From Microbacterium testaceum (GTDB lineage: Bacteria; Actinomycetota; Actinomycetes; Actinomycetales; Microbacteriaceae): a stretch of 64,000 bases of DNA. The stretch spans positions 1-64,000 of the forward strand of contig NZ_LDRT01000021.1 in the NCBI RefSeq assembly GCF_001476655.1, read 5' to 3'. The position numbers and the translations under genes were made by a program. Shown here piece by piece: positions 1 through 64,000 of the stretch; positions within the stretch are counted from its first letter, which is position 1, and every line of letters starts with the position of its first letter. A model generated the notes under the pieces. It did no database searches. It was not told where the DNA came from and saw nothing but the letters and a program-made list of their open reading frames with translations.

Positions 1-17
1 ATTTGTAGAAGAGACAG
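1..17. other. Probable Tn5 (Nextera) mosaic-end adapter remnant at a contig end
   Basis: The first 17 bases match 15 of the last 17 bases of the Tn5 mosaic end, including the diagnostic AAGAGACAG at positions 9-17. The stretch is AT-rich in a roughly 70 percent GC genome and joins ordinary GC-rich sequence abruptly at base 18. Reading this as library adapter rather than genome is inference. Confidence 0.75.
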
Positions 18-53
18 CTCCTCGACGCCGCCCGCGCACCAGAAGGACACCGC

Positions 54-947
54 ATGAACGCTCCCGCCGCCCTCACTCCCGGCCGCGTGCTGCGGGAGCT
101 GTTCGTCTCGTCACGACCGGTGAGCTGGATCAACACCGCATTCCCCTTCGCTGTCGCGTACCTGCTGACCACGCGGAGCGTCGACGCGACCTTGATCGTC
201 GGCATCCTGTTCTTCCTCGTTCCCTACAACCTCGCGATGTACGGCGTGAACGATGTGTTCGACTACGAGTCCGACCTGCGCAATCCCCGCAAGGGCGGTA
301 CCCACGGCGCCGTACTCGACAAGCGGATGCACTCCATCACGCTGTGGGCCTCGGCCCTGTCGTGCCTGCCTTTCGTCGTGTACCTCGTGATCATCGGCTC
401 GCCGTTGTCGTGGCTCGTGCTCGCGCTGAGCCTGTTCTTCGTGGTGTTCTACTCCGCGCCGCCCCTGCGGCTGAAGGAGCGACCGTTCGCCGACTCGATG
501 ACGAGCAGCATCCACTTCTTCTCCCCCGCCGTGTACGGCCTCGTGCTCGCGGGGGCCGCGTGGACTGCGCAGCTCGTCTTCGTCCTCGTGGCCTTCGCCC
601 TCTGGGGCGTGGCCTCGCACGCCTTCGGCGCCGTCCAGGACGTCGAAGCCGACCGCGCCGCGGACATCTCCTCGATCGCCACCGCGCGGGGCGCGCGCTG
701 GACCGTGCGCTTCGCCCTCGTCGCCTACCTGCTCGCCGGTGTCGCGATGCTCTTCACCGCGTGGCCCGGACCTCTGGCCGCCGTGCTCGTGATTCCCTAC
801 CTCGTCGTGTGCTGGCCCTACCGGAACGTGACGGATGCCGACAGCGACCGCGCCACGGCCGGATGGAACCGCTTCCTGTGGCTGAACCAGATCGCCGGCT
901 TCGGCACGACCATGCTCCTGATCTGGTGGTGGTTCCTCACGGCGTGA
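54..947 (+). CDS. UbiA-family prenyltransferase, probably lycopene elongase-like (CrtEb type)
   Basis: Integral membrane prenyltransferase of 297 residues. It carries the two aspartate-rich motifs of the UbiA superfamily: NDVFDYESD at residues 66-74 and DVEADRAAD at 196-204. Both are expected to bind Mg-diphosphate of the isoprenoid donor. A YSAPPLRLKERP stretch at 133-144 is typical of the family, and eight or nine hydrophobic segments are visible. In Microbacteriaceae such proteins close the crt cluster and elongate lycopene on the way to C50 carotenoids; the rest of the cluster would lie before base 1, so the substrate is inferred. The ATG at 54 has a purine-rich AGAAGGA ribosome site at 41-47. 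Another UbiA substrate cannot be excluded. Confidence 0.85.
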   Translation: MNAPAALTPGRVLRELFVSSRPVSWINTAFPFAVAYLLTTRSVDATLIVGILFFLVPYNLAMYGVNDVFDYESDLRNPRKGGTHGAVLDKRMHSITLWASALSCLPFVVYLVIIGSPLSWLVLALSLFFVVFYSAPPLRLKERPFADSMTSSIHFFSPAVYGLVLAGAAWTAQLVFVLVAFALWGVASHAFGAVQDVEADRAADISSIATARGARWTVRFALVAYLLAGVAMLFTAWPGPLAAVLVIPYLVVCWPYRNVTDADSDRATAGWNRFLWLNQIAGFGTTMLLIWWWFLTA

Positions 948-1022
948 TCGGGGGTCGTCGCCCGTCGGCTCAGGACGTGGGGGGGGCGCGTGCCGACGCC
1001 GGGGCGCGGGGCGGCACAACAC

Positions 1023-1106
1023 GGGTGACGCGGCACGGGGGCCGCGGCACGGGCGACGCGGGACCGGCGACGCGGCACTGCGGCCGCGGCACGAGTGCCG
1101 CGGCAC
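1023..1106. repeat. 14-bp tandem repeat array, six units
   Basis: Six head-to-tail 14-mers start at 1023, 1037, 1051, 1065, 1079 and 1093, with consensus GGGYGMCGCGGCAC. Most differences are in the first six bases, and GCGGCAC is nearly constant. A unit of 14 is not a multiple of three, and the array lies between convergent genes, so it is non-coding. It is a candidate variable-number locus. Confidence 0.8.
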
Positions 1107-1117
1107 GGCACGGACGG

Positions 1118-1156
1118 CGAACGCCGGTGCCCGCGTCAGCGGGGCACCGGCGTTCG
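1118..1156. terminator. Bidirectional hairpin terminator between convergent genes
   Basis: A perfect 15-bp stem pairs 1118-1132 with 1142-1156 around a 9-base loop. It lies 14 bases past the stop of the UPF0182 gene and also downstream of the prenyltransferase. There is no T tract on either strand, as is common in high-GC actinobacteria. Confidence 0.8.
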
Positions 1157-1170
1157 TGGTGGATCGGGCG

Positions 1171-4089
1171 TCAGCCGCCCTGGTTCTGCGTGCTCCCGGA
1201 GGACGGGGCCTCCAGCTCGAGCAGGCGCTGGACCGCGGCCGTCAGGCGAGCATCCTGCGTGGCGAAGGCCGCGAGGTCACCGCTGGTGAGTGCCTGCTGG
1301 CGAGCGTTCAACGCGTCGCGCGCCTCCTGCAACGCGGCCGCGTAGTCGCCGGCCGGGACCGTCGGGGTGGTCGGCGTCGTCGGGTTCTCGCCCTGATCCG
1401 TCGGGGTCACCGATTCGTCACCCGTATCAGCACCCGAGTCACCGCCGAACAGGGTGTCGAGCGCCTCGCTCAGAGTGTTCTCGAACGCGATCTTGTCTCC
1501 GAACGCGACGAGGACACGGCGCAGCTGCGGCAGCTTGGTGTCACCGGAGGACTGCACGAACACGGGCTGGACGTACAGCAGACCGCCGCCCACGGGGAGT
1601 GTCAGCAAGTTGCCGTTGAGCACCTGCGACTGCCCCTGCTGGAGGATGTTGATCTGCGAGGAGACGTTCGTGTCCGAGTCGAAGGTGTTCTGCACCTGAC
1701 CGGGTCCGGGGACTGTCGTGGCCGCGTCGATCACGAGCATGCGCAATCGCCCGTAGTCGTCGCGTTTCGTGCCCTGGGTGTCACCGGCATTGGAATCCAC
1801 AGCGAGATAGCCCGTGAGCACGTTTCTCGCCTGCCCGCCCTGCGAGGCCGGGATGAAGCTCGTGAACATCGAGTAAGACGGCGCATCCTGACTGGGCATC
1901 TTCATCGTCAGGTAGTACGGCGGCTGCAGCTCGCTCGCGTTCTGCGGGTCGTTGGGCGTGGCCCATCGGTTGTCCTGCTGGAAGAACGACCGCGCGTCGT
2001 CGACGTGGTAGACCCCGAGCATCGAGCGCTGCACCTTCATCAGGTCGGTGGGGTACCGCACGTGGCTCATCAGGTCGGCCGACATGGTGTTCCACGGCTG
2101 CAACGTCGACGGGTAGATCTTCTGCCACGTCTGCAGCACGGGATCCTGGTCGTCCCAGGCGTAGAGCGTCACGGAACCGTCGTACGCGTCCACCGTGGCC
2201 TTGACCGAGTTGCGGATGTAGTTGATGTCATCCAGCGCGTAGGTCGGCTGCGGGTTGTTCGAGTCGGCGATCGCACGCGAGAGCGAGACGCCGGTCGAGT
2301 ACGGATAGTTCGCGCTCGTGGTGTACCCGTCCACGACCCACTTGATACGCCCGTCGACCACGGTGGGGTATGGGTCGCTGTCGAGCGTGAGGTAGGGAGC
2401 GACCTTCTGCACGCGCTCCTTGGGGTTGCGGTCGTACAGGATCTGCGAGTCCTGGTTGACGTAGTCCGAGAACAGGATCTGCTCCGACTGGAACTTCAGC
2501 GCGTAGATCAGCCGGTTGAAGACGTTGCCGACGCTCGGCCCGCCGTTGCCGCGGAACGTGGTGCGCGTCTCCGTGCCACCGTCCGCACCCAGCGGGTAGT
2601 CGAGCTCGATGTCCTCGCCACCCTCGGGTCCGCCGACGATCGAGTACGGCGGCGACTGTTCTCCGAAGTAGACGCGCGGCTCGTAGTTCAGGTCGGTCAG
2701 GAAGCCGGTTCCGGGGATGGCGCGCTCGAGGAAGACGGGATCGCCGTCCGCCGTGCGCTCGTTGCCCGCCGCTGCGACCATGCCGTAGCCGTGGGTGTAG
2801 ACGAGGGTCGAGTTCTGCCAGGTGTTGGCATCGCCCAGCTGGCTGGTGTTCAGCTCACGGAGCGAGACGACGGCATCCTGACTCTGTCCATTGATCTGAT
2901 ACCGGTCGACGTCGAGCGGCTCGGCGAACTGGTAATAGGAGCGGTACTGCTCGAGCTGACGGACGGTGGGGCCGATGATCGCCGGGTCCATGATGCGCAG
3001 CTGAGCGGTGGATGCCGCGTCGTTGCGGAGCTGCCCCGCCTGCGCCTGCGTAGCGGCCTCGAAGTTCTCTTTCTCGACCTTGTCGATGCCGTACGCGGCC
3101 TTGGTGTTGTCGAGGTTCCGTTGGTAGAACTGGCTCTCGAGCGAGAGCTGGTTGGGCCGCACCTGGAAGGTGTTCACGGCCCACGGGATCGCTGCACCCA
3201 CGACGATCGCCGAGACGACGAGCAGGGCGGTCGCGATCAGCGGGTAACGCCAGCGGCCGATGAACGCCGTCACGAAGAAGGCGAGCGCGACGATCACCGC
3301 GGCGATGGCGAGGATCGTCTGCCCCGGGATGACCGCGTTCGCGCCCACGTAACCGGGACCCGTGATGCGGTCGTCGGGCTGCACGAGGGTGCGGTAGCGG
3401 TCGAGCCAGAGGCTCGCCGCCTGGAGCAGGAGGTACAGGCCGGCGAGGACCGCCAGCTGGATGCGCGCAGCCTTCGAGATGCGAAGCTCACGCTGCCCGA
3501 CACGCACGGATCCGTACAGGTACGACACCACGGCGGTGAGCAGGAGCGAGACCAGGGCGACCGCCGACGCGAAGCCCAGGACCGCGGAGTAGAACGGCAT
3601 CGCGAACATGTAGAACCCGGTGTCGAGCCCGAACTGCGGGTCGGTGACCGAGGTCTGGACGCCGTTCGCCCACAGCCACGTGGTCTCCCACTGGGCCGAG
3701 GCGGCGAAACCGGCGAAGAAGCCGAAGAAGATGGGGATCCCCCACATGGCGAGGCGGCGCAGCGGCTCCACGACCTCCTGGTAGCGATCCAGCTGAGAGC
3801 TCAGCCGCGCGTAGACCGGCCGCAACCGGTACGCGAGCTGGATCGCCGCCCACACCGGCACGGCCATCGCGAGGAACCCGACGACGAACATCACGGCGCG
3901 GGCGATCCACTGCGTGGACAGGACCGTGGTGAACCCCAGCTGGGCGAACCACATCCAATCGGCGTAGAGGTTCGCGAAGACGAAGAACGCCACGACCAGA
4001 GCGGCGATGATCGCCAAGCTGATCGAGATGATCCGTCGGGAGCGGTTCGGCGGCGTGGCCTGGTTCGGCGCTGAGGTCGTGGTCACCAC
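1171..4089 (-). CDS. UPF0182 family membrane protein
   Basis: A 972-residue protein of the actinobacterial UPF0182 family (mycobacterial Rv3193c type), function unknown. The N-terminal third has about seven hydrophobic helices. The long C-terminal part, from about residue 300, is hydrophilic and probably extracytoplasmic; it ends in a Thr/Pro-rich linker and a helical tail. The gene sits beside the PDZ/Lon-like protease, as in other actinobacteria. Two GTG codons stand in tandem at 4089 and 4086. A -10 hexamer TAGGAT (4098-4093) ends exactly 6 bp before the second, so the mRNA is probably leaderless and the true start may be 4086. The complementary strand is open over almost the same span; that frame is a codon-bias shadow. 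Confidence 0.93.
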   Translation of the reverse strand: MVTTTSAPNQATPPNRSRRIISISLAIIAALVVAFFVFANLYADWMWFAQLGFTTVLSTQWIARAVMFVVGFLAMAVPVWAAIQLAYRLRPVYARLSSQLDRYQEVVEPLRRLAMWGIPIFFGFFAGFAASAQWETTWLWANGVQTSVTDPQFGLDTGFYMFAMPFYSAVLGFASAVALVSLLLTAVVSYLYGSVRVGQRELRISKAARIQLAVLAGLYLLLQAASLWLDRYRTLVQPDDRITGPGYVGANAVIPGQTILAIAAVIVALAFFVTAFIGRWRYPLIATALLVVSAIVVGAAIPWAVNTFQVRPNQLSLESQFYQRNLDNTKAAYGIDKVEKENFEAATQAQAGQLRNDAASTAQLRIMDPAIIGPTVRQLEQYRSYYQFAEPLDVDRYQINGQSQDAVVSLRELNTSQLGDANTWQNSTLVYTHGYGMVAAAGNERTADGDPVFLERAIPGTGFLTDLNYEPRVYFGEQSPPYSIVGGPEGGEDIELDYPLGADGGTETRTTFRGNGGPSVGNVFNRLIYALKFQSEQILFSDYVNQDSQILYDRNPKERVQKVAPYLTLDSDPYPTVVDGRIKWVVDGYTTSANYPYSTGVSLSRAIADSNNPQPTYALDDINYIRNSVKATVDAYDGSVTLYAWDDQDPVLQTWQKIYPSTLQPWNTMSADLMSHVRYPTDLMKVQRSMLGVYHVDDARSFFQQDNRWATPNDPQNASELQPPYYLTMKMPSQDAPSYSMFTSFIPASQGGQARNVLTGYLAVDSNAGDTQGTKRDDYGRLRMLVIDAATTVPGPGQVQNTFDSDTNVSSQINILQQGQSQVLNGNLLTLPVGGGLLYVQPVFVQSSGDTKLPQLRRVLVAFGDKIAFENTLSEALDTLFGGDSGADTGDESVTPTDQGENPTTPTTPTVPAGDYAAALQEARDALNARQQALTSGDLAAFATQDARLTAAVQRLLELEAPSSGSTQNQGG

Positions 4090-4092
4090 CTC

Positions 4093-4098
4093 ATCCTA
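4093..4098 (-). promoter_or_regulatory. -10 element of a leaderless promoter for the UPF0182 gene
   Basis: TAGGAT on the minus strand, 6 bp before the GTG at 4086. Confidence 0.6.
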
Positions 4099-4128
4099 GG
4101 CGCGACCGCGGGGCGTGAGCCGTGGATA

Positions 4129-5268
4129 CTACGATCCCGTGCTGTTCCCCGCCTCGCACGAGGGCAGGGCATCGAGATCCCCGCCGTCGCGGATCGTCTC
4201 GAGCACCTTGAGCGAGTCCGAGAGCGTCGAGACGGCGAACACCCGGATGCCGCTGGGCACATGACCCACGACTTCGTTGCAGTTCGCCGAAGGGGCCAGG
4301 AACCAGGTGGCTCCGGCATCCCGAGCTCCGTAGAGCTTCTGCCGGATGCCACCGATCGCGCCCACCTGCCCCTTGTCGTCGATCGTGCCGGTGCCGGCGA
4401 TGTGCTGGCCGCCGGTGAGGTCCCCGGGCGACATCTTGTCGATGATGCCGAGCGCGAACATCATGCCGGCGCTCGGGCCGCCGATGTCGTTCAGCTGGAT
4501 CTTGACGTCGACGGGGAGGTCGAATCCGATCGCCAGCGAGACGCCGACGAGCCACTGTTGCTGGCCGCCGACCTCACCCTGGCGCGGGGTGACGGTCGCG
4601 GTCGTCGGGGCGTCGTCGCGCTTGATGCCGAAGGTGACCGGCTGACCGCCTGCCGCCTGGATCGCCGCTTTGACGTCGTCGGCGGTCGCCGTGGCGGTCC
4701 CGTTCACCGACTCGATCACGTCACCGGCCTCGAGGATTCCCGCGGCGGCACCGTCGCCGGTCACGCTCCCGACGACGATGCCCTGGGGGACGTCGTACCC
4801 GAGCTCGCGGAGCGCCGCCGCGGACGCCTCGAGCTGCGAATCGGTCATGAGAGCCGCGTTCTCGGTGTTGCGCTGCTCGGTGGACTGCCCCGACGGGAAG
4901 ATCCGGTCGATGGGCACGACCGCACGGGAGGGATCGAACCACGCGAGCGCCAGTTCGATCCAGGTGGGCGTGCGTTCGCGGTTGCCGTTGACCTGCACGG
5001 TCAGCAGGTCGAGTTGGCCCGTCGTCGGATCGGCCTTCTCGTCCGGGACCGTGATGAGCGGGACGTCCACACCGTCGGCGTTCTTCGACGTGCCGAGGGT
5101 GTTCAGCACCGGTCCGGGCTGCTGGATCACGTAGGACGTCGGCAGGAAGGTCAGCAGGAAGAGCACCACGACGGCGACGGCGAGGGACCACAGTCCGAAG
5201 ATCGTGGTGCGTGACCGTCGGCGCGCGGGAGCGGGCACGACGGAGACGTTCTCGTCGAACAGGGTCAC
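4129..5268 (-). CDS. Membrane-anchored PDZ domain and Lon-like serine protease
   Basis: A 379-residue protein with one transmembrane helix (about 22-43), a PDZ domain (about 150-225) and a C-terminal Lon-type (S16) protease domain. The catalytic serine is in GGPSAGMM (Ser266) and the probable catalytic lysine in GGIRQK (Lys311), the usual Ser-Lys dyad spacing. It is therefore predicted to act as an exported peptidase outside the membrane, like the YlbL family. The GTG at 5268 was chosen because AGGTAGGA lies just upstream and the protein then begins with a short charged leader before the helix. Upstream in-frame codons would add a compositionally odd 79 residues overlapping the divergent gene. 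The target is unknown. Confidence 0.9.
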   Translation of the reverse strand: MTLFDENVSVVPAPARRRSRTTIFGLWSLAVAVVVLFLLTFLPTSYVIQQPGPVLNTLGTSKNADGVDVPLITVPDEKADPTTGQLDLLTVQVNGNRERTPTWIELALAWFDPSRAVVPIDRIFPSGQSTEQRNTENAALMTDSQLEASAAALRELGYDVPQGIVVGSVTGDGAAAGILEAGDVIESVNGTATATADDVKAAIQAAGGQPVTFGIKRDDAPTTATVTPRQGEVGGQQQWLVGVSLAIGFDLPVDVKIQLNDIGGPSAGMMFALGIIDKMSPGDLTGGQHIAGTGTIDDKGQVGAIGGIRQKLYGARDAGATWFLAPSANCNEVVGHVPSGIRVFAVSTLSDSLKVLETIRDGGDLDALPSCEAGNSTGS

Positions 5269-5348
5269 GGGTCCTACCTTTGCCGGGTCGTTCGCGCGCG
5301 GCGTAAGCGGCGTGGAGCCGAGCCGGGGAGAGCGAGGAATCGTGCAAC

Positions 5349-5354
5349 TAGCGT
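5349..5354 (+). promoter_or_regulatory. Candidate -10 element for the DUF2342 gene
   Basis: TAGCGT at 5349-5354 would give a leader of about 30 bases containing the GAGAGG ribosome site of the GTG at 5393. Confidence 0.4.
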
Positions 5355-5392
5355 AGATCCCGTTCCCCTTGACCTGGCTGAGAGGCGAAGAA

Positions 5393-6820
5393 GTGGCAGA
5401 CGACGACCGGAACCCTGAAGAAGAGTTCCAGGAACTCATGCGTCGCCTGATGTCGGGCGACATGTCGGGCATCGACCCCGAACAGCTGTCGCGGCTGTCG
5501 GGCATGCAGATCGACCCCGCGATGCTGCAGGCCGTGATGAGCCAGCTGCAGGGTGCCTTCGCGGGGGCCCAGGACGGCGTCGACTGGAGCCTGGCGGAAC
5601 GTCAGGCCCTGCACATCGCCAACCAGGACGGCCAGGGCGTCACCATGGGGCAGAGCACCGACCTCTCGCAGGCCTTCTCGCTCGCCAACCTCTGGCTCGG
5701 TGAGGCGACGAACATCTCCGATCTCTCCCAGCCCGCTCGGGCGATCACCCGCGGCGCCTGGGTCACCGCGACCCTCCCGCTCTGGCAGGAGCTGGCCGAA
5801 CCTGTCGCCACGAGCATCGCCGATGCGCTGACCGACGCTCTCGGACAGCAGGCGCCCGACGACATGCAGGAGATGATCGCGGGTGCCGGTCGCCTCATGC
5901 GCACCGTCGGAGGCTCTCTGTTCGCCACGCAGCTCGGCCAGGTCGTCGGTCGCCTGTCCACCGAGGTCGTGGGCGGCGGAGACGTCGGGATCCCGGTGAT
6001 GCCCGATGGTGAGGCAGCGATCCTGCCGCAGAACTTCGCCGATTTCGGGCGCGACCTCGAGATCCCCGACGACCAGCTCGCGCTGTATCTCGCGACGCGC
6101 GAGCTCGCACACGCGCGTCTCTTCCGGCACGCCCGTTGGCTGCGCCTGCACGTCATCTCCCAGGTGCGCGATTTCGCGCACGGGATCCGCGTCGACACCG
6201 ACGCTCTCGAGGAGCTGGCGTCGCGATTCGATCCTTCGCAGCCCGAGGAACTCCGCAGTGCGTTGGAGAGCGGTGCCCTGCTGCCCGCGCGGTCGGAGGA
6301 GCAGACCGCTGCCTTGACGCGCCTCGAGAACCTGCTCGCCACGATCGAGGGGTGGGTCGACGTGGTCACCGAAGACGCCACCTCGCGGCTGCCCGCGGCC
6401 GCGCGGATCGCCGAGGCGGTCCGTCGCCGTCGCGCTGTCGGCGGGCCCGCCGAGCAAGCACTCGGTTCCCTGGTGGGGCTGGAGCTGCGGCCGCGCCGCA
6501 TGCGAGAGGCAGCAGCCATGTGGCGAGCGGTCACCGAAGCCGTCGGCGTGGCCGGTCGCGACGCGCTCTGGGACTACCCCGACCTCATGCCCTCGGCCGA
6601 GGATGTCGATGACCCGGCCGGCTTGGTGGCCCGCGTGGTCGCGGCGTCGCGCGGTGAGGCCGCACCGACGGATGCCATGGACGATGCGCTCGCGCAGCTG
6701 CTCGCCGAGGAGAGCGGCGACGCCCCCCGCATCGACGACGCGCCGGAGGGTGCGGACACCCCCGAGGCGGACGAAGACGACGGCGACGGCGGGGCTCCGG
6801 GAGACCAGCGCCCGGTCTGA
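5393..6820 (+). CDS. Zinc-dependent metalloprotease-like protein (DUF2342)
   Basis: A 475-residue member of the actinobacterial DUF2342 family (putative zincin or hydrolase, Rv3195 type). Signature features are the acidic Asp/Glu/Met-rich N-terminus and the central RELAHARLFRHARWL segment (around residues 230-245), whose E-x-x-x-H arrangement resembles a zincin helix. The tail is acidic and low in complexity. Substrate and activity are not established. The GTG at 5393 is preferred because GAGAGG lies 7 bases upstream; a TTG at 5369 would add eight residues without a ribosome site. It is divergent from the PDZ protease and co-oriented with the next gene after an 82-bp gap, an order also found in mycobacteria. 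Confidence 0.88.
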   Translation: MADDDRNPEEEFQELMRRLMSGDMSGIDPEQLSRLSGMQIDPAMLQAVMSQLQGAFAGAQDGVDWSLAERQALHIANQDGQGVTMGQSTDLSQAFSLANLWLGEATNISDLSQPARAITRGAWVTATLPLWQELAEPVATSIADALTDALGQQAPDDMQEMIAGAGRLMRTVGGSLFATQLGQVVGRLSTEVVGGGDVGIPVMPDGEAAILPQNFADFGRDLEIPDDQLALYLATRELAHARLFRHARWLRLHVISQVRDFAHGIRVDTDALEELASRFDPSQPEELRSALESGALLPARSEEQTAALTRLENLLATIEGWVDVVTEDATSRLPAAARIAEAVRRRRAVGGPAEQALGSLVGLELRPRRMREAAAMWRAVTEAVGVAGRDALWDYPDLMPSAEDVDDPAGLVARVVAASRGEAAPTDAMDDALAQLLAEESGDAPRIDDAPEGADTPEADEDDGDGGAPGDQRPV

Positions 6821-6902
6821 CACGTCCTCCCCACCATGGACCGCGCTCCCGGAGGGTGTGGATAAGTGACGGCGGCCCGTCGCCGGTCGAGATCATCGTG
6901 GA

Positions 6903-7751
6903 GTGATCCGACTCGACCAGGCTTCTCCCCCGCTGTTCCGTGGCGATGGGACCGTGCAGTTCGGCGCGCCCGCCCGAGCTCTCCTCGATTCCTCGCCGCC
7001 GTGGGTGGAGGCGGCCGTCGGAGCCCTCGAGGCCGGAACGACCCGTAGCGAGCTCCGGGCGCTCGCCCGCCTGCACCGCGCGAAGGACACGGACGCCGAT
7101 GCCCTGCTGCGGGAACTCGCTCCCGTCCTCCGACGACCGCGGCGACAGGTCACCTTCGTCGTGCAGACAGCGGATGACCTCCCCTCATCGGCGGTGCGTG
7201 CGGTCCTCGCCGCGTTGCCGGCGCGCACCGAGGTCGTCGCGTGGGCCGGAACCCACTCCGCGCCCGTGGCATCCGATCGCCGGGTGGTCCTGCTCGCCGC
7301 GCACCGCGTCGATCCTCGTCGCGCGTCCGCTCTCCTCCGCGAGGACATCGTGCATCTGCCCCTCGTCCTCGGCGGCGCGAGCGCGAGAATCGGACCGGTG
7401 GTGCATCCGGGCCGCACCGCGTGCTTGTCCTGCCTGGATGCCACGGCTCGACGTCACGACGACGCGTGGCCGCTGCTCGCGGCTCAGCTGCTCGCGCGCC
7501 CGTGCGCGACGGTCGACGTGGCGCTGGCCGCTGAGGCGGGTCGCGCCGCACGGCACCTGCTCACCGCGCGACCCGGGATCCCGTCCCGTTCCCTGCGCCT
7601 GCACGCCGACTCGATCCGGCGTGTCTGGGAAGACCATCACCCGAGCGCAGACTGCCGCTGCCGATCTCTCGAAGGAAGCGCGACGGCTCACGATCCGCGC
7701 GGCCGCGTCCTCGAGCCCAGCTCACCGACAGCGAGCGCGCGGCCCTCGTGA
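6903..7751 (+). CDS. Cyclodehydratase-like / TOMM leader-binding-like protein with zinc-type cysteines
   Basis: A 282-residue protein of the family found upstream of uvrD2 in actinobacteria (Rv3196 type), annotated variously as cyclodehydratase or TOMM precursor-binding. The recognisable part is HPGRTACLSCLDATARRHDD followed by a C-terminal DCRC. The four cysteines (CxxC plus CxC) probably bind zinc, as in YcaO-partner and ThiF-like proteins. No YcaO, dehydrogenase or precursor-peptide gene lies nearby, so a role in thiazole/oxazole peptides is not supported here. The GTG at 6903 sits 6 bp after GATCAT (6891-6896), a weak leaderless arrangement. Its last 191 bases overlap uvrD2 on the other strand, and the CxC codons lie inside the overlap. 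Confidence 0.75.
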   Translation: MIRLDQASPPLFRGDGTVQFGAPARALLDSSPPWVEAAVGALEAGTTRSELRALARLHRAKDTDADALLRELAPVLRRPRRQVTFVVQTADDLPSSAVRAVLAALPARTEVVAWAGTHSAPVASDRRVVLLAAHRVDPRRASALLREDIVHLPLVLGGASARIGPVVHPGRTACLSCLDATARRHDDAWPLLAAQLLARPCATVDVALAAEAGRAARHLLTARPGIPSRSLRLHADSIRRVWEDHHPSADCRCRSLEGSATAHDPRGRVLEPSSPTASARPS

Positions 7752-9315
7752 CGCCCACGTACGCGAGCCGACGCTCCTCGTCCATCGCCTCGAAGGTGGT
7801 CGCGTACGAGATCGGGAGAAGACCCTCGCTCACGCCGATGAGGAAGACGTGATCCCACTCCAGTCCTTTTGCCGCGTGGAGGGTCGAGAGGGTGACGGTG
7901 CGGGTGGCGGGCTCGTGCTGGTCCCGCGCTCGCGCCTGGAGGTCGTCGGTGAAGGACCGCAGATCCGTTCCGGGCGCAGCCTCCTCGGCGAGCCGGAGAA
8001 GGGCCGCCCGAGCCTCCCAGCCGTCCCGGAGAGCCCCTCCGGCTTGCGGCGGTTCGTCCGTCAACCCGACTCCCCTCAGCACGTCGCGGACGGTGGCGAG
8101 AAAACCGGTCTCGACGGGCGCGACCGACGCCGCCCGCAGCGCCATCAGCGCCTGGCGCACCTCGGGAAGGTCGAAGAACTTCCGCCCGCCGAGCACCGTC
8201 GCGGCGATCCCCTGCGCAGCCAGAGCGTTCAAGACGACCGCGGATTGGGCGTGCGAGCGGTACAGGATCGCGATGCTCTCGGGGTCGGCGCCCTCCGCGA
8301 CCATCGCGGCGACGGACGCCGCGACGCCCGCAGCCTCCGTCTCGTCGTCGTCGTAGCCGCGGACGACGGGAACGGGGGCGTCCCCCTCGTGCGCGGCGAC
8401 GAGTTCGAGAGCGCCGGCGCGCCCGCGCATGAGGTCATTGGCGACGGCGAGCACGGCGCCCGTCGAGCGGTAGTTGCGTTCGAGGCGCACCACCCGGGCA
8501 TCTTCGTGTGTGCGCTCGAACTCGAGCAGATATCGCGCGTCGGCACCGGTGAACGAGTAGATGGTCTGGCTCGCGTCCCCCACCACGCAGAGGTCGCGTC
8601 GATCGCCCAACCACAGTTCCAGCAGCCGGTTCTGCAGCGGCGAGACGTCCTGGTACTCGTCCACGGTGAAGTGCCGGTACTGCTCGTGCACGGCCGCCGC
8701 CACCCGCGGTTCCGCCTCGATCATCCCCGCACAGGTGAGGAGCACGTCCTCGAAGTCCATCTGCCGCCGCTCGTCCTTGAGCTTCTCGTACGACCGCTGG
8801 AGATCGACGACCTGATCCACCCGCAGACGACCGACGCCCTCCGGTCGCGCGATGGCGTACTGCTCGATCGAGCGCATGGTCACCTTGCGCCACTCGATCT
8901 GCGACGCGACGTCACGCAGCGTGGCGGTGTCCGGGGAGAGCCCGATGCCGTCGGCCGCGTGCGCGAGCATGCGCACCTTGTTGTCGATGATCGACGGCGC
9001 CTGGTCGGCCGCCAACGTCGGCCAGAAGTAGTTCACCTGGGCGAGAGCCGCCGCGTGGAAGGTGCGGGCGGAGACGCCACTCACCCCGAGGGCGCGCAGG
9101 CGGCCTCTCATCTCACCCGCGGCCTTCGCCGTGAAGGTCACCGCCATCACGCGCTGGGGCGAGTAGGCACCCGTGTCCACCCCATGGGCGATGCGGCGCG
9201 TGATGACTCGGGTCTTTCCCGTGCCCGCCCCGGCGAGAACGCAGACCGGTCCCCGCAGCGCGCGCGCCGCTTCCAGCTGATGCTCGTCGAGTCCGTCCAA
9301 CGCACCCGAGCTCAT
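7561..9315 (-). CDS. uvrD2: UvrD2-type superfamily 1 DNA helicase
   Basis: A 584-residue 3'-5' DNA helicase. Visible motifs are Walker A AGAGTGKT (about 28-35), motif Ia TFTAKAAGEMR, motif II VDEYQD, motif III GDASQTIYSFTGA, motif IV RNYRS, motif V TLHAAKGLEWD and motif VI AYVGVTRA. Mycobacterial UvrD2 carries a C-terminal HRDC domain and a four-cysteine zinc module; here the protein stops about 50 residues after motif VI in a Gly/Arg-rich tail, so both are missing. Adjacency to nudC supports the UvrD2 assignment over UvrD1/PcrA. The ATG at 9315 overlaps the nudC stop (ATGA), implying translational coupling. The 3' end overlaps the convergent gene by 191 bp. Confidence 0.88.
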   Translation of the reverse strand: MSSGALDGLDEHQLEAARALRGPVCVLAGAGTGKTRVITRRIAHGVDTGAYSPQRVMAVTFTAKAAGEMRGRLRALGVSGVSARTFHAAALAQVNYFWPTLAADQAPSIIDNKVRMLAHAADGIGLSPDTATLRDVASQIEWRKVTMRSIEQYAIARPEGVGRLRVDQVVDLQRSYEKLKDERRQMDFEDVLLTCAGMIEAEPRVAAAVHEQYRHFTVDEYQDVSPLQNRLLELWLGDRRDLCVVGDASQTIYSFTGADARYLLEFERTHEDARVVRLERNYRSTGAVLAVANDLMRGRAGALELVAAHEGDAPVPVVRGYDDDETEAAGVAASVAAMVAEGADPESIAILYRSHAQSAVVLNALAAQGIAATVLGGRKFFDLPEVRQALMALRAASVAPVETGFLATVRDVLRGVGLTDEPPQAGGALRDGWEARAALLRLAEEAAPGTDLRSFTDDLQARARDQHEPATRTVTLSTLHAAKGLEWDHVFLIGVSEGLLPISYATTFEAMDEERRLAYVGVTRAARSLSVSWARGRGRADREPSRFLREIGSGSLRSGDGLPRHAGSSRRAGAGNGTGSRVAR

Positions 9316-10214
9316 CCGACGCCCCCGTACCAGTCGTCGATCAAGCGGCGCGCGATGGAAGACGACCCGGGAAGCTGCACCCCGTCCTCTCCGCGCAGAG
9401 CGGTGCCGATCTGCTCGCGGTCGAACCAGCGCACCTCGACGATCTCCTCACCGTCGGCGCGCACTTCGGCGTCGTCCACGACGCGCGCTCGGAAACCGAG
9501 CATCAACGAGCGCGGATACGGCCACACCTGCGAGCCGCGATACTCCACGTCCCGCACGCGCACCCCCGCCTCTTCGAAGATCTCGCGCGCGACGGCGTCC
9601 TCCAGCGACTCCCCGGCCTCCGCGAAGCCGGCGAAACATGAGTACCTGTCCCCGCCCCACGCGGCATTCGCCCCGAGCAGAACACGGTCGGGGTCCGTCG
9701 CCGAGGACAGCAGCACGATGACCGCCGGATCCGTGCGCGGGAAATGCTCACGACCGCAGCGGGGACAGTGGCGCGACCACCCCGCGTGGCGCAGCTCCGT
9801 GCGCGTACCGCACGCGGGACAGAAGGGCGCATCGCGAAGCCAGCCGGCCAGCGCCACGGCCGTGGCGAGGATCTCCGCCTCCTCCGCGGGCAGGTCCCCG
9901 CCGACGCTGCGGAGCCGCCCCCACTCGACCCCCGCGGGGAGAGCGGGCTCGTCGCTCTCTTCCAGGACCGCCAGCAGAAGACCGCGGCCGTCCATGCTCC
10001 GGCCGAGGAACGCCCACTCGTACGTTTCCTCGACCTCGGTCGCGCCGATCAGCGACAGTCGTCCGCCGTCGACGGGCGCCGCGTCACCGCGGATCAGCAG
10101 GACTCGCGTTCCGGATGCCGCGCGCTCGCGCTCGATCAGATCGTCGGTGACGCGTTCGTCACCGCGCCTGTCCAGCGCACCGCCGGGCCATCGCGTCGGA
10201 GACGGAGAAGGCAT
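9312..10214 (-). CDS. nudC: NAD(+) diphosphatase / NAD-cap hydrolase NudC
   Basis: A 300-residue Nudix hydrolase that cleaves NAD(H) and, in characterised homologues, NAD-capped RNA. It has the NudC zinc ribbon (CPAC with CPRC, 18 residues apart). The complete Nudix box runs from GFAEAGE to REIFEEAGV. Just after the box it has SQVWPYPRS, a variant of the family-specific SQPWPFPxS signature. The N-terminal domain is diverged, as usual for actinobacteria. The ATG at 10214 has AGAGG 8 bases upstream. It is the first gene of a two-gene operon with uvrD2, divergent from the phosphotransferase-like gene. Confidence 0.93.
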   Translation of the reverse strand: MPSPSPTRWPGGALDRRGDERVTDDLIERERAASGTRVLLIRGDAAPVDGGRLSLIGATEVEETYEWAFLGRSMDGRGLLLAVLEESDEPALPAGVEWGRLRSVGGDLPAEEAEILATAVALAGWLRDAPFCPACGTRTELRHAGWSRHCPRCGREHFPRTDPAVIVLLSSATDPDRVLLGANAAWGGDRYSCFAGFAEAGESLEDAVAREIFEEAGVRVRDVEYRGSQVWPYPRSLMLGFRARVVDDAEVRADGEEIVEVRWFDREQIGTALRGEDGVQLPGSSSIARRLIDDWYGGVG

Positions 10215-10266
10215 CGAACACCTCTCTCAAGGGCGTGGCGCAAGGGGAACGAGCGAGCACCCGACC

Positions 10267-10272
10267 TACCCT
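10267..10272 (+). promoter_or_regulatory. -10 element of a leaderless promoter for the phosphotransferase-like gene
   Basis: TACCCT lies 6 bp before the ATG at 10279. Confidence 0.6.
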
Positions 10273-10278
10273 GGGGGC

Positions 10279-11670
10279 ATGGCCCGCTCGCCCCTCACTC
10301 TAGCCGCGTCGGTGACGGCGGCCCTCCCGCGGATCGGTGTGACGCGCGTCGGAGCGCTCACCGAGAACGGCGCGGGTCGCTTCGATGCCGCCCTCGTCCA
10401 TCTCGACGACGGGCGTACCGCTGTCGTGCGACGGCCTTCCTCGGAAGAGTCCGCGTCCGACCTGGCCGCGGAGTCGCGCGCACTGCTCGCCCTCACACCC
10501 GGCGTCCGTGCGCTCCTCCCTTTCGCCGTTCCCGAGGTGCTCGGCGAAACCGGCTCCGGGACGGACCGCGTCCTGGTGACGACGCACCTGGAGGGGTACC
10601 GGATCGATCCGGCCCATCTGCCGAAGGGCCCCGGCTACGCGCCGGCCATCGGCGGGGCGCTCGCGGCCATTCATGCCCTGCCCGTCTCGATCGTCCGCAC
10701 CGACGGTCTTCCCGTCCGCTCGCCCGAGCAGGTTCGTGACGACACGGCCCGCCTGCTCGATCGCGCCGACGGTACGGATCGGGTGCCCGACGCTCTCATG
10801 CTCCGCTGGCGTCGCGCCCTTCGCGAAGACGAGCTGTGGCGCTTCGAATCGGCCGTCATCCTCGGCGGGGGCACGAGTTCTTCGGTCCTCCTCGACGATG
10901 ACGAGGACGACATCCCGCACGTCACCGGCGTCCTCGACTGGTCGGGCCTGAGCGTCGGCGATCCGGCGGTGGACCTGCGTTGGCTGGCATCCGCGCCGCT
11001 CGCCGCCGACGACGTCTTCGACGGCTACACCGCGGCGAGCGACCGCTCCCCCGATGCCCTTCTTCGCGAGCGCGCCCGACTGTACGCCGAGCTCGAATTC
11101 GCCCGCTGGCTGGTTCACGGGCACGACGCCGGGGACGCGTCGGTCGTCGCCGATGCCGTCGCGCTGCTCGAGGCGCTCGTCGAGGGAGTTCGCGGCGACC
11201 ACATCGTGACGGACACCCGCACCGACATCGATGACGCGCTCGCTCTCGTCGAGCAGGTGCCCCCGGCGGTCATCGGCACGGCCGATACGTCGATGCAGAC
11301 CGACGCCTACGACCCGGAGGCGCTGTCGCTCTATCTCTCCGCCGAGCGCGACCGCGAGGCGGCGGCCGCCGGGCTCGCCGCGGCCCTCGCCGACGACGAC
11401 CTCTCCGGCGCGAACGCCGATACCGGGGCGTTCGATCTGACCCCGGCCCTCAGCGAGGAACCCGGTCCGACGGCACCGATCGATCTCGACGGGTGGACCG
11501 AGAACGCTCCGCACACCGCCGGAACGCCCACCGCGGATGCCGCGACCGGCGGTGCCCCCGTCGGGTCCGGCGACACCTCCCCGGACGCGGACGAAGACGA
11601 CGAAGAAGACGCCGCGCGCGCGAGCCGTGCGGCCCTCCGCCGCTGGGGCGTGACCGGCGACGGATCCTGA
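10279..11670 (+). CDS. Aminoglycoside phosphotransferase-fold protein with a degenerate catalytic loop
   Basis: A 463-residue protein with the APH/choline-kinase fold. The metal-binding region is recognisable as GVLDW (217-221) followed by GDPAVDLRW (227-235). The catalytic loop, normally HGDxxxxN, should lie about 20 residues earlier; the aligned segment is VILGGGTSSSVLL (193-205), so the catalytic Asp, the His and the metal-binding Asn are all absent. It is therefore probably a pseudokinase or nucleotide sensor, not an antibiotic-resistance enzyme. An acidic, low-complexity C-terminal extension of about 150 residues ends in RRWGVTGDGS. The ATG at 10279 is leaderless. The open frame extends far upstream but antisense to nudC and uvrD2; that part is a shadow. 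Confidence 0.8.
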   Translation: MARSPLTLAASVTAALPRIGVTRVGALTENGAGRFDAALVHLDDGRTAVVRRPSSEESASDLAAESRALLALTPGVRALLPFAVPEVLGETGSGTDRVLVTTHLEGYRIDPAHLPKGPGYAPAIGGALAAIHALPVSIVRTDGLPVRSPEQVRDDTARLLDRADGTDRVPDALMLRWRRALREDELWRFESAVILGGGTSSSVLLDDDEDDIPHVTGVLDWSGLSVGDPAVDLRWLASAPLAADDVFDGYTAASDRSPDALLRERARLYAELEFARWLVHGHDAGDASVVADAVALLEALVEGVRGDHIVTDTRTDIDDALALVEQVPPAVIGTADTSMQTDAYDPEALSLYLSAERDREAAAAGLAAALADDDLSGANADTGAFDLTPALSEEPGPTAPIDLDGWTENAPHTAGTPTADAATGGAPVGSGDTSPDADEDDEEDAARASRAALRRWGVTGDGS

Positions 11671-11685
11671 CGGACCGACGAGGCG

Positions 11686-14600
11686 TCACCCCCGGATGAC
11701 CAGCTCGTCCCCGACGTAGAACAGCGCCACATCGATCGCGTCGAGCGGCACCCCGTGCTTGGCGTGGTACGCCTCGCGGTAGAGCTCGAGCTGCACCATC
11801 CGCGACCGCCGGTCTTCAGCGGTCACCGGGGGCTTGCCGGTCTTCCAGTCGACGATCTCGTACCGCTCCCCGCGGCGGTACACCGCGTCGAGCTTGCAGA
11901 TGACGACGTGCTCGCGCCCATCGAGCCGTTGCGTGACGAAGTCGATCTCCGTCTCCACCTCCAGGGGCTGCAGCGCCGCCCATTCGGAACGCTCGAAGCA
12001 CTCGCGGAGCCGCTGCAGCTCGGCCGCGTCGGCGGCGGAGGCCCCGAAATCGTCGTCTTCCCACAGGCCGCCATCGTCGAGTCCGACCCCCGCGCCGACG
12101 AGCCCGGAGCGCTGCTCGACCCACGCGTGGAACAGTGTGCCGAGCCGCGTCTGCCGATAGGGCCGTTCGGGCATCGGGCGCCGCACCTCGTCGACCGCCG
12201 CACGGTAGTCGGCGACGTAGTCCTTGAAGCGCGAGGCAGGGATCCGCGTGGGGGCGGGGGCATGGACGGGCTGCAGGCGCGCGGCGCGTTCGGCGAGCAG
12301 CAACGCCAAGTCGGCATCGGGTTCGACGGGCGCCGCATCCCGGGCCGCGGCCACCTCGGATGCCGCGGCGGTCACCGCGGTGCGACGGGAGCCCAAGGGG
12401 TCGAGCGGCCAGTGCAGCAGACGCCGCTCGCCGTCGTAGGGGTCCTCACCGGCTTCGCCGACGACGAGCTCGCTGCCCAGTGCCTCCGCCGCCTCGTCGA
12501 GGAACACGCTCGGCCGGCGCGGCTTCTTCGTCCCCGACCAGGTGGAACCCGAGAGCAGCAGGTGATCACGGGCGCGAGTGAAGGCGACGTAGGCCAGCCG
12601 GCGATCCTCGTCGAGCTGTCGCGCGCGGTTCGCCGCGACGAAGTCGTCGATGGCCGCCTTCAGTTCCTGCTGCGTCTCGGCGCCCCTCCAGCCGAAGGCA
12701 GGGAGCCAGGCCGCATCCCCGCGGAAGTCGGACGGAAGGATGCCGAACCCCAGCCACCCCTTCGTGTCACGCGGGAGAGAGGGAAGCTCATCCGTCACGA
12801 GCCGCACGACCGCCACGGCGTCCCACTCGAGTCCCTTCGACCCGTGGATCGTCAGGAGCTGGACCACGTCGTCCTCAGGTGGTTCGGTCCGCGGCGCGAA
12901 CTCGTCGGCCTGTTCCGCGTGGTCGAGCCACGCCAACAGGCTCGCCACCGAGCCGGACTCGTCCGCGGCGAGGAAGCCGCGGATCTCGTCGACGAAGGCC
13001 CGGAGCTGTGCCGAAGCGATCCGTGCGGGCCCGCGGGACTCGTTGGCGGCGAGCTCGATGTCGAGACGGAGCTCCGCTTCGATCAGTCGGATGAGCTCGG
13101 GGATGGGGGCGCCGATGCTCCGGCGGAGGCCCGCGAACACGGCTCCCGCCTCCCGCAGACGAGCACGTCCGGCGGGGGTGATGTCAGCGAGCCACCCGTG
13201 GTCGTCGTTCTGCCGGGCGAGGAAGTCGAGGGCGTCCACGAGCGACGCCCGGTCCGCGCCCGGCGTGGCGCGCAGCCGATCGGCGACCTCTTTCTCGAGC
13301 GGTTGCAAGGCCACGTCGTGCGTCGCAAGACGGCGGGCGAGCTGAGCGAGCGCCCGCAGGTCGGCGAGGCCGACCGCCCATCGCGGCCCCGACAAGAGCC
13401 GGATCAGCGCGGATCCCGCTTCCGGATCACTGATCACCCGCAACGCGGAGACGACGTCGACGACCTCGGGCGTGGTGAGCAGACCGCCCAGCCCGAGAAT
13501 GCGGTGCGGGATGCCACGCCGCCCCAGCGCGTCCCCGAAACGCACCATGTGCTTCTTGCTGCGGAAGAGCACGGCACCGGTCGTCGCCCGCCCGTCGGCT
13601 TGCCGCGCCGCGCGGACCCCGGCAAACCACGACGCGACCCGGTCGGCCTCGGTGTCCAGATCGCTCTCGAACACGATCTCGACGCGGCCCTCGGGCGCGC
13701 CGGGACGTGACGTGAGCTCCTTCACCGCGATCGGCGAACGGTCGGCGAGCGGTGCGAGCACGGCGTTGGCCACGTCGAGGACGCGCGCGCTGTTGCGCCA
13801 GCTGGTGAGCAGCGAGAAGTGTCGGCATCCCCCCTCCGGGGAGAACGCGGCCGGGAATCCGCCGAGGTTGCCCGCGCTCGCGCCGCGCCACGCGTAGATG
13901 GCCTGGTGCGGATCGCCCACGGCCATCACGCCGGTGCCTCCGAACAGCGTCGACAGCAGATCCGTCTGGACCACCGAGGTGTCCTGGTACTCGTCGAGCA
14001 GCACGACGCGGTAGCGTGCCCGCAGTTCGGCGACGACGGCAGGATGCTCGCGGGCGATCCGCAGGGCTCCGGCCACCTGATCGGCGAAGTCCATGACACC
14101 GAGCCGGATCTTCTCGCTGTCGTAGGCGGCGGCGAGCGTCGCCAACAGGCTGAGAGCGGAGACGCGCGCGGCGGCGTCGGCCACGTCCTTGTAGACCGTG
14201 ACCCGCGCCGATGTCGACGGGCGCTCGACGATGCGTCCGAACTCGTCGGGGAACGCGGCGAGGCGGTCGAGATCGACGAGGTTGTCGACGCCGTCACGCG
14301 CGATCCGCAGGGCCGCGTCGATGAGGGTCCGCGGGGACTCCTGCCGCTCTTCGAGCCGCGGGTCGTCCGAGGTGAAGACCACGCGCCGCATGAGCAACCA
14401 CGCCGCGGACTCGGAGAGGATCGCCGACTCGGCGTCGCGCCCGATGCGCAGCCCGTGCTCTCTCACGAGGGAGTCGGCGAAGCTGTTGTACGTCGAGACG
14501 GTCGGGCGGTGCAGAAGCTGATCGCCGTCGTCCTCCCCCGTACCGAGCGTCGCGTACTCGTCGGCGAGGGCGTCGAGGACCGCACGTCGCGCTGCGTCCC

Positions 14601-14973
14601 CGCGCGCTCCCTGCTGCGCGCCGAGCTCGGCGAAGACGGCCAGCCTGCCCGAGCGGTGCAGTTCGGGGAGCACCGGCAGCAGGCCGCGGGTCTCGAACTC
14701 GGACAGCCGCTGGAGGCGCCGCTGCACGCGCTCGGCCAGCTCACCCGCCGCCTTCCGCGTGAAGGTCAGACCGAGCACCTCGTCGCGACGGACGATCCCG
14801 TTGGCGACGAGCCATACGACGCGGCCCGCCATCGTCTCCGTCTTGCCGCTCCCGGCACCGGCGACGACGAGTGCCGGGGCGAGGGGGGACTCGATGACGG
14901 CGGTCTGCTCCGGCGTGGGCGGGAACTGGCCGAGGGCGGCGGCGATCGTCGCCGCGGACAGCGTCGCGGTCAT
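11686..14973 (-). CDS. adnB: AdnB-type helicase-nuclease subunit
   Basis: A 1095-residue protein with an N-terminal UvrD-like motor and a C-terminal RecB-like nuclease, matching AdnB in length and order. Motor motifs are GAGSGKTETM (39-48), LLDEYQDTS, GDPHQAIYAWRGAS, TIHGSKGLEWD and AYVAFTRARDHLL. Nuclease residues are CKLDAVY, IVDWKTGK (about 1038) and the QLELY helix. With AdnA it resects double-strand breaks for recombinational repair, the actinobacterial counterpart of RecBCD/AddAB. All motor motifs are intact, consistent with AdnB as the leading ATP-driven subunit. The ATG at 14973 overlaps the adnA stop (ATGA). Confidence 0.92.
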   Translation of the reverse strand: MTATLSAATIAAALGQFPPTPEQTAVIESPLAPALVVAGAGSGKTETMAGRVVWLVANGIVRRDEVLGLTFTRKAAGELAERVQRRLQRLSEFETRGLLPVLPELHRSGRLAVFAELGAQQGARGDAARRAVLDALADEYATLGTGEDDGDQLLHRPTVSTYNSFADSLVREHGLRIGRDAESAILSESAAWLLMRRVVFTSDDPRLEERQESPRTLIDAALRIARDGVDNLVDLDRLAAFPDEFGRIVERPSTSARVTVYKDVADAAARVSALSLLATLAAAYDSEKIRLGVMDFADQVAGALRIAREHPAVVAELRARYRVVLLDEYQDTSVVQTDLLSTLFGGTGVMAVGDPHQAIYAWRGASAGNLGGFPAAFSPEGGCRHFSLLTSWRNSARVLDVANAVLAPLADRSPIAVKELTSRPGAPEGRVEIVFESDLDTEADRVASWFAGVRAARQADGRATTGAVLFRSKKHMVRFGDALGRRGIPHRILGLGGLLTTPEVVDVVSALRVISDPEAGSALIRLLSGPRWAVGLADLRALAQLARRLATHDVALQPLEKEVADRLRATPGADRASLVDALDFLARQNDDHGWLADITPAGRARLREAGAVFAGLRRSIGAPIPELIRLIEAELRLDIELAANESRGPARIASAQLRAFVDEIRGFLAADESGSVASLLAWLDHAEQADEFAPRTEPPEDDVVQLLTIHGSKGLEWDAVAVVRLVTDELPSLPRDTKGWLGFGILPSDFRGDAAWLPAFGWRGAETQQELKAAIDDFVAANRARQLDEDRRLAYVAFTRARDHLLLSGSTWSGTKKPRRPSVFLDEAAEALGSELVVGEAGEDPYDGERRLLHWPLDPLGSRRTAVTAAASEVAAARDAAPVEPDADLALLLAERAARLQPVHAPAPTRIPASRFKDYVADYRAAVDEVRRPMPERPYRQTRLGTLFHAWVEQRSGLVGAGVGLDDGGLWEDDDFGASAADAAELQRLRECFERSEWAALQPLEVETEIDFVTQRLDGREHVVICKLDAVYRRGERYEIVDWKTGKPPVTAEDRRSRMVQLELYREAYHAKHGVPLDAIDVALFYVGDELVIRG

Positions 14974-17900
14974 GAGGCGCTCACCGGCGACACGGTGTGG
15001 ATACGACAGAGTCCGTACGAGAACTCGTCGCGACAGTGCACCTCGTACGGGGCGGCGAAGCTCGCTCCGCGCATGACCTCGACCGCCCGCCGCACGCGCT
15101 CGACGAACGCGGCACGCGCCTCCTCGTCGAAGGGCGGCTGGAGCGGCTCGGCATAGTCTTTCGTCGCCGCCGTGGGGCGGAGCACGAGCAGCTTCGCCCC
15201 ACCGGGGGCGAGGCCCTCCGTGTTCTCGATCGCACCGGATGCGAAGGCCAGTTGATACGCGGCCAGCTGCGGATTGTCGGCGACCTTGGCGTCTGTCTGG
15301 GGTTCGTTCTTCCCCGTCTTGAGGTCGACGATCACGACGTCACCCGACGGCGTGACCTCGACGCGGTCGATGTCGCCGCTGACCACGACCCCGTGCTCTC
15401 CGGCGTCCTCGACGGGAATCGGCACCTCGAAATGCCGTTCCGCGCCGATCAGGCGGCCTCCCGCGTCGTCGAAGCGACGCAGGTAGGTCGCGAGGCGGCG
15501 CACGAGGTCCCGGGCCCGCGTGCGCTCCGCGCGCTCCCGCCAGGCGGCGTCGAAGACCAGCTCCCCCCACCTCTCATCGACGACGGCCCACAGGTCGTCC
15601 TCCGACGACGAGGCAGCCGTCTCGAGGGCGGCGTGGATGATCGTGCCGATCCCCGCCGTGGTCCCGCTGCGGTCACCGCCCAGATCGGCGATGACCCAGT
15701 TCAGCTCGCACTCTTCGAGGGCATGCAGGCGCGAGGGCGAGACACGAACGTCCTCTTTCGCCAGGTCGCGGAGCGGTGCCGTGGAGCTGGGGGCGGTGAC
15801 CCCGTACCACTGCTGCGGCGAAGCCCCCGCGACGCCTGCGGCCGCCAGCAGCGCGAGCTGCCCCGCAGCGTGCCGTCGTTCGGGCGCGGGCACGCGCGCG
15901 ACCGTCAGCGTCCGTCGGTGGCGTGCCACGAGTCCACGGAGTGAGAGCGGGTGCTCGGGGATCGCGGATGCCGCCTCCGGAGTGGGCAGCATCTCGAACA
16001 ACACGCTCGGGCCGGTGTCGTCGTCGTCGACCGCGGTCACGATCAGCCTCTGGCCCGCACGCGAGATCGCCCGGACGAACAGTCGGAGCTCGTCGTGCAT
16101 GGCCGCACGACGACGATCGAGCATGCCCGCGGCCGGCAGATCGGGGAACTGCACCGCGTCGGCCAGGCGCCAGGTCTCGAGCAGTCCACCGCGCAGACGC
16201 GTGTTGGGCCAGACCCCGTCCTGCACACCGGCGACGATGACGGTGTCGAACGCGGTGCCGGCGGCGGCCGCGGGGGTCAGGACGCGCACGGCATCGATCA
16301 CCGCCGGTTGCTCGATACGGTCTTCGGCCACGTCGCTGTCGAGAATCGCCCGGAGAAAGACCGCGGCCTCGCCGTCGGGCTCGCGCTCCGTGAAGCGCTT
16401 GGCCGCCTGGAACAGCGCCACGATGGCGTCGAGATCGCGATCCGCCTGCTCGGCGAGCGGTCCGTGGCCGCGCGAGGCTTCGCGCCACGATCGGGCGAGA
16501 CCGCTGCGCTCCCACGCGGTCCACAGCAGCTCGTGCGCCGTGGCGTGCTGCTCCGCCTGCGTGCGCAGGGCCGCCAGCGTCTCTCCCAGTCGCGCGGCAC
16601 GGCGCGCCTCGCGCGAGTCGATGGTCGCGAATTCCAGGGGATGCCGAAGCCCCGATGCCAGCACCTCGCCCGCGGACCGTGTTCCGCCCTCGCGGACCTC
16701 CTCGTGTCGGAGCACGGTGCGTAGTCGCCGGAGTTCGATGGGGTCGAGGCCGCCGAACGTCCCGAGCAGGACGTCCGCGACGGATTCGGGAGTCCACTCG
16801 GAGGGGTCGGTGGCGCCGAGCTCGACGAGGGCGACGAGGTCGCGGACCGGCCTCTGGGTACCGAGGGCGACCCCGGGACCGCTGGAGCGCGCCGGGACCT
16901 CGCGGGCGGCCAGCTCGGCCTCCAGAGCAGCGACCTGGCGCGAATCGTGCGCGATGACCGCGCACTCCCCCCAGGCGATGCCCTCGAGCACATGGCGCTC
17001 GCGCAGGAGTCGGGCGATCGCGTCGGCTTCCTCCGCCGGCGACCGCAGCAGGAACGTGCGCACGGAGCCCGTCGGAGCGGCCCCGTCCGGTGCACGACGA
17101 TGCGCCACGATCCCGGCCGCACCGATCCGCGCGGCGACCGAACGCACGAGATCGACCTGTTCCGCCGTTCCGCGGTGCACGGTGCGAAGCGCCGCGAGAT
17201 CCCCCAACTCGCGCGTGAGCCGGGCGAAATTCTCCGGAGTCGCGCCGCGGAACGCGCCCGAGCCGACATCCGGATCGCCGAACGCGACCACTCCGATCCC
17301 CCGCGTTCGACACGCGCGCAGGAGGTCGACGCCACCGCTGGTGAGCTCTTGCGCGTCGTCGACGAGGATGCACCGCAGGGAGGCGAACCGCCCCAGCACG
17401 TCTCTGTCTCGCAGAGAGTCGTCCAGGATGCCGACGGCCTCCCGGGCGAGGTCCGCGGCATCGCGATGGGCGTTGCGCATCCGCCGACGGACGTGCCGAT
17501 ACTCCCGAGTGAAGGAGGCCAAGGACTCCCACACCTCGACCCCGTGCTGCGCCGCCAGGGCCGAGAGATCATCGGGGCCGAGGCCGAGGTTGGTGCACTC
17601 GGCGAGGAATGCGCGCAGGTCTCCTCGGAATCCGCGGGTGCCACGGATCGCGGGACCGAGCCAGTCGGGCCACCGCGAGACCCCCTCGCTCTCGTCGGCG
17701 GCATCGCCGTCGAGGAGGTCTTTCACGATCTGGTCTTCGTCGCCGCCCGTCAGCAGCTGCGGAGGCTCATTCCCCCGGCGAACCTCGGCACCGCGCACGA
17801 GCTGGAAGGCGAAGGAGGCGAGAGATCGAGCGAGCGCACCCGACGTCGCACGTCCCACCGCGAGTGCGAGGGGATCGCGCAGGGCCGTCGCTCCGGGCCG

Positions 17901-18146
17901 CGTCGGGGTGAGGACGAGGATGTCGTCGGGATCCACCCCCGACTCGACGAGTCGACGCACCCGCGCGACGAGAGTCGAGGTCTTTCCGGAGCCGGGAGCC
18001 CCGACGACCGCTCCGCTGCGCTCGGGCGCCCAGGCGACGATCTCGCGCTGATGGTCGTCGAGCGGGAACCCGCGCTCCCCGAGCCCCACCTCACCCCCGC
18101 CGGACGCCACGCCGAGAGCGGGCTGCGGGGCGTCGCGATCGAGCAT
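14970..18146 (-). CDS. adnA: AdnA-type helicase-nuclease subunit
   Basis: Partner of AdnB, 1058 residues from the preferred start. Walker A is GAPGSGKTSTL (49-59) and motif II is VDDAQE. The usual GDxxQSIY of motif III is replaced by FGDPDVGSGAFRG, so the conserved Gln is missing and this motor may be weaker, while the nuclease centre (GDIDRVEV, IVDLKTGK, QLAAYQ) looks complete. A cysteine before the nuclease core (EECELNW) and two at the end (HCRDEF...GLCRIH) suggest a reduced iron-sulfur or zinc site. The ATG at 18146 is chosen because TAGCGT (18159-18154) ends 7 bp upstream, giving a leaderless mRNA; a GTG at 18176 would add ten residues. Confidence 0.9.
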   Translation of the reverse strand: MLDRDAPQPALGVASGGGEVGLGERGFPLDDHQREIVAWAPERSGAVVGAPGSGKTSTLVARVRRLVESGVDPDDILVLTPTRPGATALRDPLALAVGRATSGALARSLASFAFQLVRGAEVRRGNEPPQLLTGGDEDQIVKDLLDGDAADESEGVSRWPDWLGPAIRGTRGFRGDLRAFLAECTNLGLGPDDLSALAAQHGVEVWESLASFTREYRHVRRRMRNAHRDAADLAREAVGILDDSLRDRDVLGRFASLRCILVDDAQELTSGGVDLLRACRTRGIGVVAFGDPDVGSGAFRGATPENFARLTRELGDLAALRTVHRGTAEQVDLVRSVAARIGAAGIVAHRRAPDGAAPTGSVRTFLLRSPAEEADAIARLLRERHVLEGIAWGECAVIAHDSRQVAALEAELAAREVPARSSGPGVALGTQRPVRDLVALVELGATDPSEWTPESVADVLLGTFGGLDPIELRRLRTVLRHEEVREGGTRSAGEVLASGLRHPLEFATIDSREARRAARLGETLAALRTQAEQHATAHELLWTAWERSGLARSWREASRGHGPLAEQADRDLDAIVALFQAAKRFTEREPDGEAAVFLRAILDSDVAEDRIEQPAVIDAVRVLTPAAAAGTAFDTVIVAGVQDGVWPNTRLRGGLLETWRLADAVQFPDLPAAGMLDRRRAAMHDELRLFVRAISRAGQRLIVTAVDDDDTGPSVLFEMLPTPEAASAIPEHPLSLRGLVARHRRTLTVARVPAPERRHAAGQLALLAAAGVAGASPQQWYGVTAPSSTAPLRDLAKEDVRVSPSRLHALEECELNWVIADLGGDRSGTTAGIGTIIHAALETAASSSEDDLWAVVDERWGELVFDAAWRERAERTRARDLVRRLATYLRRFDDAGGRLIGAERHFEVPIPVEDAGEHGVVVSGDIDRVEVTPSGDVVIVDLKTGKNEPQTDAKVADNPQLAAYQLAFASGAIENTEGLAPGGAKLLVLRPTAATKDYAEPLQPPFDEEARAAFVERVRRAVEVMRGASFAAPYEVHCRDEFSYGLCRIHTVSPVSAS

Positions 18147-18153
18147 GCTCTCC

Positions 18154-18159
18154 ACGCTA
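18154..18159 (-). promoter_or_regulatory. -10 element of a leaderless promoter for adnA
   Basis: TAGCGT on the minus strand, 7 bp before the ATG at 18146. Confidence 0.55.
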
Positions 18160-18279
18160 GCCGGGGCCACCGACACCGAGCGCCCGACGCCGCGGCGCGG
18201 TCATGCGCACCCCGACCCCGCCGCGTTCGCCATCCGCGAAGCGGGCCGTCGCGCGCGGCGTCGCGTCGGAGGGCTGCCC

Positions 18280-18285
18280 TAGAGT
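18280..18285 (+). promoter_or_regulatory. -10 element for the DUF3107 gene
   Basis: TAGAGT lies 47 bp before the GTG at 18333, so this mRNA would carry a leader of about 40 bases with its own ribosome site. Confidence 0.5.
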
Positions 18286-18332
18286 CGAAGAGCGCACCGG
18301 GCCGACCGCGACCCGGGCGGAAAGGACGCATC

Positions 18333-18557
18333 GTGGAGATCCGCATCGGCATCACCAACACCGGCCGCGAACTGAGCTTCGAGACCAACGAGAGCTCCGA
18401 TGTCGTGAAGTCGTCGGTGGTCACCGCCCTCGACAGCTCCGCGAGCCACGTCACCTTCACCGACGTCAAGGGCAACTCGTACATCGTGCCCACCGCGAAC
18501 CTCGCGTTCGTCGAGCTCGGCACCGAAGAGTCCCGCCGCGTGGGCTTCGTCGCCTGA
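18333..18557 (+). CDS. DUF3107 family small protein
   Basis: A 74-residue protein, the usual length of the actinobacteria-specific DUF3107 family (mycobacterial Rv3208A/TB9.4 type). It begins MEIRIGITNTGRELSFET and ends in a YIVPTANLAFVELG segment. The pattern of short beta strands suggests a compact soluble domain; no biochemical function is known. The GTG at 18333 is preceded by GGAAAGGA at 18319-18326, a good ribosome site, and by a TAGAGT promoter element. The open frame runs far upstream antisense to adnA, but only this segment is coding. The next gene starts 13 bp downstream, so the two are probably co-transcribed. Confidence 0.88.
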   Translation: MEIRIGITNTGRELSFETNESSDVVKSSVVTALDSSASHVTFTDVKGNSYIVPTANLAFVELGTEESRRVGFVA

Positions 18558-18570
18558 CCCTGGCCCGCGC

Positions 18571-18858
18571 ATGGAGATCCTGCTCGGCCTGATCGTCGGA
18601 GCCGTCATCGGGCTCGGTGTCCACTTCGCGCTGCCGCACCGGGTCGTCCGGGGCGTCGCCCTGGCACCGTTCGCCGGGGCGGCGGCATCCGCCGTCATGT
18701 GGACCGTGCTCACCTGGGCCGGGCATACGGTCTCGTCGCCGCTGCTGTGGCTCGTCGTGATCGCCGCGCCCGCTCTCACGACGCTCGCTCTCGTTCCGCT
18801 CCTGTCGTGGACCCGCCTTCGCCGCGACGCGGCCGATCGCGCCCGCCTCGGGATCTGA
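18571..18858 (+). CDS. Small three-helix membrane protein
   Basis: A 95-residue hydrophobic protein with three predicted membrane segments (about 3-20, 29-50 and 58-78) and a basic C-terminal tail (TRLRRDAADRARLGI). It follows DUF3107 by 13 bp and so is likely its operon partner; a membrane protein occupies this place in several actinobacteria. I do not recognise a family beyond that, and no catalytic residues stand out. It converges on the ferritin-like gene with a 68-bp gap that holds a 16-bp tandem repeat. Confidence 0.75.
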   Translation: MEILLGLIVGAVIGLGVHFALPHRVVRGVALAPFAGAAASAVMWTVLTWAGHTVSSPLLWLVVIAAPALTTLALVPLLSWTRLRRDAADRARLGI

Positions 18859-18891
18859 ACGCACTCCACCGGGACGAACGAACGTCGTGGG

Positions 18892-18923
18892 CACGATCAG
18901 CCTCGGCCACGATCAGCCTCGGC
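18892..18923. repeat. 16-bp perfect tandem duplication
   Basis: CACGATCAGCCTCGGC occurs at 18892-18907 and again at 18908-18923, between the convergent small membrane protein and ferritin-like genes. It is probably a recent replication-slippage duplication. No hairpin terminator is visible here. Confidence 0.85.
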
Positions 18924-18926
18924 GCG

Positions 18927-19643
18927 TCAGGCAGCCAACCCCATGGCATCCATTCGACGCGCGTGAGCGCCCATCAGTTCCGTGAACACGGGCTCGACCT
19001 TGGCTTCTTCCGCGCGATCGAGCCTCGGATGCCGCAGCGCGGCACGCGCGACCAGCAGCGTGTCCCCCACCAGACGCCGCCCCCAGAGCGCGAGCAACCA
19101 GCGCCATTCCTCATCGCTCGAGATGGTGGAGCCCAGGATGTCCACGATGGCCTGGCGATCGTCATCGGCCTGAAGGATCCGCGCGACCCGGCGACCGGTG
19201 TCGCCGTAGCTCGAGGACAGGGCGAGATAGAAGTCGTCGAGCATGCCCGCCGTGATGTGGACCGAGAGCATGGTCTCCTGCGGGCGCACGCCGTGCGTGT
19301 TGCGCCGGAAGGCGTCGAGCGACTCGCGGAACGGCAGCATGAGCTGCGTCGGGTCCGCGCCCCTCTCCCGGATGAGTCCCACCAGCTCCTGGTGCTTGAT
19401 CAGCGCCGCGCCCGCCGCGCGGGAGAGCGACTCCTTCTCGGCGAGTTCCGGGGTGAGCGCGATGAGCTCGCTGAGGGTCTCGAAGAACCCGAGCTGCAGG
19501 TAAGCGGCCTGCCCGAGGAAGGTCTCGATATCGGGAGCGAGCTCCGCGAAGTCGACGCGCAGAGCCTCGCCGAGGTCTCCGCGCGAACGCAACTGCAGCG
19601 TCCGACCGACCGGGCGTTGACGACGACGGAACCACTCGAACAC
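18927..19643 (-). CDS. Ferritin-like fold protein (MiaE-like, PF13794 type)
   Basis: A 238-residue all-helical protein of the actinobacterial ferritin-like family often described as MiaE-like tRNA hydroxylase. Candidate di-iron ligands are Glu and His residues in ELAPDIETFL, KHQELVGL, ETMLSVHIT, and SDEEWRWLL. Whether it hydroxylates tRNA or binds iron at all is not shown. It lies next to the DEAD-box RNA helicase in the same divergent arrangement as in mycobacteria (Rv3210c and Rv3211). The GTG at 19643 is supported by a leaderless -10, TAGGCT at 19655-19650, exactly 6 bp upstream. Confidence 0.82.
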   Translation of the reverse strand: MFEWFRRRQRPVGRTLQLRSRGDLGEALRVDFAELAPDIETFLGQAAYLQLGFFETLSELIALTPELAEKESLSRAAGAALIKHQELVGLIRERGADPTQLMLPFRESLDAFRRNTHGVRPQETMLSVHITAGMLDDFYLALSSSYGDTGRRVARILQADDDRQAIVDILGSTISSDEEWRWLLALWGRRLVGDTLLVARAALRHPRLDRAEEAKVEPVFTELMGAHARRMDAMGLAA

Positions 19644-19649
19644 GCCTAC

Positions 19650-19655
19650 AGCCTA
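19650..19655 (-). promoter_or_regulatory. -10 element of a leaderless promoter for the ferritin-like gene
   Basis: TAGGCT on the minus strand, 6 bp before the GTG at 19643. Confidence 0.65.
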
Positions 19656-19793
19656 GGCGTCGGGGGCGCGCGAAACACTGTTGGGTAGAGTGGACACGCC
19701 CCGGCGATGGATCGGGGCCCCGCGCCTGTGGACGAGTGGAGGGCGTGGATCCGACTCCCCAGGCGGTTTCTCACCGCCGGAACAGGCACGCTC

Positions 19794-21257
19794 ATGACGA
19801 CATTCGCCGAACTCGGCGTCGATCAGGACATCGTCGATGCCCTGGCATCCAAGGGCATCGTCGATGCCTTCCCGATCCAGGAGCAGACGATTCCCCTCGG
19901 TCTCCCGGGACAGGACATCATCGGTCAGGCCAAGACCGGTACCGGAAAGACCTTCGGCTTCGGCATCCCCGTGGTCCAGCGTCTCGGACCGAACCCCGAG
20001 CCCGGCGTCAAGGCGCTCATCGTCGTCCCCACTCGCGAGCTCGCCGTCCAGGTCTACGAAGACATGGACATGCTGACCTCCAACCGCCCCACCAGCGTCG
20101 TCGCCATCTACGGCGGCAAGGCGTACGAGGGCCAGATCGATCAGCTCAAGGCCGGCGCGCAGATCGTCGTCGGCACGCCCGGTCGCCTGATCGACCTGGC
20201 GAACCAGCGTCTGCTCGATCTGTCGCACGCGACCGAGGTCGTGCTCGACGAGGCCGACAAGATGCTGGATCTCGGCTTCCTCGCCGACATCGAGAAGATC
20301 TTCTCGAAGGTCCCCGCCGTGCGGCACACGCAGCTGTTCTCCGCGACCATGCCGGGCCCGATCGTGGCGCTGGCGCGCCGCTTCATGTCGAACCCGATCC
20401 ACATGCGCGCCAACGACCCCGACGAGGGCCTCACGCAGGCGAACATCAAGCACCTCGTCTACCGCGCGCACTCGCTCGACAAAGACGAGGTCATCGCCCG
20501 CATCCTGCAGTCCGAGGGGCGCGAGAAGGCCGTCATCTTCACGCGCACCAAGCGCGCCGCCCAGAAGCTCGTCGACGAGCTCGGCGACCGCGGCTTCAAC
20601 GCCGCCGCCGTCCACGGCGACATGAGCCAGGAGGCGCGCGAGCGTTCGATGGCCGCGTTCAAGGCCGGCAAGAAGGACGTGCTGATCGCCACCGACGTCG
20701 CCGCCCGCGGCATCGACGTGAACGACGTCACCCACGTCATCAACCACACGATCCCCGACGACGAGAAGACGTACCTGCACCGCGCCGGCCGCACCGGTCG
20801 CGCCGGGCGCACGGGCATCGCGGTGACCTTCGTCGACTGGGACGACGTCCACAAGTGGGCGCTCATCAACCGCGCCCTCGAGTTCGGTCAGCCCGAGCCC
20901 ACCGAGACGTACTCGTCGAGCCCGCACCTCTACACCGACCTCAACATCCCCGAGGGCACGAAGGGTCGTCTCGTGACCGCCCCCAAGGCGGTCGCCCCCA
21001 AGGTCGAGAAGAAGACCGATGCTCCGGATGCCGAGGGCGAACGCTCTCCGCGCCGTCGCCGTCGTCGCGGGGGTTCGTCCGCCGCGGCGACCCCTGAGGG
21101 CGGCTCGAACGGCGAGAGCGCCCCGCGCGCCGAGGCCGGCGCCGGAACGCACGACGGCGCCGGCAAAGAGCACCACGACGGCAACGCGGCCCCGCGTCGC
21201 CGCCGGCGTCGCCGCAGCGGGGGCAGCTCGGGCGCCCCGGCCGCTCCCGTCGCCTGA
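19794..21257 (+). CDS. DEAD-box ATP-dependent RNA helicase (RhlE type)
   Basis: A 487-residue RNA helicase. Q motif (AFPIQEQTI), motif I AKTGTGKT (46-53), Ia PTRELA, Ib GTPGR, motif II DEAD (152-155), motif III SAT, and motif VI HRAGRTGRAGR are all present. After the helicase core, a tail of about 100 residues has two arginine clusters (RRRRRR) separated by Gly/Ser/Glu-rich sequence, a likely RNA-binding extension. It probably acts in ribosome assembly or mRNA turnover. The ATG at 19794 is chosen because the Q-motif alignment begins there; an in-frame ATG at 19707 would add 29 residues with no similarity. The leader is long, about 100 bases, which leaves room for post-transcriptional control. 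A strong terminator follows. Confidence 0.93.
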   Translation: MTTFAELGVDQDIVDALASKGIVDAFPIQEQTIPLGLPGQDIIGQAKTGTGKTFGFGIPVVQRLGPNPEPGVKALIVVPTRELAVQVYEDMDMLTSNRPTSVVAIYGGKAYEGQIDQLKAGAQIVVGTPGRLIDLANQRLLDLSHATEVVLDEADKMLDLGFLADIEKIFSKVPAVRHTQLFSATMPGPIVALARRFMSNPIHMRANDPDEGLTQANIKHLVYRAHSLDKDEVIARILQSEGREKAVIFTRTKRAAQKLVDELGDRGFNAAAVHGDMSQEARERSMAAFKAGKKDVLIATDVAARGIDVNDVTHVINHTIPDDEKTYLHRAGRTGRAGRTGIAVTFVDWDDVHKWALINRALEFGQPEPTETYSSSPHLYTDLNIPEGTKGRLVTAPKAVAPKVEKKTDAPDAEGERSPRRRRRRGGSSAAATPEGGSNGESAPRAEAGAGTHDGAGKEHHDGNAAPRRRRRRRSGGSSGAPAAPVA

Positions 21258-21269
21258 CGCGAGAATCTG

Positions 21270-21304
21270 AACGGCGCCGACCCTCGACGGGGGTCGGCGC
21301 CGTT
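21270..21304 (+). terminator. Hairpin terminator after the DEAD-box helicase gene
   Basis: A perfect 14-bp stem pairs 21270-21283 with 21291-21304 around a 7-base loop, 12 bases past the stop codon. Confidence 0.85.
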
Positions 21305-21445
21305 GCGTTCCCCGGCCTCGGACCACACTGATCACGACGAGGGACTTTCGAGCGCCCCGGCCCGCATCCTCCGTTCCCGCGCCGCAGAGCACAGGTGTCC
21401 CCCGCGTCGTAGCGAGGACCTCATCGAAAGGCGGTCGGGAGCCCG

Positions 21446-22306
21446 TTACGGGAAGACCGGGGCAGCGCCCCGCCCGAGCGCGAAGATGCGCGCGACCATG
21501 TCGTCGGTCGTGGTGTTCTCGCCGGGGACGTTGGGCTTCCCGAGACCGTGGTAGTCGCTCGAGCCGGTGACGATCAGGCCACGCTCGGTGGCGAGATCGG
21601 CGAGCAACGCGGTGGGTTCGGGCAGGTTCTCGCGGTGCCCCAGCTCGAATCCCGCCAGGCCCGCGTCGAGCATCGCCGCGGTGACACTGTCGGGCAGGAG
21701 CGCCCGCCCCGCCGGGTGCGCGACGATCGGAACGCCACCCGCGCCGACGACGAGCTCCACGGCGGTCACGGGGTCCGGCGCGTAGAGGGCGACGTAGTAG
21801 TCGTTCGAGGGGTGCAGGATGCTCGCGAACGCCTCGGTCCGGTCGGCGACGATGCCCCGAGCGACGAGCGCGTCCGCGATGTGGGGGCGGCCGACCGTCG
21901 CGCCGTCGGTCGTCTGGGCGACGATGTCATCCCAGGCGATGTCGTAGTCGCGGGAGATCCGTTCGGCCATGATCTGCGCGCGATCCAGGCGCGACGAGCG
22001 GATGCGATCCGTCATGGCCCGCAGACCGGAATCGTCGGGGTCGATGAGGTAGGCGAGCACGTGCACGCTCCTCCACCGATGCCGCGCCGACAGCTCCATG
22101 CCCGGGACGAAGGTCATGCCGAGCGAGGTCGCCGCTTCCGCCGCCTCCGCCCAGCCCGAGGTCGTGTCGTGGTCGGTGAGCGCGGCGGTGCGCAGACCGT
22201 GACGGTGGGCTGCCGCCATGACCAGAGCGGGCGCCTCTGTCCCGTCGGAGTGCGTGGAGTGGAGGTGCAGGTCGCTGGGCCCCTCGAATCGCCGATCGTG
22301 CTCCAC
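21446..22306 (-). CDS. PHP-domain phosphoesterase (TrpH/YciV family)
   Basis: A 286-residue PHP metalloenzyme. Motifs are DLHLHSTHSDG near the N-terminus, LTDHDTTSGW, GMELSA, VAHPAGRA, ELGHRE and SSDYHG, which together supply the His/Asp ligands of a trinuclear metal site. Family members remove phosphate from 3',5'-nucleoside bisphosphates or trim short 5'-phosphorylated RNA. The GTG at 22306 is supported by TAGGCT (22318-22313) 6 bp upstream, so the mRNA is probably leaderless. It is divergent from the EEP hydrolase, with the two promoters inside a 109-bp gap. The 141 bp between the helicase terminator and this stop codon show nothing recognisable. Confidence 0.9.
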   Translation of the reverse strand: MEHDRRFEGPSDLHLHSTHSDGTEAPALVMAAAHRHGLRTAALTDHDTTSGWAEAAEAATSLGMTFVPGMELSARHRWRSVHVLAYLIDPDDSGLRAMTDRIRSSRLDRAQIMAERISRDYDIAWDDIVAQTTDGATVGRPHIADALVARGIVADRTEAFASILHPSNDYYVALYAPDPVTAVELVVGAGGVPIVAHPAGRALLPDSVTAAMLDAGLAGFELGHRENLPEPTALLADLATERGLIVTGSSDYHGLGKPNVPGENTTTDDMVARIFALGRGAAPVFP

Positions 22307-22312
22307 CCGTCG

Positions 22313-22318
22313 AGCCTA
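22313..22318 (-). promoter_or_regulatory. -10 element of a leaderless promoter for the PHP gene
   Basis: TAGGCT on the minus strand, 6 bp before the GTG at 22306. Confidence 0.65.
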
Positions 22319-22402
22319 GCGCGGGTCCGGATCACCGGTCGGGCAGCGCTCGAGCACGGGACCTGCGGCAGCGGCATCCGTGGATCTCTCAGGCGGCTCG
22401 CC

Positions 22403-22408
22403 TAGGGT
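22403..22408 (+). promoter_or_regulatory. -10 element of a leaderless promoter for the EEP hydrolase gene
   Basis: TAGGGT lies 7 bp before the GTG at 22416. Confidence 0.6.
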
Positions 22409-22415
22409 CGAGCGC

Positions 22416-23438
22416 GTGCGTCGTCTGTTCGGAGTCCTCGTCGCGCTCGTGTTCGCCGCGGGGGCCGCGGTCCTCACGTGGCCCGGCGCCTTCGGCCTCG
22501 AGCGCACCTTTCCGCTCGTCCAGGTGATCTCGTTCCGCGCGGCCCTCGCCGCCGTCTTCGCCGCGGCCGCCGTCCTCGCTCTGCTCTTCGCGCTGATCCG
22601 CCCCCTGCGTGCGCTGGCGCTCACCCTTGCCCTCGTCTTCGGTGTGGCCGCCGGAGTCAACGGCGTGACGATCGTGCAGCGCGGCACGGGCGACGAGACT
22701 CTCCCCGAGAAGACCGCGACGAGTCTGCGGGTCATGACGTGGAACACGGCGGGTGCAGCCACCTCGGCAGAGTCGATCGCGCAGTTCGCGGTGGACATGC
22801 AGGCCGACGTCGTGACGTTGCCCGAGACGACCATCGATACCGGCACGCGCGTCGCCGAGCTCATGCGCGACATGGGTCGACCCATGTGGGCCCACCACGC
22901 GCAGTACGGGGGTACGGGGTGGGGCGCCACCTCGACCACCGTCCTCATCCGGCCCGAGCTCGGCGACTATTCGGTGATCGACTCCTCGCTCGACGGGTCG
23001 AGCAACACCTCGACCGTGCCGAGCGCCGTCGCGATGCCGGTCTCCGGCGATGGACCCGTCATCGTCGCCGCGCACGCCGTCGCCCCGCGCGAGGACTACA
23101 TGACGCAGTGGCGATCCGACCTGGAGTGGCTCGCCGACCAGTGCGCGAGCGACAACGTGATCCTCGCGGGCGATTTCAACGCGACGATCGACCACATGAC
23201 CGGGCTCGGGGTCGACGGCGGTACCCTCGGCCGCTGCCGCGACACCACCTCCGAGAGCGGCAACGGCGGCGTGGGCACGTGGCCCACGGATATCCCCGCG
23301 ATGCTCGGAGCCCCCATCGACCATGTCATGGCGACGCCGGACTGGACCGTCTCGGGTTCCATCGTCATGCGCACCCTCGACGGTTCCGGAAGCGACCACC
23401 GCCCCGTCGTCGTCCAGCTCGAGCGCACCGGAGGCTGA
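22416..23438 (+). CDS. Membrane-anchored endonuclease/exonuclease/phosphatase (EEP) family protein
   Basis: A 340-residue protein with three N-terminal membrane helices (about 3-22, 36-60 and 66-84) and an extracytoplasmic EEP hydrolase domain. Catalytic signatures of the DNase I-like superfamily are VMTWN (metal and scaffold Asn), a reduced LPET in place of the usual QE, GDFNAT (Asp and Asn), and the terminal SDHRPV (Asp-His pair). The substrate could be a phospholipid head group, nucleic acid or nucleotide; nothing here decides it. The GTG at 22416 is preferred because a leaderless -10 (TAGGGT) sits 7 bp upstream; an ATG at 22380 lies before that promoter. Confidence 0.82.
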   Translation: MRRLFGVLVALVFAAGAAVLTWPGAFGLERTFPLVQVISFRAALAAVFAAAAVLALLFALIRPLRALALTLALVFGVAAGVNGVTIVQRGTGDETLPEKTATSLRVMTWNTAGAATSAESIAQFAVDMQADVVTLPETTIDTGTRVAELMRDMGRPMWAHHAQYGGTGWGATSTTVLIRPELGDYSVIDSSLDGSSNTSTVPSAVAMPVSGDGPVIVAAHAVAPREDYMTQWRSDLEWLADQCASDNVILAGDFNATIDHMTGLGVDGGTLGRCRDTTSESGNGGVGTWPTDIPAMLGAPIDHVMATPDWTVSGSIVMRTLDGSGSDHRPVVVQLERTGG

Positions 23439-23525
23439 CGGCGGATTCCGGATGCCGCGCCGCGGCGTCCGCGACACACTCGATCGGCCCGAGCGCACCG
23501 CCGTGAGCAGTGCGAGACTGGATGA

Positions 23526-24983
23526 ATGGAATCCCCCGCCACCGGCGACACGATCGCCCCCTCCGAGCAGGCAGACACCCCCGTGACGGCGGAGCCGCAG
23601 GCGACCGACGCGCCGGCGAACTCGACGACGAACCGCAAAGCTCCGTTCCCGCAGGGGTTCCTCGACACGATCTCGACGGGATGGGCCGAGCGCGAGGAGC
23701 CGACGCCGAGCCTCCGGGAGCAGGCGGCGTGGGCTGCGCGGCGGCGTGCGAAGGTGTCCGCCGCCTTCCCCGGTCAGCGGCTCGTGATCCCCGCGGGCGG
23801 GCTGAAGCAGCGCAGCAACGACACCGACTACCCGTTCCGCGCGCACTCGGCTTTCGCGCATCTGACCGGATGGGCGGCGGACGCCGAGCCCGACTCGCTC
23901 CTCGTCTTCGAACCGCGCGGTGAGGGACACGACGCCGTGCTGTACTTCCGGGAGCGCGCCGACCGCACGACTGCCGAGTTCTACGCCGACGCGTCCGTCG
24001 GGGAGTTCTGGATCGGGCCGCGTCCGGCGCTCGACGCCGTGGCCGCCGACCTCGGCCTCGCGACCGCGCACGTCGACGGCTTCGTCGCATCCGATTCCGA
24101 CCGGACCGTCGACGACGACGAGGAACTCACCCGATTCGTCTCCGAGCTGCGTCTGATCAAGGACGAGTTCGAGCTCTCCGAGATGGCACTGGCGGTCGAG
24201 GTCACGGCGCGGGGTTTCGACGACATCGTCGCCGAGCTCCCCCGCATCATCGAACACCCGCGCGGCGAGCGGGTCGTGGAGGGCGTCTTCCACCAGCGTG
24301 CCCGCGCAGACGGCAATGCGGTCGGATACGACACGATCGCGGCATCCGGACCCCACGCCTGCTACCTGCACTGGACGCGCAACGACGGCGCGGTGAAGCC
24401 CGGCGACCTCATCCTCGTCGACGCCGGCGTCGAGGTCGACAGCCTCTACACCGCCGACATCACCCGCACACTCCCCGTCTCGGGACGGTTCACCGATGTG
24501 CAGCGCCGTGTGTACGAAGCCGTCCGCGAGGCCGCCGACGCGGCCTTCGAAGCCGCTCGACCGGGCGTGCCGTTCCGTCGCGTTCACGAGGCCGCGATGG
24601 AGATCATCGCCGCGCGCGTAGCCGAGTGGGGCCTGCTACCGGTGACGGCCCAAGAGGCTCTGGATGCCGATACCGGGGGCCAGCACCGGCGTTACATGGT
24701 CCACGGCACGAGCCACCACCTCGGCATCGATGTGCACGACTGCGCTCAAGCCCGCCGCGACATGTACTACGACGGTCTGCTCGCGCCGGGCATGGTCTTC
24801 ACGATCGAGCCCGGGCTCTACTTCCAGATCGACGACCTCACCGTCCCCGAGGAGTACCGCGGCATCGGTGTGCGTATCGAGGATGACATCGTCATGACCT
24901 CCGACGGTCCGGTGAACCTGTCGGCGGACATCCCGCGCACCGCAGACGAGGTCGAGGACTGGATCGCTCGGCTGTCGCGGTGA
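23526..24983 (+). CDS. pepP: Xaa-Pro aminopeptidase (M24B family)
   Basis: A 485-residue metallopeptidase that removes an N-terminal residue before proline. An N-terminal aminopeptidase-P domain (about 45-170) precedes the pita-bread domain. Metal ligands can be followed as LVDAGVEVDSLYTADITR (two Asp), HGTSHHLGIDVHD (His), IEPGLYF (Glu) and RIEDD (Glu). The first 40 residues are low-complexity Ala/Thr/Pro and probably disordered. The ATG at 23526 stands 6 bp after GAGACT (23514-23519), a relaxed leaderless promoter. The stop overlaps the GTG of the next gene (GTGA), so a peptidase and a gamma-glutamyltransferase form a peptide-degrading pair. Confidence 0.9.
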   Translation: MESPATGDTIAPSEQADTPVTAEPQATDAPANSTTNRKAPFPQGFLDTISTGWAEREEPTPSLREQAAWAARRRAKVSAAFPGQRLVIPAGGLKQRSNDTDYPFRAHSAFAHLTGWAADAEPDSLLVFEPRGEGHDAVLYFRERADRTTAEFYADASVGEFWIGPRPALDAVAADLGLATAHVDGFVASDSDRTVDDDEELTRFVSELRLIKDEFELSEMALAVEVTARGFDDIVAELPRIIEHPRGERVVEGVFHQRARADGNAVGYDTIAASGPHACYLHWTRNDGAVKPGDLILVDAGVEVDSLYTADITRTLPVSGRFTDVQRRVYEAVREAADAAFEAARPGVPFRRVHEAAMEIIAARVAEWGLLPVTAQEALDADTGGQHRRYMVHGTSHHLGIDVHDCAQARRDMYYDGLLAPGMVFTIEPGLYFQIDDLTVPEEYRGIGVRIEDDIVMTSDGPVNLSADIPRTADEVEDWIARLSR

Positions 24984-26761
24984 GCTTCACTCCTCCTCCT
25001 ACGTTCACGACGAGGCCGACCCTTCGGGGAACGTTCGGCATGTCGGCATCCACCCACTGGACGGCCACGGCCACCGCGCAGGCGGTGCTCGAACGCGGCG
25101 GCAACGCGTTCGACGCCGCGGCGACCGCCGCTTTCGTGCTGCATGTGGTCGAGCCTCACTTGAACGGGCCTGGCGGCGACCTGGTCGCGCTCGTGCGTCC
25201 GGCTGGTGCCGCGGAGCCGGTCGTGCTGATGGGCCAAGGGCCGGCCCCTGCCGCGGCCACGATCGCGCACGTCACGGGGCTCGGGCTCGACCTCGTCCCG
25301 GGCGCGGGCGGGCTCGCCGCCACGGTCCCCGGAGCGGTCGATGCCTGGCTTCTCCTGCTCCGCGAGCACGGCACGTGGGAACTCGCCGACGTCCTGGCCT
25401 ATGCGATCGGCTACGCGCGCGACGGACACCCCCTCGTCGCCGGTGCTGCCGCGACGATCGGCCGCGTCGCCGACCTCTTCCGCGATCACTGGCCTTCCTC
25501 GACGGCTCGATGGATGCCGAGCGGCCGGGTTCCCGCCCCCGACACGCTCGTGCGCAACCCGGCGTACGCCGACGTCCTCGACACACTGGTCGCCGCCGGC
25601 CTCGGGGCCGACTCGCGCGAGTCCCGCATCGACGCCGCTCGGACCCGCTGGGCCGACGATGTCCTCCCCGTCGCCGCAGGCTTCGCCGCGAGGCCGCACC
25701 GACACTCGGACGGAGGCGATCACCGAGGCATCCTCGACGACGACGACGTGCGCGCGTGGCGCGCGAGCGTCGAACCGGCGGTCTCGGCCCGGTTCCGCGG
25801 GTGGGACGTGTACAAGCCGGGAGTGTGGACCCAGGGGCCCGCCTTGCTGCAGACGCTGCGGCTGCTCGATCCCCTCCCGGACGACCACCTCGACATCAGC
25901 CTCGGGCAGGGGGCGCACCACGTCCTCGAGGCGCAGAAGCTCGCGTACGCGGACCGCGACGCCTGGTTCGGCGACGGCGACGGAGCGGTGTCCGCCTCGG
26001 CCCTCCTCGCCGACGACTACCTCGACGAACGTCGCGCCCTCATCGGCCATGACGCATCGCGAGATTTCCGGCCCGGCGAGCCCGAGGGACGGCATCCGGT
26101 GATCCCTCCGCTGCGCACGGAGGCGGGTGTCGCCGCCGGGGCGACAGGTGAACCGACGGTTGATCGTTCGGGTCAGACGCGCGGCGACACGTGCCATATC
26201 GACGTCATCGACCGCTGGGGCAACGTGATCTCGGCGACACCGTCCGGCGGCTGGTTGCAGTCGTCGCCGACGGTGCCCGAGCTGGGCTTCTGCCTCGGCA
26301 CCCGTCTGCAGATGACATGGCTGGTTCCCGGTCATCCCGCCTCGCTCACCCCGGGGCGACGCCCCCGGACGACTCTGACGCCGACCCTCCTCGCCCGGGG
26401 CGACGAGGTCACCGCGCTCGGGTCACCCGGCGGCGATCAGCAGGACCAATGGCAGTTGCCGGTGATTCTACGGACGCTCGTCGGCGGGTACACCGCGCAA
26501 CAGGCGATCGACTCTCCCACGCTCCACACCACCGCGATCGCCGACTCGTTCTGGCCGCGCACCTTGACACCGGCCGGGGCGATGGTCGAGGGGCGTGTCG
26601 GCGACGAGGTCGTCTCGGAACTCGAACGACGAGGACACCGCGTGACGGTCGCCGGGGATTGGGCGCTGGGCCGTGTGAGCGCGGTCGGGCGGGACGCCCG
26701 CGGCTTGCTGTGGGCGGCCGCGAATCCCCGGGGGATGCAGGGGTACGCCGCGGGGAGATGA
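24980..26761 (+). CDS. Gamma-glutamyltransferase family protein (YwrD-like)
   Basis: A 593-residue Ntn-hydrolase of the gamma-glutamyltranspeptidase family. The precursor would self-cleave before Thr404, in GDTCHIDVIDRWGN, which aligns with the TTH of characterised enzymes. Other landmarks are GGNAFDAA, the GPGGD substrate loop and SPGGDQQDQW near the oxyanion region. No signal peptide is visible, so it probably works in the cytoplasm on glutathione-like or gamma-glutamyl compounds, as YwrD-type proteins are thought to. It starts with GTG overlapping the pepP stop by four bases. No hairpin is seen in the 83 bp before the next gene. Confidence 0.87.
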   Translation: MSFTPPPTFTTRPTLRGTFGMSASTHWTATATAQAVLERGGNAFDAAATAAFVLHVVEPHLNGPGGDLVALVRPAGAAEPVVLMGQGPAPAAATIAHVTGLGLDLVPGAGGLAATVPGAVDAWLLLLREHGTWELADVLAYAIGYARDGHPLVAGAAATIGRVADLFRDHWPSSTARWMPSGRVPAPDTLVRNPAYADVLDTLVAAGLGADSRESRIDAARTRWADDVLPVAAGFAARPHRHSDGGDHRGILDDDDVRAWRASVEPAVSARFRGWDVYKPGVWTQGPALLQTLRLLDPLPDDHLDISLGQGAHHVLEAQKLAYADRDAWFGDGDGAVSASALLADDYLDERRALIGHDASRDFRPGEPEGRHPVIPPLRTEAGVAAGATGEPTVDRSGQTRGDTCHIDVIDRWGNVISATPSGGWLQSSPTVPELGFCLGTRLQMTWLVPGHPASLTPGRRPRTTLTPTLLARGDEVTALGSPGGDQQDQWQLPVILRTLVGGYTAQQAIDSPTLHTTAIADSFWPRTLTPAGAMVEGRVGDEVVSELERRGHRVTVAGDWALGRVSAVGRDARGLLWAAANPRGMQGYAAGR

Positions 26762-26832
26762 CCGTCCGCGGCAGCGGGTGAAGCGGGTCGTTCGCCATCC
26801 ACAGGGTGAAAACGGCGAGCCGCGAAACTCCC

Positions 26833-26838
26833 TAGCAT
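26833..26838 (+). promoter_or_regulatory. -10 element of a leaderless promoter for the secretion-like cassette
   Basis: TAGCAT lies 6 bp before the ATG at 26845 and would drive the three overlapping genes 26845-29401. Confidence 0.65.
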
Positions 26839-26844
26839 CCCGGC

Positions 26845-27198
26845 ATGTCCTACTCGCTGCAGCCCGACCAGGTCATCGGTATCGCCGATCGACTCCGGCG
26901 AGCCCTCGACGACACCCTCGATCGCGCCGACGCGCTCCGCGATGCCGTCGACGCGCTGAGCACCGCTCTCGCCCGTGTAACGCCGGCCCGCGCGGCGTTC
27001 GACGACGTCGCGGATGCCCGGGTCGCCCTGTCACGGGGAATCGTCTCGCACGGGCGTGCCGCTGTGGCCGCTCTCCGCGCCATCGTCGTGGCCTACGTGA
27101 CGGCGGACGACGAGATGGCCGAGACCGCCGCGGCGCTCGACGCGCGCACGCGTGCCCCGCTCTTCGATCCGTCGCGGTTCGGAGCGCGCCCCTCGTGA
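26845..27198 (+). CDS. Small helical WXG100/EspC-like protein with a YxxxD motif
   Basis: A 117-residue, mostly helical protein without signal peptide or tryptophan. Two long helices are likely (about 7-45 and 55-100). Near the end of the second is YVTADDE (Tyr84 to Asp88), matching the YxxxD/E general signal of type VII secretion substrates. Size, fold and signal resemble small WXG100/EspC-like partner proteins, though the WXG turn itself is absent. The stop overlaps the GTG of the large downstream protein, as expected for partners. The leaderless ATG at 26845 fixes the start. Identification as a secretion partner is inference; no ESX machinery gene is in the window. Confidence 0.7.
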   Translation: MSYSLQPDQVIGIADRLRRALDDTLDRADALRDAVDALSTALARVTPARAAFDDVADARVALSRGIVSHGRAAVAALRAIVVAYVTADDEMAETAAALDARTRAPLFDPSRFGARPS

Positions 27199-28922
27199 GC
27201 GTGGATCTCGAGGCGATCCCGGTCGCCCCCGCAGACTCCGAAGCCCTGCGTCGCTGCGCGCAGGATCTGCGGAAGGCTGCCGCTCCCCTCCGGCTGAGCG
27301 CGGAGGACGTCCTCTTCTCGTGGGGAATGCTCCCCGAGGTCTACCGCGCACCGGAGTCCGTCGACCTCCACGACGCGATGACCCTCATCGGCCCCGCCGC
27401 TGTCGAGATCCTGACCGGGATCGGGCTCGCGTGCACCGCGGTCGAGACGCTGGCGGACGAACTGGATGCCGTCACCCGAGAACGAGAGGCCCTCGTTGCG
27501 CGTCTGGACGCGCGCGCCGTCCTCGACCGGTTCGCGCTGCCCGTCTCCGACGATCCGTTCGCACAACGTCTCGCCGCCGACGCACGCGCCGACGAGGAGG
27601 CTGAGTTCCGGCGCGCGTGCACGGCACTTCTCGACCGGTACACCGAAGCGGTCGATGCGTGCGCGGCCCAGCTGGGAGCGATTCCGGACATTCCGTGGGC
27701 ACTGTCGAGGAGACTCCACGTCGACGAGCAGGCACTGACCGCCGAATCGACCTCGATCACGGATGCCGCTGCCCTCCCCCTCCTCACACGGCTTGCGGAG
27801 AACGGGGGCGCGAACGCGTCTCGGCTCCTCGCCGCGCATCCCGAGTGGGTCTCCATCCTTCGCCGGGCGCAACCTGGAGCGATCGCCACGTGGTGGAACG
27901 CCCTGCCGCCGGCGACGGCGGCCGCTCTGGTGTCCGCGACACCGGCGGTCATCGGCAATCTCGACGGGGTGGCGATCGCCTCGCGTCTCGCCGCGAATCG
28001 CGCTCGAGCCGCAGAGCGGGTCGAGGAACTCCGCCGCGCTCGGCTCGAGGCGTCGGCACTCGCGGAAAGGCTCGGCCCTTCGCTCCGCATTCCCCTCGCG
28101 GAAGCGAAGGTCCGCGTGCGCGAACTCGATCTCGAGATCGCCTACTTCGAAGCCGTGCGTGACGGGCGCAAGCAGCTCTACGCATGGGATCCCGACCGTG
28201 GTTCACTGATCGAGATGTCCGGCGACCCGTCGCAGGCCACCTCGGCTCTCTTCGTGGTTCCGGGCACGAACACGAGGGCCGCGTCGTTCTTCGGCGACGA
28301 GCCGATCACGAGGTTCGCGGATTGGCAGAGTTCCACCGCCCACGGATCTGCCGTCAGCTTCACCGTCATGACGGGACCGATGCCGCAACTCAGCGAGATC
28401 CCGCTCGGAGGTGGGCCGCAGTTCAACACTTACGCCTCGCAGCGAGCACCCGAGTATGCGGACTTCGTCAAAGGAATCGAAGCCACGCGGCCCGACCTCT
28501 GGACGATGAGCTACGAACACTCTTACGCCGGCGCAATCGGCAGCGCGGCGGAGGCGTACGGCGGAATTGTGAATGCCCGTTTCATGGCGGCGACGGTTGG
28601 CGCGGTCGGCCCATACACACCGGCGTCCGAGACGCAATACTTCGCCGCGCAGGCACCGGACGACATCAATCGTTACTACGCCGGTCTGCGCCTCGCCGAC
28701 CTCGGGTTCGACGTGCCTCCAGAGTCTTTCCCAGGCGTGCAGATAGTCGACAGTCGCTTGCCCGGGGTCAACCCGCAAAACCTCATCGTCGGCGGCACGA
28801 TGGGAATTGTTTCGGACAGCATCGGACACCACAACGCGCTCATGAGCGACGACGAGAGGATCAACGGCACCGTTCTCAACTCCGTCAGCTCGCTGCTGCT
28901 CACCGAAGGAAAAGCGACATGA
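27195..28922 (+). CDS. Putative secreted effector with helical N-terminus and DUF1023-like alpha/beta-hydrolase domain
   Basis: A 575-residue protein. The N-terminal 300 or so residues are helical and Ala/Arg-rich, with a WGMLPEVYRAPES segment as in actinobacterial LXG/WXG-type proteins. The C-terminal 250 residues resemble the DUF1023 alpha/beta-hydrolase: VVPGTN oxyanion strand, nucleophile elbow YEHSYAG with Ser443 (DUF1023 proteins normally have GHSYG), an acidic region, and SIGHHN near the end as a candidate His. Hand counts of single 60-base lines give about 73 percent GC near the start and 57-63 percent in the hydrolase part. The GTG at 27195 overlaps the upstream stop; an upstream in-frame extension to 26778 would run through the promoter and the small gene, and is rejected. 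A lipid or peptidoglycan ester target is possible but unproven. Confidence 0.72.
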   Translation: MSVDLEAIPVAPADSEALRRCAQDLRKAAAPLRLSAEDVLFSWGMLPEVYRAPESVDLHDAMTLIGPAAVEILTGIGLACTAVETLADELDAVTREREALVARLDARAVLDRFALPVSDDPFAQRLAADARADEEAEFRRACTALLDRYTEAVDACAAQLGAIPDIPWALSRRLHVDEQALTAESTSITDAAALPLLTRLAENGGANASRLLAAHPEWVSILRRAQPGAIATWWNALPPATAAALVSATPAVIGNLDGVAIASRLAANRARAAERVEELRRARLEASALAERLGPSLRIPLAEAKVRVRELDLEIAYFEAVRDGRKQLYAWDPDRGSLIEMSGDPSQATSALFVVPGTNTRAASFFGDEPITRFADWQSSTAHGSAVSFTVMTGPMPQLSEIPLGGGPQFNTYASQRAPEYADFVKGIEATRPDLWTMSYEHSYAGAIGSAAEAYGGIVNARFMAATVGAVGPYTPASETQYFAAQAPDDINRYYAGLRLADLGFDVPPESFPGVQIVDSRLPGVNPQNLIVGGTMGIVSDSIGHHNALMSDDERINGTVLNSVSSLLLTEGKAT

Positions 28923-29401
28923 AACACCCGCTCACAGTTCTCGCTCTCACCGCCGGAATGCTCATCCTCTGCGGTTGCGCGGCCGCTGCCCCGACTTACG
29001 AGGAAGTACGCGCTGAGGCAGACGAGGTCCTACAGGAGGTTGCAGATCTCGTCCCCGAGCCGAAGGAAGTGATTCCTACCGAAGGCATCGAACCGTACAG
29101 CTGTAAGGACGAGCTCATCTTCGGTAAAGGCAAGGGCAAGTTCTATACCGGCCAGTGGGCAGTGTTCGTTGACGAATCTTTTGACATCCCTTCGTTCATC
29201 GCTCAAGTCCCCGACGCGCTTGGCGCCGGCTGGAGCGAACAAACTCTAGGCGTCCCGGTCAGCTTCGCGCAGGTCTACCTCGTTCGTGATTTTCCGCGAA
29301 TGACCCTCACCGTCCGGGAATTGACGATAGAGGGCCGCAAAGCCATCGACCTCCTCGCCATCTCCCGCTGCGGCACCATCCCCGAGACCCCCGCTCCCTA
29401 G
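28919..29401 (+). CDS. Low-GC secreted lipoprotein, candidate immunity protein
   Basis: A 160-residue protein with a short lipoprotein signal peptide; the likely lipidated Cys is Cys20 in LILCGC. The mature part has two further cysteines, Cys62 (YSCKDE) and Cys151 (SRCGT), which could form a disulphide around a mixed alpha/beta domain. It overlaps the effector stop by four bases (ATGA). Hand counts of four lines give 52-57 percent GC against about 70 percent in neighbouring genes, and rarer codons are frequent, which suggests recent acquisition or rapid evolution. I do not recognise the family; LppA-like actinobacterial lipoproteins are one possibility. The position directly after the effector suggests an inhibitor or immunity role. 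Confidence 0.7.
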   Translation: MKHPLTVLALTAGMLILCGCAAAAPTYEEVRAEADEVLQEVADLVPEPKEVIPTEGIEPYSCKDELIFGKGKGKFYTGQWAVFVDESFDIPSFIAQVPDALGAGWSEQTLGVPVSFAQVYLVRDFPRMTLTVRELTIEGRKAIDLLAISRCGTIPETPAP

Positions 29402-29408
29402 CGGGACC

Positions 29409-30080
29409 TCACAGCGACCGGATGAACCCCGCGACAACGGGCGCCAGGCCCGCGCCGACCTCGTCCGCCGGTCGACGGGCGCCCTTCACCTCGAAAGAGT
29501 GATTCGCGCCGGCGATCCAATGCACGCGAGCGACCGGGCACGACGCCACGGCCTCGATGAGCTGCTCGTGCGGGTCGACGAAAGGATCGTTCTCGCCCTC
29601 GACGAACAACTGGGGCGGCGACACCCGCGGGAGGTGCTCCACCCGCGGTTTGTCGGGACGACCCGGCGGGTGCAGGGGGTACCCCAGGTACACGAGAGCA
29701 GCCGGGGTGATGAGGCCGTCCGCCGTAGCGAGGGATGCCATCCGCCCGCCATACGACTTCCCCGCCGCGATAAACGCTCCCGGTGCCGAGTTCTCGACGC
29801 ACCATTCCTGCACAGCCGCCCACGTGCTCGTGGCTGCGGCGGCGGGTCCCGGCATCCGGCGCCCTGCCTCCACGTAGGGGAAGACGAATCGCAGCACGGC
29901 GAAGCCGTCTGACGTAAGCGCTGTGGCGAGCCCCTCGAGGAAAGGATGCGTCATGCCGGCGCCCGCTCCGTGAGCGAGGGCGATCGTGGCGGACGCGTCG
30001 GCGCTCGCGTCCCACAGCCCCGAGACGCTTGCGGCTCCGCCCGGCAGATGAACCGGGATGCGAACGGGCTCGCTGGTCAC
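29409..30080 (-). CDS. Alpha/beta-hydrolase (KANL3/Tex30-like family)
   Basis: A 223-residue alpha/beta-hydrolase of the small dienelactone-hydrolase or Tex30 type. The triad is readable: Ser in GKSYGGRM, Asp in GENDPFVD and His in GANHSFEV. The segment AHGAGAGMTHPFLE supplies the oxyanion hole. There is no signal peptide, so it is cytoplasmic; the substrate is unknown. The GTG at 30080 overlaps the stop of the upstream stress-protein gene by four bases, so the two are translationally coupled. It converges on the lipoprotein gene with only seven bases between stops and no visible terminator. Confidence 0.85.
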   Translation of the reverse strand: MTSEPVRIPVHLPGGAASVSGLWDASADASATIALAHGAGAGMTHPFLEGLATALTSDGFAVLRFVFPYVEAGRRMPGPAAAATSTWAAVQEWCVENSAPGAFIAAGKSYGGRMASLATADGLITPAALVYLGYPLHPPGRPDKPRVEHLPRVSPPQLFVEGENDPFVDPHEQLIEAVASCPVARVHWIAGANHSFEVKGARRPADEVGAGLAPVVAGFIRSL

Positions 30081-30880
30081 CGCTCGTCGCGGGGCGCTTC
30101 GGGCGCGTCGGCGCGCGGCGGCTCGGCAGCGGTCGGCTCGGCACCCGTCTGATCGGCCCCGGGCTGCTCCGCCCCCGTGGGCTGCGCGCCGGCGGCCGCG
30201 TCGCGCGAGCCGTCCCGGGGAGCCTGCGGCGTCGGGGGCGGGATCCGCTCGCCGTACCGAGGCGGCTCGTCCTGGGCCGGTGCCGACGCGGGTGCCGAGG
30301 AGCGCGACGCGGACGAGGGCACCGGCGAGCCCGGGGCGATCCGCTCACCGTACTGGGGCGGGGCGTCGTCGACGGCGGCGGTCGGACGCGCGATGACCGT
30401 GCGCGCGGGTCCCGTGGGTCCCAGCACTCCGCGGGCCTTGTGCAGACTGGTCGCCGCGACGCAGACGTCGTAGTGATCGGCGCTGACCTGCATCACCGAG
30501 GCGAAGTCGCGGCGACGCCGAATGAGCGAGTAGGTGCCGAGGCTCAGGAGCATGCCGAGAGCCATGCCCACCAGCAGCACGCCGAGGAAGGTCGCGATCT
30601 GTACCGTCGGCTGGCCGAGGACGAAGATGAAGGCGAAGAGCAGTCCGATCATCAGACCGTTCAGCGCCCCCGAACGGGCAGCGGTGGCGTAGCCGAGCCG
30701 GCCCGTGATGCGTTCGATCGAGCGCAGCCCTGTCCCGACGATCGCGATGTCGCGCGCCGGGACTTCGCCCGCGATGAGGGACGACACGGCCTTCTGCGCC
30801 TGCTCGTACGTCGGAAACGACGCGACCTTCTCGCCGACCTCGTCGCGTCCTGCCCCGGATCGCCCCGCCAACATGCTCAT
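30077..30880 (-). CDS. General stress protein with YflT/GSP17M-like domain
   Basis: A 267-residue protein of the actinobacterial general stress protein family (mycobacterial Rv1233c type). The N-terminal part (FPTYEQAQKAVSSL... through DIAIVGTGL) is the YflT-like domain that binds or senses an unknown ligand. Two membrane helices follow (about 70-90 and 97-118), then an EVxxYDV-like soluble strand region. The last 110 residues are Pro/Ala/Glu-rich with a repeated PPQYGERI/PPRYGERI element. The ATG at 30880 sits 6 bp after CAGGAT (30892-30887), a relaxed leaderless promoter. It is divergent from the MgtE-N protein gene. Confidence 0.85.
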   Translation of the reverse strand: MSMLAGRSGAGRDEVGEKVASFPTYEQAQKAVSSLIAGEVPARDIAIVGTGLRSIERITGRLGYATAARSGALNGLMIGLLFAFIFVLGQPTVQIATFLGVLLVGMALGMLLSLGTYSLIRRRRDFASVMQVSADHYDVCVAATSLHKARGVLGPTGPARTVIARPTAAVDDAPPQYGERIAPGSPVPSSASRSSAPASAPAQDEPPRYGERIPPPTPQAPRDGSRDAAAGAQPTGAEQPGADQTGAEPTAAEPPRADAPEAPRDER

Positions 30881-30939
30881 TTCACCATCCTGTCACGCGC
30901 GGCTGACCGTTCCACCGGTGTTGCATAGGAGGTGCGGAC

Positions 30940-30945
30940 TACGCT
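30940..30945 (+). promoter_or_regulatory. -10 element of a leaderless promoter for the MgtE-N/CBS gene
   Basis: TACGCT lies 6 bp before the GTG at 30952. The divergent stress-protein promoter is 48 bp away on the other strand. Confidence 0.6.
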
Positions 30946-30951
30946 GGTCCG

Positions 30952-32271
30952 GTGAGCACGCAAAGGGTATTCGTCGCCCGCTTGGCGGGCTGCACGGTGT
31001 TCGACCCGGCGGGAGACCGTCTGGGCAAGGTGCGCGACGTCGTGGTGATCTACCGCGCGTCCGCTGCACCGCGCGTCGTGGGGCTCGTCGTCGAGATTCC
31101 CGGGCGCCGACATGTGTTCGTGTCCATCGGACGCGTCACCTCCATCCAGGCCGGTCAGGTCATCACGACCGGCCTCATCAACGTGCGCCGCTTCCAGCAG
31201 CGCGGTGGCGAGGTGCGCGTCATGGCCGAGATGCTCGGGCGTCGCGTGAGCCTCTTCGACGGCTCCGGCAGCGCGGTCATCGAAGACGTCGCGATCGAAC
31301 GCAACCGCCTCGGCGAATGGGATGTCGGGCAGTTGTTCCTCCGCCGTCCCCGCACGAGCGCCTCGCCGTTCGCCAAGGGCCCGACGACCTTCGCCGCGTG
31401 GACCGAGGTGCGCGAGAACCAGACCCCCGGCGAGGCGCAGTCCGCCGAGCAGTTGGTCGCGACGTACTCCGAACTCAAGCCGGCGGACCTCGCCAACACC
31501 CTCCTCGACCTCCCCGAGGAGCGCCTCATCGAGGTCGCCGAAGAGCTCAGCGACGACCGCCTCGCCGACGCCCTCGAAGAGATGCCCGAGGACGAGCAGG
31601 TCCACATCCTCGAGCAGCTCGGTGACGAGCGCGCCGCCGACATCCTGGATGCCATGGAGCCCGACGACGCGGCCGACCTCCTCGGTCAGCTGCCGGAGTC
31701 GCGCTCGGAACAGCTCCTCGACCTCATGGAGCCCGAGGAAGCCGACGACGTCCGCGCGCTCCTCCAGTACGGCCCCGACACGGCCGGCGGTCTCATGACG
31801 CCGGAGCCGATCGTGCTGTCGGCGGATGCCACCGTGGCCGAGGCCCTGGCCCTCATCCGCCGGCACGAGCTGCACCCCGCCCTCGCGGCATCCGTGTTCA
31901 TCACCCTCCCGCCCTACGAGACGCCGACCGGGCGCCTCCTGGGGACGGTGCACTTCCAGCGCATGCTGCGCTACCCGCCGCACGAGCGCCTTGGCGCGAT
32001 CATCGACGACACGCTCGAGCCGGTGCCCGCCGACGCCACGGCCGCCGAGGTCGCGCGCCTCCTCGCCAGCTACAACCTCGTGTCGCTCCCCGTCATCGAT
32101 CAGGCGCACCGTCTCGTCGGCTGCGTCAGCGTCGACGACGTTCTCGACTACCTCCTGCCGGACGACTGGCGCACGCACGACAGCGATGATCCGACGCCCA
32201 AGGTCACCCTCAGACCGACCGCGACCCAGAGCATCCCTGTCCAGACCCCACCGACCCCGAGGAGGCGCTGA
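30952..32271 (+). CDS. PRC-barrel / MgtE N-domain / CBS-pair cytosolic protein
   Basis: A 439-residue soluble protein. Residues 1-150 contain PRC-barrel-like strands (VFVARLAGCTVFD, GLVVEIPGRRHVFV). Residues about 165-275 are the helical MgtE N-domain repeats (LIEVAEELSDDRLADALEEM). A tandem CBS pair follows (about 280-410, with TAGGLMTPEP and LVGCVSVDDVLDYLL). The Mg-channel transmembrane domain of MgtE is absent, so this is a sensor or regulator rather than a transporter; Rv1232c is the same type. It starts an overlapping operon with DUF1003 and mrp. The ligand may be Mg2+ or an adenine nucleotide, by analogy with CBS domains. Confidence 0.88.
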   Translation: MSTQRVFVARLAGCTVFDPAGDRLGKVRDVVVIYRASAAPRVVGLVVEIPGRRHVFVSIGRVTSIQAGQVITTGLINVRRFQQRGGEVRVMAEMLGRRVSLFDGSGSAVIEDVAIERNRLGEWDVGQLFLRRPRTSASPFAKGPTTFAAWTEVRENQTPGEAQSAEQLVATYSELKPADLANTLLDLPEERLIEVAEELSDDRLADALEEMPEDEQVHILEQLGDERAADILDAMEPDDAADLLGQLPESRSEQLLDLMEPEEADDVRALLQYGPDTAGGLMTPEPIVLSADATVAEALALIRRHELHPALAASVFITLPPYETPTGRLLGTVHFQRMLRYPPHERLGAIIDDTLEPVPADATAAEVARLLASYNLVSLPVIDQAHRLVGCVSVDDVLDYLLPDDWRTHDSDDPTPKVTLRPTATQSIPVQTPPTPRRR

Positions 32272-32798
32272 TGGCACGCAACAACAAAACGCCCGCCCTC
32301 GATGCGCCCCGCGGGCGCACCGGCGTCCTCGCCCCGCGCGCGCCGCAGCCCTCACGCGACCGCTTCGGACGTTTCACCGAGTGGGTCGCCCGCGCGATGG
32401 GGACGCCGACCTTCCTGCTGTCGTTGACCCTGTTCTGCGTGATCTGGATGGGGTGGAACTCGATCGCCCCCGACGAGCTGCGCTTCGACTCCGCCGCGAT
32501 CGGCTTCACCGCGCTGACGCTCGTTCTGTCACTGCAGGCGTCGTACGCCGCTCCCCTGATCCTGCTCGCGCAGAACCGTCAGGACGACCGCGACCGCGTG
32601 CAGATCGAGCAGGACCGCCAGCGCGCCGAGCGCAATCTCGCCGACACCGAGTACCTCGCCCGTGAGATCGTCGCCCTGCGCATGGCCGTTCGCGATCTGA
32701 CCGAAGAGGTCATCACGAAGGACACGTTGCGTGCCGAGCTGCGCGCCGCTCTCCAGCGTCTCGACGAGAGCGACGAGCCGTCTCGGTCCGCGTCGTGA
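32271..32798 (+). CDS. DUF1003 family membrane protein
   Basis: A 175-residue protein of the DUF1003 family. Two membrane helices (about 47-65 and 74-98) flank the family-typical WxxWN turn (IWMGWNS). A long charged C-terminal coiled coil follows (about 105-165, rich in Arg, Glu and Asp). The family function is unknown, but it is regularly found with the MgtE-N/CBS protein, so a joint role in Mg homeostasis or envelope stress is a reasonable inference. The ATG at 32271 overlaps the upstream stop by one base (TGATG), with GGAGG at 32261 as ribosome site. The stop overlaps the mrp start. Confidence 0.88.
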   Translation: MARNNKTPALDAPRGRTGVLAPRAPQPSRDRFGRFTEWVARAMGTPTFLLSLTLFCVIWMGWNSIAPDELRFDSAAIGFTALTLVLSLQASYAAPLILLAQNRQDDRDRVQIEQDRQRAERNLADTEYLAREIVALRMAVRDLTEEVITKDTLRAELRAALQRLDESDEPSRSAS

Positions 32799-33949
32799 CC
32801 GTCGACCTCGCCGAGCGGGTGCGTGCCGCCGTCGCGGCCGTCACCGACCCCGAGCTGCGCCGCCCCCTCGGCGAGCTCGACATGGTGCGCGACATCGACG
32901 TCCACGGCACGACCGCGGCCGTCGGGATCGCCCTTACCATCGTGGGATGCCCCGCGGCCGATCGGATCGAACGAGATGTCCGGGATGCCGCGGCGTCGGT
33001 CGCCGGGATCGACGCCGTCGACGTGCGCGTCGGCGTCATGTCGCCCGACGAGCGCAAGGCTCTGACCGAGAAGCTCCGCGGCGGGCGGGCGAAGCGCGAG
33101 ATGCCCTTCGGCCCCGACTCGCTCACGCGGGTGATCGCCGTGACGAGCGGCAAGGGCGGTGTCGGCAAGTCGACGCTGACCGCGAACCTCGCTGTCGCGC
33201 TCGCAGCGCGCGGCCTGCGCGTCGGTCTCGTCGACGCCGACGTCCACGGCTTCTCGATCCCCGGCCTTCTCGGACTGATCGACGCAGACGGCCTCCCCCC
33301 GGCCCCGACTCGCATCGACGACTTGATCCTGCCGCCGGTCGCGTACGGCGTGAAGGTGATCTCGATCGGCATGTTCCTGCGACGACCCGGAGCGGATGCC
33401 GCGGGCGCGGTCGCGTGGCGGGGCCCGATGCTCCACCGCACCGTGCAGCAGTTCCTCACGGACGTGTTCTTCGGCGACCTGGATGTGCTGCTGCTCGACA
33501 TGCCCCCCGGGACGGGTGACGTCGCGATCTCGGTGGGACAGCTGCTCCCCCACGCCGATGTGCTGGTCGTGACCACTCCGCAGGCTGCCGCCTCCGAGGT
33601 CGCGGTACGGTCGGGCACGGTGGCCCGACAGACGGGTCAGCGCGTGATCGGCGTCGTCGAGAACATGTCCGCGATGACCCTGCCGGACGGAACCGCTCTC
33701 GACCTGTTCGGCTCCGGTGGAGGCGAGGCGGTGGCGCGCGCTCTGTCGACCGAGGGCGACGACGTCCCGCTCCTGGCATCCGTCCCCCTCAGCCCCGCTC
33801 TGCGCGGCGGAGGCGACGAGGGTCGACCCGTCGTGCTCACCTCTCCCGATGACCCGGCGTCACGGGCCATCGACGCCGCCGCCGCCGTTCTCGCCCGCAA
33901 CCCGCGCGGTCTCGCCGGACGCGCGCTCCGGGTCACTCCCTCGGTCTGA
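32795..33949 (+). CDS. mrp: Mrp/NBP35-type P-loop iron-sulfur carrier ATPase
   Basis: A 384-residue protein with an N-terminal MIP18-like domain (about 1-85) and a ParA-type ATPase. The deviant Walker A is SGKGGVGKST (118-127), followed by VDADVHGFS and LDMPPGTGD. Mrp/ApbC proteins carry and deliver Fe-S clusters, usually through a C-terminal CxxC at the dimer interface; here that position reads AMTLPDGTAL, so the cysteines are missing, as I recall for other actinobacterial Mrp proteins. This leaves the cluster-binding mode open. The GTG at 32795 overlaps the DUF1003 stop by four bases. It converges on tatB with 25 bp between. Confidence 0.9.
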   Translation: MTVDLAERVRAAVAAVTDPELRRPLGELDMVRDIDVHGTTAAVGIALTIVGCPAADRIERDVRDAAASVAGIDAVDVRVGVMSPDERKALTEKLRGGRAKREMPFGPDSLTRVIAVTSGKGGVGKSTLTANLAVALAARGLRVGLVDADVHGFSIPGLLGLIDADGLPPAPTRIDDLILPPVAYGVKVISIGMFLRRPGADAAGAVAWRGPMLHRTVQQFLTDVFFGDLDVLLLDMPPGTGDVAISVGQLLPHADVLVVTTPQAAASEVAVRSGTVARQTGQRVIGVVENMSAMTLPDGTALDLFGSGGGEAVARALSTEGDDVPLLASVPLSPALRGGGDEGRPVVLTSPDDPASRAIDAAAAVLARNPRGLAGRALRVTPSV

Positions 33950-33953
33950 GGCG

Positions 33954-33973
33954 TCCGGCACGAGAGGGCCGGA
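33954..33973. terminator. Short hairpin between mrp and tatB
   Basis: A 6-bp GC-rich stem (33954-33959 with 33968-33973) fills the 25-bp gap between the convergent genes. It is weak, but the only candidate terminator here. Confidence 0.35.
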
Positions 33974-33974
33974 G

Positions 33975-34355
33975 TCAGGTCGACTCGTCGTCGAACGGGG
34001 GAACCGAACCGGGAACGAACGGGGGCTTCGCCGGTTCGACCCGCGCGGCGGCCTCGGCAGCCGCGGCCGCGCCGGCCGCGCGCATCGTCGCCGTGGGCGT
34101 GTCGTCGAGGAGGGCCTCGCGGATGATACGGCGAGGGTCGTACTGCCGAGGGTCGAGCTTGCGCCAATCGACATCGTCGAACTCGGGACCCATCTCTTCG
34201 CGCATGCGGGATTTCGCACCCTGCAGCGTCTCTCTGGCGCGGCGCGTGAACTTCGCGAGGGCCTCGGCGTACTTGGGCAGACGCTCCGGGCCGATGACGA
34301 GTGCGGCGACCACACCGATCAGCATGAGCTTCTCGATAGTGAGCCCGAAGAACAT
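33975..34355 (-). CDS. tatB: Twin-arginine translocase subunit TatB
   Basis: A 126-residue Tat component. It has one N-terminal membrane helix followed by the hinge and amphipathic helix (VIGPERLPKYAEALAKF), then a charged region and a Pro/Ala-rich tail. Length, the G-P-E-R-L-P hinge and the long acidic segment favour TatB over TatA. It helps receive folded, cofactor-bearing precursors at the membrane. The neighbours mrp and an O-methyltransferase match the mycobacterial tatB region, where sigE and htrA also occur; those are absent here. The ATG at 34355 is leaderless, with TAATCT (34367-34362) 6 bp upstream. Confidence 0.92.
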   Translation of the reverse strand: MFFGLTIEKLMLIGVVAALVIGPERLPKYAEALAKFTRRARETLQGAKSRMREEMGPEFDDVDWRKLDPRQYDPRRIIREALLDDTPTATMRAAGAAAAAEAAARVEPAKPPFVPGSVPPFDDEST

Positions 34356-34361
34356 GAGTTC

Positions 34362-34367
34362 AGATTA
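34362..34367 (-). promoter_or_regulatory. -10 element of a leaderless promoter for tatB
   Basis: TAATCT on the minus strand, 6 bp before the ATG at 34355. Confidence 0.65.
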
Positions 34368-34404
34368 CCCGCCGCGCCTCGGCCTCCGGCACGACCCCGC
34401 CCTC

Positions 34405-34410
34405 TAGCCT
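34405..34410 (+). promoter_or_regulatory. -10 element for the O-methyltransferase gene
   Basis: TAGCCT stands 16 bp before the GTG at 34427, leaving a leader of about 10 bases that begins with the ribosome site GGAGG (34418-34422). Confidence 0.5.
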
Positions 34411-34426
34411 GGGCACGGAGGTCCAG

Positions 34427-35065
34427 GTGAGCGGTTATGAGGCGAACGAACGGTTCGTGCAGGAGTCGACGGTGGAGCCGGAGCACATCGCCCGGGCTCG
34501 AGCGCACGCGCTCGAGCTGGGTGCAGCCCCGATCAGCCCCGCGGTCGGTGCGCAGACCGCGCTTCTGGCTGCGGCGACGCGGGCGCTGAACGTCGTCGAG
34601 GTCGGCACCGGCGGTGGGGTGTCCGGTCTGTGGTTGCTGCACGGTTCACCCCGCGCGACACTCACCACGATCGACAGCGAGCCGGAGCACCTCGGTGCGG
34701 CCCGTGCTGCGTTCGCCGATGCGCGGATTCCCGCGGCCCGCGCCCGATTCATCACGGGCCGTGCCTCCGAGGTCCTCCCCCGTATGAACGAGGCGTCGTA
34801 CGACATCGTCTTCATCGACGCCGACCCCGACGGCGTCATCGAGTACGTCGAGCACGGCTTGCGCCTCGTCCGCGCGGGCGGAACCGTCCTCATTCCGCGC
34901 GTGCTCGCCGGCGGGGCGGTCGCCGACCCGGTACGCCGCGACGCCGTCACGACGGCCTACCGCTCCCTGATCCAGGAGGTCCAGGCTTCACCCGCGGTCT
35001 TCGGTGCCCTCTCGACCACAGGCGAAGGCCTCCTGCAGCTGACCACGGTGGCACGGACGCCCTGA
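34427..35065 (+). CDS. Class I SAM-dependent O-methyltransferase
   Basis: A 212-residue O-methyltransferase of the catechol/caffeoyl-CoA type (Rv1220c type). The SAM-binding motif is VVEVGTGGGVSGLWL, with TIDSEP as the acidic ribose-binding strand and YDIVFIDADPDG as the metal/catalytic strand. The methyl acceptor is unknown. It is divergent from tatB, an arrangement conserved in actinobacteria. The GTG at 34427 has a good GGAGG site five bases upstream, so this mRNA is leadered, unlike several neighbours. A tandem 17-bp repeat and a strong terminator follow. Confidence 0.9.
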   Translation: MSGYEANERFVQESTVEPEHIARARAHALELGAAPISPAVGAQTALLAAATRALNVVEVGTGGGVSGLWLLHGSPRATLTTIDSEPEHLGAARAAFADARIPAARARFITGRASEVLPRMNEASYDIVFIDADPDGVIEYVEHGLRLVRAGGTVLIPRVLAGGAVADPVRRDAVTTAYRSLIQEVQASPAVFGALSTTGEGLLQLTTVARTP

Positions 35066-35103
35066 GGGGGCCTCGCCCCGCGGTTCACCATCGACGCCCC
35101 GGC

Positions 35104-35137
35104 GTTCACCCCGACAGAAGGTTCACCCCGACAGAAG
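35104..35137. repeat. 17-bp perfect tandem duplication beside a terminator
   Basis: GTTCACCCCGACAGAAG occurs at 35104-35120 and 35121-35137. The second copy runs into the left arm of the adjacent terminator, so the duplication copied part of the stem sequence. Confidence 0.85.
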
Positions 35138-35170
35138 AAGGCCGGCCCCGAGGGGACCGGCCTTCTTCTG
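35132..35170. terminator. Bidirectional hairpin terminator between O-methyltransferase and DUF3117 genes
   Basis: A perfect 14-bp stem pairs 35132-35145 with 35157-35170. An A-rich arm on one side gives a TTCTTCTG run on the other, so it can serve both convergent genes. Confidence 0.85.
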
Positions 35171-35180
35171 TGAGGATGCA

Positions 35181-35354
35181 TCAAGATGCGTTGACGACAC
35201 CACCGAGCACGTCGTGAAGTTCCTTCGCCTCGGCATCGTTCACCGAGACGACGAGTCGCCCGCCCCCCTCGAGCGGCACGCGCACGATGATCAGCCGGCC
35301 CTCCTTCACGGCCTCCATCGGTCCGTCACCGGTTCGCGGCTTCATGGCTGCCAT
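35181..35354 (-). CDS. DUF3117 family small protein
   Basis: A 57-residue protein, the standard length for the actinobacteria-specific DUF3117 family (Rv1211 type). It begins MAAMKPRTGDGPMEAVKEG and continues with beta-rich RLIIVRVPLEGGGRLVVS and an ELHDVLGG helix. The function is unknown. The ATG at 35354 is chosen over upstream in-frame codons because AAAGGGGG lies six to seven bases before it and the family always begins near MAAMKPRTGDGP. Confidence 0.9.
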   Translation of the reverse strand: MAAMKPRTGDGPMEAVKEGRLIIVRVPLEGGGRLVVSVNDAEAKELHDVLGGVVNAS

Positions 35355-35447
35355 CGCGGCCCCCTTTTCGTCGTTGGTCTCCTGACAGTTTACCGGTAGC
35401 GCGCGCGGCGCGTCGTCGCACGCCACGCGCGCCCGATCGGCATCCGT

Positions 35448-36671
35448 TCAGGGAATCTGCCAGTACGTGTTCCCGAGTGCGTACATGTTGTAGATCCACC
35501 ACCACTGCCCCAGCAGCGCGAGGGCCAGAACGCCGAGGCGCCAGCCCGTCGAGCGCGGCACGGCGAGCGCGCCCCACAGCGGTGACACGGGCAGAAGCAA
35601 CCGGAAGATGCTCGACTGCGGGAAGAACACGAGCAGCAGGTAGATCAGATAGCTCGCCGACCACAGCCGGATCTCGATGCCGAGACGCCGGACCGGGCGA
35701 AGGAGGAGGAGCGCGAGGGCGATCCCGACGACGAGGAGCACGAGCGCGACGTACCCCGTCCACGGGCCGAGCCCCCACTGCGTGAACCAGAAGGCCGCGG
35801 CCTGCACGAAGCCCTCGAGAGGAACGAAGTGACCGCTCGCGTCGGCGATCCAGTTGCGGCGCCAGGCCAGCTCCGTCGCGAGGTACGCCCCCGAGTCGCC
35901 CGTCGTCAGACCCGCGACCGCCTGCCAGGCGAACCCGACGACGACGCTGACCATCCCGAGCACGACGATGTGGACGACCTCACGACGCGAGAGGGGGTCA
36001 CCGTGACGTCGGAAGAATCGATGGATGCCGTAAAGGCCGAGGAAGAGGGCGAAGGCCAGGATTCCGGGGCGGGTGAACCCCATCGCCGGGATGAGGACGT
36101 ACAGCCATCCCCACCGTCGCCTCTGGACGCACCGGAGAGCGATGAAGAGCAGCAGCAAGAAGAGAGACTCCGCATACCCCACCTGGAACATCGCCGCCAG
36201 CGGCCCCGCCGCGAAGAAGACGACCGCCCAGGTAGCCGCGGAATCTCCCAGGCGATCACGCAGCAGCGCGTGGAGCGCAAGGCTCGCGCCGTATCCGGAC
36301 ACGAGGGCGATCGTCACGCCGCCCGCACCCCACGAGCCCAGGAAGCTGCCGAGACCCGCCGACAGGTACGGATAGACCGGGAGGAACGCCCAGGCATTCT
36401 CCGCCACGGCCCCCGTCGCGTTCACGGGAAGAACCGACGGGTAGCCCGACACCGCCGCGAGCCAGTACCACTGCGCGTCCCAGCCAAGGGCGAACTGACC
36501 GAGCGCGGGTGCCACACCGAACCTCGACGTCGGTCCGGAGAGCCCCGACGCGAGGAGGAAGAAGATCGTCGTGACGACGCGCGCCGCGACGTAAATGAGG
36601 GCGATGCGCGCCGCCACGGGCAGACGCGCCCACCCCCGGAGGGTTCCGGATGCCGCAGCCTCGGCGGTCAC
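35448..36671 (-). CDS. PIG-V-like polytopic mannosyltransferase
   Basis: A 407-residue membrane protein with about ten hydrophobic helices, resembling PIG-V and other GT-C mannosyltransferases. The first extracytoplasmic loop contains GWDAQWYWLAA, the expected acidic catalytic site just after helix 1. Such enzymes use polyprenyl-phosphate-mannose to mannosylate envelope glycolipids or proteins. The acceptor is unknown. The GTG at 36671 overlaps the dapE stop by four bases, so it is the second gene of a dapE-led operon. An in-frame frame continues upstream inside dapE and is a shadow. Confidence 0.82.
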   Translation of the reverse strand: MTAEAAASGTLRGWARLPVAARIALIYVAARVVTTIFFLLASGLSGPTSRFGVAPALGQFALGWDAQWYWLAAVSGYPSVLPVNATGAVAENAWAFLPVYPYLSAGLGSFLGSWGAGGVTIALVSGYGASLALHALLRDRLGDSAATWAVVFFAAGPLAAMFQVGYAESLFLLLLFIALRCVQRRRWGWLYVLIPAMGFTRPGILAFALFLGLYGIHRFFRRHGDPLSRREVVHIVVLGMVSVVVGFAWQAVAGLTTGDSGAYLATELAWRRNWIADASGHFVPLEGFVQAAAFWFTQWGLGPWTGYVALVLLVVGIALALLLLRPVRRLGIEIRLWSASYLIYLLLVFFPQSSIFRLLLPVSPLWGALAVPRSTGWRLGVLALALLGQWWWIYNMYALGNTYWQIP

Positions 36672-37744
36672 GAACCGCTCAGCCACGCGCGCAGTCCACG
36701 CTCGACGGCATCGATCTGCGCCACCGGGACCCGCTCCTCGTCGTGGTGGGCGAGATGCGGGTCGCCGGGGCCGTAGTTGACGGCCGGGATGCCGAGGGCC
36801 GAGAACCGAGCGACATCCGTCCACCCGTACTTCGGTTTCGGGGTCGCACCGACCGCGGCCACGAACTCCTGAGCCAGCGGCGCGTCGAGACCCGGTCGCG
36901 CGCCTTCGGCGATGTCGACGATCTCGACGTCGAAGCCGGTGAAGACGTCGCGGACGACACGTTCGGCGCCCGCGGCGTCTCGGCTCGGCGCGAAGCGGTA
37001 GTTGACCTCGACCTCGCAGGCATCCGGAATCACGTTGCCCGCGACGCCACCGACGATCTTCACCGCGTTCAGGCCTTCACGGTAGAGCAGTCCGTCGACC
37101 TCGATCTCGCGAGCGCGGTACTCCGCGAGACGCGCCAGGATCGGAGCCGCCTTGTGGATCGCGTTCTCGCCGATCCAGGAGCGGGCGCTGTGCGCACGGA
37201 CGCCGTCGGTGCGCACGATCGCACGCAGCGTGCCGTTGCACCCGCCCTCGACCTCGCCGTTGCTCGGCTCGCCCAGGATCGCGAAGTCGCCGACGAAGAG
37301 ATCGGGTCGGTTCCGCGCCAGGCGACCGAGGCCGTTGAGGGAGGAGTCGACTTCTTCGTGGTCATACCACATCCAGGTGATGTCGACCGCGGGGGCGACC
37401 AGCTCGGCGGCGAGCTTGAGCTGCACCGCGACGCCGGCCTTCATGTCGACCGTCCCGCGGCCCCAGAGGAACGCCTCCCCCTCGATCTCGCGGTCTTCGA
37501 CCGGCAGGTTGCGGTTGATGGGGACGGTGTCGATGTGCCCTGCGATGACGACCCGGCGCTGCCGACCGAGGTTCGTCCGCGCCACGATCGTGTCGCCGTC
37601 ACGGATGACCTCGAGGTGGTCGTGGTCGGTCAGGGCGAGGGCGATGGCGTCCGCGAGCGTCGTCTCGTCTCCGGAGACGCTCGGGATGTCGCAGATGGCG
37701 CGCGTGAGGTCGAGAGAAGAGGACGAGAGATCGAGCGGGGACAT
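36668..37744 (-). CDS. dapE: Succinyl-diaminopimelate desuccinylase
   Basis: A 358-residue M20 metallopeptidase-fold enzyme that releases succinate from N-succinyl-LL-diaminopimelate in lysine and peptidoglycan synthesis. Zinc ligands and catalytic residues are readable in AGHIDTVPINRN, GRGTVDMKAG and HEEVDSSLNG. It is divergent from dapD, the step two reactions earlier in the pathway. The ATG at 37744 is preferred over the GTG at 37750 because TAGGAT (37757-37752) ends 7 bp before it, the same leaderless geometry as elsewhere in the window. Confidence 0.93.
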   Translation of the reverse strand: MSPLDLSSSSLDLTRAICDIPSVSGDETTLADAIALALTDHDHLEVIRDGDTIVARTNLGRQRRVVIAGHIDTVPINRNLPVEDREIEGEAFLWGRGTVDMKAGVAVQLKLAAELVAPAVDITWMWYDHEEVDSSLNGLGRLARNRPDLFVGDFAILGEPSNGEVEGGCNGTLRAIVRTDGVRAHSARSWIGENAIHKAAPILARLAEYRAREIEVDGLLYREGLNAVKIVGGVAGNVIPDACEVEVNYRFAPSRDAAGAERVVRDVFTGFDVEIVDIAEGARPGLDAPLAQEFVAAVGATPKPKYGWTDVARFSALGIPAVNYGPGDPHLAHHDEERVPVAQIDAVERGLRAWLSGS

Positions 37745-37751
37745 GCCCACG

Positions 37752-37757
37752 ATCCTA
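37752..37757 (-). promoter_or_regulatory. -10 element of a leaderless promoter for dapE
   Basis: TAGGAT on the minus strand, 7 bp before the ATG at 37744. Confidence 0.6.
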
Positions 37758-37776
37758 TCGATCGGGCCACCGCCGG

Positions 37777-37782
37777 TAGCCT
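37777..37782 (+). promoter_or_regulatory. -10 element of a leaderless promoter for dapD
   Basis: TAGCCT lies 6 bp before the GTG at 37789. The dapE and dapD -10 elements are only about 20 bp apart, back to back, so the two promoters must share or compete for polymerase. Confidence 0.65.
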
Positions 37783-37788
37783 GGAGCA

Positions 37789-38700
37789 GTGAGTAACGAA
37801 CGACGAATCAGCGGTGCCGGACTCTCGACGATCGCCGAGGGAGGCACGGTGCTGGACGCCTGGTTCCCGCACCCCGTGCGGGGCGACGACGCCGCGATCT
37901 CCGCGGATCTGACGGCCCAGGCGGTCCCCGACGAGCGCCGCAACGTCCGCGTCGAGACGGTGGCACTGACGATCGACGTCGACGCGGCCCCCGCGTCCAC
38001 CGCCGACGCCTACCTGCGCCTGCACGCGCTCTCGCACCTGCTCGTGCGTCCCAACGAGATCAACCTCGACGGGATCTTCGGGCACCTGCCCAACGTCGCC
38101 TGGACGAACGCCGGCCCGATGCTCCCCGACGACGCCGCGCGCCTGCTCCCGCAGCTGAAGCGACACGGCATCCAGCTCCAGGGACTCGACAAGTTCCCGC
38201 GCCTCACCGACTACGTCCTGCCCGCGGGGGTGCGCATCGCCGACGCCTCGCGCGTGCGCCTGGGCGCGCACCTCTCCCCCGGCACGACCGTGATGCACGA
38301 GGGCTTCGTCAACTTCAACGCGGGCACGCTCGGCTCCTCGATGATCGAGGGCCGCGTCTCGCAGGGCGTCGTGATCGGCGACGGCACCGACATCGGCGGC
38401 GGAGCCTCGATCATGGGGACGTTGTCGGGCGGCGGGACGCACCGCGTCTCGATCGGGGCGCGCACGCTGCTCGGGGCGAACGCCGGCGTCGGCATCTCGC
38501 TCGGCGACGACTGCGTGGTCGAGGCGGGCCTCTATGTGACGGCCGGCACGAAGGTGAAGGTCGGCGACGAGACGGTGAAGGCCGGCGAGCTGTCGGGGCG
38601 CGACGGCATCCTGTTCCGCCGCAACTCCCTCACCGGTGCCGTCGAGGCGTCGGCACGCGCCGGCGTGGGCGTGACGCTGAACGAGGCCCTGCACGCCTGA
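37789..38700 (+). CDS. dapD: Tetrahydrodipicolinate N-succinyltransferase
   Basis: A 303-residue actinobacterial-type DapD that transfers succinyl from succinyl-CoA to tetrahydrodipicolinate. The N-terminal domain ends near residue 150; a left-handed beta-helix of hexapeptide repeats follows ([51 protein letters not shown]). The acidic tail loop and short C-terminal helix match mycobacterial DapD. The leaderless GTG at 37789 sets the start. A palindromic intergenic repeat lies just past the stop. Confidence 0.94.
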
Positions 38701-38707
38701 GACCTCT

Positions 38708-38774
38708 CGATAAGCGCCGTCCCTGTCGAGACTCGCGCCCTCACCGCGTGTTTCGACGCGGAGGGCGTTTCTCG
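38708..38774. repeat. Nested palindromic intergenic repeat, copy A
   Basis: Copy A of a three-member family. The outer arms CGATAAGCGCC (38708-38718) and GGCGTTTCTCG (38764-38774) pair at 9 of 11 positions. The inner arms 38724-38736 and 38746-38758 pair at about 10 of 13. It fills the gap between the convergent dapD and ddaH genes and may act as their terminator. Confidence 0.75.
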
Positions 38775-38785
38775 CGCCGGGAGCG

Positions 38786-39547
38786 TCAGTCGCGGACGCG
38801 CACCGACAGACAGGTGACGCAGCCCTCGAGCTTCTCGAATTCGCTGACGTCGACGGTCACGACGTCGAAGCCGCGGGAGCGGTGGGCGGCGGCCGTCTCG
38901 GGCGCGTCGGACGACATCAGAACGGTGCTCTCATCGAGGACGACCACGGCGGTGCCATGCTCTTCCGGGACCCCCTCGAACTTCGGGAAGAGGGCGGGAT
39001 CGTCCACGAGCGGTCCGAAGCCGATCACGGTGCCATCGGGAAGCGCCGTCACGCCCGACTTGAGGTGGAGCACCTTCGTCACTGGGATCTCGCGCACGTC
39101 CCACCCGCGGGCCTCGAGCATCTCGCGCAGCTGCGCGATGCCCGCGGCATTCGTGCGCGATGAGGCGCCAACGTACACGGTGCGCCCGACCTTGAGGACA
39201 TCACCGCCGTCGAGCGTCCCGGGCTCGACGATCTCGGCGAGCTCGATTCCGGATGCCGACACCGCGGCGCGCACGCTGTCCGCCTCGCCCCGGCGCGAAG
39301 CGGCGCCCGCCCGGCAGAGCACCGCGAGGTCGCCGAACATCACCACGGCGTCCTCGACGAAGACGCCGTCGGGCTGGCCGTCGGCCGGGTCGATCTCGAT
39401 GATCTCCCACCCGCGGGAGCGGAAGGCGTCGACATACTCCCGCCACTGGCGGAGGGCGAGGTCCGCGTCCACGGGGACGCGATCGAGGTGGGTGAGCTCT
39501 CCCTCGGCAAGCAGCGGGGAGGGACGGCGGACGAGAAGACGCGACAT
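38786..39547 (-). CDS. ddaH: Dimethylarginine dimethylaminohydrolase-like enzyme
   Basis: A 253-residue guanidine-modifying enzyme of the arginine deiminase superfamily. The propeller signatures are FVEDAVVMFG, LDGGDVLKVG, and TKVLHLKSGVTAL (catalytic His). Near the C-terminus lies EGCVTCLS, where the first Cys aligns with the catalytic cysteine. Length and the single-domain form favour DDAH-like dimethylargininase or a related hydrolase over arginine deiminase itself. The ATG at 39547 is leaderless (TAGGGT, 39559-39554, 6 bp upstream). It stands alone between two palindromic repeat copies. Confidence 0.88.
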   Translation of the reverse strand: MSRLLVRRPSPLLAEGELTHLDRVPVDADLALRQWREYVDAFRSRGWEIIEIDPADGQPDGVFVEDAVVMFGDLAVLCRAGAASRRGEADSVRAAVSASGIELAEIVEPGTLDGGDVLKVGRTVYVGASSRTNAAGIAQLREMLEARGWDVREIPVTKVLHLKSGVTALPDGTVIGFGPLVDDPALFPKFEGVPEEHGTAVVVLDESTVLMSSDAPETAAAHRSRGFDVVTVDVSEFEKLEGCVTCLSVRVRD

Positions 39548-39553
39548 GTCCCG

Positions 39554-39559
39554 ACCCTA
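39554..39559 (-). promoter_or_regulatory. -10 element of a leaderless promoter for ddaH
   Basis: TAGGGT on the minus strand, 6 bp before the ATG at 39547. Confidence 0.6.
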
Positions 39560-39616
39560 CTGGCTCCGCTCAGCGGCGGCGGCCTCGCACCCGGGACGCG
39601 CACCCGGTTCGTCCCG

Positions 39617-39700
39617 GTGGACAGGAGCGGCGCTCTCGCCGCGCGGGCGGAGCGCCGCGCGCGCATCGCCCGGGTCGTGGGCGGTCTCACCACGAGCTGA
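39617..39700 (+). other. Possible short coding stretch with strong third-position GC bias
   Basis: An open plus-strand frame ends at the TGA 39698-39700. From 39548 onward about 45 of 50 codons end in G or C, which looks more like coding than spacer DNA. The product would be Arg/Ala-rich and end ARIARVVGGLTTS. The only good start codon near a plausible leader is the GTG at 39617, giving 27 residues; a GTG at 39488 gives 70 but lies antisense to ddaH. No ribosome site or homologue is recognised. Confidence 0.22.
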
Positions 39701-39749
39701 GGCGGCCACCCCCTCCTGTGCGTCGAGACCGCGGCATCCCTCTCCGGCC

Positions 39750-39816
39750 CGATAAACGCCGTTCCTGCCGATACACGCCGCGGCACCGCGTGTCTCGACA
39801 CGGAGGGCGTTCATCG
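39750..39816. repeat. Nested palindromic intergenic repeat, copy B
   Basis: Copy B. The outer arms CGATAAACGCC (39750-39760) and GGCGTTCATCG (39806-39816) pair at 10 of 11. The inner arms 39766-39778 and 39788-39800 pair at 11 of 13. It has the same overall spacing as copy A. Confidence 0.8.
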
Positions 39817-39870
39817 CGGGGTCCGTGCACCGCCGCGGGCATCGTTCGCCGCACATCCCGGCGTAAAGGG

Positions 39871-39906
39871 GAACGCCCCGCCCCTCGCGAGAGGGACGGG
39901 GCGTTC
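39871..39906 (-). terminator. Hairpin terminator after gltA
   Basis: A 16-bp stem with one mismatch pairs 39871-39886 with 39891-39906 around a GCGA tetraloop, ten bases past the gltA stop. Confidence 0.85.
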
Positions 39907-39916
39907 CGCGTGGCGG

Positions 39917-41212
39917 TCAGACGCCGGGGTAGTTGCGCTCGGCAGCGCCGGTGTAGAGCTGCTGAGGGCGACCGATCTTGGTCTGCGGGTCGGTGATGGC
40001 CTCGCGCCACTGGGCGAGCCAGCCGGGCAGGCGACCGATCGCGAACAGCACCGTGAACATGCGCGTGGGGAAGCCCATCGCCTTGTAGATGACGCCGGTG
40101 TAGAAGTCGACGTTCGGGTAGAGGCGACGCTCCTTGAAGTAGTCGTCCTCGAGCGCGATCTGTTCGAGCTCCTTCGCGAGGTCGAGCAGCGGGTCGCTGA
40201 CGCCGAGCGCCTCGAGCACCTCGTCGGCGGCACCCTTGACGAGCTTGGCGCGCGGATCGTAGTTCTTGTAGACCCGGTGGCCGAAGCCCATGAGCTTGAC
40301 GCCCTCTTCTTTGTTCTTCACCCGCTCGACGAAGCGCTCGACGCTCTCGCCGGAGTCGCGGATGCGGCCGAGCATCTGCAGCACGGCTTCGTTGGCACCA
40401 CCGTGCAGCGGGCCGGAGAGAGCCTGGATGCCGGCGGAGATCGACGCGAACTGGTTGGCCCCGGTCGAGCCGACGAGACGCACCGTCGACGTCGACGCGT
40501 TCTGCTCGTGGTCGGCGTGGAGCATGAGCAGAAGGTCGAGAGCCTTCGTCATCACCGGGTTGACCTCGTAGATCTCGCTCAGCACACCGAAGTTCAGCTT
40601 GAGGAAGTTGTCGACGAAACCGAGCGAGTTGTCGGGGTACAGGAATGCCTGGCCGATGCTCTTCTTGTGCGCGTACGCCGCGATCACGGGGAGCTTCGCG
40701 AGCATGCGCACCGTGTTGAGCTCGACGTGCTCGGGGTTGTGCGGGTCCGATTCGGACTCGTAGTAGGTCGAGAGAGCTGCGGTCGCCGCCGACAGCACCG
40801 ACATGGGGTGGGCGGTCGGGGGCAGCGACGAGAAGAAGCGCTTGAGATCCTCGTGCAGCAGGGTGTGACGGCGAATCCGCTCGTCGAACGATGCCAGCTC
40901 GGACGCCGAGGGCAGCTCGCCGTAGATGAGCAGCCACGCCACCTCGAGATAGGTGCTGTTCTTCGCCAGCTGCTCGATCGGGTACCCGCGGTACCGCAGG
41001 ATGCCCTGGTCACCGTCGATGTAGGTGATGGCGGACTTCGTCGACGCCGTGTTCACGAAGCCGTAGTCGAGCGTCGTGTGACCCGTCTGCTTCGTCAGCG
41101 ACGCGATGTCGATACTCGGGATGCCGTCGGTTCCCCGGAGGACCGGGAATTCGGCGGTGGTGCCCCCCACCGAAAGGGTGGCCTTGTCGTTCTGCGTTCC
41201 CGCGTCGCTCAC
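39917..41212 (-). CDS. gltA: Citrate synthase
   Basis: A 431-residue type II citrate synthase, condensing acetyl-CoA and oxaloacetate at entry to the TCA cycle. Catalytic landmarks are LHADHEQNAST (His), GPLHGGANEAVL (His and substrate loop), MGFGHRVYKNYDPRA (Arg and His) and the VDFYTGVIY region (Asp). The GTG at 41212 has the best ribosome site in the window, AAGGAGG five bases upstream. Upstream in-frame codons would add 37 atypical residues. A leader of roughly 100 bases is likely, since TAGGCT and CACTATGTT promoter-like elements lie near 41335-41365 on this strand. Confidence 0.95.
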   Translation of the reverse strand: MSDAGTQNDKATLSVGGTTAEFPVLRGTDGIPSIDIASLTKQTGHTTLDYGFVNTASTKSAITYIDGDQGILRYRGYPIEQLAKNSTYLEVAWLLIYGELPSASELASFDERIRRHTLLHEDLKRFFSSLPPTAHPMSVLSAATAALSTYYESESDPHNPEHVELNTVRMLAKLPVIAAYAHKKSIGQAFLYPDNSLGFVDNFLKLNFGVLSEIYEVNPVMTKALDLLLMLHADHEQNASTSTVRLVGSTGANQFASISAGIQALSGPLHGGANEAVLQMLGRIRDSGESVERFVERVKNKEEGVKLMGFGHRVYKNYDPRAKLVKGAADEVLEALGVSDPLLDLAKELEQIALEDDYFKERRLYPNVDFYTGVIYKAMGFPTRMFTVLFAIGRLPGWLAQWREAITDPQTKIGRPQQLYTGAAERNYPGV

Positions 41213-41426
41213 CGCGCCTCCTTGCGATTTCTGGTCGCCCAATTCTTCGACCACGGGGGCGGAGGCACCCGCAGCCTTTCTCGACCGAGGGATGCCACGA
41301 GTGCGGCCTCTGCGTCGGCACACGCTCGGAGGGTTGCCCGAACATAGTGCTTTTACAGCCTAGTAGGCCGGGGCGCGTACAGATGACACCGCCAAAGGAT
41401 GCCCCCATCGAATGGAGGGATCCTCC

Positions 41427-42257
41427 TCATGGTCGCCGTTGATGTGCGGCGTACGCGGCGGGCGTCACGCCGAACCTGGAGCGGAACGCCGAGATGAAGC
41501 TGCTCACCGAGTCGTACCCGACCACGAGCGCGACCTCGTGCACGGGCGCGCCCTGAACGAGCAACCCGACCGCGACGTGCAGGCGCGCCCGCACTCTCCA
41601 CTCGCGGAAGGTGCGCCCGGTGTCGGAGACGAAGGCGCGGGCGATGGTCTTGGCGCTCACTCCCTCCTGGGCCGCCCACGCGTCGAGGTCGCGATCGTCG
41701 TCGGGTGCCGCCAGAAGCGCGACGGCGATCGCACGGGCGCGCGGATCCTGCGGCAGGGCGACGACCTCCCGCGAGACGGGCGCTTCGGCGACCAGATCGC
41801 TGAGAAGGCCAAAGCATTCCTGCCGTCGCGTCTCGGGCCGTCCCTCGGCGGCGAGATACCGCAGGAGCGCCCCGCCCAGCGGATCGAGCGTGAGCACGCG
41901 CGCCCGATTCCAGCCCGTCGGTGCCGGTCGGTGCCGCTGATCGACGTAGGCGCTGACGAGTTCGCCGGGCTCGGCGAAGCGCATCTCGTGCAGCACCCCG
42001 GTCGGAATCCACGCCGCATGGTCGCGGCGGAGGTGCCAGCGGTCGCTCCCGACCGACAGCTCCATGGATCCGGATGCCATCCACGCGAGTTGATCCTCCT
42101 CGTGCCGATGCCGGTCGAAGCCGCTGCCGCCGTCCACGGATATCGAGGTGACCGCGAACTCGGCGAATGTCCATCGGCGAACACTCGGCCCCGAGTCCGC
42201 GGCATTCACGCGGTCCAGGTGTTCGCCACGCGACATGATCGTGTCCTCGATCAGCAT
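41427..42257 (-). CDS. AraC-family regulator with cupin sensor domain
   Basis: A 276-residue regulator with an N-terminal cupin (about 35-110; HRHEEDQLAWM, RDHAAWIPTGVLHEMRF) and a C-terminal double helix-turn-helix. The recognition part reads AAQEGVSAKTIARAF and HEVALVVGYDSVSSFISAFRSRFGVTP. The position, divergent from a siderophore uptake operon, suggests it activates or represses iron genes, perhaps with the siderophore as ligand. The ATG at 42257 is preferred because GAGGAGAC lies 7-14 bases upstream; an ATG at 42287 is closer to the iron box and lacks a ribosome site. The DtxR box 33 bp upstream probably makes this gene iron-controlled too. Confidence 0.87.
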   Translation of the reverse strand: MLIEDTIMSRGEHLDRVNAADSGPSVRRWTFAEFAVTSISVDGGSGFDRHRHEEDQLAWMASGSMELSVGSDRWHLRRDHAAWIPTGVLHEMRFAEPGELVSAYVDQRHRPAPTGWNRARVLTLDPLGGALLRYLAAEGRPETRRQECFGLLSDLVAEAPVSREVVALPQDPRARAIAVALLAAPDDDRDLDAWAAQEGVSAKTIARAFVSDTGRTFREWRVRARLHVAVGLLVQGAPVHEVALVVGYDSVSSFISAFRSRFGVTPAAYAAHQRRP

Positions 42258-42289
42258 GGGATGTCTCCTCAGGACGATGGCGAGCAAGG

Positions 42290-42308
42290 TAAGGCAAGGC
42301 TAACCTAG
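42290..42308. promoter_or_regulatory. DtxR/IdeR iron box
   Basis: TAAGGCAAGGCTAACCTAG matches 15 of 19 positions of the consensus TTAGGTTAGGCTAACCTAA, with the right half almost perfect. It lies in the divergent gap between the AraC regulator and the siderophore uptake operon, so iron-loaded DtxR would repress one or both. Confidence 0.85.
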
Positions 42309-42340
42309 CGGCGCCCGAACTCGTCGAACCGGAAGTCCCC

Positions 42341-43396
42341 ATGCCCGCATTCCCGCACCGTTTCCGCCCCGCGCGCCTCGCCGCGCTCGGCACCGCCCTC
42401 GCCGTCACCGCCGCTCTCCTCTCGGGCTGCGGCGGCACCGCCACGGCCGTGGCCGAGAACACGACCTATTCCACCGAGCCGAGCGATACGTTCCCGGTCA
42501 CCGTGACCCACGAGTTCGGCGAGACCACCGTCGAAGCCGAACCGCAGCGCGTCGTCGTCGTCGGCCTCACCGAGCAGGACATCCTTCTCGAGCTCGGGAC
42601 GCCCCCGGTCGCGACGACCGAGTGGTACGGCGAGCAGCCGTACGCCGTCTGGCCGTGGGCCACCGCCCTCCTGAACGGCGCGGAACCCACCGTCCTCTCG
42701 GCCACCGACGGGTTCGAGTTCGAGAAGATCGCCTCGCTCGAGCCCGACCTCATCGTCGGCACGAACGCCAACATGAGCGCCGACGACTACACGAAGCTCA
42801 GCGCGATCGCCCCGACGATCGCGAGCGTCCCTGGAACGGAGCGCTACTTCTCCGATTGGAAGGGACAGACCCGCCAGATCGCGCGGGCCATGGGTCGCAG
42901 CGCCGAGGGCGAGAAGCTCATCACCGGCGTCGAGGAGCAATACGCGGCCGCAGCCGCGGCGCATCCCGAGTTCGCCGGTAAGACCGCGACGTTCTCGCAG
43001 GGCGGCCCCTGGGAGGGCAGCATCTACGTCTACCCGGACGGCTTGAACACTGACTTCCTCACCGATCTCGGCTTCGTCATCACCCCCGGACTGGACAAGT
43101 ACGTCCAGCAGAAGGGCGCGCAGGCGCTCATCTCCGGTGAGAACATGTCGCTCATCGACGCGGACGTCATCGTCTTCGCCACCGAGAGCGCCGAGTCGCT
43201 GCCCGCCCTGCTCGATTTCGGGACGACCCGTTCCCTGTCGGCCGTGGCGAACGGTCACGCGGTCTACACCGACGCCGAACTCGCCGGGGCGATCTACTTC
43301 CTCACTCCGCTCAGCCAGAAGTACGTCATCGAGAACCTCGTACCGCGCCTCGAGAAGGCTGTCGCCGGGACGTCTCCGCAGAGCGTCGAGGGCTGA
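42341..43396 (+). CDS. Iron-siderophore ABC transporter substrate-binding lipoprotein
   Basis: A 351-residue periplasmic-binding-type protein of the FepB/FhuD class. The signal peptide ends in a lipobox, LLSGCGG, with the lipidated Cys at about residue 29. The mature part shows the two-lobe iron-siderophore fold (RVVVVGLTEQDILLELG, DLIVGTNANMS, DVIVFATESAESL). It captures a ferric siderophore outside the membrane and hands it to the two permeases that follow. The ATG at 42341 lies 32 bp after the DtxR box, so repression would be direct. It is the first gene of a tightly packed operon extending to 49572. Confidence 0.92.
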   Translation: MPAFPHRFRPARLAALGTALAVTAALLSGCGGTATAVAENTTYSTEPSDTFPVTVTHEFGETTVEAEPQRVVVVGLTEQDILLELGTPPVATTEWYGEQPYAVWPWATALLNGAEPTVLSATDGFEFEKIASLEPDLIVGTNANMSADDYTKLSAIAPTIASVPGTERYFSDWKGQTRQIARAMGRSAEGEKLITGVEEQYAAAAAAHPEFAGKTATFSQGGPWEGSIYVYPDGLNTDFLTDLGFVITPGLDKYVQQKGAQALISGENMSLIDADVIVFATESAESLPALLDFGTTRSLSAVANGHAVYTDAELAGAIYFLTPLSQKYVIENLVPRLEKAVAGTSPQSVEG

Positions 43397-43402
43397 CGCA
43401 CG

Positions 43403-44458
43403 GTGATCTCTTCTCTCGCGGTCGCGTCGCGCCCCGGTGCGCGGCGCGACCGCCCCTCCACCCCCGCTCGGCGTCGGCGAGCCGTCGGACTCGTCGGAGC
43501 CGTCGTCGCTCTCGCGGTGGCCGCGACGCTCAGCGTCGCCGTCGGCTCGAACGCGCTGAGCCCCGCGGAGGTGTGGCACGCCCTCACCGCGCCCTCGGGA
43601 ACGCTCACCGACCAGGTCGTGCTGGACCTTCGCGTTCCCCGCACGGTCGCGGCGGTCGTCGTCGGGGTGGCGCTCGGCCTCGCGGGTGCCCTCATCCAGG
43701 CGTTCACCCGTAACCCTCTCGGGGACCCGGGCATTCTCGGAGTGGATGCCGGGGCGGCCCTGTTCGTCGCGATCGGTGTCGTGCTGGGCGCCGTGTCGGC
43801 CGTCCAGTTCCTGCCGTGGGCCTTCGGCGGCGCCCTGCTCGTCACCGTGATGGTGACCGCGATCGGTGGTTCGGGACGCGGGGGCCCCGATCCGGCGCGC
43901 CTCACCCTGGCCGGCGTCGCCCTCGGGGCGGTCCTGCTCGGGGTCACGAACGCGATGATGCTGCTGAACCCGGTGACCTTCGCCCGCCTGCGCGGGTGGA
44001 CGGCCGGCTCGTTCGTCGAGCGCGGGTGGGACGTCATCCTGCCCGTCCTTCCCTTCGTCGGCGCGGGCGTGGTCGTCGCGCTCGCGTGCGCGCGATCCCT
44101 GAATGCGCTCGGCCTCGGGGACGAGCTCGCCATCGCCCTCGGGAGCCGGCTCGTCCGCACGCGCGTGCTCTCGATCGTCGCGATCACCGTGCTGGCCGGT
44201 TCGGCGACCGCGATCGCGGGCCCTGTCGCCTTCGTCGGCCTCATGGCTCCGCACATCGCTCGATGGATCGTCGGTCCCGACCAACGGTGGATCCTGCCGT
44301 ACACGATGGTGATCGCTCCCATCGTGTTGCTGCTGTCCGACGTCATCGGTCGCGTGGTGCTGTGGCCGAGCGAGGTACCCGTGGGCATCGTCACGGCGTT
44401 CGTCGGCGCGCCCGTCCTGATCGCCCTGGTCCGTCGCACGAGAGCGAGCAGCCTGTGA
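43403..44458 (+). CDS. FecCD-family iron-siderophore permease
   Basis: A 351-residue permease with about nine to ten hydrophobic helices. Typical FecCD features are RVPRTVAAVVVGVALGLAG, the FTRNPLGDPGILGVDAG segment, and the cytoplasmic coupling region LGDELAIALG...R. The arginine-rich N-terminus before helix 1 is long. It forms a heterodimer with the next gene product. The GTG at 43403 follows the upstream stop by six bases, and the stop overlaps the next start. Confidence 0.92.
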   Translation: MISSLAVASRPGARRDRPSTPARRRRAVGLVGAVVALAVAATLSVAVGSNALSPAEVWHALTAPSGTLTDQVVLDLRVPRTVAAVVVGVALGLAGALIQAFTRNPLGDPGILGVDAGAALFVAIGVVLGAVSAVQFLPWAFGGALLVTVMVTAIGGSGRGGPDPARLTLAGVALGAVLLGVTNAMMLLNPVTFARLRGWTAGSFVERGWDVILPVLPFVGAGVVVALACARSLNALGLGDELAIALGSRLVRTRVLSIVAITVLAGSATAIAGPVAFVGLMAPHIARWIVGPDQRWILPYTMVIAPIVLLLSDVIGRVVLWPSEVPVGIVTAFVGAPVLIALVRRTRASSL

Positions 44459-45500
44459 CCCTCACCGCCGGTCCGCGCACGGCAGTCGTCCGCCGGAGAT
44501 CTCTGTCTCTGCGTTTCCGCGTCCGCACGCTCGTCACCGGCGTGCTCCTCGGCAGCGTCGTCACGGCCGTGGCGATCGTGGCCCTCTGCCTGGGCGACCT
44601 CCCCCTCACCCCCGCCCAGGTGGTGGGGGCTCTCCTCGGCACCGACGCCGGCTTCACCGCCACGGTGGTGCGCGAGTGGCGTCTGCCGCGTGTCCTGGGG
44701 GCCGTGGTCTTCGGTGTCGCCCTCGGCGTCTCCGGTGCCGTGTTCCAGTCGCTCACGCGCAATCCGCTGGCCAGCCCCGACATCATCGGACTCTCAGCGG
44801 GCTCCTACGCGGGTGGCCTGGGCGCGATCCTCCTCCTCGGAGCCGCCGCAGGGAGCGTCCCCGTCTCCGCCGGTGCGATCGTCGGAGGCCTCGTCTCCGC
44901 GGCCCTCGTCTACGTGCTCGCCTATCGGCGCGGCATCCAGGGGTTCCGTCTCATCGTGGTGGGCATCGGGGTGTCGGCGATGCTCCAGGCGCTCAGCACC
45001 TACCTGCTTCTGCGGGCGAAGGTCGAGGTCGCGATGGTCGCCGCGGTCTGGGGGGCGGGTTCGCTCTCTCCCGTCGGGTGGGCGCAGCTCCTGCCGGCTG
45101 CGGGAGTCGTCGTGATCGCTCTCGGCGCGCTCGGAGCCTTCTCGGGTGCGCTGTCGCGCCTCGAGCTCGGCGACGACGCGGCGCGTGCACTCGGCATCCG
45201 GGTCGAAAGGGTGCGTCTCGGCCTCATCGTGGGTGCGGTCGCCCTCACGGCCGTCGTCACCGCGGCCGCGGGTCCGATCGCGTTCGTCGCACTCGCCGCT
45301 CCCCAGATCGCGCGCCGGCTCACCCGCACCGCGGGGATCGCGCTCGCACCCTCGGGGCTCGTCGGGGCCCTCGTCCTGACGGCCTCGGACATCGTCGCCC
45401 AGCACGTGCTGCCCACTCCCCTTCCCGTCGGACTCGTCACGGTCGTCGTCGGCGGGATGTACCTCGTCTGGCTCCTCATCCACGAATCACGGAGACGCGC

Positions 45501-45504
<4 letters not shown>
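44455..45504 (+). CDS. Second FecCD-family iron-siderophore permease
   Basis: A 349-residue partner permease. The helices and FecCD signatures are clear (RLPRVLGAVVFGVALGVSG, LTRNPLASPDIIGLSAG, LGDDAARALGIR). The GTG at 44455 overlaps the previous stop (GTGA), the usual coupling in this operon; an in-frame stretch running upstream to 43816 lies inside the first permease and is a shadow. Two different permease subunits imply a heterodimeric channel, as in FepDG. The stop overlaps the ATPase start (ATGA). Confidence 0.92.
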
Positions 45505-46300
<796 letters not shown>

Positions 46301-46304
<4 letters not shown>

Positions 46305-47869
46305 GGATGCTGCTCCAGGCACCCGCTGAACCGGTTCCCACGCGCGAGATCCCGATCACCGAGGGGACGAGTCCGCGCCGCCTGGCCCTGCGGGTGATGC
46401 GCGCCGCTCCGCGGTACACCGTTCCCGCCGCGGTCCTGTCGATCACCCACCAGCTGGGCGAGGCGCTGGTGCCGATCGTCATGGGACTGGCGATCGAACG
46501 CGCCGTGACGACGGGCGACCCGGTTCAGCTCGCGCTCTGGCTGAGCGTCTTGGCGGCGGACTTCCTCGTCCTGTCGTTCTCGTGGCGCTTCGGCTCGCGG
46601 CTCGCCGAACTCGGCATGCTGGCGGTACAGCATCGCCTGCGCGCCACCGTTTCCGCACACCTGCTCCACCGTTCGCCGCGCCCGGGACGCCCCTCCGACC
46701 AGCCCGGGGTCGCTCTCTCCCTCGCGACGTCCGATGCCAACCGCCTGTCCGAGGCCGTCGAGATCGGCATCTACCCCGTGGGTCAGCTCGCCGCCGTCCT
46801 CTTCGGCGGCACCGTCCTCCTGACGATCTCGTGGCCCCTCGGTCTTGCCGTGCTCCTCGGAGCACCTCTGCTTCTCGGGCTCACCGAACGCGCCGGCCGC
46901 CGACTGCGCGATCGCAGCGGTCAGGAGCAAGAGGCGGCCGCGGCCGCGGCCGGGCGGGCCGCAGACCTGCTGAGCGGCTACCGCGTCATCCGCGGCATCG
47001 GCGCCGAGGCCGAGGCCAGCCGCCGCTATCGCCGTGCCAGCCGAACCGCCCTTGCCGACACCGTGCGCGCCCGCCGCGCGGAAGGCACGTTCGGGGGCGC
47101 CATGAGCATCGTCACCGGTCTCTTCCTTACCGCGATCGCGGTGATCGCCGCGGTCCTCACCTTGTCGGGGACGCTCGGACTCGGCGAGTTCATCGCGGTG
47201 GTCGGGCTCGCCCAGTTCCTCCTCGACCCGCTCGGGGCTCTCGCGCTGAACACCGGGTCGTGGTGGGCGTCCGCGACCGCCTCCGCGACGCGCGTCCTCG
47301 ACCTCCTGCGAGATGAGGAGCCCCTCACGGCGGTCGCGGACGAACCCCGACTCCCCGTCTCGCTCCCCGACGTGCAGCCGGGCGAGTTCGTCGTCGTGTC
47401 GTGCGCGGGAGCACGGGCCGCCGACGTGGTCGCGGCGCTGCGCGCGCGGCATCCGGAGGCCCTGCACGCCCCGCACGCGGCGCACCTGTTCAGCGGGAGC
47501 GTGACCGAGAACGTGCAGGCCTTCGGGAGGGATGCCGACGCCCTCGCCGCCGCTCTGTACGCCGCCGCGTGCGATGAGCTCGCCGACGTTCTCCCGCAGG
47601 GCCTGGCGAGCGGCGTCGGCGAGAACGGCACGGCGCTCTCCGGAGGCCAACGCCAGCGCGTCGCCCTGGCCCGGGCGCTGGCGCGCGATCCCGACCTCCT
47701 CGTGCTGCACGATCCCACCACGGCCGTCGACGCGGTGACGGAAGCACGCATCGCCCAACGCGTGCACCAGGCACGCCGCCATCGGCGCACCATCGTGGTC
47801 ACCCGCGCTCCCGCGTTCGCGGCGGTGGCCGATCGCGTGGTTCGGCTGACGGACGGAGGACACGCGTGA
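46301..47869 (+). CDS. ABC half-transporter with degenerate nucleotide-binding site (subunit 1)
   Basis: A 522-residue half-transporter with a six-helix membrane domain (about 30-320) fused to an ABC domain. In the ABC domain the Walker A region reads SCAGARAADVV with no P-loop lysine, Walker B reads LLVLHDPTT with His for Asp, and the H-loop histidine is Thr (VVTRAP). The signature LSGGQRQRVALARAL is perfect. This is what is expected of the half that donates the signature motif to a partner's active site. It is translationally coupled to the iron importer ATPase (ATGA) and to subunit 2 (GTGA). Either siderophore export or IrtAB-like import is possible. Confidence 0.88.
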
Positions 47870-49572
47870 GCACGCCTCTTCCCGTCGCCTCCGCCCGCGA
47901 GGTCGCCCGGGAGCTCCGCCGATCCGTGGCACGCGGGTGGTGGCGGGTCCCGGGGCTGGTCCTCGTCGTCCTCGCCGCAGCGGTGGCGGGCGTGGTCGGT
48001 CCTCTCGCCCTCGGCGGCGTGGTCGACGCCATCGGCGCAGGCGACGACGCTCCCCACCTCGCGGGCCTCCTCGCGGCCGTGATGGCCGGCGCGGTCGTGG
48101 CCGGGGCCGTCCTCACCGCCGTCGGCATGGTCGCCGCGTCGCAGCTCTTCGAGGGCGCTCTCGCCGATCTTCGCGAACGGATGGTCGACGCCGCTCTGCA
48201 CCTGCCTCCCTCGCGCGTGGAACGCGCGGGAACGGGCGATCTCGTCGCGCGCGCGGGCGATGACGTCGCCCAGGTGTCGGATGCCATCCCGCGCGTGGTC
48301 CCCGCCCTCGTCGGGGCAGCGTTCACCATCGTCGTCACCCTCATCGGCATGGCTGCCATCGATCCGTGGTACGCCCTCGCTCTCCTCGTCGTCTCGCCGC
48401 TGCACGTGATCGCCGTGCGGCTCTATCTGCGCTCGGCCCCCGGTGTCTATGCGGCCGAACGCGCAGCGATGGCCGGGCGGGCTCAGCATCTCCTCGACGC
48501 TCTGCGGGGGTTCGAGACGGTGCGCGCGTACGGTGCGGAGTCCGCCCACCTCGCGCGGATCGCGGAGGCGTCGTGGAACGTCGTGCGCTGGAGCATGCGG
48601 GCGCGTGGCATCCAGAACCTCTTCTTCGCCCGGCTCAACGCGGCCGAGTTCCTCGGCATGGCGGGGCTGCTCGCGGTCGGGTTCGTCCTCGTGTCGAACG
48701 ATGTCGGAACCGTCGGCGGCACCACGGCCGCGATGCTGTTGTTCCTGCGACTGTTCGGCCCCATCAATCAGCTGCTCTTCGTCGTCGACGATCTGCAGTC
48801 GTCTCTCGCCTCGCTCGCGCGGATCGTCGGCGTCATCCGCTCGGCGCCCCCGGGCCCTCCGCCCGTTCCCACGCCCGCGGGCGAGGACGTGCGCATCATC
48901 GATGTCACGCACGCGTACGACGCCGGCCATCCCGTCCTGCACGCGGTGACGGTCCGCGTCGACGCGGGCGCCACCGTGGCCGTGGTCGGAGCCTCGGGAG
49001 CCGGCAAGTCCACCCTCGCCGCCATCGCCGCCGGCGTGCACGAACCCGTCGAAGGAGTGGTGCACCGTCCGGCATCCGTCGCTCTCGTCACGCAGGACGT
49101 GCACGTCTTCGACACCGACCTGCGCGAGAATCTGACGCTCGCCGCACCCGACGCGAGCGAGGACGACCTGCATCGGGCCCTGTCACGAGTGAGCGCCGAC
49201 GGCATCGTCGCCCGCCTTCCGCGTGGCCTCGACGAACCGGTCGGCGCCTCCGGCACCGCGCTGTCGGCGGCAGAGGCCCAGCAACTCGCCCTTGCGCGCG
49301 TGATCCTCGCCGACCCCGCGTTCGTCGTCCTCGACGAGGCGACCGCCGAAGCCGGCTCGACGGAAGCGGGACGCCTCGAGGACGCCGCTCTCGCCGCCGT
49401 CGAGGGCCGGACGGCGCTGGTCGTGGCCCACCGTCTGAGTCAAGCGGCCTCCGCCGACCGCGTCGTCGTCCTGGACCACGGGCGCGTGAGCGAAGAGGGT
49501 ACGCACGACGACCTTCGCACCTCGGATGGCCCCTACGGGCGGCTCTGGGAAGCCTGGAGTCGGTCGACCTGA
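47866..49572 (+). CDS. ABC half-transporter with intact Walker motifs and degenerate signature (subunit 2)
   Basis: A 568-residue half-transporter with six membrane helices (about 30-310) and an ABC domain. Walker A GASGAGKST, Q-loop VTQDVHVF, Walker B FVVLDEAT with the catalytic Glu, and H-loop VAHRLS are intact. The signature, normally LSGGQ, is LSAAEAQQLALAR. The pair with subunit 1 therefore builds one complete ATP site and one dead site. It is the last gene of the iron operon; its stop lies one base from the convergent dapC stop, and no terminator hairpin is visible. Confidence 0.88.
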   Translation: MSTPLPVASAREVARELRRSVARGWWRVPGLVLVVLAAAVAGVVGPLALGGVVDAIGAGDDAPHLAGLLAAVMAGAVVAGAVLTAVGMVAASQLFEGALADLRERMVDAALHLPPSRVERAGTGDLVARAGDDVAQVSDAIPRVVPALVGAAFTIVVTLIGMAAIDPWYALALLVVSPLHVIAVRLYLRSAPGVYAAERAAMAGRAQHLLDALRGFETVRAYGAESAHLARIAEASWNVVRWSMRARGIQNLFFARLNAAEFLGMAGLLAVGFVLVSNDVGTVGGTTAAMLLFLRLFGPINQLLFVVDDLQSSLASLARIVGVIRSAPPGPPPVPTPAGEDVRIIDVTHAYDAGHPVLHAVTVRVDAGATVAVVGASGAGKSTLAAIAAGVHEPVEGVVHRPASVALVTQDVHVFDTDLRENLTLAAPDASEDDLHRALSRVSADGIVARLPRGLDEPVGASGTALSAAEAQQLALARVILADPAFVVLDEATAEAGSTEAGRLEDAALAAVEGRTALVVAHRLSQAASADRVVVLDHGRVSEEGTHDDLRTSDGPYGRLWEAWSRST

Positions 49573-49573
49573 G

Positions 49574-50677
49574 TCAGGGAGTCAAGCGCTCGGCGGCGGC
49601 CGCGATCCGCTCGTCGGTCGCCGTCAGCGAGAAACGCACGTGGTTCGGGTAGTGCGTCCCGTAGAAGTGCCCTGGTCCGACCAGGATGCCGAGATCGGCG
49701 AGACGCCCGACGCTCTCCCATGCGTCGCGCCCCTCCGTGGCCCAGAGGTAGAGACCTGCTTCGCTGCGGTCGACGGTGAAGCCGGCCGCCTCCACCGCGG
49801 GCTTCAGCATGGCCCGGCGGTGGGCGTAGCGCTCGCGCTGCTCGAGCACGTGCGCGTCGTCACCGAGCGCCACCGTCATCGCCCGCTGAACGGGCGCGGG
49901 CGGGATGAGGCCGAGGTGCTTGCGTCCGGTCAGCAGTCGCGCGACCAGCTGTTCATCCCCGGCGAGGAAGGCCGCGCGGTAGCCCGCGAGGTTCGACTGC
50001 TTGCTCAACGAGTACACAGAGAGCACGCTCGTCAGGTCGTCCCCGACCACGGCCGGATCCAGCGCGCTCGGCACGCGTTCCGCGTCCCAGGGGGCGTCCC
50101 AGCCCAGCTCGGCGTAGCACTCGTCGGACGCGAGGACGGCTCCGAGCTCACGAGCCCGGGCGACGGCATCCGCCATCTCGGGTACCGAGAGCACCCGGCC
50201 GTCCGGGTTTCCGGGTGAGTTGACCCACACGAGCTTCGTGTTCGCGGGCCAGTCGGACGGATCGTCGGATGCCACCGGCTCCGCGCCGACGAGACGGGCA
50301 CCGACCTCGTAGGTCGGGTAGGCGGCCCGGGGGTGCACCACGGCATCGCCGGGGCCCAGTCCGAGCAGGAGCGGAAGCAGGGCGACGAGCTCCTTCGAGC
50401 CGACGGTGGGCAGCACCTGCGCCGGGGTCAGCCCGGGAACGCCCCGGCGACGGGCGTACCAGTCGACGATCGCCTCCCGCAGCGCCGGTGTGCCCGCGGT
50501 CGCGGGGTAGGCGTGCGCGTCCGTCGCATCGGCGAGAGCCTCGGCGACCACGGCGGGAGTGGGGTCGACGGGCGAGCCGATCGACAGGTCGACGATCCCG
50601 GCGGGGTGGCGTCGTGCGCGCTCGGCGAACGGGGCGACGGCGTCCCAGGGGTAGTCGGCGAGCTCGGCGACGCCCAC
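49574..50677 (-). CDS. dapC: Succinyldiaminopimelate aminotransferase
   Basis: A 367-residue fold-type I PLP enzyme. The PLP lysine is in SLSKQSNLAGYR, the substrate-binding Asn in NSPGNPDG, and an Arg near the C-terminus in HVRFSL. The ferredoxin gene next door is the classical actinobacterial fdxC-dapC pair, which supports DapC over other aminotransferases. It converts N-succinyl-2-amino-6-oxopimelate to N-succinyl-LL-diaminopimelate between DapD and DapE. The GTG at 50677 lies three bases after the ferredoxin stop, so the two are one transcript. Confidence 0.9.
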   Translation of the reverse strand: MGVAELADYPWDAVAPFAERARRHPAGIVDLSIGSPVDPTPAVVAEALADATDAHAYPATAGTPALREAIVDWYARRRGVPGLTPAQVLPTVGSKELVALLPLLLGLGPGDAVVHPRAAYPTYEVGARLVGAEPVASDDPSDWPANTKLVWVNSPGNPDGRVLSVPEMADAVARARELGAVLASDECYAELGWDAPWDAERVPSALDPAVVGDDLTSVLSVYSLSKQSNLAGYRAAFLAGDEQLVARLLTGRKHLGLIPPAPVQRAMTVALGDDAHVLEQRERYAHRRAMLKPAVEAAGFTVDRSEAGLYLWATEGRDAWESVGRLADLGILVGPGHFYGTHYPNHVRFSLTATDERIAAAAERLTP

Positions 50678-50680
50678 GGG

Positions 50681-51001
50681 TCAGTGACTCTGCGGAGGAA
50701 GGGCGGTGATGACCGGATGATCCTTGGCGATCACGCCGACCTTGGCCGCACCACCGGGAGAACCGATGTCGTCGAAGAACTCGACGTTCGCCTTGTAGTA
50801 GTCGGACCACTCCTCGGGCAGATCGTCCTCGTAGTAGATCGCCTCGACGGGGCAGACGGGCTCGCACGCCCCGCAGTCGACGCACTCGTCGGGGTGGATG
50901 TAGAGCGACCGCTCTCCTTCGTAGATGCAGTCGACCGGACACTCGTCGATGCAGGCGCGGTCTTTGACATCGACACACGGGAGGGCGATCACGTAAGTCA
51001 C
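50681..51001 (-). CDS. fdxA: Seven-iron ferredoxin
   Basis: A 106-residue 3Fe-4S/4Fe-4S ferredoxin. Cluster ligands appear in the N-terminal [19 protein letters not shown] and the second set [16 protein letters not shown]. The C-terminal extension is typical for actinobacterial seven-iron ferredoxins. It is a low-potential electron carrier, partners not identified here; the link with dapC is conserved but unexplained. The GTG at 51001 is leaderless (TAGACT, 51013-51008, 6 bp upstream). Confidence 0.93.
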
Positions 51002-51007
51002 CCGTCC

Positions 51008-51013
51008 AGTCTA
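51008..51013 (-). promoter_or_regulatory. -10 element of a leaderless promoter for fdxA-dapC
   Basis: TAGACT on the minus strand, 6 bp before the GTG at 51001. Confidence 0.65.
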
Positions 51014-51070
51014 ATCGCGCTTACCCGCCCGGCCTCGCCCGCGCGCCGTCTGACCTATGATCCGTCGATG

Positions 51071-51493
51071 TCAACGCGCCGGAACGGCGGGGTCCGGGGT
51101 CGTCTCGCCGCCGGTCCCCTGCGGCGCGGTCGACACGCCCGGCCAGAACGCCACGAGCACCATGAGCGCCGGCCCCACGACCGTCCACACCAGCGGAACC
51201 CACTCGGTTCCGGGCGTCGGCGCGGCGACGATGGCCGAGCCGCCCCGCCCCACCTGCGAGAACACATAGGTCACGAGGGTGATACCGAGACCGCCCGCCA
51301 GCGCGTTCACACGGTCGCCCGTGAGCGTGCGCAGGGCGATCAGGAGAGCCGCACTGCCGACCGTCGCGAGCAGCAGCCCGACCGGGATCGGCCCCACGAG
51401 GAATGCTTGCGCCACCGTACCGGCCGTTCCGTAGAACGCCCCCACGAGGAGCGCTACGGCCCAACCGACGATGCGCAGGATGCCAGAGTTCAC
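51071..51493 (-). CDS. Small polytopic membrane protein, unknown function
   Basis: A 140-residue protein with about four hydrophobic segments (7-25, 32-53, 65-85 and 98-118) and a Pro/Thr-rich cytoplasmic or extracellular tail. I do not recognise the family with confidence; a small membrane protein beside fdxA-dapC is common in Micrococcales. No catalytic motif is visible. The GTG at 51493 is chosen because TACACT (51505-51500) ends 6 bp upstream, a leaderless arrangement; upstream in-frame codons would add 35 residues without hydrophobic or conserved character. Confidence 0.75.
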   Translation of the reverse strand: MNSGILRIVGWAVALLVGAFYGTAGTVAQAFLVGPIPVGLLLATVGSAALLIALRTLTGDRVNALAGGLGITLVTYVFSQVGRGGSAIVAAPTPGTEWVPLVWTVVGPALMVLVAFWPGVSTAPQGTGGETTPDPAVPAR

Positions 51494-51499
51494 CCGATC

Positions 51500-51505
51500 A
51501 GTGTA
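51500..51505 (-). promoter_or_regulatory. -10 element of a leaderless promoter for the small membrane protein
   Basis: TACACT on the minus strand, 6 bp before the GTG at 51493. Confidence 0.6.
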
Positions 51506-51672
51506 GATGCGCCCACATGCCCACATGCTGGACTCGAAGTCCCCGCCCACTGGGCGGTTGCCGCACACCGCGTATGAATTCGCCGCTCCATCCCCCACTT
51601 CTCTCGACAGAGGGACTCTTGCCCTGACGGAGCCCGAGCCCTCGCCGCCTCTGTCGTGTCATCGTCGCGCGG

Positions 51673-51987
51673 TCACAGCGCCCATCCCCACAACCGGAGA
51701 AGCGCTGCCGTCCCCGCCGCACCCGCGACGACGACGAGGAAGGGCATCCGCGCCCACAACAGCAGCGCGGCCACACCGAGGGCCGGGACACGCGCATCGA
51801 CCACGATCGACGCGCCCGCCCCGAGCGTCTGCACGACGACGAGCGCCGACAGCAGCGCCACCGTGAGCAGATCGGCGATGCGGGCCGGTCGGGGCGACTC
51901 GAGCCACCGCGCGGGAAGCAGGTAGCCCACCCCCTTCAGCGCGACGCAGAGAACGGATGCCAAGAGAATGGCGGTCCAGAGGGTCAC
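51673..51987 (-). CDS. azlD: AzlD-family branched-chain amino acid transport subunit
   Basis: A 104-residue protein with four hydrophobic helices, the standard AzlD size and composition. With AzlC it exports branched-chain amino acids or their analogues. The GTG at 51987 overlaps the azlC stop (GTGA), so the subunits are coupled. A longer in-frame stretch continues upstream through azlC but has no membrane pattern and is a shadow. Confidence 0.85.
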   Translation of the reverse strand: MTLWTAILLASVLCVALKGVGYLLPARWLESPRPARIADLLTVALLSALVVVQTLGAGASIVVDARVPALGVAALLLWARMPFLVVVAGAAGTAALLRLWGWAL

Positions 51988-52712
51988 GGCATCCCTTTCT
52001 CTTCTGCGACGCCGGTCGGCGTGGGGGTGGGGGAACGCCCGTCGAACAGCCCGACCGCGACGGCGACTCCCGCGGCGGCGATGACGGGGATTCCGGGTAT
52101 GAGCACCGGGGTCAGGACCGCGGCGACGACCGCCGCGCCGAGGGCCACGGCGAGGGGTTGGCGACCCCGCAATCGCGGCCAGAGCAGGGCGAGGAACGCG
52201 GCCGCAGCGGCCGCATCCAAGCCATAGGAGCGTGGGTCGCCCAGCACGTCTCCGAGGAGGGCGCCGAGGAGAGTCGATACGTTCCACCCGACCCAGATCG
52301 CCACGCCCGTGACCCAGAACCCCACCTGACGGGCACGCGGCTCGCTCTGAGCGAGCCCTACGGCAACCGACTCGTCGATGGTGAACGGCGTCGCCCCCGC
52401 CTTGCGCCAGAAACCGCCCGCGACGATCGGTGCCATGCGCATCGCATACGCGGCGTTGCGCACCCCCAGCAGCACGGCTGACGCGATGGCGGCGGGGGCG
52501 GCGGCCACTCCCCCGGCGGCGATGACCCCGACGAACGCGAATTGCGAGCCGCCGGTGAACATCAGCAGACTCAGCACACACGTCTGCCAGACATCGAGAC
52601 CGGATGCCACGGACAGGGCGCCGAAAGAGATGCCGTACGCGCTCGTGGCGAGAGCCACGGCAAGACCCTGGCGAGCGGCGACACCCTCGGGTGTTCGAGA
52701 GAACGAACGCAT
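51984..52712 (-). CDS. azlC: AzlC-family branched-chain amino acid permease
   Basis: A 242-residue permease with about five to six hydrophobic segments. The N-terminal GVAARQGLAVALATSAYGISFG and LLMFTGGSQFAFVG segments are typical of AzlC. It probably exports branched-chain amino acids together with AzlD. Several starts are possible (52748 TTG; 52721, 52718 and 52712 ATG). The last is preferred because a -35 TTGACG (52748-52743) and a -10 CACCAT (52725-52720), spaced by 17 bp, place transcription at about 52712. The divergent HTH-cupin gene is the likely regulator. Confidence 0.87.
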   Translation of the reverse strand: MRSFSRTPEGVAARQGLAVALATSAYGISFGALSVASGLDVWQTCVLSLLMFTGGSQFAFVGVIAAGGVAAAPAAIASAVLLGVRNAAYAMRMAPIVAGGFWRKAGATPFTIDESVAVGLAQSEPRARQVGFWVTGVAIWVGWNVSTLLGALLGDVLGDPRSYGLDAAAAAAFLALLWPRLRGRQPLAVALGAAVVAAVLTPVLIPGIPVIAAAGVAVAVGLFDGRSPTPTPTGVAEEKGMP

Positions 52713-52719
52713 GGTCATC

Positions 52720-52748
52720 ATGGTGAACGAGCAGGTGTCGTTCGTCAA
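52720..52748 (-). promoter_or_regulatory. Promoter of azlCD
   Basis: TTGACG (52748-52743), a 17-bp spacer and CACCAT (52725-52720), followed after 7 bp by the ATG at 52712. It lies back to back with the divergent regulator promoter. Confidence 0.5.
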
Positions 52749-52765
52749 GTCGAACGATCGGCGAC

Positions 52766-52771
52766 CATAAT
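52766..52771 (+). promoter_or_regulatory. -10 element of a leaderless promoter for the HTH-cupin regulator
   Basis: CATAAT lies 6 bp before the ATG at 52778. Confidence 0.5.
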
Positions 52772-52777
52772 GAACGG

Positions 52778-53329
52778 ATGAGTGATCTCGGCGACCGTAT
52801 CGCGGCGACCCTGCGACGCGAACGCGCGCGCCGCGATCTCAGCGTCTCCGAGCTCGCCCGACGCGCCGGCGTGGCCAAGGCCACCGTCTCGCAGCTCGAG
52901 AACGGCGGCGGCAATCCGAGCGTCGAAACCCTGTGGGCCCTGGCTTCGGCGCTCGAGGTCCCCTTCGCGGTCCTCGTCGATGAGGGCGTACGCTCCCCCA
53001 CCCTGATCCGCGCGGGAGAGGCGGCCACGGCGGTGCCGTCGTCGGCATCCGATTATCTGGCGGTGCTGCTGTCGGCGAGTCCGCCGCACGCGCGGCGCGA
53101 CATCTACCTGTTGAGCGCCGAGCCGGGATCGCCGAGATCGTCCGACCCGCACCCGCGCGGCACGGTCGAGCACCTCGTGATGGTCTCGGGTCGCGGGCGC
53201 GTCGGACCCGCCGACGACCCGTACGAGCTCTCCCCCGGCGACTACCTCTCGTACCCCGGCGATGCCCCGCACGTCTTCGAGGCCTTGACCCCCGGCATGA
53301 GCGCCGTCTGCGTGGTCGAATCGCGCTGA
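52778..53329 (+). CDS. XRE-family HTH and cupin transcriptional regulator
   Basis: A 183-residue regulator. The N-terminal helix-turn-helix (about 5-60) reads LSVSELARRAGVAKATVSQLENGGGNPS across the two helices, and a C-terminal cupin (about 110-180) includes GTVEHLVMVSGRG and LSPGDYLSYPGDAPHVF. Such proteins usually repress an adjacent gene and respond to a small metabolite. Its divergence from azlCD points to amino-acid-responsive control of export. The 65 bp between the start codons contain GTCG and CGAC half-sites around CGATCG (52750-52766), a possible but imperfect operator. Confidence 0.87.
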   Translation: MSDLGDRIAATLRRERARRDLSVSELARRAGVAKATVSQLENGGGNPSVETLWALASALEVPFAVLVDEGVRSPTLIRAGEAATAVPSSASDYLAVLLSASPPHARRDIYLLSAEPGSPRSSDPHPRGTVEHLVMVSGRGRVGPADDPYELSPGDYLSYPGDAPHVFEALTPGMSAVCVVESR

Positions 53330-53344
53330 GCCACCGCCGACACC

Positions 53345-53417
53345 CGTCGATAAACGCCGAGCGTGCCGAAACACGCCACGTCTCCGCGTGTCTCGGCAGG
53401 ATCAGCGTTTATCGACG
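53345..53417. repeat. Nested palindromic intergenic repeat, copy C
   Basis: Copy C is the most regular. The outer arms 53345-53357 and 53405-53417 are a perfect 13-bp inverted repeat (CGTCGATAAACGC). The inner arms 53364-53376 and 53386-53398 pair at 12 of 13. It lies between the convergent HTH-cupin and typA genes. Confidence 0.85.
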
Positions 53418-53461
53418 ACAAGTAGGGCGCGCATCGCACCGCACGGCTGGATGAGATGACG

Positions 53462-53497
53462 AACGGCCCCGCCGAGCGTGAGCTGGACGGGGCCGTT
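53462..53497 (-). terminator. Hairpin terminator after typA
   Basis: A perfect 10-bp stem AACGGCCCCG (53462-53471) with 53488-53497, 15 bases past the typA stop. The stem is only moderate for this genome. Confidence 0.6.
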
Positions 53498-53511
53498 GGA
53501 CGACGCGGTGG

Positions 53512-55425
53512 TCAGGCGTTGGCATCCTGACGCTTGAGGCGCGAGGCGGCACGGCCGCGCTCGGTCGCGTCGAGCACGACCTTGCGGATGCGCACCTTCT
53601 CGGGCGTGACCTCGACGCATTCGTCGTCGCGCGCGAACTCGAGCGACTCCTCCAGCGTGAGCACGCGCGGGGGCGTCATCGACTCGAAGGAGTCGGAGGT
53701 CGACGAACGCATGTTCGTGAGCTTCTTCTCCTTGGTGATGTTGACGTCCATGTCGTCGGCGCGCGAGTTCTCGCCGATGACCATGCCCTCGTAGACCTCT
53801 TCGGTGGGCTGCACGAAGAAGCTCATGCGCTCCTGCAGGGCGATCATGGCGAAGGGGGTCACGACGCCCATTCGGTCGGCGACGATCGAGCCGTTCTGAC
53901 GCGTGGTGATCGAACCGGCCCAGTCGTCGTAGCCGTGCGAGATGGCGTTGGCGATGCCGGTGCCGCGCGTGATCGTGAGGAACTCGCTGCGGAAGCCGAT
54001 GAGACCGCGCGAGGGGACGACGAACTCCATGCGCACCCAGCCGGTGCCGTGGTTGGTCATGTTGTCCATGCGGCCCTTGCGGGCGGCCATGAGCTGCGTG
54101 ATCGCGCCGAGGTGCTCCTCGGGAGCGTCGATCGTGAGGTGCTCGAACGGCTCCTTGAGCTTGCCGTCGTCGCCGCGCTTGGTGACCACCTGGGGCTTGC
54201 CGACGGTGAGTTCGAAGCCCTCGCGGCGCATGTTCTCGACGAGGATCGCGAGAGCGAGCTCTCCGCGGCCCTGGACCTCCCAGGCATCGGGACGACCGAT
54301 GTCGACGACCTTGAGCGAGACGTTACCGATGAGCTCGCGGTCGAGACGGTCCTTGACCATGCGCGCGGTGAGCTTGTGGCCCTTGACCTTGCCCATGAGG
54401 GGCGAGGTGTTGGTGCCGATCGTCATTGAGATGGCGGGGTCGTCGACCGTGATGGCCGGAAGCGGACGCACGTCCTCGGGGTCGGCGATGGTCTCGCCGA
54501 TCGTGATGTCGGGGAAACCGGCGATCGCGACGATGTCGCCGGGGCCGGCGTCCTCGGCGGGGTAGCGCTCGAGCGCGCGGGTCTTCAGCAGCTCGGTGAC
54601 ACGGGCGTTGCTGGTGGTGCCGTCGGCGCGCACCCAGGCCACGGTCTGGCCCTTCTTCAGCGTGCCGTTGAAGACGCGCAGAAGCGCGAGACGGCCGAGG
54701 AACGGCGACGAGTCGAGGTTGGTGACCCAGGCCTGCAGCGGCGCCTCGTCGTCGTAGGCGGGAGCCGGGACGTGCTCGAGGATCGCGGCGAACAGCGGCT
54801 CGAGGTCGTCGTTGTCGGGGAGCGCGCCGTTGTCGGGACGGTTCAGCGATGCCGCACCGGCACGGCCCGAGGCGTAGACGACCGGCACGTCGAGCAGGGC
54901 GTCGACGTCGAGGTCGGGCACGTCGTCGACCAGGTCGGACGCGAGGCCCAGCAGCAGGTCGTGCGCCTCTTCTTCGACCTCGGCGATGCGCGCGTCGGGA
55001 CGGTCGGTCTTGTTGACCAGCAGGATGACGGGAAGCTTCGCCTCGAGCGCCTTGCGCAGCACGAAGCGGGTCTGGGGCAGTGGACCCTCGGACGCGTCGA
55101 CGAGCAGCACGACGCCGTCGACCATCGACAGGCCGCGCTCGACCTCGCCACCGAAGTCGGCGTGACCGGGGGTGTCGATGACGTTGATCGTCACCGGAAC
55201 GTCGGTGTGGACGCCGTTGTACTCGATCGCCGTGTTCTTGGCGAGGATCGTGATGCCCTTCTCGCGCTCGAGGTCGTTCGAGTCCATCGCGCGCTCTTCG
55301 ATGTGCGCGTGCTCGCCGAACGAGCCGGTCTGGCGGAGCATGGCGTCGACGAGGGTCGTCTTGCCGTGGTCGACGTGCGCGACGATCGCGACGTTACGGA
55401 GGTCAGGACGAAGGGCGTGCGCCAT
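53512..55425 (-). CDS. typA: Translational GTPase TypA/BipA
   Basis: A 637-residue ribosome-associated GTPase. The G domain has [10 protein letters not shown] (G1), the switch I segment [20 protein letters not shown] (G3) and NKTDRPDAR (G4). Elongation-factor-like domains II, III and V and the BipA-specific C-terminal domain follow. It acts in ribosome assembly and stress or cold adaptation. The ATG at 55425 has GGAGA seven bases upstream; in-frame codons further up would add 23 unlikely residues. A -10 TAGAGT at 55481-55476 gives a leader of about 45 bases. Confidence 0.95.
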
Positions 55426-55475
55426 GGAGGGTCTCCAGGAAAGATTGGGGTGTCGCCCGGAATCGGGCCCTCCCA

Positions 55476-55481
55476 CTCTAC
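55476..55481 (-). promoter_or_regulatory. -10 element for typA
   Basis: TAGAGT on the minus strand, 50 bp before the ATG at 55425, giving a leadered mRNA with its own ribosome site. Confidence 0.5.
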
Positions 55482-55515
55482 CGGGCGTCCGCAACTTTCC
55501 CTGGCAGGCAGCAGA

Positions 55516-55547
55516 AAGGGCGAGATCCCATCTGGAATCCCGCCCTT
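55516..55547 (-). terminator. Hairpin terminator after the peptide-transport ATPase gene
   Basis: A 14-bp stem with two mismatches (55516-55529 with 55534-55547), closed by a 4-base loop, 13 bases past the stop at 55561. Confidence 0.75.
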
Positions 55548-55560
55548 CGCTGTACGGACC

Positions 55561-57315
55561 TCAGGACGCCGGCGTGTCCCGAAGCAGCTCGTGTCGCAGC
55601 TCGCGGCGGGCCGCCTGGACCTCGACATCGGGCACCGGGATCGCGGCGATGAGACGCTGCGTGTACGCCTCCTTCGGCGCGCGCAGGATCTCGTCGCGCG
55701 TGCCCTGCTCCGCGATCTTGCCGCGGTTGAGCACGACGATCCGGTCGGCCATGGCATCCACCACGGCGAGGTCGTGGCTGATGAAGAGGCACGCGAAGCG
55801 GTGCTCCTTCTGCAGCTCGCTGAGGAGCTCGAGCACACGTGCCTGCACGGAGACGTCCAGAGCACTCGTCGGCTCGTCGGCGACGAGCAGTCGGGGCTGC
55901 AGCGAGAGAGCGCGCGCGATGCCGACGCGCTGCTTCTGACCACCGGAGAGCTCGTGCGGGTAGCGGTTGCGGTAGCTGCGCGGAAGACGCACCTCGTCGA
56001 GGAGCTTCTCGACGCGTGCATCGAGCTCGGCGCCCTTCGCCTCGCCGGCGAGGAAGAGCGGCTCACCGATCGACTCGCCGATGGGAAGTCGGGGGTTCAG
56101 CGACGACGACGGGTCCTGGAACACGATGCCGACGCGACGACGGAGCGACTTGATCAGTTTGCGCGAGCCGCTCGAGATGTCGACGCCGTCGACCACCAGG
56201 CGGCCATCGGCGATCGGCTGCAGACCGATCGCGGCACGACCGATCGTGGACTTGCCCGAACCCGACTCCCCCACGAGGCCGACGATCTCGCCCTCGGCGA
56301 TCCCGAGCGTCACGTCGTCGACGGCACGGAACGCGGCGACGCGGCCCTTCTTGCCGTACTCGATCGACACGTGCTCGAGCTCGAGCACCGGATGCGCGAT
56401 GACGGGCGCGGCTGCCGCGAGCGTCAGCTCCTCGGTGTGCGCCGGGCCCTCGGCCACGGCCGCGGCAAGAGCCTCGACGATGTCGACCGTCGCCTCGCCC
56501 TCGAGCGTCTCACCCAACCGCGGAACCGACGCGAGCAGTTCCTTGGTGTAGTCGTCCTGCGGGTTCCCGAGCACGACCGCCGCCGGCCCCTGCTCGACGA
56601 TCTCGCCCGACTTCATCACGACGATCCAGTCCGCGAGGTCGGCCACCACACCCATGTCGTGGGTGATGAGCAGCACCGCCGAGTCGAGGCGGTCACGCAG
56701 GTCGCGGATGAGGTCGAGGATCTCCGCCTGCACGGTCACATCGAGTGCCGTGGTGGGCTCGTCGGCGATGAGCAGGGCGGGCTCGAGGCTGATGGACTGC
56801 GCGATCATGGCGCGCTGACGCTGACCGCCCGAGAGCTGATGCGGGTACGACGCGAACGCCTTGGCCGGGTCGGGCAGGCCGACCATCCCCAGCAGCTCGA
56901 GGGCGCGCGCCTTCGCGGCCGACGGCGCGATCGGCGTGTGCGCGCGAAGCGCCTCGATGATCTGCGACCCCACGGTCAGCACGGGGTTCAGCGCCGTCAT
57001 CGGCTCCTGGAAGATGGCGGCCACCTCGGGTCCGCGCAGCTCGCGCATCTGTCGCCCCGACAGACCCGTGATCTCTCGACCGTTCACCTTGATGCTGCCG
57101 GTGACACGGCTGTTCTTCGGAAGAAGGTCGAGCACGGCCATCGAGCTCACGCTCTTTCCCGAACCCGACTCGCCGACCACGGCGACGACTTGGCCGCGCG
57201 CGATCGAGTAGTTCAGGTTCTTCGCGGCCGGAACCCAGACATCGTCGACAGCGAAGTCGACGCTGAGGTCGGTCATCTGGAGGGCGGGGATGCCCGCCGT
57301 CTCGGTCGTGCTCAT
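55561..57315 (-). CDS. Fused OppD-OppF dipeptide/oligopeptide ABC ATPase
   Basis: A 584-residue protein with two complete ABC domains in tandem. Both have Walker A GESGSGKS (about 45-55 and 340-350), Q-loops IFQEPM and VFQDPS, signatures LSGGQRQRAMIAQ and LSGGQKQRVGIA, and Walker B motifs LLIADEPTTALDV and LLVADEPTSALDV. Fusion of OppD- and OppF-like halves is common in Micrococcales. It powers the peptide permeases at 58001-60626, from which it is separated by an opposite-strand gene and so needs its own promoter or read-through. The ATG at 57315 is preferred because GAGAGGA lies 9-15 bases upstream. Confidence 0.93.
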   Translation of the reverse strand: MSTTETAGIPALQMTDLSVDFAVDDVWVPAAKNLNYSIARGQVVAVVGESGSGKSVSSMAVLDLLPKNSRVTGSIKVNGREITGLSGRQMRELRGPEVAAIFQEPMTALNPVLTVGSQIIEALRAHTPIAPSAAKARALELLGMVGLPDPAKAFASYPHQLSGGQRQRAMIAQSISLEPALLIADEPTTALDVTVQAEILDLIRDLRDRLDSAVLLITHDMGVVADLADWIVVMKSGEIVEQGPAAVVLGNPQDDYTKELLASVPRLGETLEGEATVDIVEALAAAVAEGPAHTEELTLAAAAPVIAHPVLELEHVSIEYGKKGRVAAFRAVDDVTLGIAEGEIVGLVGESGSGKSTIGRAAIGLQPIADGRLVVDGVDISSGSRKLIKSLRRRVGIVFQDPSSSLNPRLPIGESIGEPLFLAGEAKGAELDARVEKLLDEVRLPRSYRNRYPHELSGGQKQRVGIARALSLQPRLLVADEPTSALDVSVQARVLELLSELQKEHRFACLFISHDLAVVDAMADRIVVLNRGKIAEQGTRDEILRAPKEAYTQRLIAAIPVPDVEVQAARRELRHELLRDTPAS

Positions 57316-57377
57316 GAGACTGTCCTCTCGGTCCCGCTCAGCGGGAGTGAGTGATCGGAAAATGAAAGAATCGGAGG

Positions 57378-57980
57378 ATGCCACGCCAGACGTTCCGCTC
57401 GACGTTCACCCGCATCCTGTGCGTCACCGCCTGGGCGATCATCGCCGCGGTCGGGATCGGTCTTCTCGTGGTCCCGGGAGCTTCCGAAGCGCCCGTCCTG
57501 GTGATCATCGGCGCCCTGGGTGCCGCGGCGGCCGTCACGGCCGTGCTCTGGTCTCCGTCGATCTCCGTCGACGACGAGGCCGCGCAGGTCGACAACATCG
57601 CTCTCCGCTACCGCGTGCCCTGGGCCGCGCTGATCCATGTCGACACCCGTTACGCCCTTCAGCTGCACACGCCCGGACGCCGCATCGGCGTGACCGCCGC
57701 ACCGGTGCCGGGCGCGGCCGGATCGCTCCGCGCGATGCGCGCTCACCGACGCAGCGAAGGCGTGACCGCACCGAACACCCGCCCGGGCGAACTGCCCGGG
57801 ACGGATTCCGGCAACGCCGCGGAGATGGTCCGCACGCGCTGGCACGCTCTGCGCGATGCCGGTCGCGTGGAGGCCGGCATCGCCGAATCGGTTCCGGTGA
57901 CCGTGACCCCGCGCGTCGACAACCTGCTGCTGCTGATCGCGGGTATCGCCGGAATGGTGCTGGCCGTGGTGCTGGCCTGA
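57378..57980 (+). CDS. PH-like membrane protein on the opposite strand of the peptide-transport cluster
   Basis: A 200-residue protein with two N-terminal membrane helices (about 13-33 and 38-58), a beta-rich middle part resembling bacterial PH domains (ISVDDEAAQVDNIALRYRVPWAALIHVD) and a C-terminal membrane helix (about 181-199). Several actinobacteria have such PH_6-type proteins; their function is unknown. It lies between the peptide permeases and their ATPase but on the other strand. The ATG at 57378 is preceded by AAGAAT ending 6 bp upstream (57366-57371), another relaxed leaderless promoter. Confidence 0.78.
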   Translation: MPRQTFRSTFTRILCVTAWAIIAAVGIGLLVVPGASEAPVLVIIGALGAAAAVTAVLWSPSISVDDEAAQVDNIALRYRVPWAALIHVDTRYALQLHTPGRRIGVTAAPVPGAAGSLRAMRAHRRSEGVTAPNTRPGELPGTDSGNAAEMVRTRWHALRDAGRVEAGIAESVPVTVTPRVDNLLLLIAGIAGMVLAVVLA

Positions 57981-58000
57981 CACCCGCCGAGAGACGGCCG

Positions 58001-59050
58001 TCATGACGACGGCGTCTCCGGGTGGACCCGTGCCTGCGTGCTGGCAGGAGCCGTCGTCGACGACGCCGGCTGCTCCTTCGTGCGCCGCAGCGAGAACCGC
58101 TTCTGACGCGGGTCGAAGGCGTCGCGCAGACCGTCGCCGACGAAGTTCACGAGAACGGCGAGCAGCACGATGAAGACAGCGGGCCACCAGAACAGCCACG
58201 GCCGCGTCTGGAACGCCGACTGGTTGTCGGAGATGATCAGGCCCAGCGACACGTCGGGCGGCCGCACGCCGAGCTGCAGGTAGCTCAGCGCCGTCTCGAG
58301 GAGGATCGCGGATGCCGCGAGCAACGTCGCCGCGACGATGACCACGCCGATCGCGTTCGGCAGGATGTGCTTGAAGATGATGCGTGCGTCGCTGGCACCC
58401 GCGACCCGAGCGGCCTCGACGAACTCGCGCTCGCGCAGGGAGAGGAACTCGGCGCGCACGAGGCGCGCGATGGTCGTCCACGAGATCATCGCGAGGAAGA
58501 ACGCCAGCGGGATGACACCCAGACCACCCGTGGCGCGGCCGACGACCGCACCGATCACGATGATCGGGATGACGATGAAGACGTCGGTGATGCGCATGAG
58601 CACGGAGTCCACCCAGCCGCGGTAGTACCCGGCGAGAGCACCGATCACGGTGCCGACGGCCGTGCCCACGAAGCTGATCACGATCATGACGAGGATCGAG
58701 TTCTGGATGCCGCGCATGGTCATCGCGAAGTAGTCGATGCCGATGCGGTCCTGACCGAACGGGTGTTCTCCGACCGAGAACGGCCACAGCGAGAGCGTGG
58801 GTGCTCCCCCGTCGTTCTGCGGGTTCAGGGAAGTGTAGTCGTACTTCCACCATCCCGGGATCGGGCCGAGACCGATCGCGGAGATCGAGAAGACGGCGAC
58901 GAGGACGAACAGGATGCCGGAGACAACGGCGACCTTGTTCGCGAGGAAGCGCCGGAGGATGAGCCGCCCCTGGCTCACCCCGACCGTGTTCCGTTCGTCG
59001 GCGGGAGCCGGCGCGTCGACGTTGGCCGGTTCGGGAAGCATCTGGGTCAT
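58001..59050 (-). CDS. Peptide ABC transporter permease, DppC/OppC type
   Basis: A 349-residue permease. A long hydrophilic N-terminus precedes the first helix (about 37-58), and a periplasmic loop holds HPFGQDRIGIDYF, the DppC-type HxxGTDxxGRD equivalent. Five more helices carry the EAA loop EREFVEAARVAGASDARIIF. It pairs with the permease at 59082-60626. The ATG at 59050 has GGAGG eight bases upstream. Its 3' end is 20 bp from the convergent PH-like gene. Confidence 0.92.
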   Translation of the reverse strand: MTQMLPEPANVDAPAPADERNTVGVSQGRLILRRFLANKVAVVSGILFVLVAVFSISAIGLGPIPGWWKYDYTSLNPQNDGGAPTLSLWPFSVGEHPFGQDRIGIDYFAMTMRGIQNSILVMIVISFVGTAVGTVIGALAGYYRGWVDSVLMRITDVFIVIPIIVIGAVVGRATGGLGVIPLAFFLAMISWTTIARLVRAEFLSLREREFVEAARVAGASDARIIFKHILPNAIGVVIVAATLLAASAILLETALSYLQLGVRPPDVSLGLIISDNQSAFQTRPWLFWWPAVFIVLLAVLVNFVGDGLRDAFDPRQKRFSLRRTKEQPASSTTAPASTQARVHPETPSS

Positions 59051-59081
59051 CGGAGGACCTCCGGGATTCGGACGGCGGCGA

Positions 59082-60626
59082 TCATGCGACCACTCGCACG
59101 CGCGGGTCGAGCGTGGCGTAGGCGAGATCAGCCAAGAAGTTGAAGACGATCGCGGTGATCGCGATGACGATGAAGTAGCCCATCACGGGATTCACGTCGA
59201 CGCGCTGAATCGATGTCACGAACAGCTGCCCCATTCCGGAGATCGCGAACACCTTCTCCGTGATGACAGCACCGCCGAGGAGCGCGCCGACGTCGGTCGC
59301 GACCAGGGTGACGATCGGGATGAGCATGTTGCGCAGTCCGTGGCGCAGGATCACCGTGCGCTCGGGCAGGCCCTTGGCCCGCGCCGTGCGGATGTAGTCC
59401 TGGTTCATCACCTCGAGCATTCCGGCGCGCGCGTAACGCGTGTACCCGGCGAACGAGATGAGCAGCAGCGAGATCGTCGGAAGCAGGAGGTGGGTGAACG
59501 TGTCGATCCCGCTGATCCACATGTCGCCGGAGAACCCCGGAGTGTTCGCACCGACGGTCGCGATCGGACGACCGTTGATCCGGGGGTTGCTCACGTACTG
59601 GGGCCAGGACTGCATGTACCGGTCGAGGACCACGAGCGCACCGGAGAGGAACGCCACCAACGCACCGATGCGCGCGGCCATTCCGCGGTCGGGGGCGCCC
59701 AGGAGATAGCCCGAGACGACACCGACCACGACGGCGACGACCCCGAGGATGATGATCGTGTTGAACGTCGAGATGTCGAACAGGCCCTGCAGGGCGAAGT
59801 AGCACGCGTAGGCGATCGCGCCGTTCAGCGCGGCGACGATGAGCGCACGGCGGTTCTGCAGACCCGCGATGAGGGCGGTCGTGATCACCACGACCCCGCC
59901 GATCAGCAGAAGGAGCCCGACGGGCCCGAGGCCCGGGTTGCGGAACCAGTCCGTGACGTTGAAGTACACGAGCAGGGCGACGGTCGCCAGACCGGCGACA
60001 GCGCCGACGATCACGCGACGACGCGCGTCACCGCCGATCATGGCCTGCCAGATGATGGCGGTGATGACGGCCAACAGGGCGATCAGCCAGATCGGAATGG
60101 CCGTGGCCGATTCCAGGAAACTGTTGAAGCCCAGCGCCATGAACTCCTTCAGGAGCACCGCGACGAGGAAGGACGGCAGCGAGAACAGGAAGAAGCTCAG
60201 CAGAGTGATGCCGAAGTCGAATCCGCTGTGCTGACGCAGTGCGGAGACGACGCCGACCACGATGCCGAGGACGATGGCCAGCACGAACGACGCCGTCACG
60301 AGCTGGAGAGTGGAACCGATGGCGGTCGGCAGGATGTCGAGCACGGCCGCGTTCGAGACGGTGAGGCCGAGGTTGCACGCACCCGTGAAGGGAACGAGGC
60401 AGCCGGCGGCCCCGCCCAGCCAGAGGAAGTAACGCAGGGGCACCGGGACGTTCAGGTCGAGCGCCGCGACGCGCGCGGCGATGAGCTGGTCACGGTTTGT
60501 GGCGGAGCTGTCGCGCAGGTCCTGCAGCGGGTCGCCGGAGTTGGCGGCCAGAACGTACATGATGAATGACGCTGCGAGCAGAACCAGGATCGAGACGGCG
60601 ATGCGCCTGAGAATGAATCCGACCAT
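59082..60626 (-). CDS. Peptide ABC transporter permease, DppB/OppB type, with large internal membrane insertion
   Basis: A 514-residue permease; typical DppB proteins are 300-340 residues. The N-terminal part (about 1-160) and the C-terminal part (about 370-514, with EAA loop QDYIRTARAKGLPERTVI) are canonical. Between them are roughly 200 residues with five or so additional hydrophobic segments (about 178-195, 205-222, 235-257, 265-280, 289-309 and 320-335), where the family normally has a short loop. The inserted part has no recognised domain. The ATG at 60626 was chosen because the DppB N-terminal helix MVGFILRRIAVS starts there. Confidence 0.9.
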   Translation of the reverse strand: MVGFILRRIAVSILVLLAASFIMYVLAANSGDPLQDLRDSSATNRDQLIAARVAALDLNVPVPLRYFLWLGGAAGCLVPFTGACNLGLTVSNAAVLDILPTAIGSTLQLVTASFVLAIVLGIVVGVVSALRQHSGFDFGITLLSFFLFSLPSFLVAVLLKEFMALGFNSFLESATAIPIWLIALLAVITAIIWQAMIGGDARRRVIVGAVAGLATVALLVYFNVTDWFRNPGLGPVGLLLLIGGVVVITTALIAGLQNRRALIVAALNGAIAYACYFALQGLFDISTFNTIIILGVVAVVVGVVSGYLLGAPDRGMAARIGALVAFLSGALVVLDRYMQSWPQYVSNPRINGRPIATVGANTPGFSGDMWISGIDTFTHLLLPTISLLLISFAGYTRYARAGMLEVMNQDYIRTARAKGLPERTVILRHGLRNMLIPIVTLVATDVGALLGGAVITEKVFAISGMGQLFVTSIQRVDVNPVMGYFIVIAITAIVFNFLADLAYATLDPRVRVVA

Positions 60627-60725
60627 CGCGGGAGGTCTTCTTTCGATCGGGTGGAAAGGCACCTGTAGGTGCCCAGGAAAGGATAGTCGCGTGCGGTCCG
60701 GGTTCGGCGCACGCGCGCAGACGAA

Positions 60726-60761
60726 GCGAGGCGCCGGAGTCGGGCGACTCCGGCGCCTCGC
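60726..60761 (-). terminator. Strong hairpin after the peptide-binding protein gene
   Basis: A perfect 17-bp stem (60726-60742 with 60745-60761) with a two-base gap, 17 bases past the stop at 60779. Because the permeases follow downstream, it may attenuate rather than end transcription, keeping binding protein in excess. Confidence 0.8.
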
Positions 60762-60778
60762 GGGGGATCAACGGGTTA

Positions 60779-62572
60779 TCAACCCGCCAGCGTCCACTCC
60801 TGCGCGTTCCACACGATGCCCGTCTGGCCACCGAAGTAGTCGATGCCCTGGACGGAACCGTTGTCGGCGAAGAGACCGGGCGACTGGAACAGCGGCAGAC
60901 CGTAGTAGTCCTTGGCCGTCTCCGCGTCGATCTTCACCTTGATGTCAGCAAGCTTGGTGGCATCGGTCGTGACCTGGCTCTCGTCGACGAGGGTGTCGAC
61001 GGTGGCGTTGCTGTAGTTGTTGTAGTTTCCGCCGCCGCCGGTCTTGAAGATCTGCGGGAGAGCGGCGTTACCGGCACCCGGCGAGACCCATCCGAAGATC
61101 GAGACGTCGTAGCTGCCGCTGCCGAGGAGCTTGCCCCAGTCGGGCGAGCCGGCGTCCACGATGTTGAAGCCGGCCTGCTGCGCCGACTGCTGGATGGCGC
61201 GGAAGCTGTCGACACGGTTGGGGTTGTTCGTGTTGTACAGGATACGGACCGTGGGGGTCGCACCGTTCAGCAGCGTCTTGGCACCCTCGATGTCGGGTTC
61301 GGTGAACTTGTCGTACCCGCTCGCCGCGACGGCGGTCTCGTACTGGTCGCCGTCCGTGGGCAGGAAGACCTGCGAGTTCAGGACGTTGGCGTCCGGGTTC
61401 ACCGGCTTGATGATCGAGTCGAGGATCTGCTGGCGCGGGATCGTCTTGAGGAACGCCTCGCGGACGTTCGCGTCGGCGAAGACGCCGCCGAAGCTCAGGT
61501 CGACGTGGTCGTACGCGAGCTGGCTGCCCGAGTGGACCGTCGCGTTGGCGTTCTTGAGCGCCGTCAGCGTGTCGGCCGAGGCCTGCGGCTGGATCGCCTG
61601 GACCTCACCGTTCTGAAGGGCCGTGACCTGCGCGTTGGCGTCACCGATGAAGCGGATGATCAGCTGGTCGTACGAGGGCGACATCTTGCCCTTGTAGTTG
61701 GGGTTCTTGCCCAGCGTGATGCTCTGCTCGGGCGTGAAGTCGGTCACGATGAACGGACCGCTCGCGACGAGGAGGCTCGCGTCGGTCGGCATGGCCGTGA
61801 CGTCGTAGCCCTTGTTCCAGAAGTCGGCCGCTGCCTTCAGGGTCGCGTTGGGGGCGACGGGCGCGTCCGGGTTGCCCTTGGGGGTGTCCTTGAGGAGCTT
61901 GACGAAGTCCTCCTCGGAGACGCCCGCCTTCTCGGCGAGCACGTGGGCGGGCTTGCCGATGGGGTTCACGAGCTCGTAGTCCACGAACGGCTTCGAGTAC
62001 ACGAGGGTCATCGACATGTTGTCGTCACTGATCGTCGGGAACGCGGTGCTGTCCAGACCCGCGGTGCTGCCGGCGAGGGTGAAGTACTGCGTGCCACCGT
62101 TGGTGACGGCGCCGCTCTCGTCGAGCTTCGCGTCGTCGTAGTACCCGGAGTTGATGGCCCAGTTGACGAGCATGTCATCGGCGTTGATGGGCTGGCCGTC
62201 CGACCAGGTCAGGCCCTCGTTGATCGTGTACTTGACCGTCAGCGGGTCGTCCGACACCTTCTCGTACGTGCCGAAGTCGGTGTTGTCGATGACGCTGAAG
62301 TCCTTGTCGAGGCGCTGGAAGCCACCGAGGCCGAGACCGCCGCTGACACCGGTGAGGTAACCCACCATGCCGTTGGTGTCGAGGTTGGCCTCGGGGGTGT
62401 CACCGTTGAACGAGGTGAACGCGTTGGTGGTCGCGATCGTGATGGTGCCGCCGGAGGCGGAGGATCCGCCTTCGGGTGCTGCCGTCGTGGTGCAGCCGGC
62501 GAGGGCGAGCGCCGCGACGGCGACACCTGCTCCCGCCGTCAGGGCGCGCATGCGCCGAGTCTTTTCAGACAC
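60779..62572 (-). CDS. Peptide ABC transporter substrate-binding lipoprotein
   Basis: A 597-residue family-5 solute-binding protein. Signal peptide and lipobox (ALALAGCTTT, lipidated Cys at about residue 27) precede the DppA/OppA fold; landmarks include YTINEGLTWSDGQPINADD and the later APNATLKAAADFWNK region. It delivers peptides to the two permeases downstream. The GTG at 62572 has GGAGG five bases upstream, much the best ribosome site nearby. A near-consensus promoter lies about 70 bp upstream, and a strong hairpin follows the gene. It is probably the most highly expressed gene of the cluster. Confidence 0.93.
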   Translation of the reverse strand: MSEKTRRMRALTAGAGVAVAALALAGCTTTAAPEGGSSASGGTITIATTNAFTSFNGDTPEANLDTNGMVGYLTGVSGGLGLGGFQRLDKDFSVIDNTDFGTYEKVSDDPLTVKYTINEGLTWSDGQPINADDMLVNWAINSGYYDDAKLDESGAVTNGGTQYFTLAGSTAGLDSTAFPTISDDNMSMTLVYSKPFVDYELVNPIGKPAHVLAEKAGVSEEDFVKLLKDTPKGNPDAPVAPNATLKAAADFWNKGYDVTAMPTDASLLVASGPFIVTDFTPEQSITLGKNPNYKGKMSPSYDQLIIRFIGDANAQVTALQNGEVQAIQPQASADTLTALKNANATVHSGSQLAYDHVDLSFGGVFADANVREAFLKTIPRQQILDSIIKPVNPDANVLNSQVFLPTDGDQYETAVAASGYDKFTEPDIEGAKTLLNGATPTVRILYNTNNPNRVDSFRAIQQSAQQAGFNIVDAGSPDWGKLLGSGSYDVSIFGWVSPGAGNAALPQIFKTGGGGNYNNYSNATVDTLVDESQVTTDATKLADIKVKIDAETAKDYYGLPLFQSPGLFADNGSVQGIDYFGGQTGIVWNAQEWTLAG

Positions 62573-62642
62573 TTTGCCTCCAGTGCAAGGTTGGCGATTC
62601 CCCGCGCAGCAAACACCAGCGGGGGGAGCCGTGGATACGGAA

Positions 62643-62671
62643 ACGATAGGTAAATGCACTGCGTTGGTCAA
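62643..62671 (-). promoter_or_regulatory. Near-consensus housekeeping promoter of the peptide transport operon
   Basis: TTGACC (62671-62666), a 17-bp spacer and TATCGT (62648-62643) on the minus strand. The predicted leader is about 65 bases and ends in GGAGG. It is the most canonical -35/-10 pair seen in the window and sits in a locally AT-rich patch. Confidence 0.75.
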
Positions 62672-62723
62672 AACTCCTGGGGAAACCGTTACATACCTTT
62701 AATTCGGGAACGGTTGCATGTGG

Positions 62724-62729
62724 CAATCT
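62724..62729 (+). promoter_or_regulatory. -10 element of a leaderless promoter for the CPBP gene
   Basis: CAATCT lies 6 bp before the ATG at 62736. Confidence 0.5.
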
Positions 62730-62735
62730 GACAAC

Positions 62736-63563
62736 ATGATCCGCGACTCGGCCTTCTACGACCCCGGGATCGAACAAGACGCCTATCGCCGTCGACGGCT
62801 GCCGTGGGAGATCACGCTCGTCCTGTTGGTCACGGTCGGTCAGTCGGCGATCTACTCCGTCGTCTCGTTCGTCCGCGCCGCCACGCGCGCCCCGATCTCG
62901 CAGCAGCAGACGCAGCTGAATCCCTCCCGCAGCGCGGAACCGCTGTGGGACGCGATCTACCAGTTCCTGGACATCTTCTTCTCGCTCGCCCTCGTCGCGC
63001 TCGTGGTGTACCTCCTCTGGGAGCCGGGCCTGAGCGCGTTCCGACGCATCGGACTCGACGTCCGTCGGTTCGGCGGGGACACTCTGCGAGGTGTCCTCCT
63101 GGTCGCGCTCATCGGTGTTCCCGGTATCGGCGTCTACGCGGCGGGGCGGGCGCTCGGCCAGAGCATCGCCGTCATCCCGGCACCACTCGATTCCTCGTGG
63201 TGGGTGATCGGCCTCCTGATCCTCGCCGCGCTACGAGCCGGGTTGACCGAAGAAGTGATCTTCCTCGGTTACCTCTTCGACCGCCTGCGACGACTCGGCT
63301 GGTCATGGACGTGGGTCATCGTCTCGACCGCTCTCCTGCGCGGGAGCTACCACCTCTATCAGGGATGGCCTTCGGCGCTCGGGAACGTCGTCATGGGCCT
63401 GGTCTTCGGGTGGTGCTATCGGCGCTGGGGCCGGGTCATGCCCCTGGTGATCGCCCACACGATCATCGACATCGTCGCGTTCGTCGGCTACCCGCTGGCC
63501 GCAGCCTGGTGGCCCGGCATCTTCACGCCGACACCGGCTCCCACCCCGACCGCCACGCCCTGA
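62736..63563 (+). CDS. CPBP-family (Abi/RCE1-like) intramembrane protease-like protein
   Basis: A 275-residue polytopic protein of the CPBP family, with about seven to eight hydrophobic segments. Motif 1 reads TEEVIFLGYL (Glu pair near residue 172); the usual motif is EExxxR, and here Leu replaces Arg. Motif 2 is SYHLYQG and motif 3 IAHTIID, both with the expected metal His. Loss of the Arg is frequent in actinobacterial members, so it is not necessarily inactive. The C-terminus is a Pro/Thr-rich tail. The ATG at 62736 is supported by a leaderless -10; an earlier ATG at 62718 lies upstream of that element. Confidence 0.85.
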   Translation: MIRDSAFYDPGIEQDAYRRRRLPWEITLVLLVTVGQSAIYSVVSFVRAATRAPISQQQTQLNPSRSAEPLWDAIYQFLDIFFSLALVALVVYLLWEPGLSAFRRIGLDVRRFGGDTLRGVLLVALIGVPGIGVYAAGRALGQSIAVIPAPLDSSWWVIGLLILAALRAGLTEEVIFLGYLFDRLRRLGWSWTWVIVSTALLRGSYHLYQGWPSALGNVVMGLVFGWCYRRWGRVMPLVIAHTIIDIVAFVGYPLAAAWWPGIFTPTPAPTPTATP

Positions 63564-63580
63564 GGTCGACGTGGCAGCCG

Positions 63581-63600
63581 GGCCTCGGCATCCGGAGGCC
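63581..63600. terminator. Weak hairpin between the CPBP gene and the partial binding-protein gene
   Basis: GGCCTC (63581-63586) pairs with GAGGCC (63595-63600) around an 8-base loop, in the gap between two convergent genes. Confidence 0.35.
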
Positions 63601-63611
63601 GGAAGCGCGAC

Positions 63612-64000
63612 TTACGGGGTGGTCACCGTCCACGCCCAGAAGGACGGCGGCACGCCATCGGGCTCGGAAGTGTAGGCGACGCCCCCGACGCCCTTGCCCA
63701 CCGCGACGGCGCCGGTGCGCTCGAACAGCGGGACACCGGCGTAGGCGGTGAACAGCGAGCGGTCGATGTCCTTCGCACTGGCCAGGACGTCGACCGGGTC
63801 CGTGTCGTTCGTGAGTTTGCGGAAGGCGCGCTGCGCGTCGGGGCCGTCGACCCCTTCGGCCAGGCGATCCCGCGAGGAGCGGTACAGGCTCTCGTCCTCC
63901 CCGACCCAGGACAGGGTGGCTTCCGCCTGCTCGCCCGCGGAGGCGGCTCGAACGGCGATCCCCGCCTTCGCCCCCATCGTCACCAGCCGCGTGAAGACGG
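63612..64000 (-). CDS. ABC transporter substrate-binding protein, C-terminal part (runs off the window)
   Basis: Only the last 129 or so codons are present; the frame stays open to the window edge. The sequence reads like the end of a family-5 peptide/nickel-binding protein: a long helix, then FTAYAGVPLFERTGAVAVG and a closing FWAWTVTTP strand. The same end region is seen in the complete binding protein at 60779-62572 (YYGLPLFQSPGLF, VWNAQEWTLAG). It is probably part of a second peptide transport cluster beyond the window. The apparent ATG at 63983 is internal, not the start. Confidence 0.8.
   Translation of the reverse strand, partial: VFTRLVTMGAKAGIAVRAASAGEQAEATLSWVGEDESLYRSSRDRLAEGVDGPDAQRAFRKLTNDTDPVDVLASAKDIDRSLFTAYAGVPLFERTGAVAVGKGVGGVAYTSEPDGVPPSFWAWTVTTP

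Follow-up and report, generated by a model that had tools for sequence, protein, structure and literature searches.

The 191-bp convergent overlap between a ThiF-like gene and uvrD2 in Microbacterium testaceum is probably an old overlap of the Microbacteriaceae, in which the tip of an antisense-encoded tail became a selected C-terminal peptide in Microbacterium. The locus was analyzed in a window of 64,000 nucleotides and compared with genomes of the genus, of other genera of the family, and of other families. The stop codon of the plus-strand gene and the residues preceding it are spelled by the strand opposite a catalytic motif of the helicase, and the synonymous codons of that motif are biased accordingly.

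Geometry, gene products, and conservation of the overlap

The plus-strand gene (6903–7751) encodes, from a GTG start, a stand-alone ThiF/E1-like protein of 282 amino acids with two cysteine pairs, CLSC (7422–7433) and DCRC (7650–7661). The minus-strand gene (7561–9315) encodes, from an ATG start, a UvrD2-like SF1 helicase of 584 amino acids, for which Pfam identified the N- and C-terminal UvrD/REP helicase domains, PF00580 (8.3e-53) and PF13361 (1.6e-38). The ORF coordinates confirmed the 191-bp tail-to-tail overlap described in an earlier note, which occupies 7561–7751 on both strands in phase 123:132 (overlap length mod 3 = 2), with codon position 1 facing position 1 and position 2 facing position 3. 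The same note had placed motif VI of UvrD2 over a zinc-cysteine gene. Both DCRC and motif VI residues do lie within the overlap, but DCRC is opposite GSGSL, directly after SRFLREI (SRFLREIGSGSLR, 7645–7683) and ∼80 nt from VGVTRA, and motif VI instead faces the last residues of the plus protein and its stop codon. UvrD2 residues 520–528 (VGVTRAARS, motif VI and the residues that follow; 7732–7758, minus strand) are found opposite the plus C-terminal tip SARPS and stop (7734–7751, plus strand), with the TGA (7749–7751) spanning the V-T codons, whereas REIGSGSLR (7645–7671, minus strand) is opposite HxxxxDCRC. The remainder comprises the middle of the plus tail (7662–7733, plus strand) and the distal UvrD2 tail with its stop (7561–7644, minus strand; TGA 7561–7563).

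Three further features of the neighborhood were observed. A minus-strand NAD(+) diphosphatase-like gene (9312–10214) overlaps the start of uvrD2 (9315) by 4 nt (9312–9315), which suggests an operon with translational coupling. A plus-strand ORF of 1576 amino acids (6940–11670) runs antisense across uvrD2 and this NUDIX gene and is probably an example of the very long spurious frames found in high-GC DNA, although its last part resembles a separate gene. Close to uvrD2, a larger minus-strand frame (13198–14883, 1217 amino acids open) is similar to UvrD2, in a setting that presumably resembles the mycobacterial adnAB region.

The plus protein scored 26 bits against TIGR03882, below the curated cut-off of 36.9, and a profile of 62 orthologues matched LynD (5e-6) and TruD (8.2e-6). 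A Foldseek search with the model predicted for the orthologue from M. oleivorans returned LynD and TruD as the closest structures, followed by McbBCD and MccB. From the profile match and this modeled fold, the plus protein is classed as related to the ThiF-like C-domain found in azoline heterocyclases, but standing alone. Three YcaO matches were found elsewhere in the genome, on contigs C236 and C23, with none on the window's contig (C124), and these proteins are possible partners of the stand-alone ThiF-like protein. AlphaFold2 predicted the plus protein to be folded up to the CxC, with pLDDT below 50 at residues 257–282 of the window protein and 265–280 of the M. oleivorans orthologue.

A uvrD2 gene was present in 147 of 149 Microbacterium genomes (E 1e-120), and the junction was read in 130 of the 147, the other 17 being left out. 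The overlap reached at least 90 bp in 128 of these (range, 101–248 bp), with a gap in the other two (G026 and G165). In the other Microbacteriaceae genera, where the neighboring stop was resolved within the stretch examined in all but 1 of 63 genomes, 47 of 62 overlap by 92–218 bp, 8 by 4–83 bp, and 7 not at all. None of the 25 resolved genomes from other families (11 of 36 lacking a resolved stop) reached 90 bp; 4 have shorter overlaps, 8 have the genes tail to tail within 100 nt, and in 13 they are further apart. All 175 long overlaps share the one phase, and the conservation among Microbacteriaceae homologues by which the earlier note had proposed to judge the overlap was therefore found. 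Seven loci from other families (L212, L213, L215, L224, L228, L234, and L241) carry uvrD2 and the ThiF-like gene convergently, 0.8–1.1 kb apart.

On the family tree, the long overlap requires about 13 changes, indicating that it was gained or lost repeatedly inside the family. A set of 80 named loci agreed with the overlap in 76 cases; L293, L304, and L313 are without it, L313 apparently being the G165 genome. The absence of the overlap from G026, G165, L293, and L304 shows that neither it nor the tip is indispensable. One metagenome-assembled genome (L246), with a UvrD2 96% identical to that of the window, was read with a frameshift inside SRFLRE that is probably due to misassembly.

Constraint within the overlap

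Four-fold synonymous variation was measured in the 128 overlapping Microbacterium genomes, the two non-overlapping genomes being excluded from the codon analyses. Variation at UvrD2 wobble positions opposite the whole plus tail was not significantly lower than upstream (0.47 versus 0.52, p 0.50). The overall drop in plus wobble variation within the overlap (0.25 versus 0.56, p 5e-14) was rejected as a sign of selection on the plus tail, as it stems mainly from wobble bases that face UvrD2 second positions, where variation in the plus tail was 0.15. Opposite the UvrD2 tail, plus wobble variation was 0.42 versus 0.56 (p 0.012), with the reduction found mostly beside the CxC.

Expected values were derived from a null model, used in place of independent codon sampling, in which one protein is held fixed and its codons are redrawn given the next base; the model was calibrated outside the overlap, where in-phase antisense stops numbered 721 seen and 724 expected, and 390 seen and 381 expected. 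Across the 128 genomes the plus stop fell short of motif VI in 9 cases, at it in 119, and past it in 0, as compared with 30.8, 73.7, and 23.4 expected. The UvrD2 tail after SRFLxE measured 0–18, 19–38, 39–54, or more than 54 residues in 0, 125, 3, and 0 genomes, as compared with 11.7, 53.6, 12.5, and 50.1 expected. Both stop positions are far narrower than the model allows, and these counts, in genomes that are related to one another, show statistically that both stops are kept by selection.

Two short stretches look to be constrained on both strands. In the first, HxxCxC of the plus protein faces REIG(S/T)G(S/T)LR of UvrD2; of this UvrD2 sequence, G(S/T)G(S/T)LR is kept, with its Leu found in 116 of 128 genomes versus 12 expected. 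The second consists of [F/Y]-A-R-P-A-stop opposite motif VI. Past the next residue or two after the first stretch, UvrD2 departs little from the neutral model; its distal tail, the position of the stop apart, looks neutral, as does most of the disordered tail of the plus protein. The claim that both gene ends carry constrained residues in the overlap consequently holds for these two stretches, most of the 191 bp apparently being constrained on one strand only.

At the plus tip, the residues seen in the 128 genomes exceeded null expectation at each of the five positions before the stop: Ala at −1 (89 versus 49%), Pro at −2 (64 versus 23%), Arg at −3 (80 versus 50%), Ala at −4 (90 versus 43%), and Phe at −5 (45 versus 7%). 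The endings FARPA or YARPA were found in 57 of 128 genomes, the tip in the window being SARPS. In an alignment of 62 plus proteins with a mean column identity of 40%, both tip alanines fall in columns at least 90% conserved. Neutrality of the whole plus tail, first considered on account of the unchanged UvrD2 wobble variation opposite it, was dropped for the tip after the per-residue model and the column controls. A neutral overlap, in which both tails are read-through passengers of the UvrD2 tail loss and only long run-ons are avoided, is in keeping with the fit of the neutral codon model to the bulk of the plus tail and to the distal part of the UvrD2 tail, with the repeated changes of the overlap on the family tree, and with the relatives that have none. 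We nevertheless hold it to be doubtful, given that the Microbacterium tip residues and codons deviate strongly from both the calibrated model and the control columns and that early plus stops are depleted (9 seen versus 31 expected).

The plus TGA is formed, on the opposite strand, by positions 2 and 3 of the V/I codon of motif VI and the A of the following Thr codon, and it lies exactly there in 119 of 128 Microbacterium genomes. The wobble base of this V/I codon is C in 127 of 128; where the residue is Val, GTC is used in 51 of 52, as against 43 and 53% in the other two V-T columns of uvrD2, and the base changed once on the tree as compared with 15–38 times in 14 control Val columns. When all groups were compared, 173 of the 175 long-overlap genomes and 41 of the 54 others had C (Fisher p 1.5e-7), the latter class including the eight family genomes with overlaps of 4–83 bp. 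A mutation-path artefact (ATC to GTC) was rejected, as nine other mixed V/I columns have 31–84% GTC and the motif VI column 98%.

The codons of motif VI that face the tip residues are similarly biased. Thr413 is encoded by ACG in 91% of cases versus 48–58% in five control columns, with 11 wobble changes versus 35–45. Ala416 has 9 wobble changes versus 25–53 in 25 control Ala columns (the controls, unlike Ala416, being restricted to Ala codons), and Ala415 has 22. At the two Arg columns, 414 and 417, the counts are 31 and 34, within the control range of 21–62, and here the base make-up alone is shifted, with CGA reaching 50% in column 417 versus at most 23% in 16 controls. The Arg codon opposite the Phe or Tyr is CGA or CGT in 79 of the 106 CGN codons before Thr, as compared with 8% elsewhere before A. 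It is through these choices (ACG, GCG, and the rare CGA or CGT) that the opposite strand reads FARPA or YARPA. The ACG pattern count matched 122 of the 128 overlapping genomes, the other six being missed by the pattern. Among the named loci, 76 of 80 entered the codon count, L246, L293, L304, and L313 being read separately, and the same codon pattern was found in 75 loci with the overlap. Reading by hand of G026, G165, L293, and L304, which belong to the genus or are near it and have no overlap, found neither FARPA nor YARPA. In the other overlapping genera, ACG is used for the motif VI Thr in 24 of 47 genomes, a share like that of the control columns, which makes the tip signal a feature of Microbacterium.

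The main rival to selection on the peptide is that the codon bias of motif VI reflects a DNA or RNA signal, such as a binding site, a pause or termination signal, or a stop context. The biased bases do cluster within ∼20 nt of the plus stop, and stop context may favor the last codon. However, no excess of RNA folding was found (mean z −0.40 on the uvrD2 strand and 0.09 on the plus strand), a simple scan gave no terminator-like site in the overlap, and at the −4 Ala either GCG or GGG in UvrD2 preserves the plus-strand Ala. Moreover, Phe and Tyr, which differ in their bases, interchange 11 times among 80 aromatic tips, which favors selection on the residue, and we judge a nucleotide-level signal to be improbable. 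A hairpin in the RNA at the plus stop, or an intrinsic terminator there, was rejected as a separate candidate, folding showing no excess and the only terminator-like matches between 6700 and 9500 being at 8957–8976, inside uvrD2.

In Microbacterium, the plus tip residues look to be under selection at the level of the amino acids. With its low predicted order, the plus tail has the appearance of a flexible linker that ends in a short tip under selection, an arrangement typical of docking or stability motifs, and the tip may function as a short C-terminal linear motif in partner docking or protein stability.

Two other explanations are less probable still. The overlap might be kept because the 3′-overlapping transcripts regulate each other, the point in its favor being geometric, in that neither gene can end transcription past its stop without entering the other; relatives without the overlap exist, however, and the codon signals at the stop and tip can be explained without coupled transcripts, so that antisense coupling is quite unlikely. 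An artefact of annotation, sequencing, or assembly has practically no probability: long overlaps are generally mostly misannotations (PMC2478687) and one metagenome-assembled genome is frameshifted here, but phase and geometry recur unchanged in 128 of the 130 Microbacterium genomes read and 76 of 80 named loci, over many assemblies, which excludes the sequencing or assembly error that the earlier note had named as a possible refutation.

Loss of the UvrD2 tail and a proposed origin

An HRDC domain was matched by Pfam neither in the window UvrD2 nor in any of 63 UvrD2s from other Microbacteriaceae genera, and it was matched in 34 of 36 UvrD2 C-terminal halves from other families, which bears out the earlier remark that this UvrD2 lacks HRDC and provides the intact homologues. 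Two other proteins of the same genome retain HRDC. The UvrD2 tails of the genus extend 53–89 amino acids after RRL, and both gene ends differ outside the family. In the UvrD2 tree (a FastTree protein tree with parsimony counts, tails being labeled by length and cysteine count rather than by Pfam), the other families form one group, and the tail state needs two changes, one for the family and one for a single genus of another family (f6). No conclusion depends on the root, as the midpoint root was disturbed by the very long branch of L244 (G180). In that f6 genus (g119), L225 (G321) and L240 (G386) have UvrD2 tails of 78 and 46 amino acids after RRL, apparently a separate loss of the HRDC tail. 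The literature searched yielded no paper on a tetracysteine tail in connection with UvrD2.

The earlier note had further suggested that deletion of the HRDC and four-cysteine tail brought the two genes together. Tail loss does go with the overlap; it is a property of the whole family as sampled, not of this genome alone, and in 8 of 25 resolved genomes from other families the two convergent genes already end within 100 nt of each other, not overlapping, with UvrD2 still long-tailed. This arrangement suggests that adjacency came first and that tail loss then pushed the end of the neighbor onto motif VI.

In the proposed sequence of events, uvrD2 would have lost its HRDC tail, possibly with the four-cysteine part, in or before the family ancestor, beside a tail-to-tail ThiF-like gene. 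Each frame would then have extended into the conserved end of the other until the first in-phase stop, which for the plus gene was built into motif VI, where a C-ending V/I codon and the A that opens the next codon, Thr, give TGA on the opposite strand. Most of the extra plus tail would have become an unconstrained disordered linker, with the last residues, [F/Y]-A-R-P-A-COOH, dictating the synonymous codons of motif VI. The pattern comes from comparison, and we infer the order of events from it. On balance, we lean slightly towards the stronger proposal that [F/Y]-A-R-P-A-COOH is a functional motif born de novo antisense to motif VI after domain loss let the neighbor run in, so that in Microbacterium ∼20 nt would encode the catalytic helicase motif in one direction and the selected tip and stop in the other, the helicase paying with rare Arg codons.

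These results suggest that domain loss may hand a neighboring gene raw coding sequence, part of which later becomes useful, and, in these bacteria, the "synonymous" positions within a helicase motif cannot be regarded as silent. Long bacterial overlaps are usually dismissed as annotation errors. The present one has persisted across a genus and a large part of its family. Its wide conservation, the natural controls offered by relatives without the overlap, and the clear codon signals make the evolution of overlapping coding directly testable here.

Comparison with known systems

The plus protein shares its predicted fold and a profile match with the azoline heterocyclase C-domain and TOMM leader-binding proteins (TIGR03882; LynD, TruD, and McbB). 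It differs from them in being stand-alone, below the TIGR03882 cut-off, with YcaO genes on other contigs, and in bearing an extra antisense-encoded tail. Similarly, the helicase shares the SF1 UvrD/Rep core and motif VI with the mycobacterial-type UvrD2, an HRDC helicase, from which it and the 63 other family members differ in the HRDC domain. In two papers, which cite others for it, the HRDC domain of mycobacterial UvrD2 is reported to be unneeded for enzymatic activity and nonessential (PMC2734928, PMC8092298).

The overprinted antisense genes laoB, asa, and pop of E. coli O157:H7 are likewise reported to be coding sequence born antisense to an older gene; in contrast to them, an old gene gained a tail here rather than a new ORF being formed, and the resulting arrangement has been kept genus-wide.

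Convergent gene overlaps conserved in phase 123:132 were reportedly described by Rogozin et al. in 2002, as cited in PMC2478687. Such overlaps are tail to tail, place codon position 2 opposite the degenerate position 3, and are kept between species, as is also the case here, where the coding overlap exceeds 15 nt and is conserved in at least two genomes. This phase is the commonest, accounting for 49% of 1218 convergent overlaps of at least 5 nt (PMC2174442). Palleja et al. (2008) considered 54 of 178 convergent overlaps longer than 60 bp as possibly real, most of them conserved in very close species only (PMC2478687); by their test of agreement with orthologues, gene lengths at this locus agree within the genus, with ends predicted from sequence. 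Unlike the usual convergent overlaps, the one described here is long and keeps a single phase in almost every Microbacterium genome read and in 47 of 62 other family genomes, and the stop and last residues of one gene are spelled by the catalytic motif of the other. The literature searched, including that on convergent or antisense overlaps in Microbacterium, held no precedent for such breadth and dual use of motif VI. The locus is one of a known kind, the conserved convergent overlaps, among which these two features set it apart.
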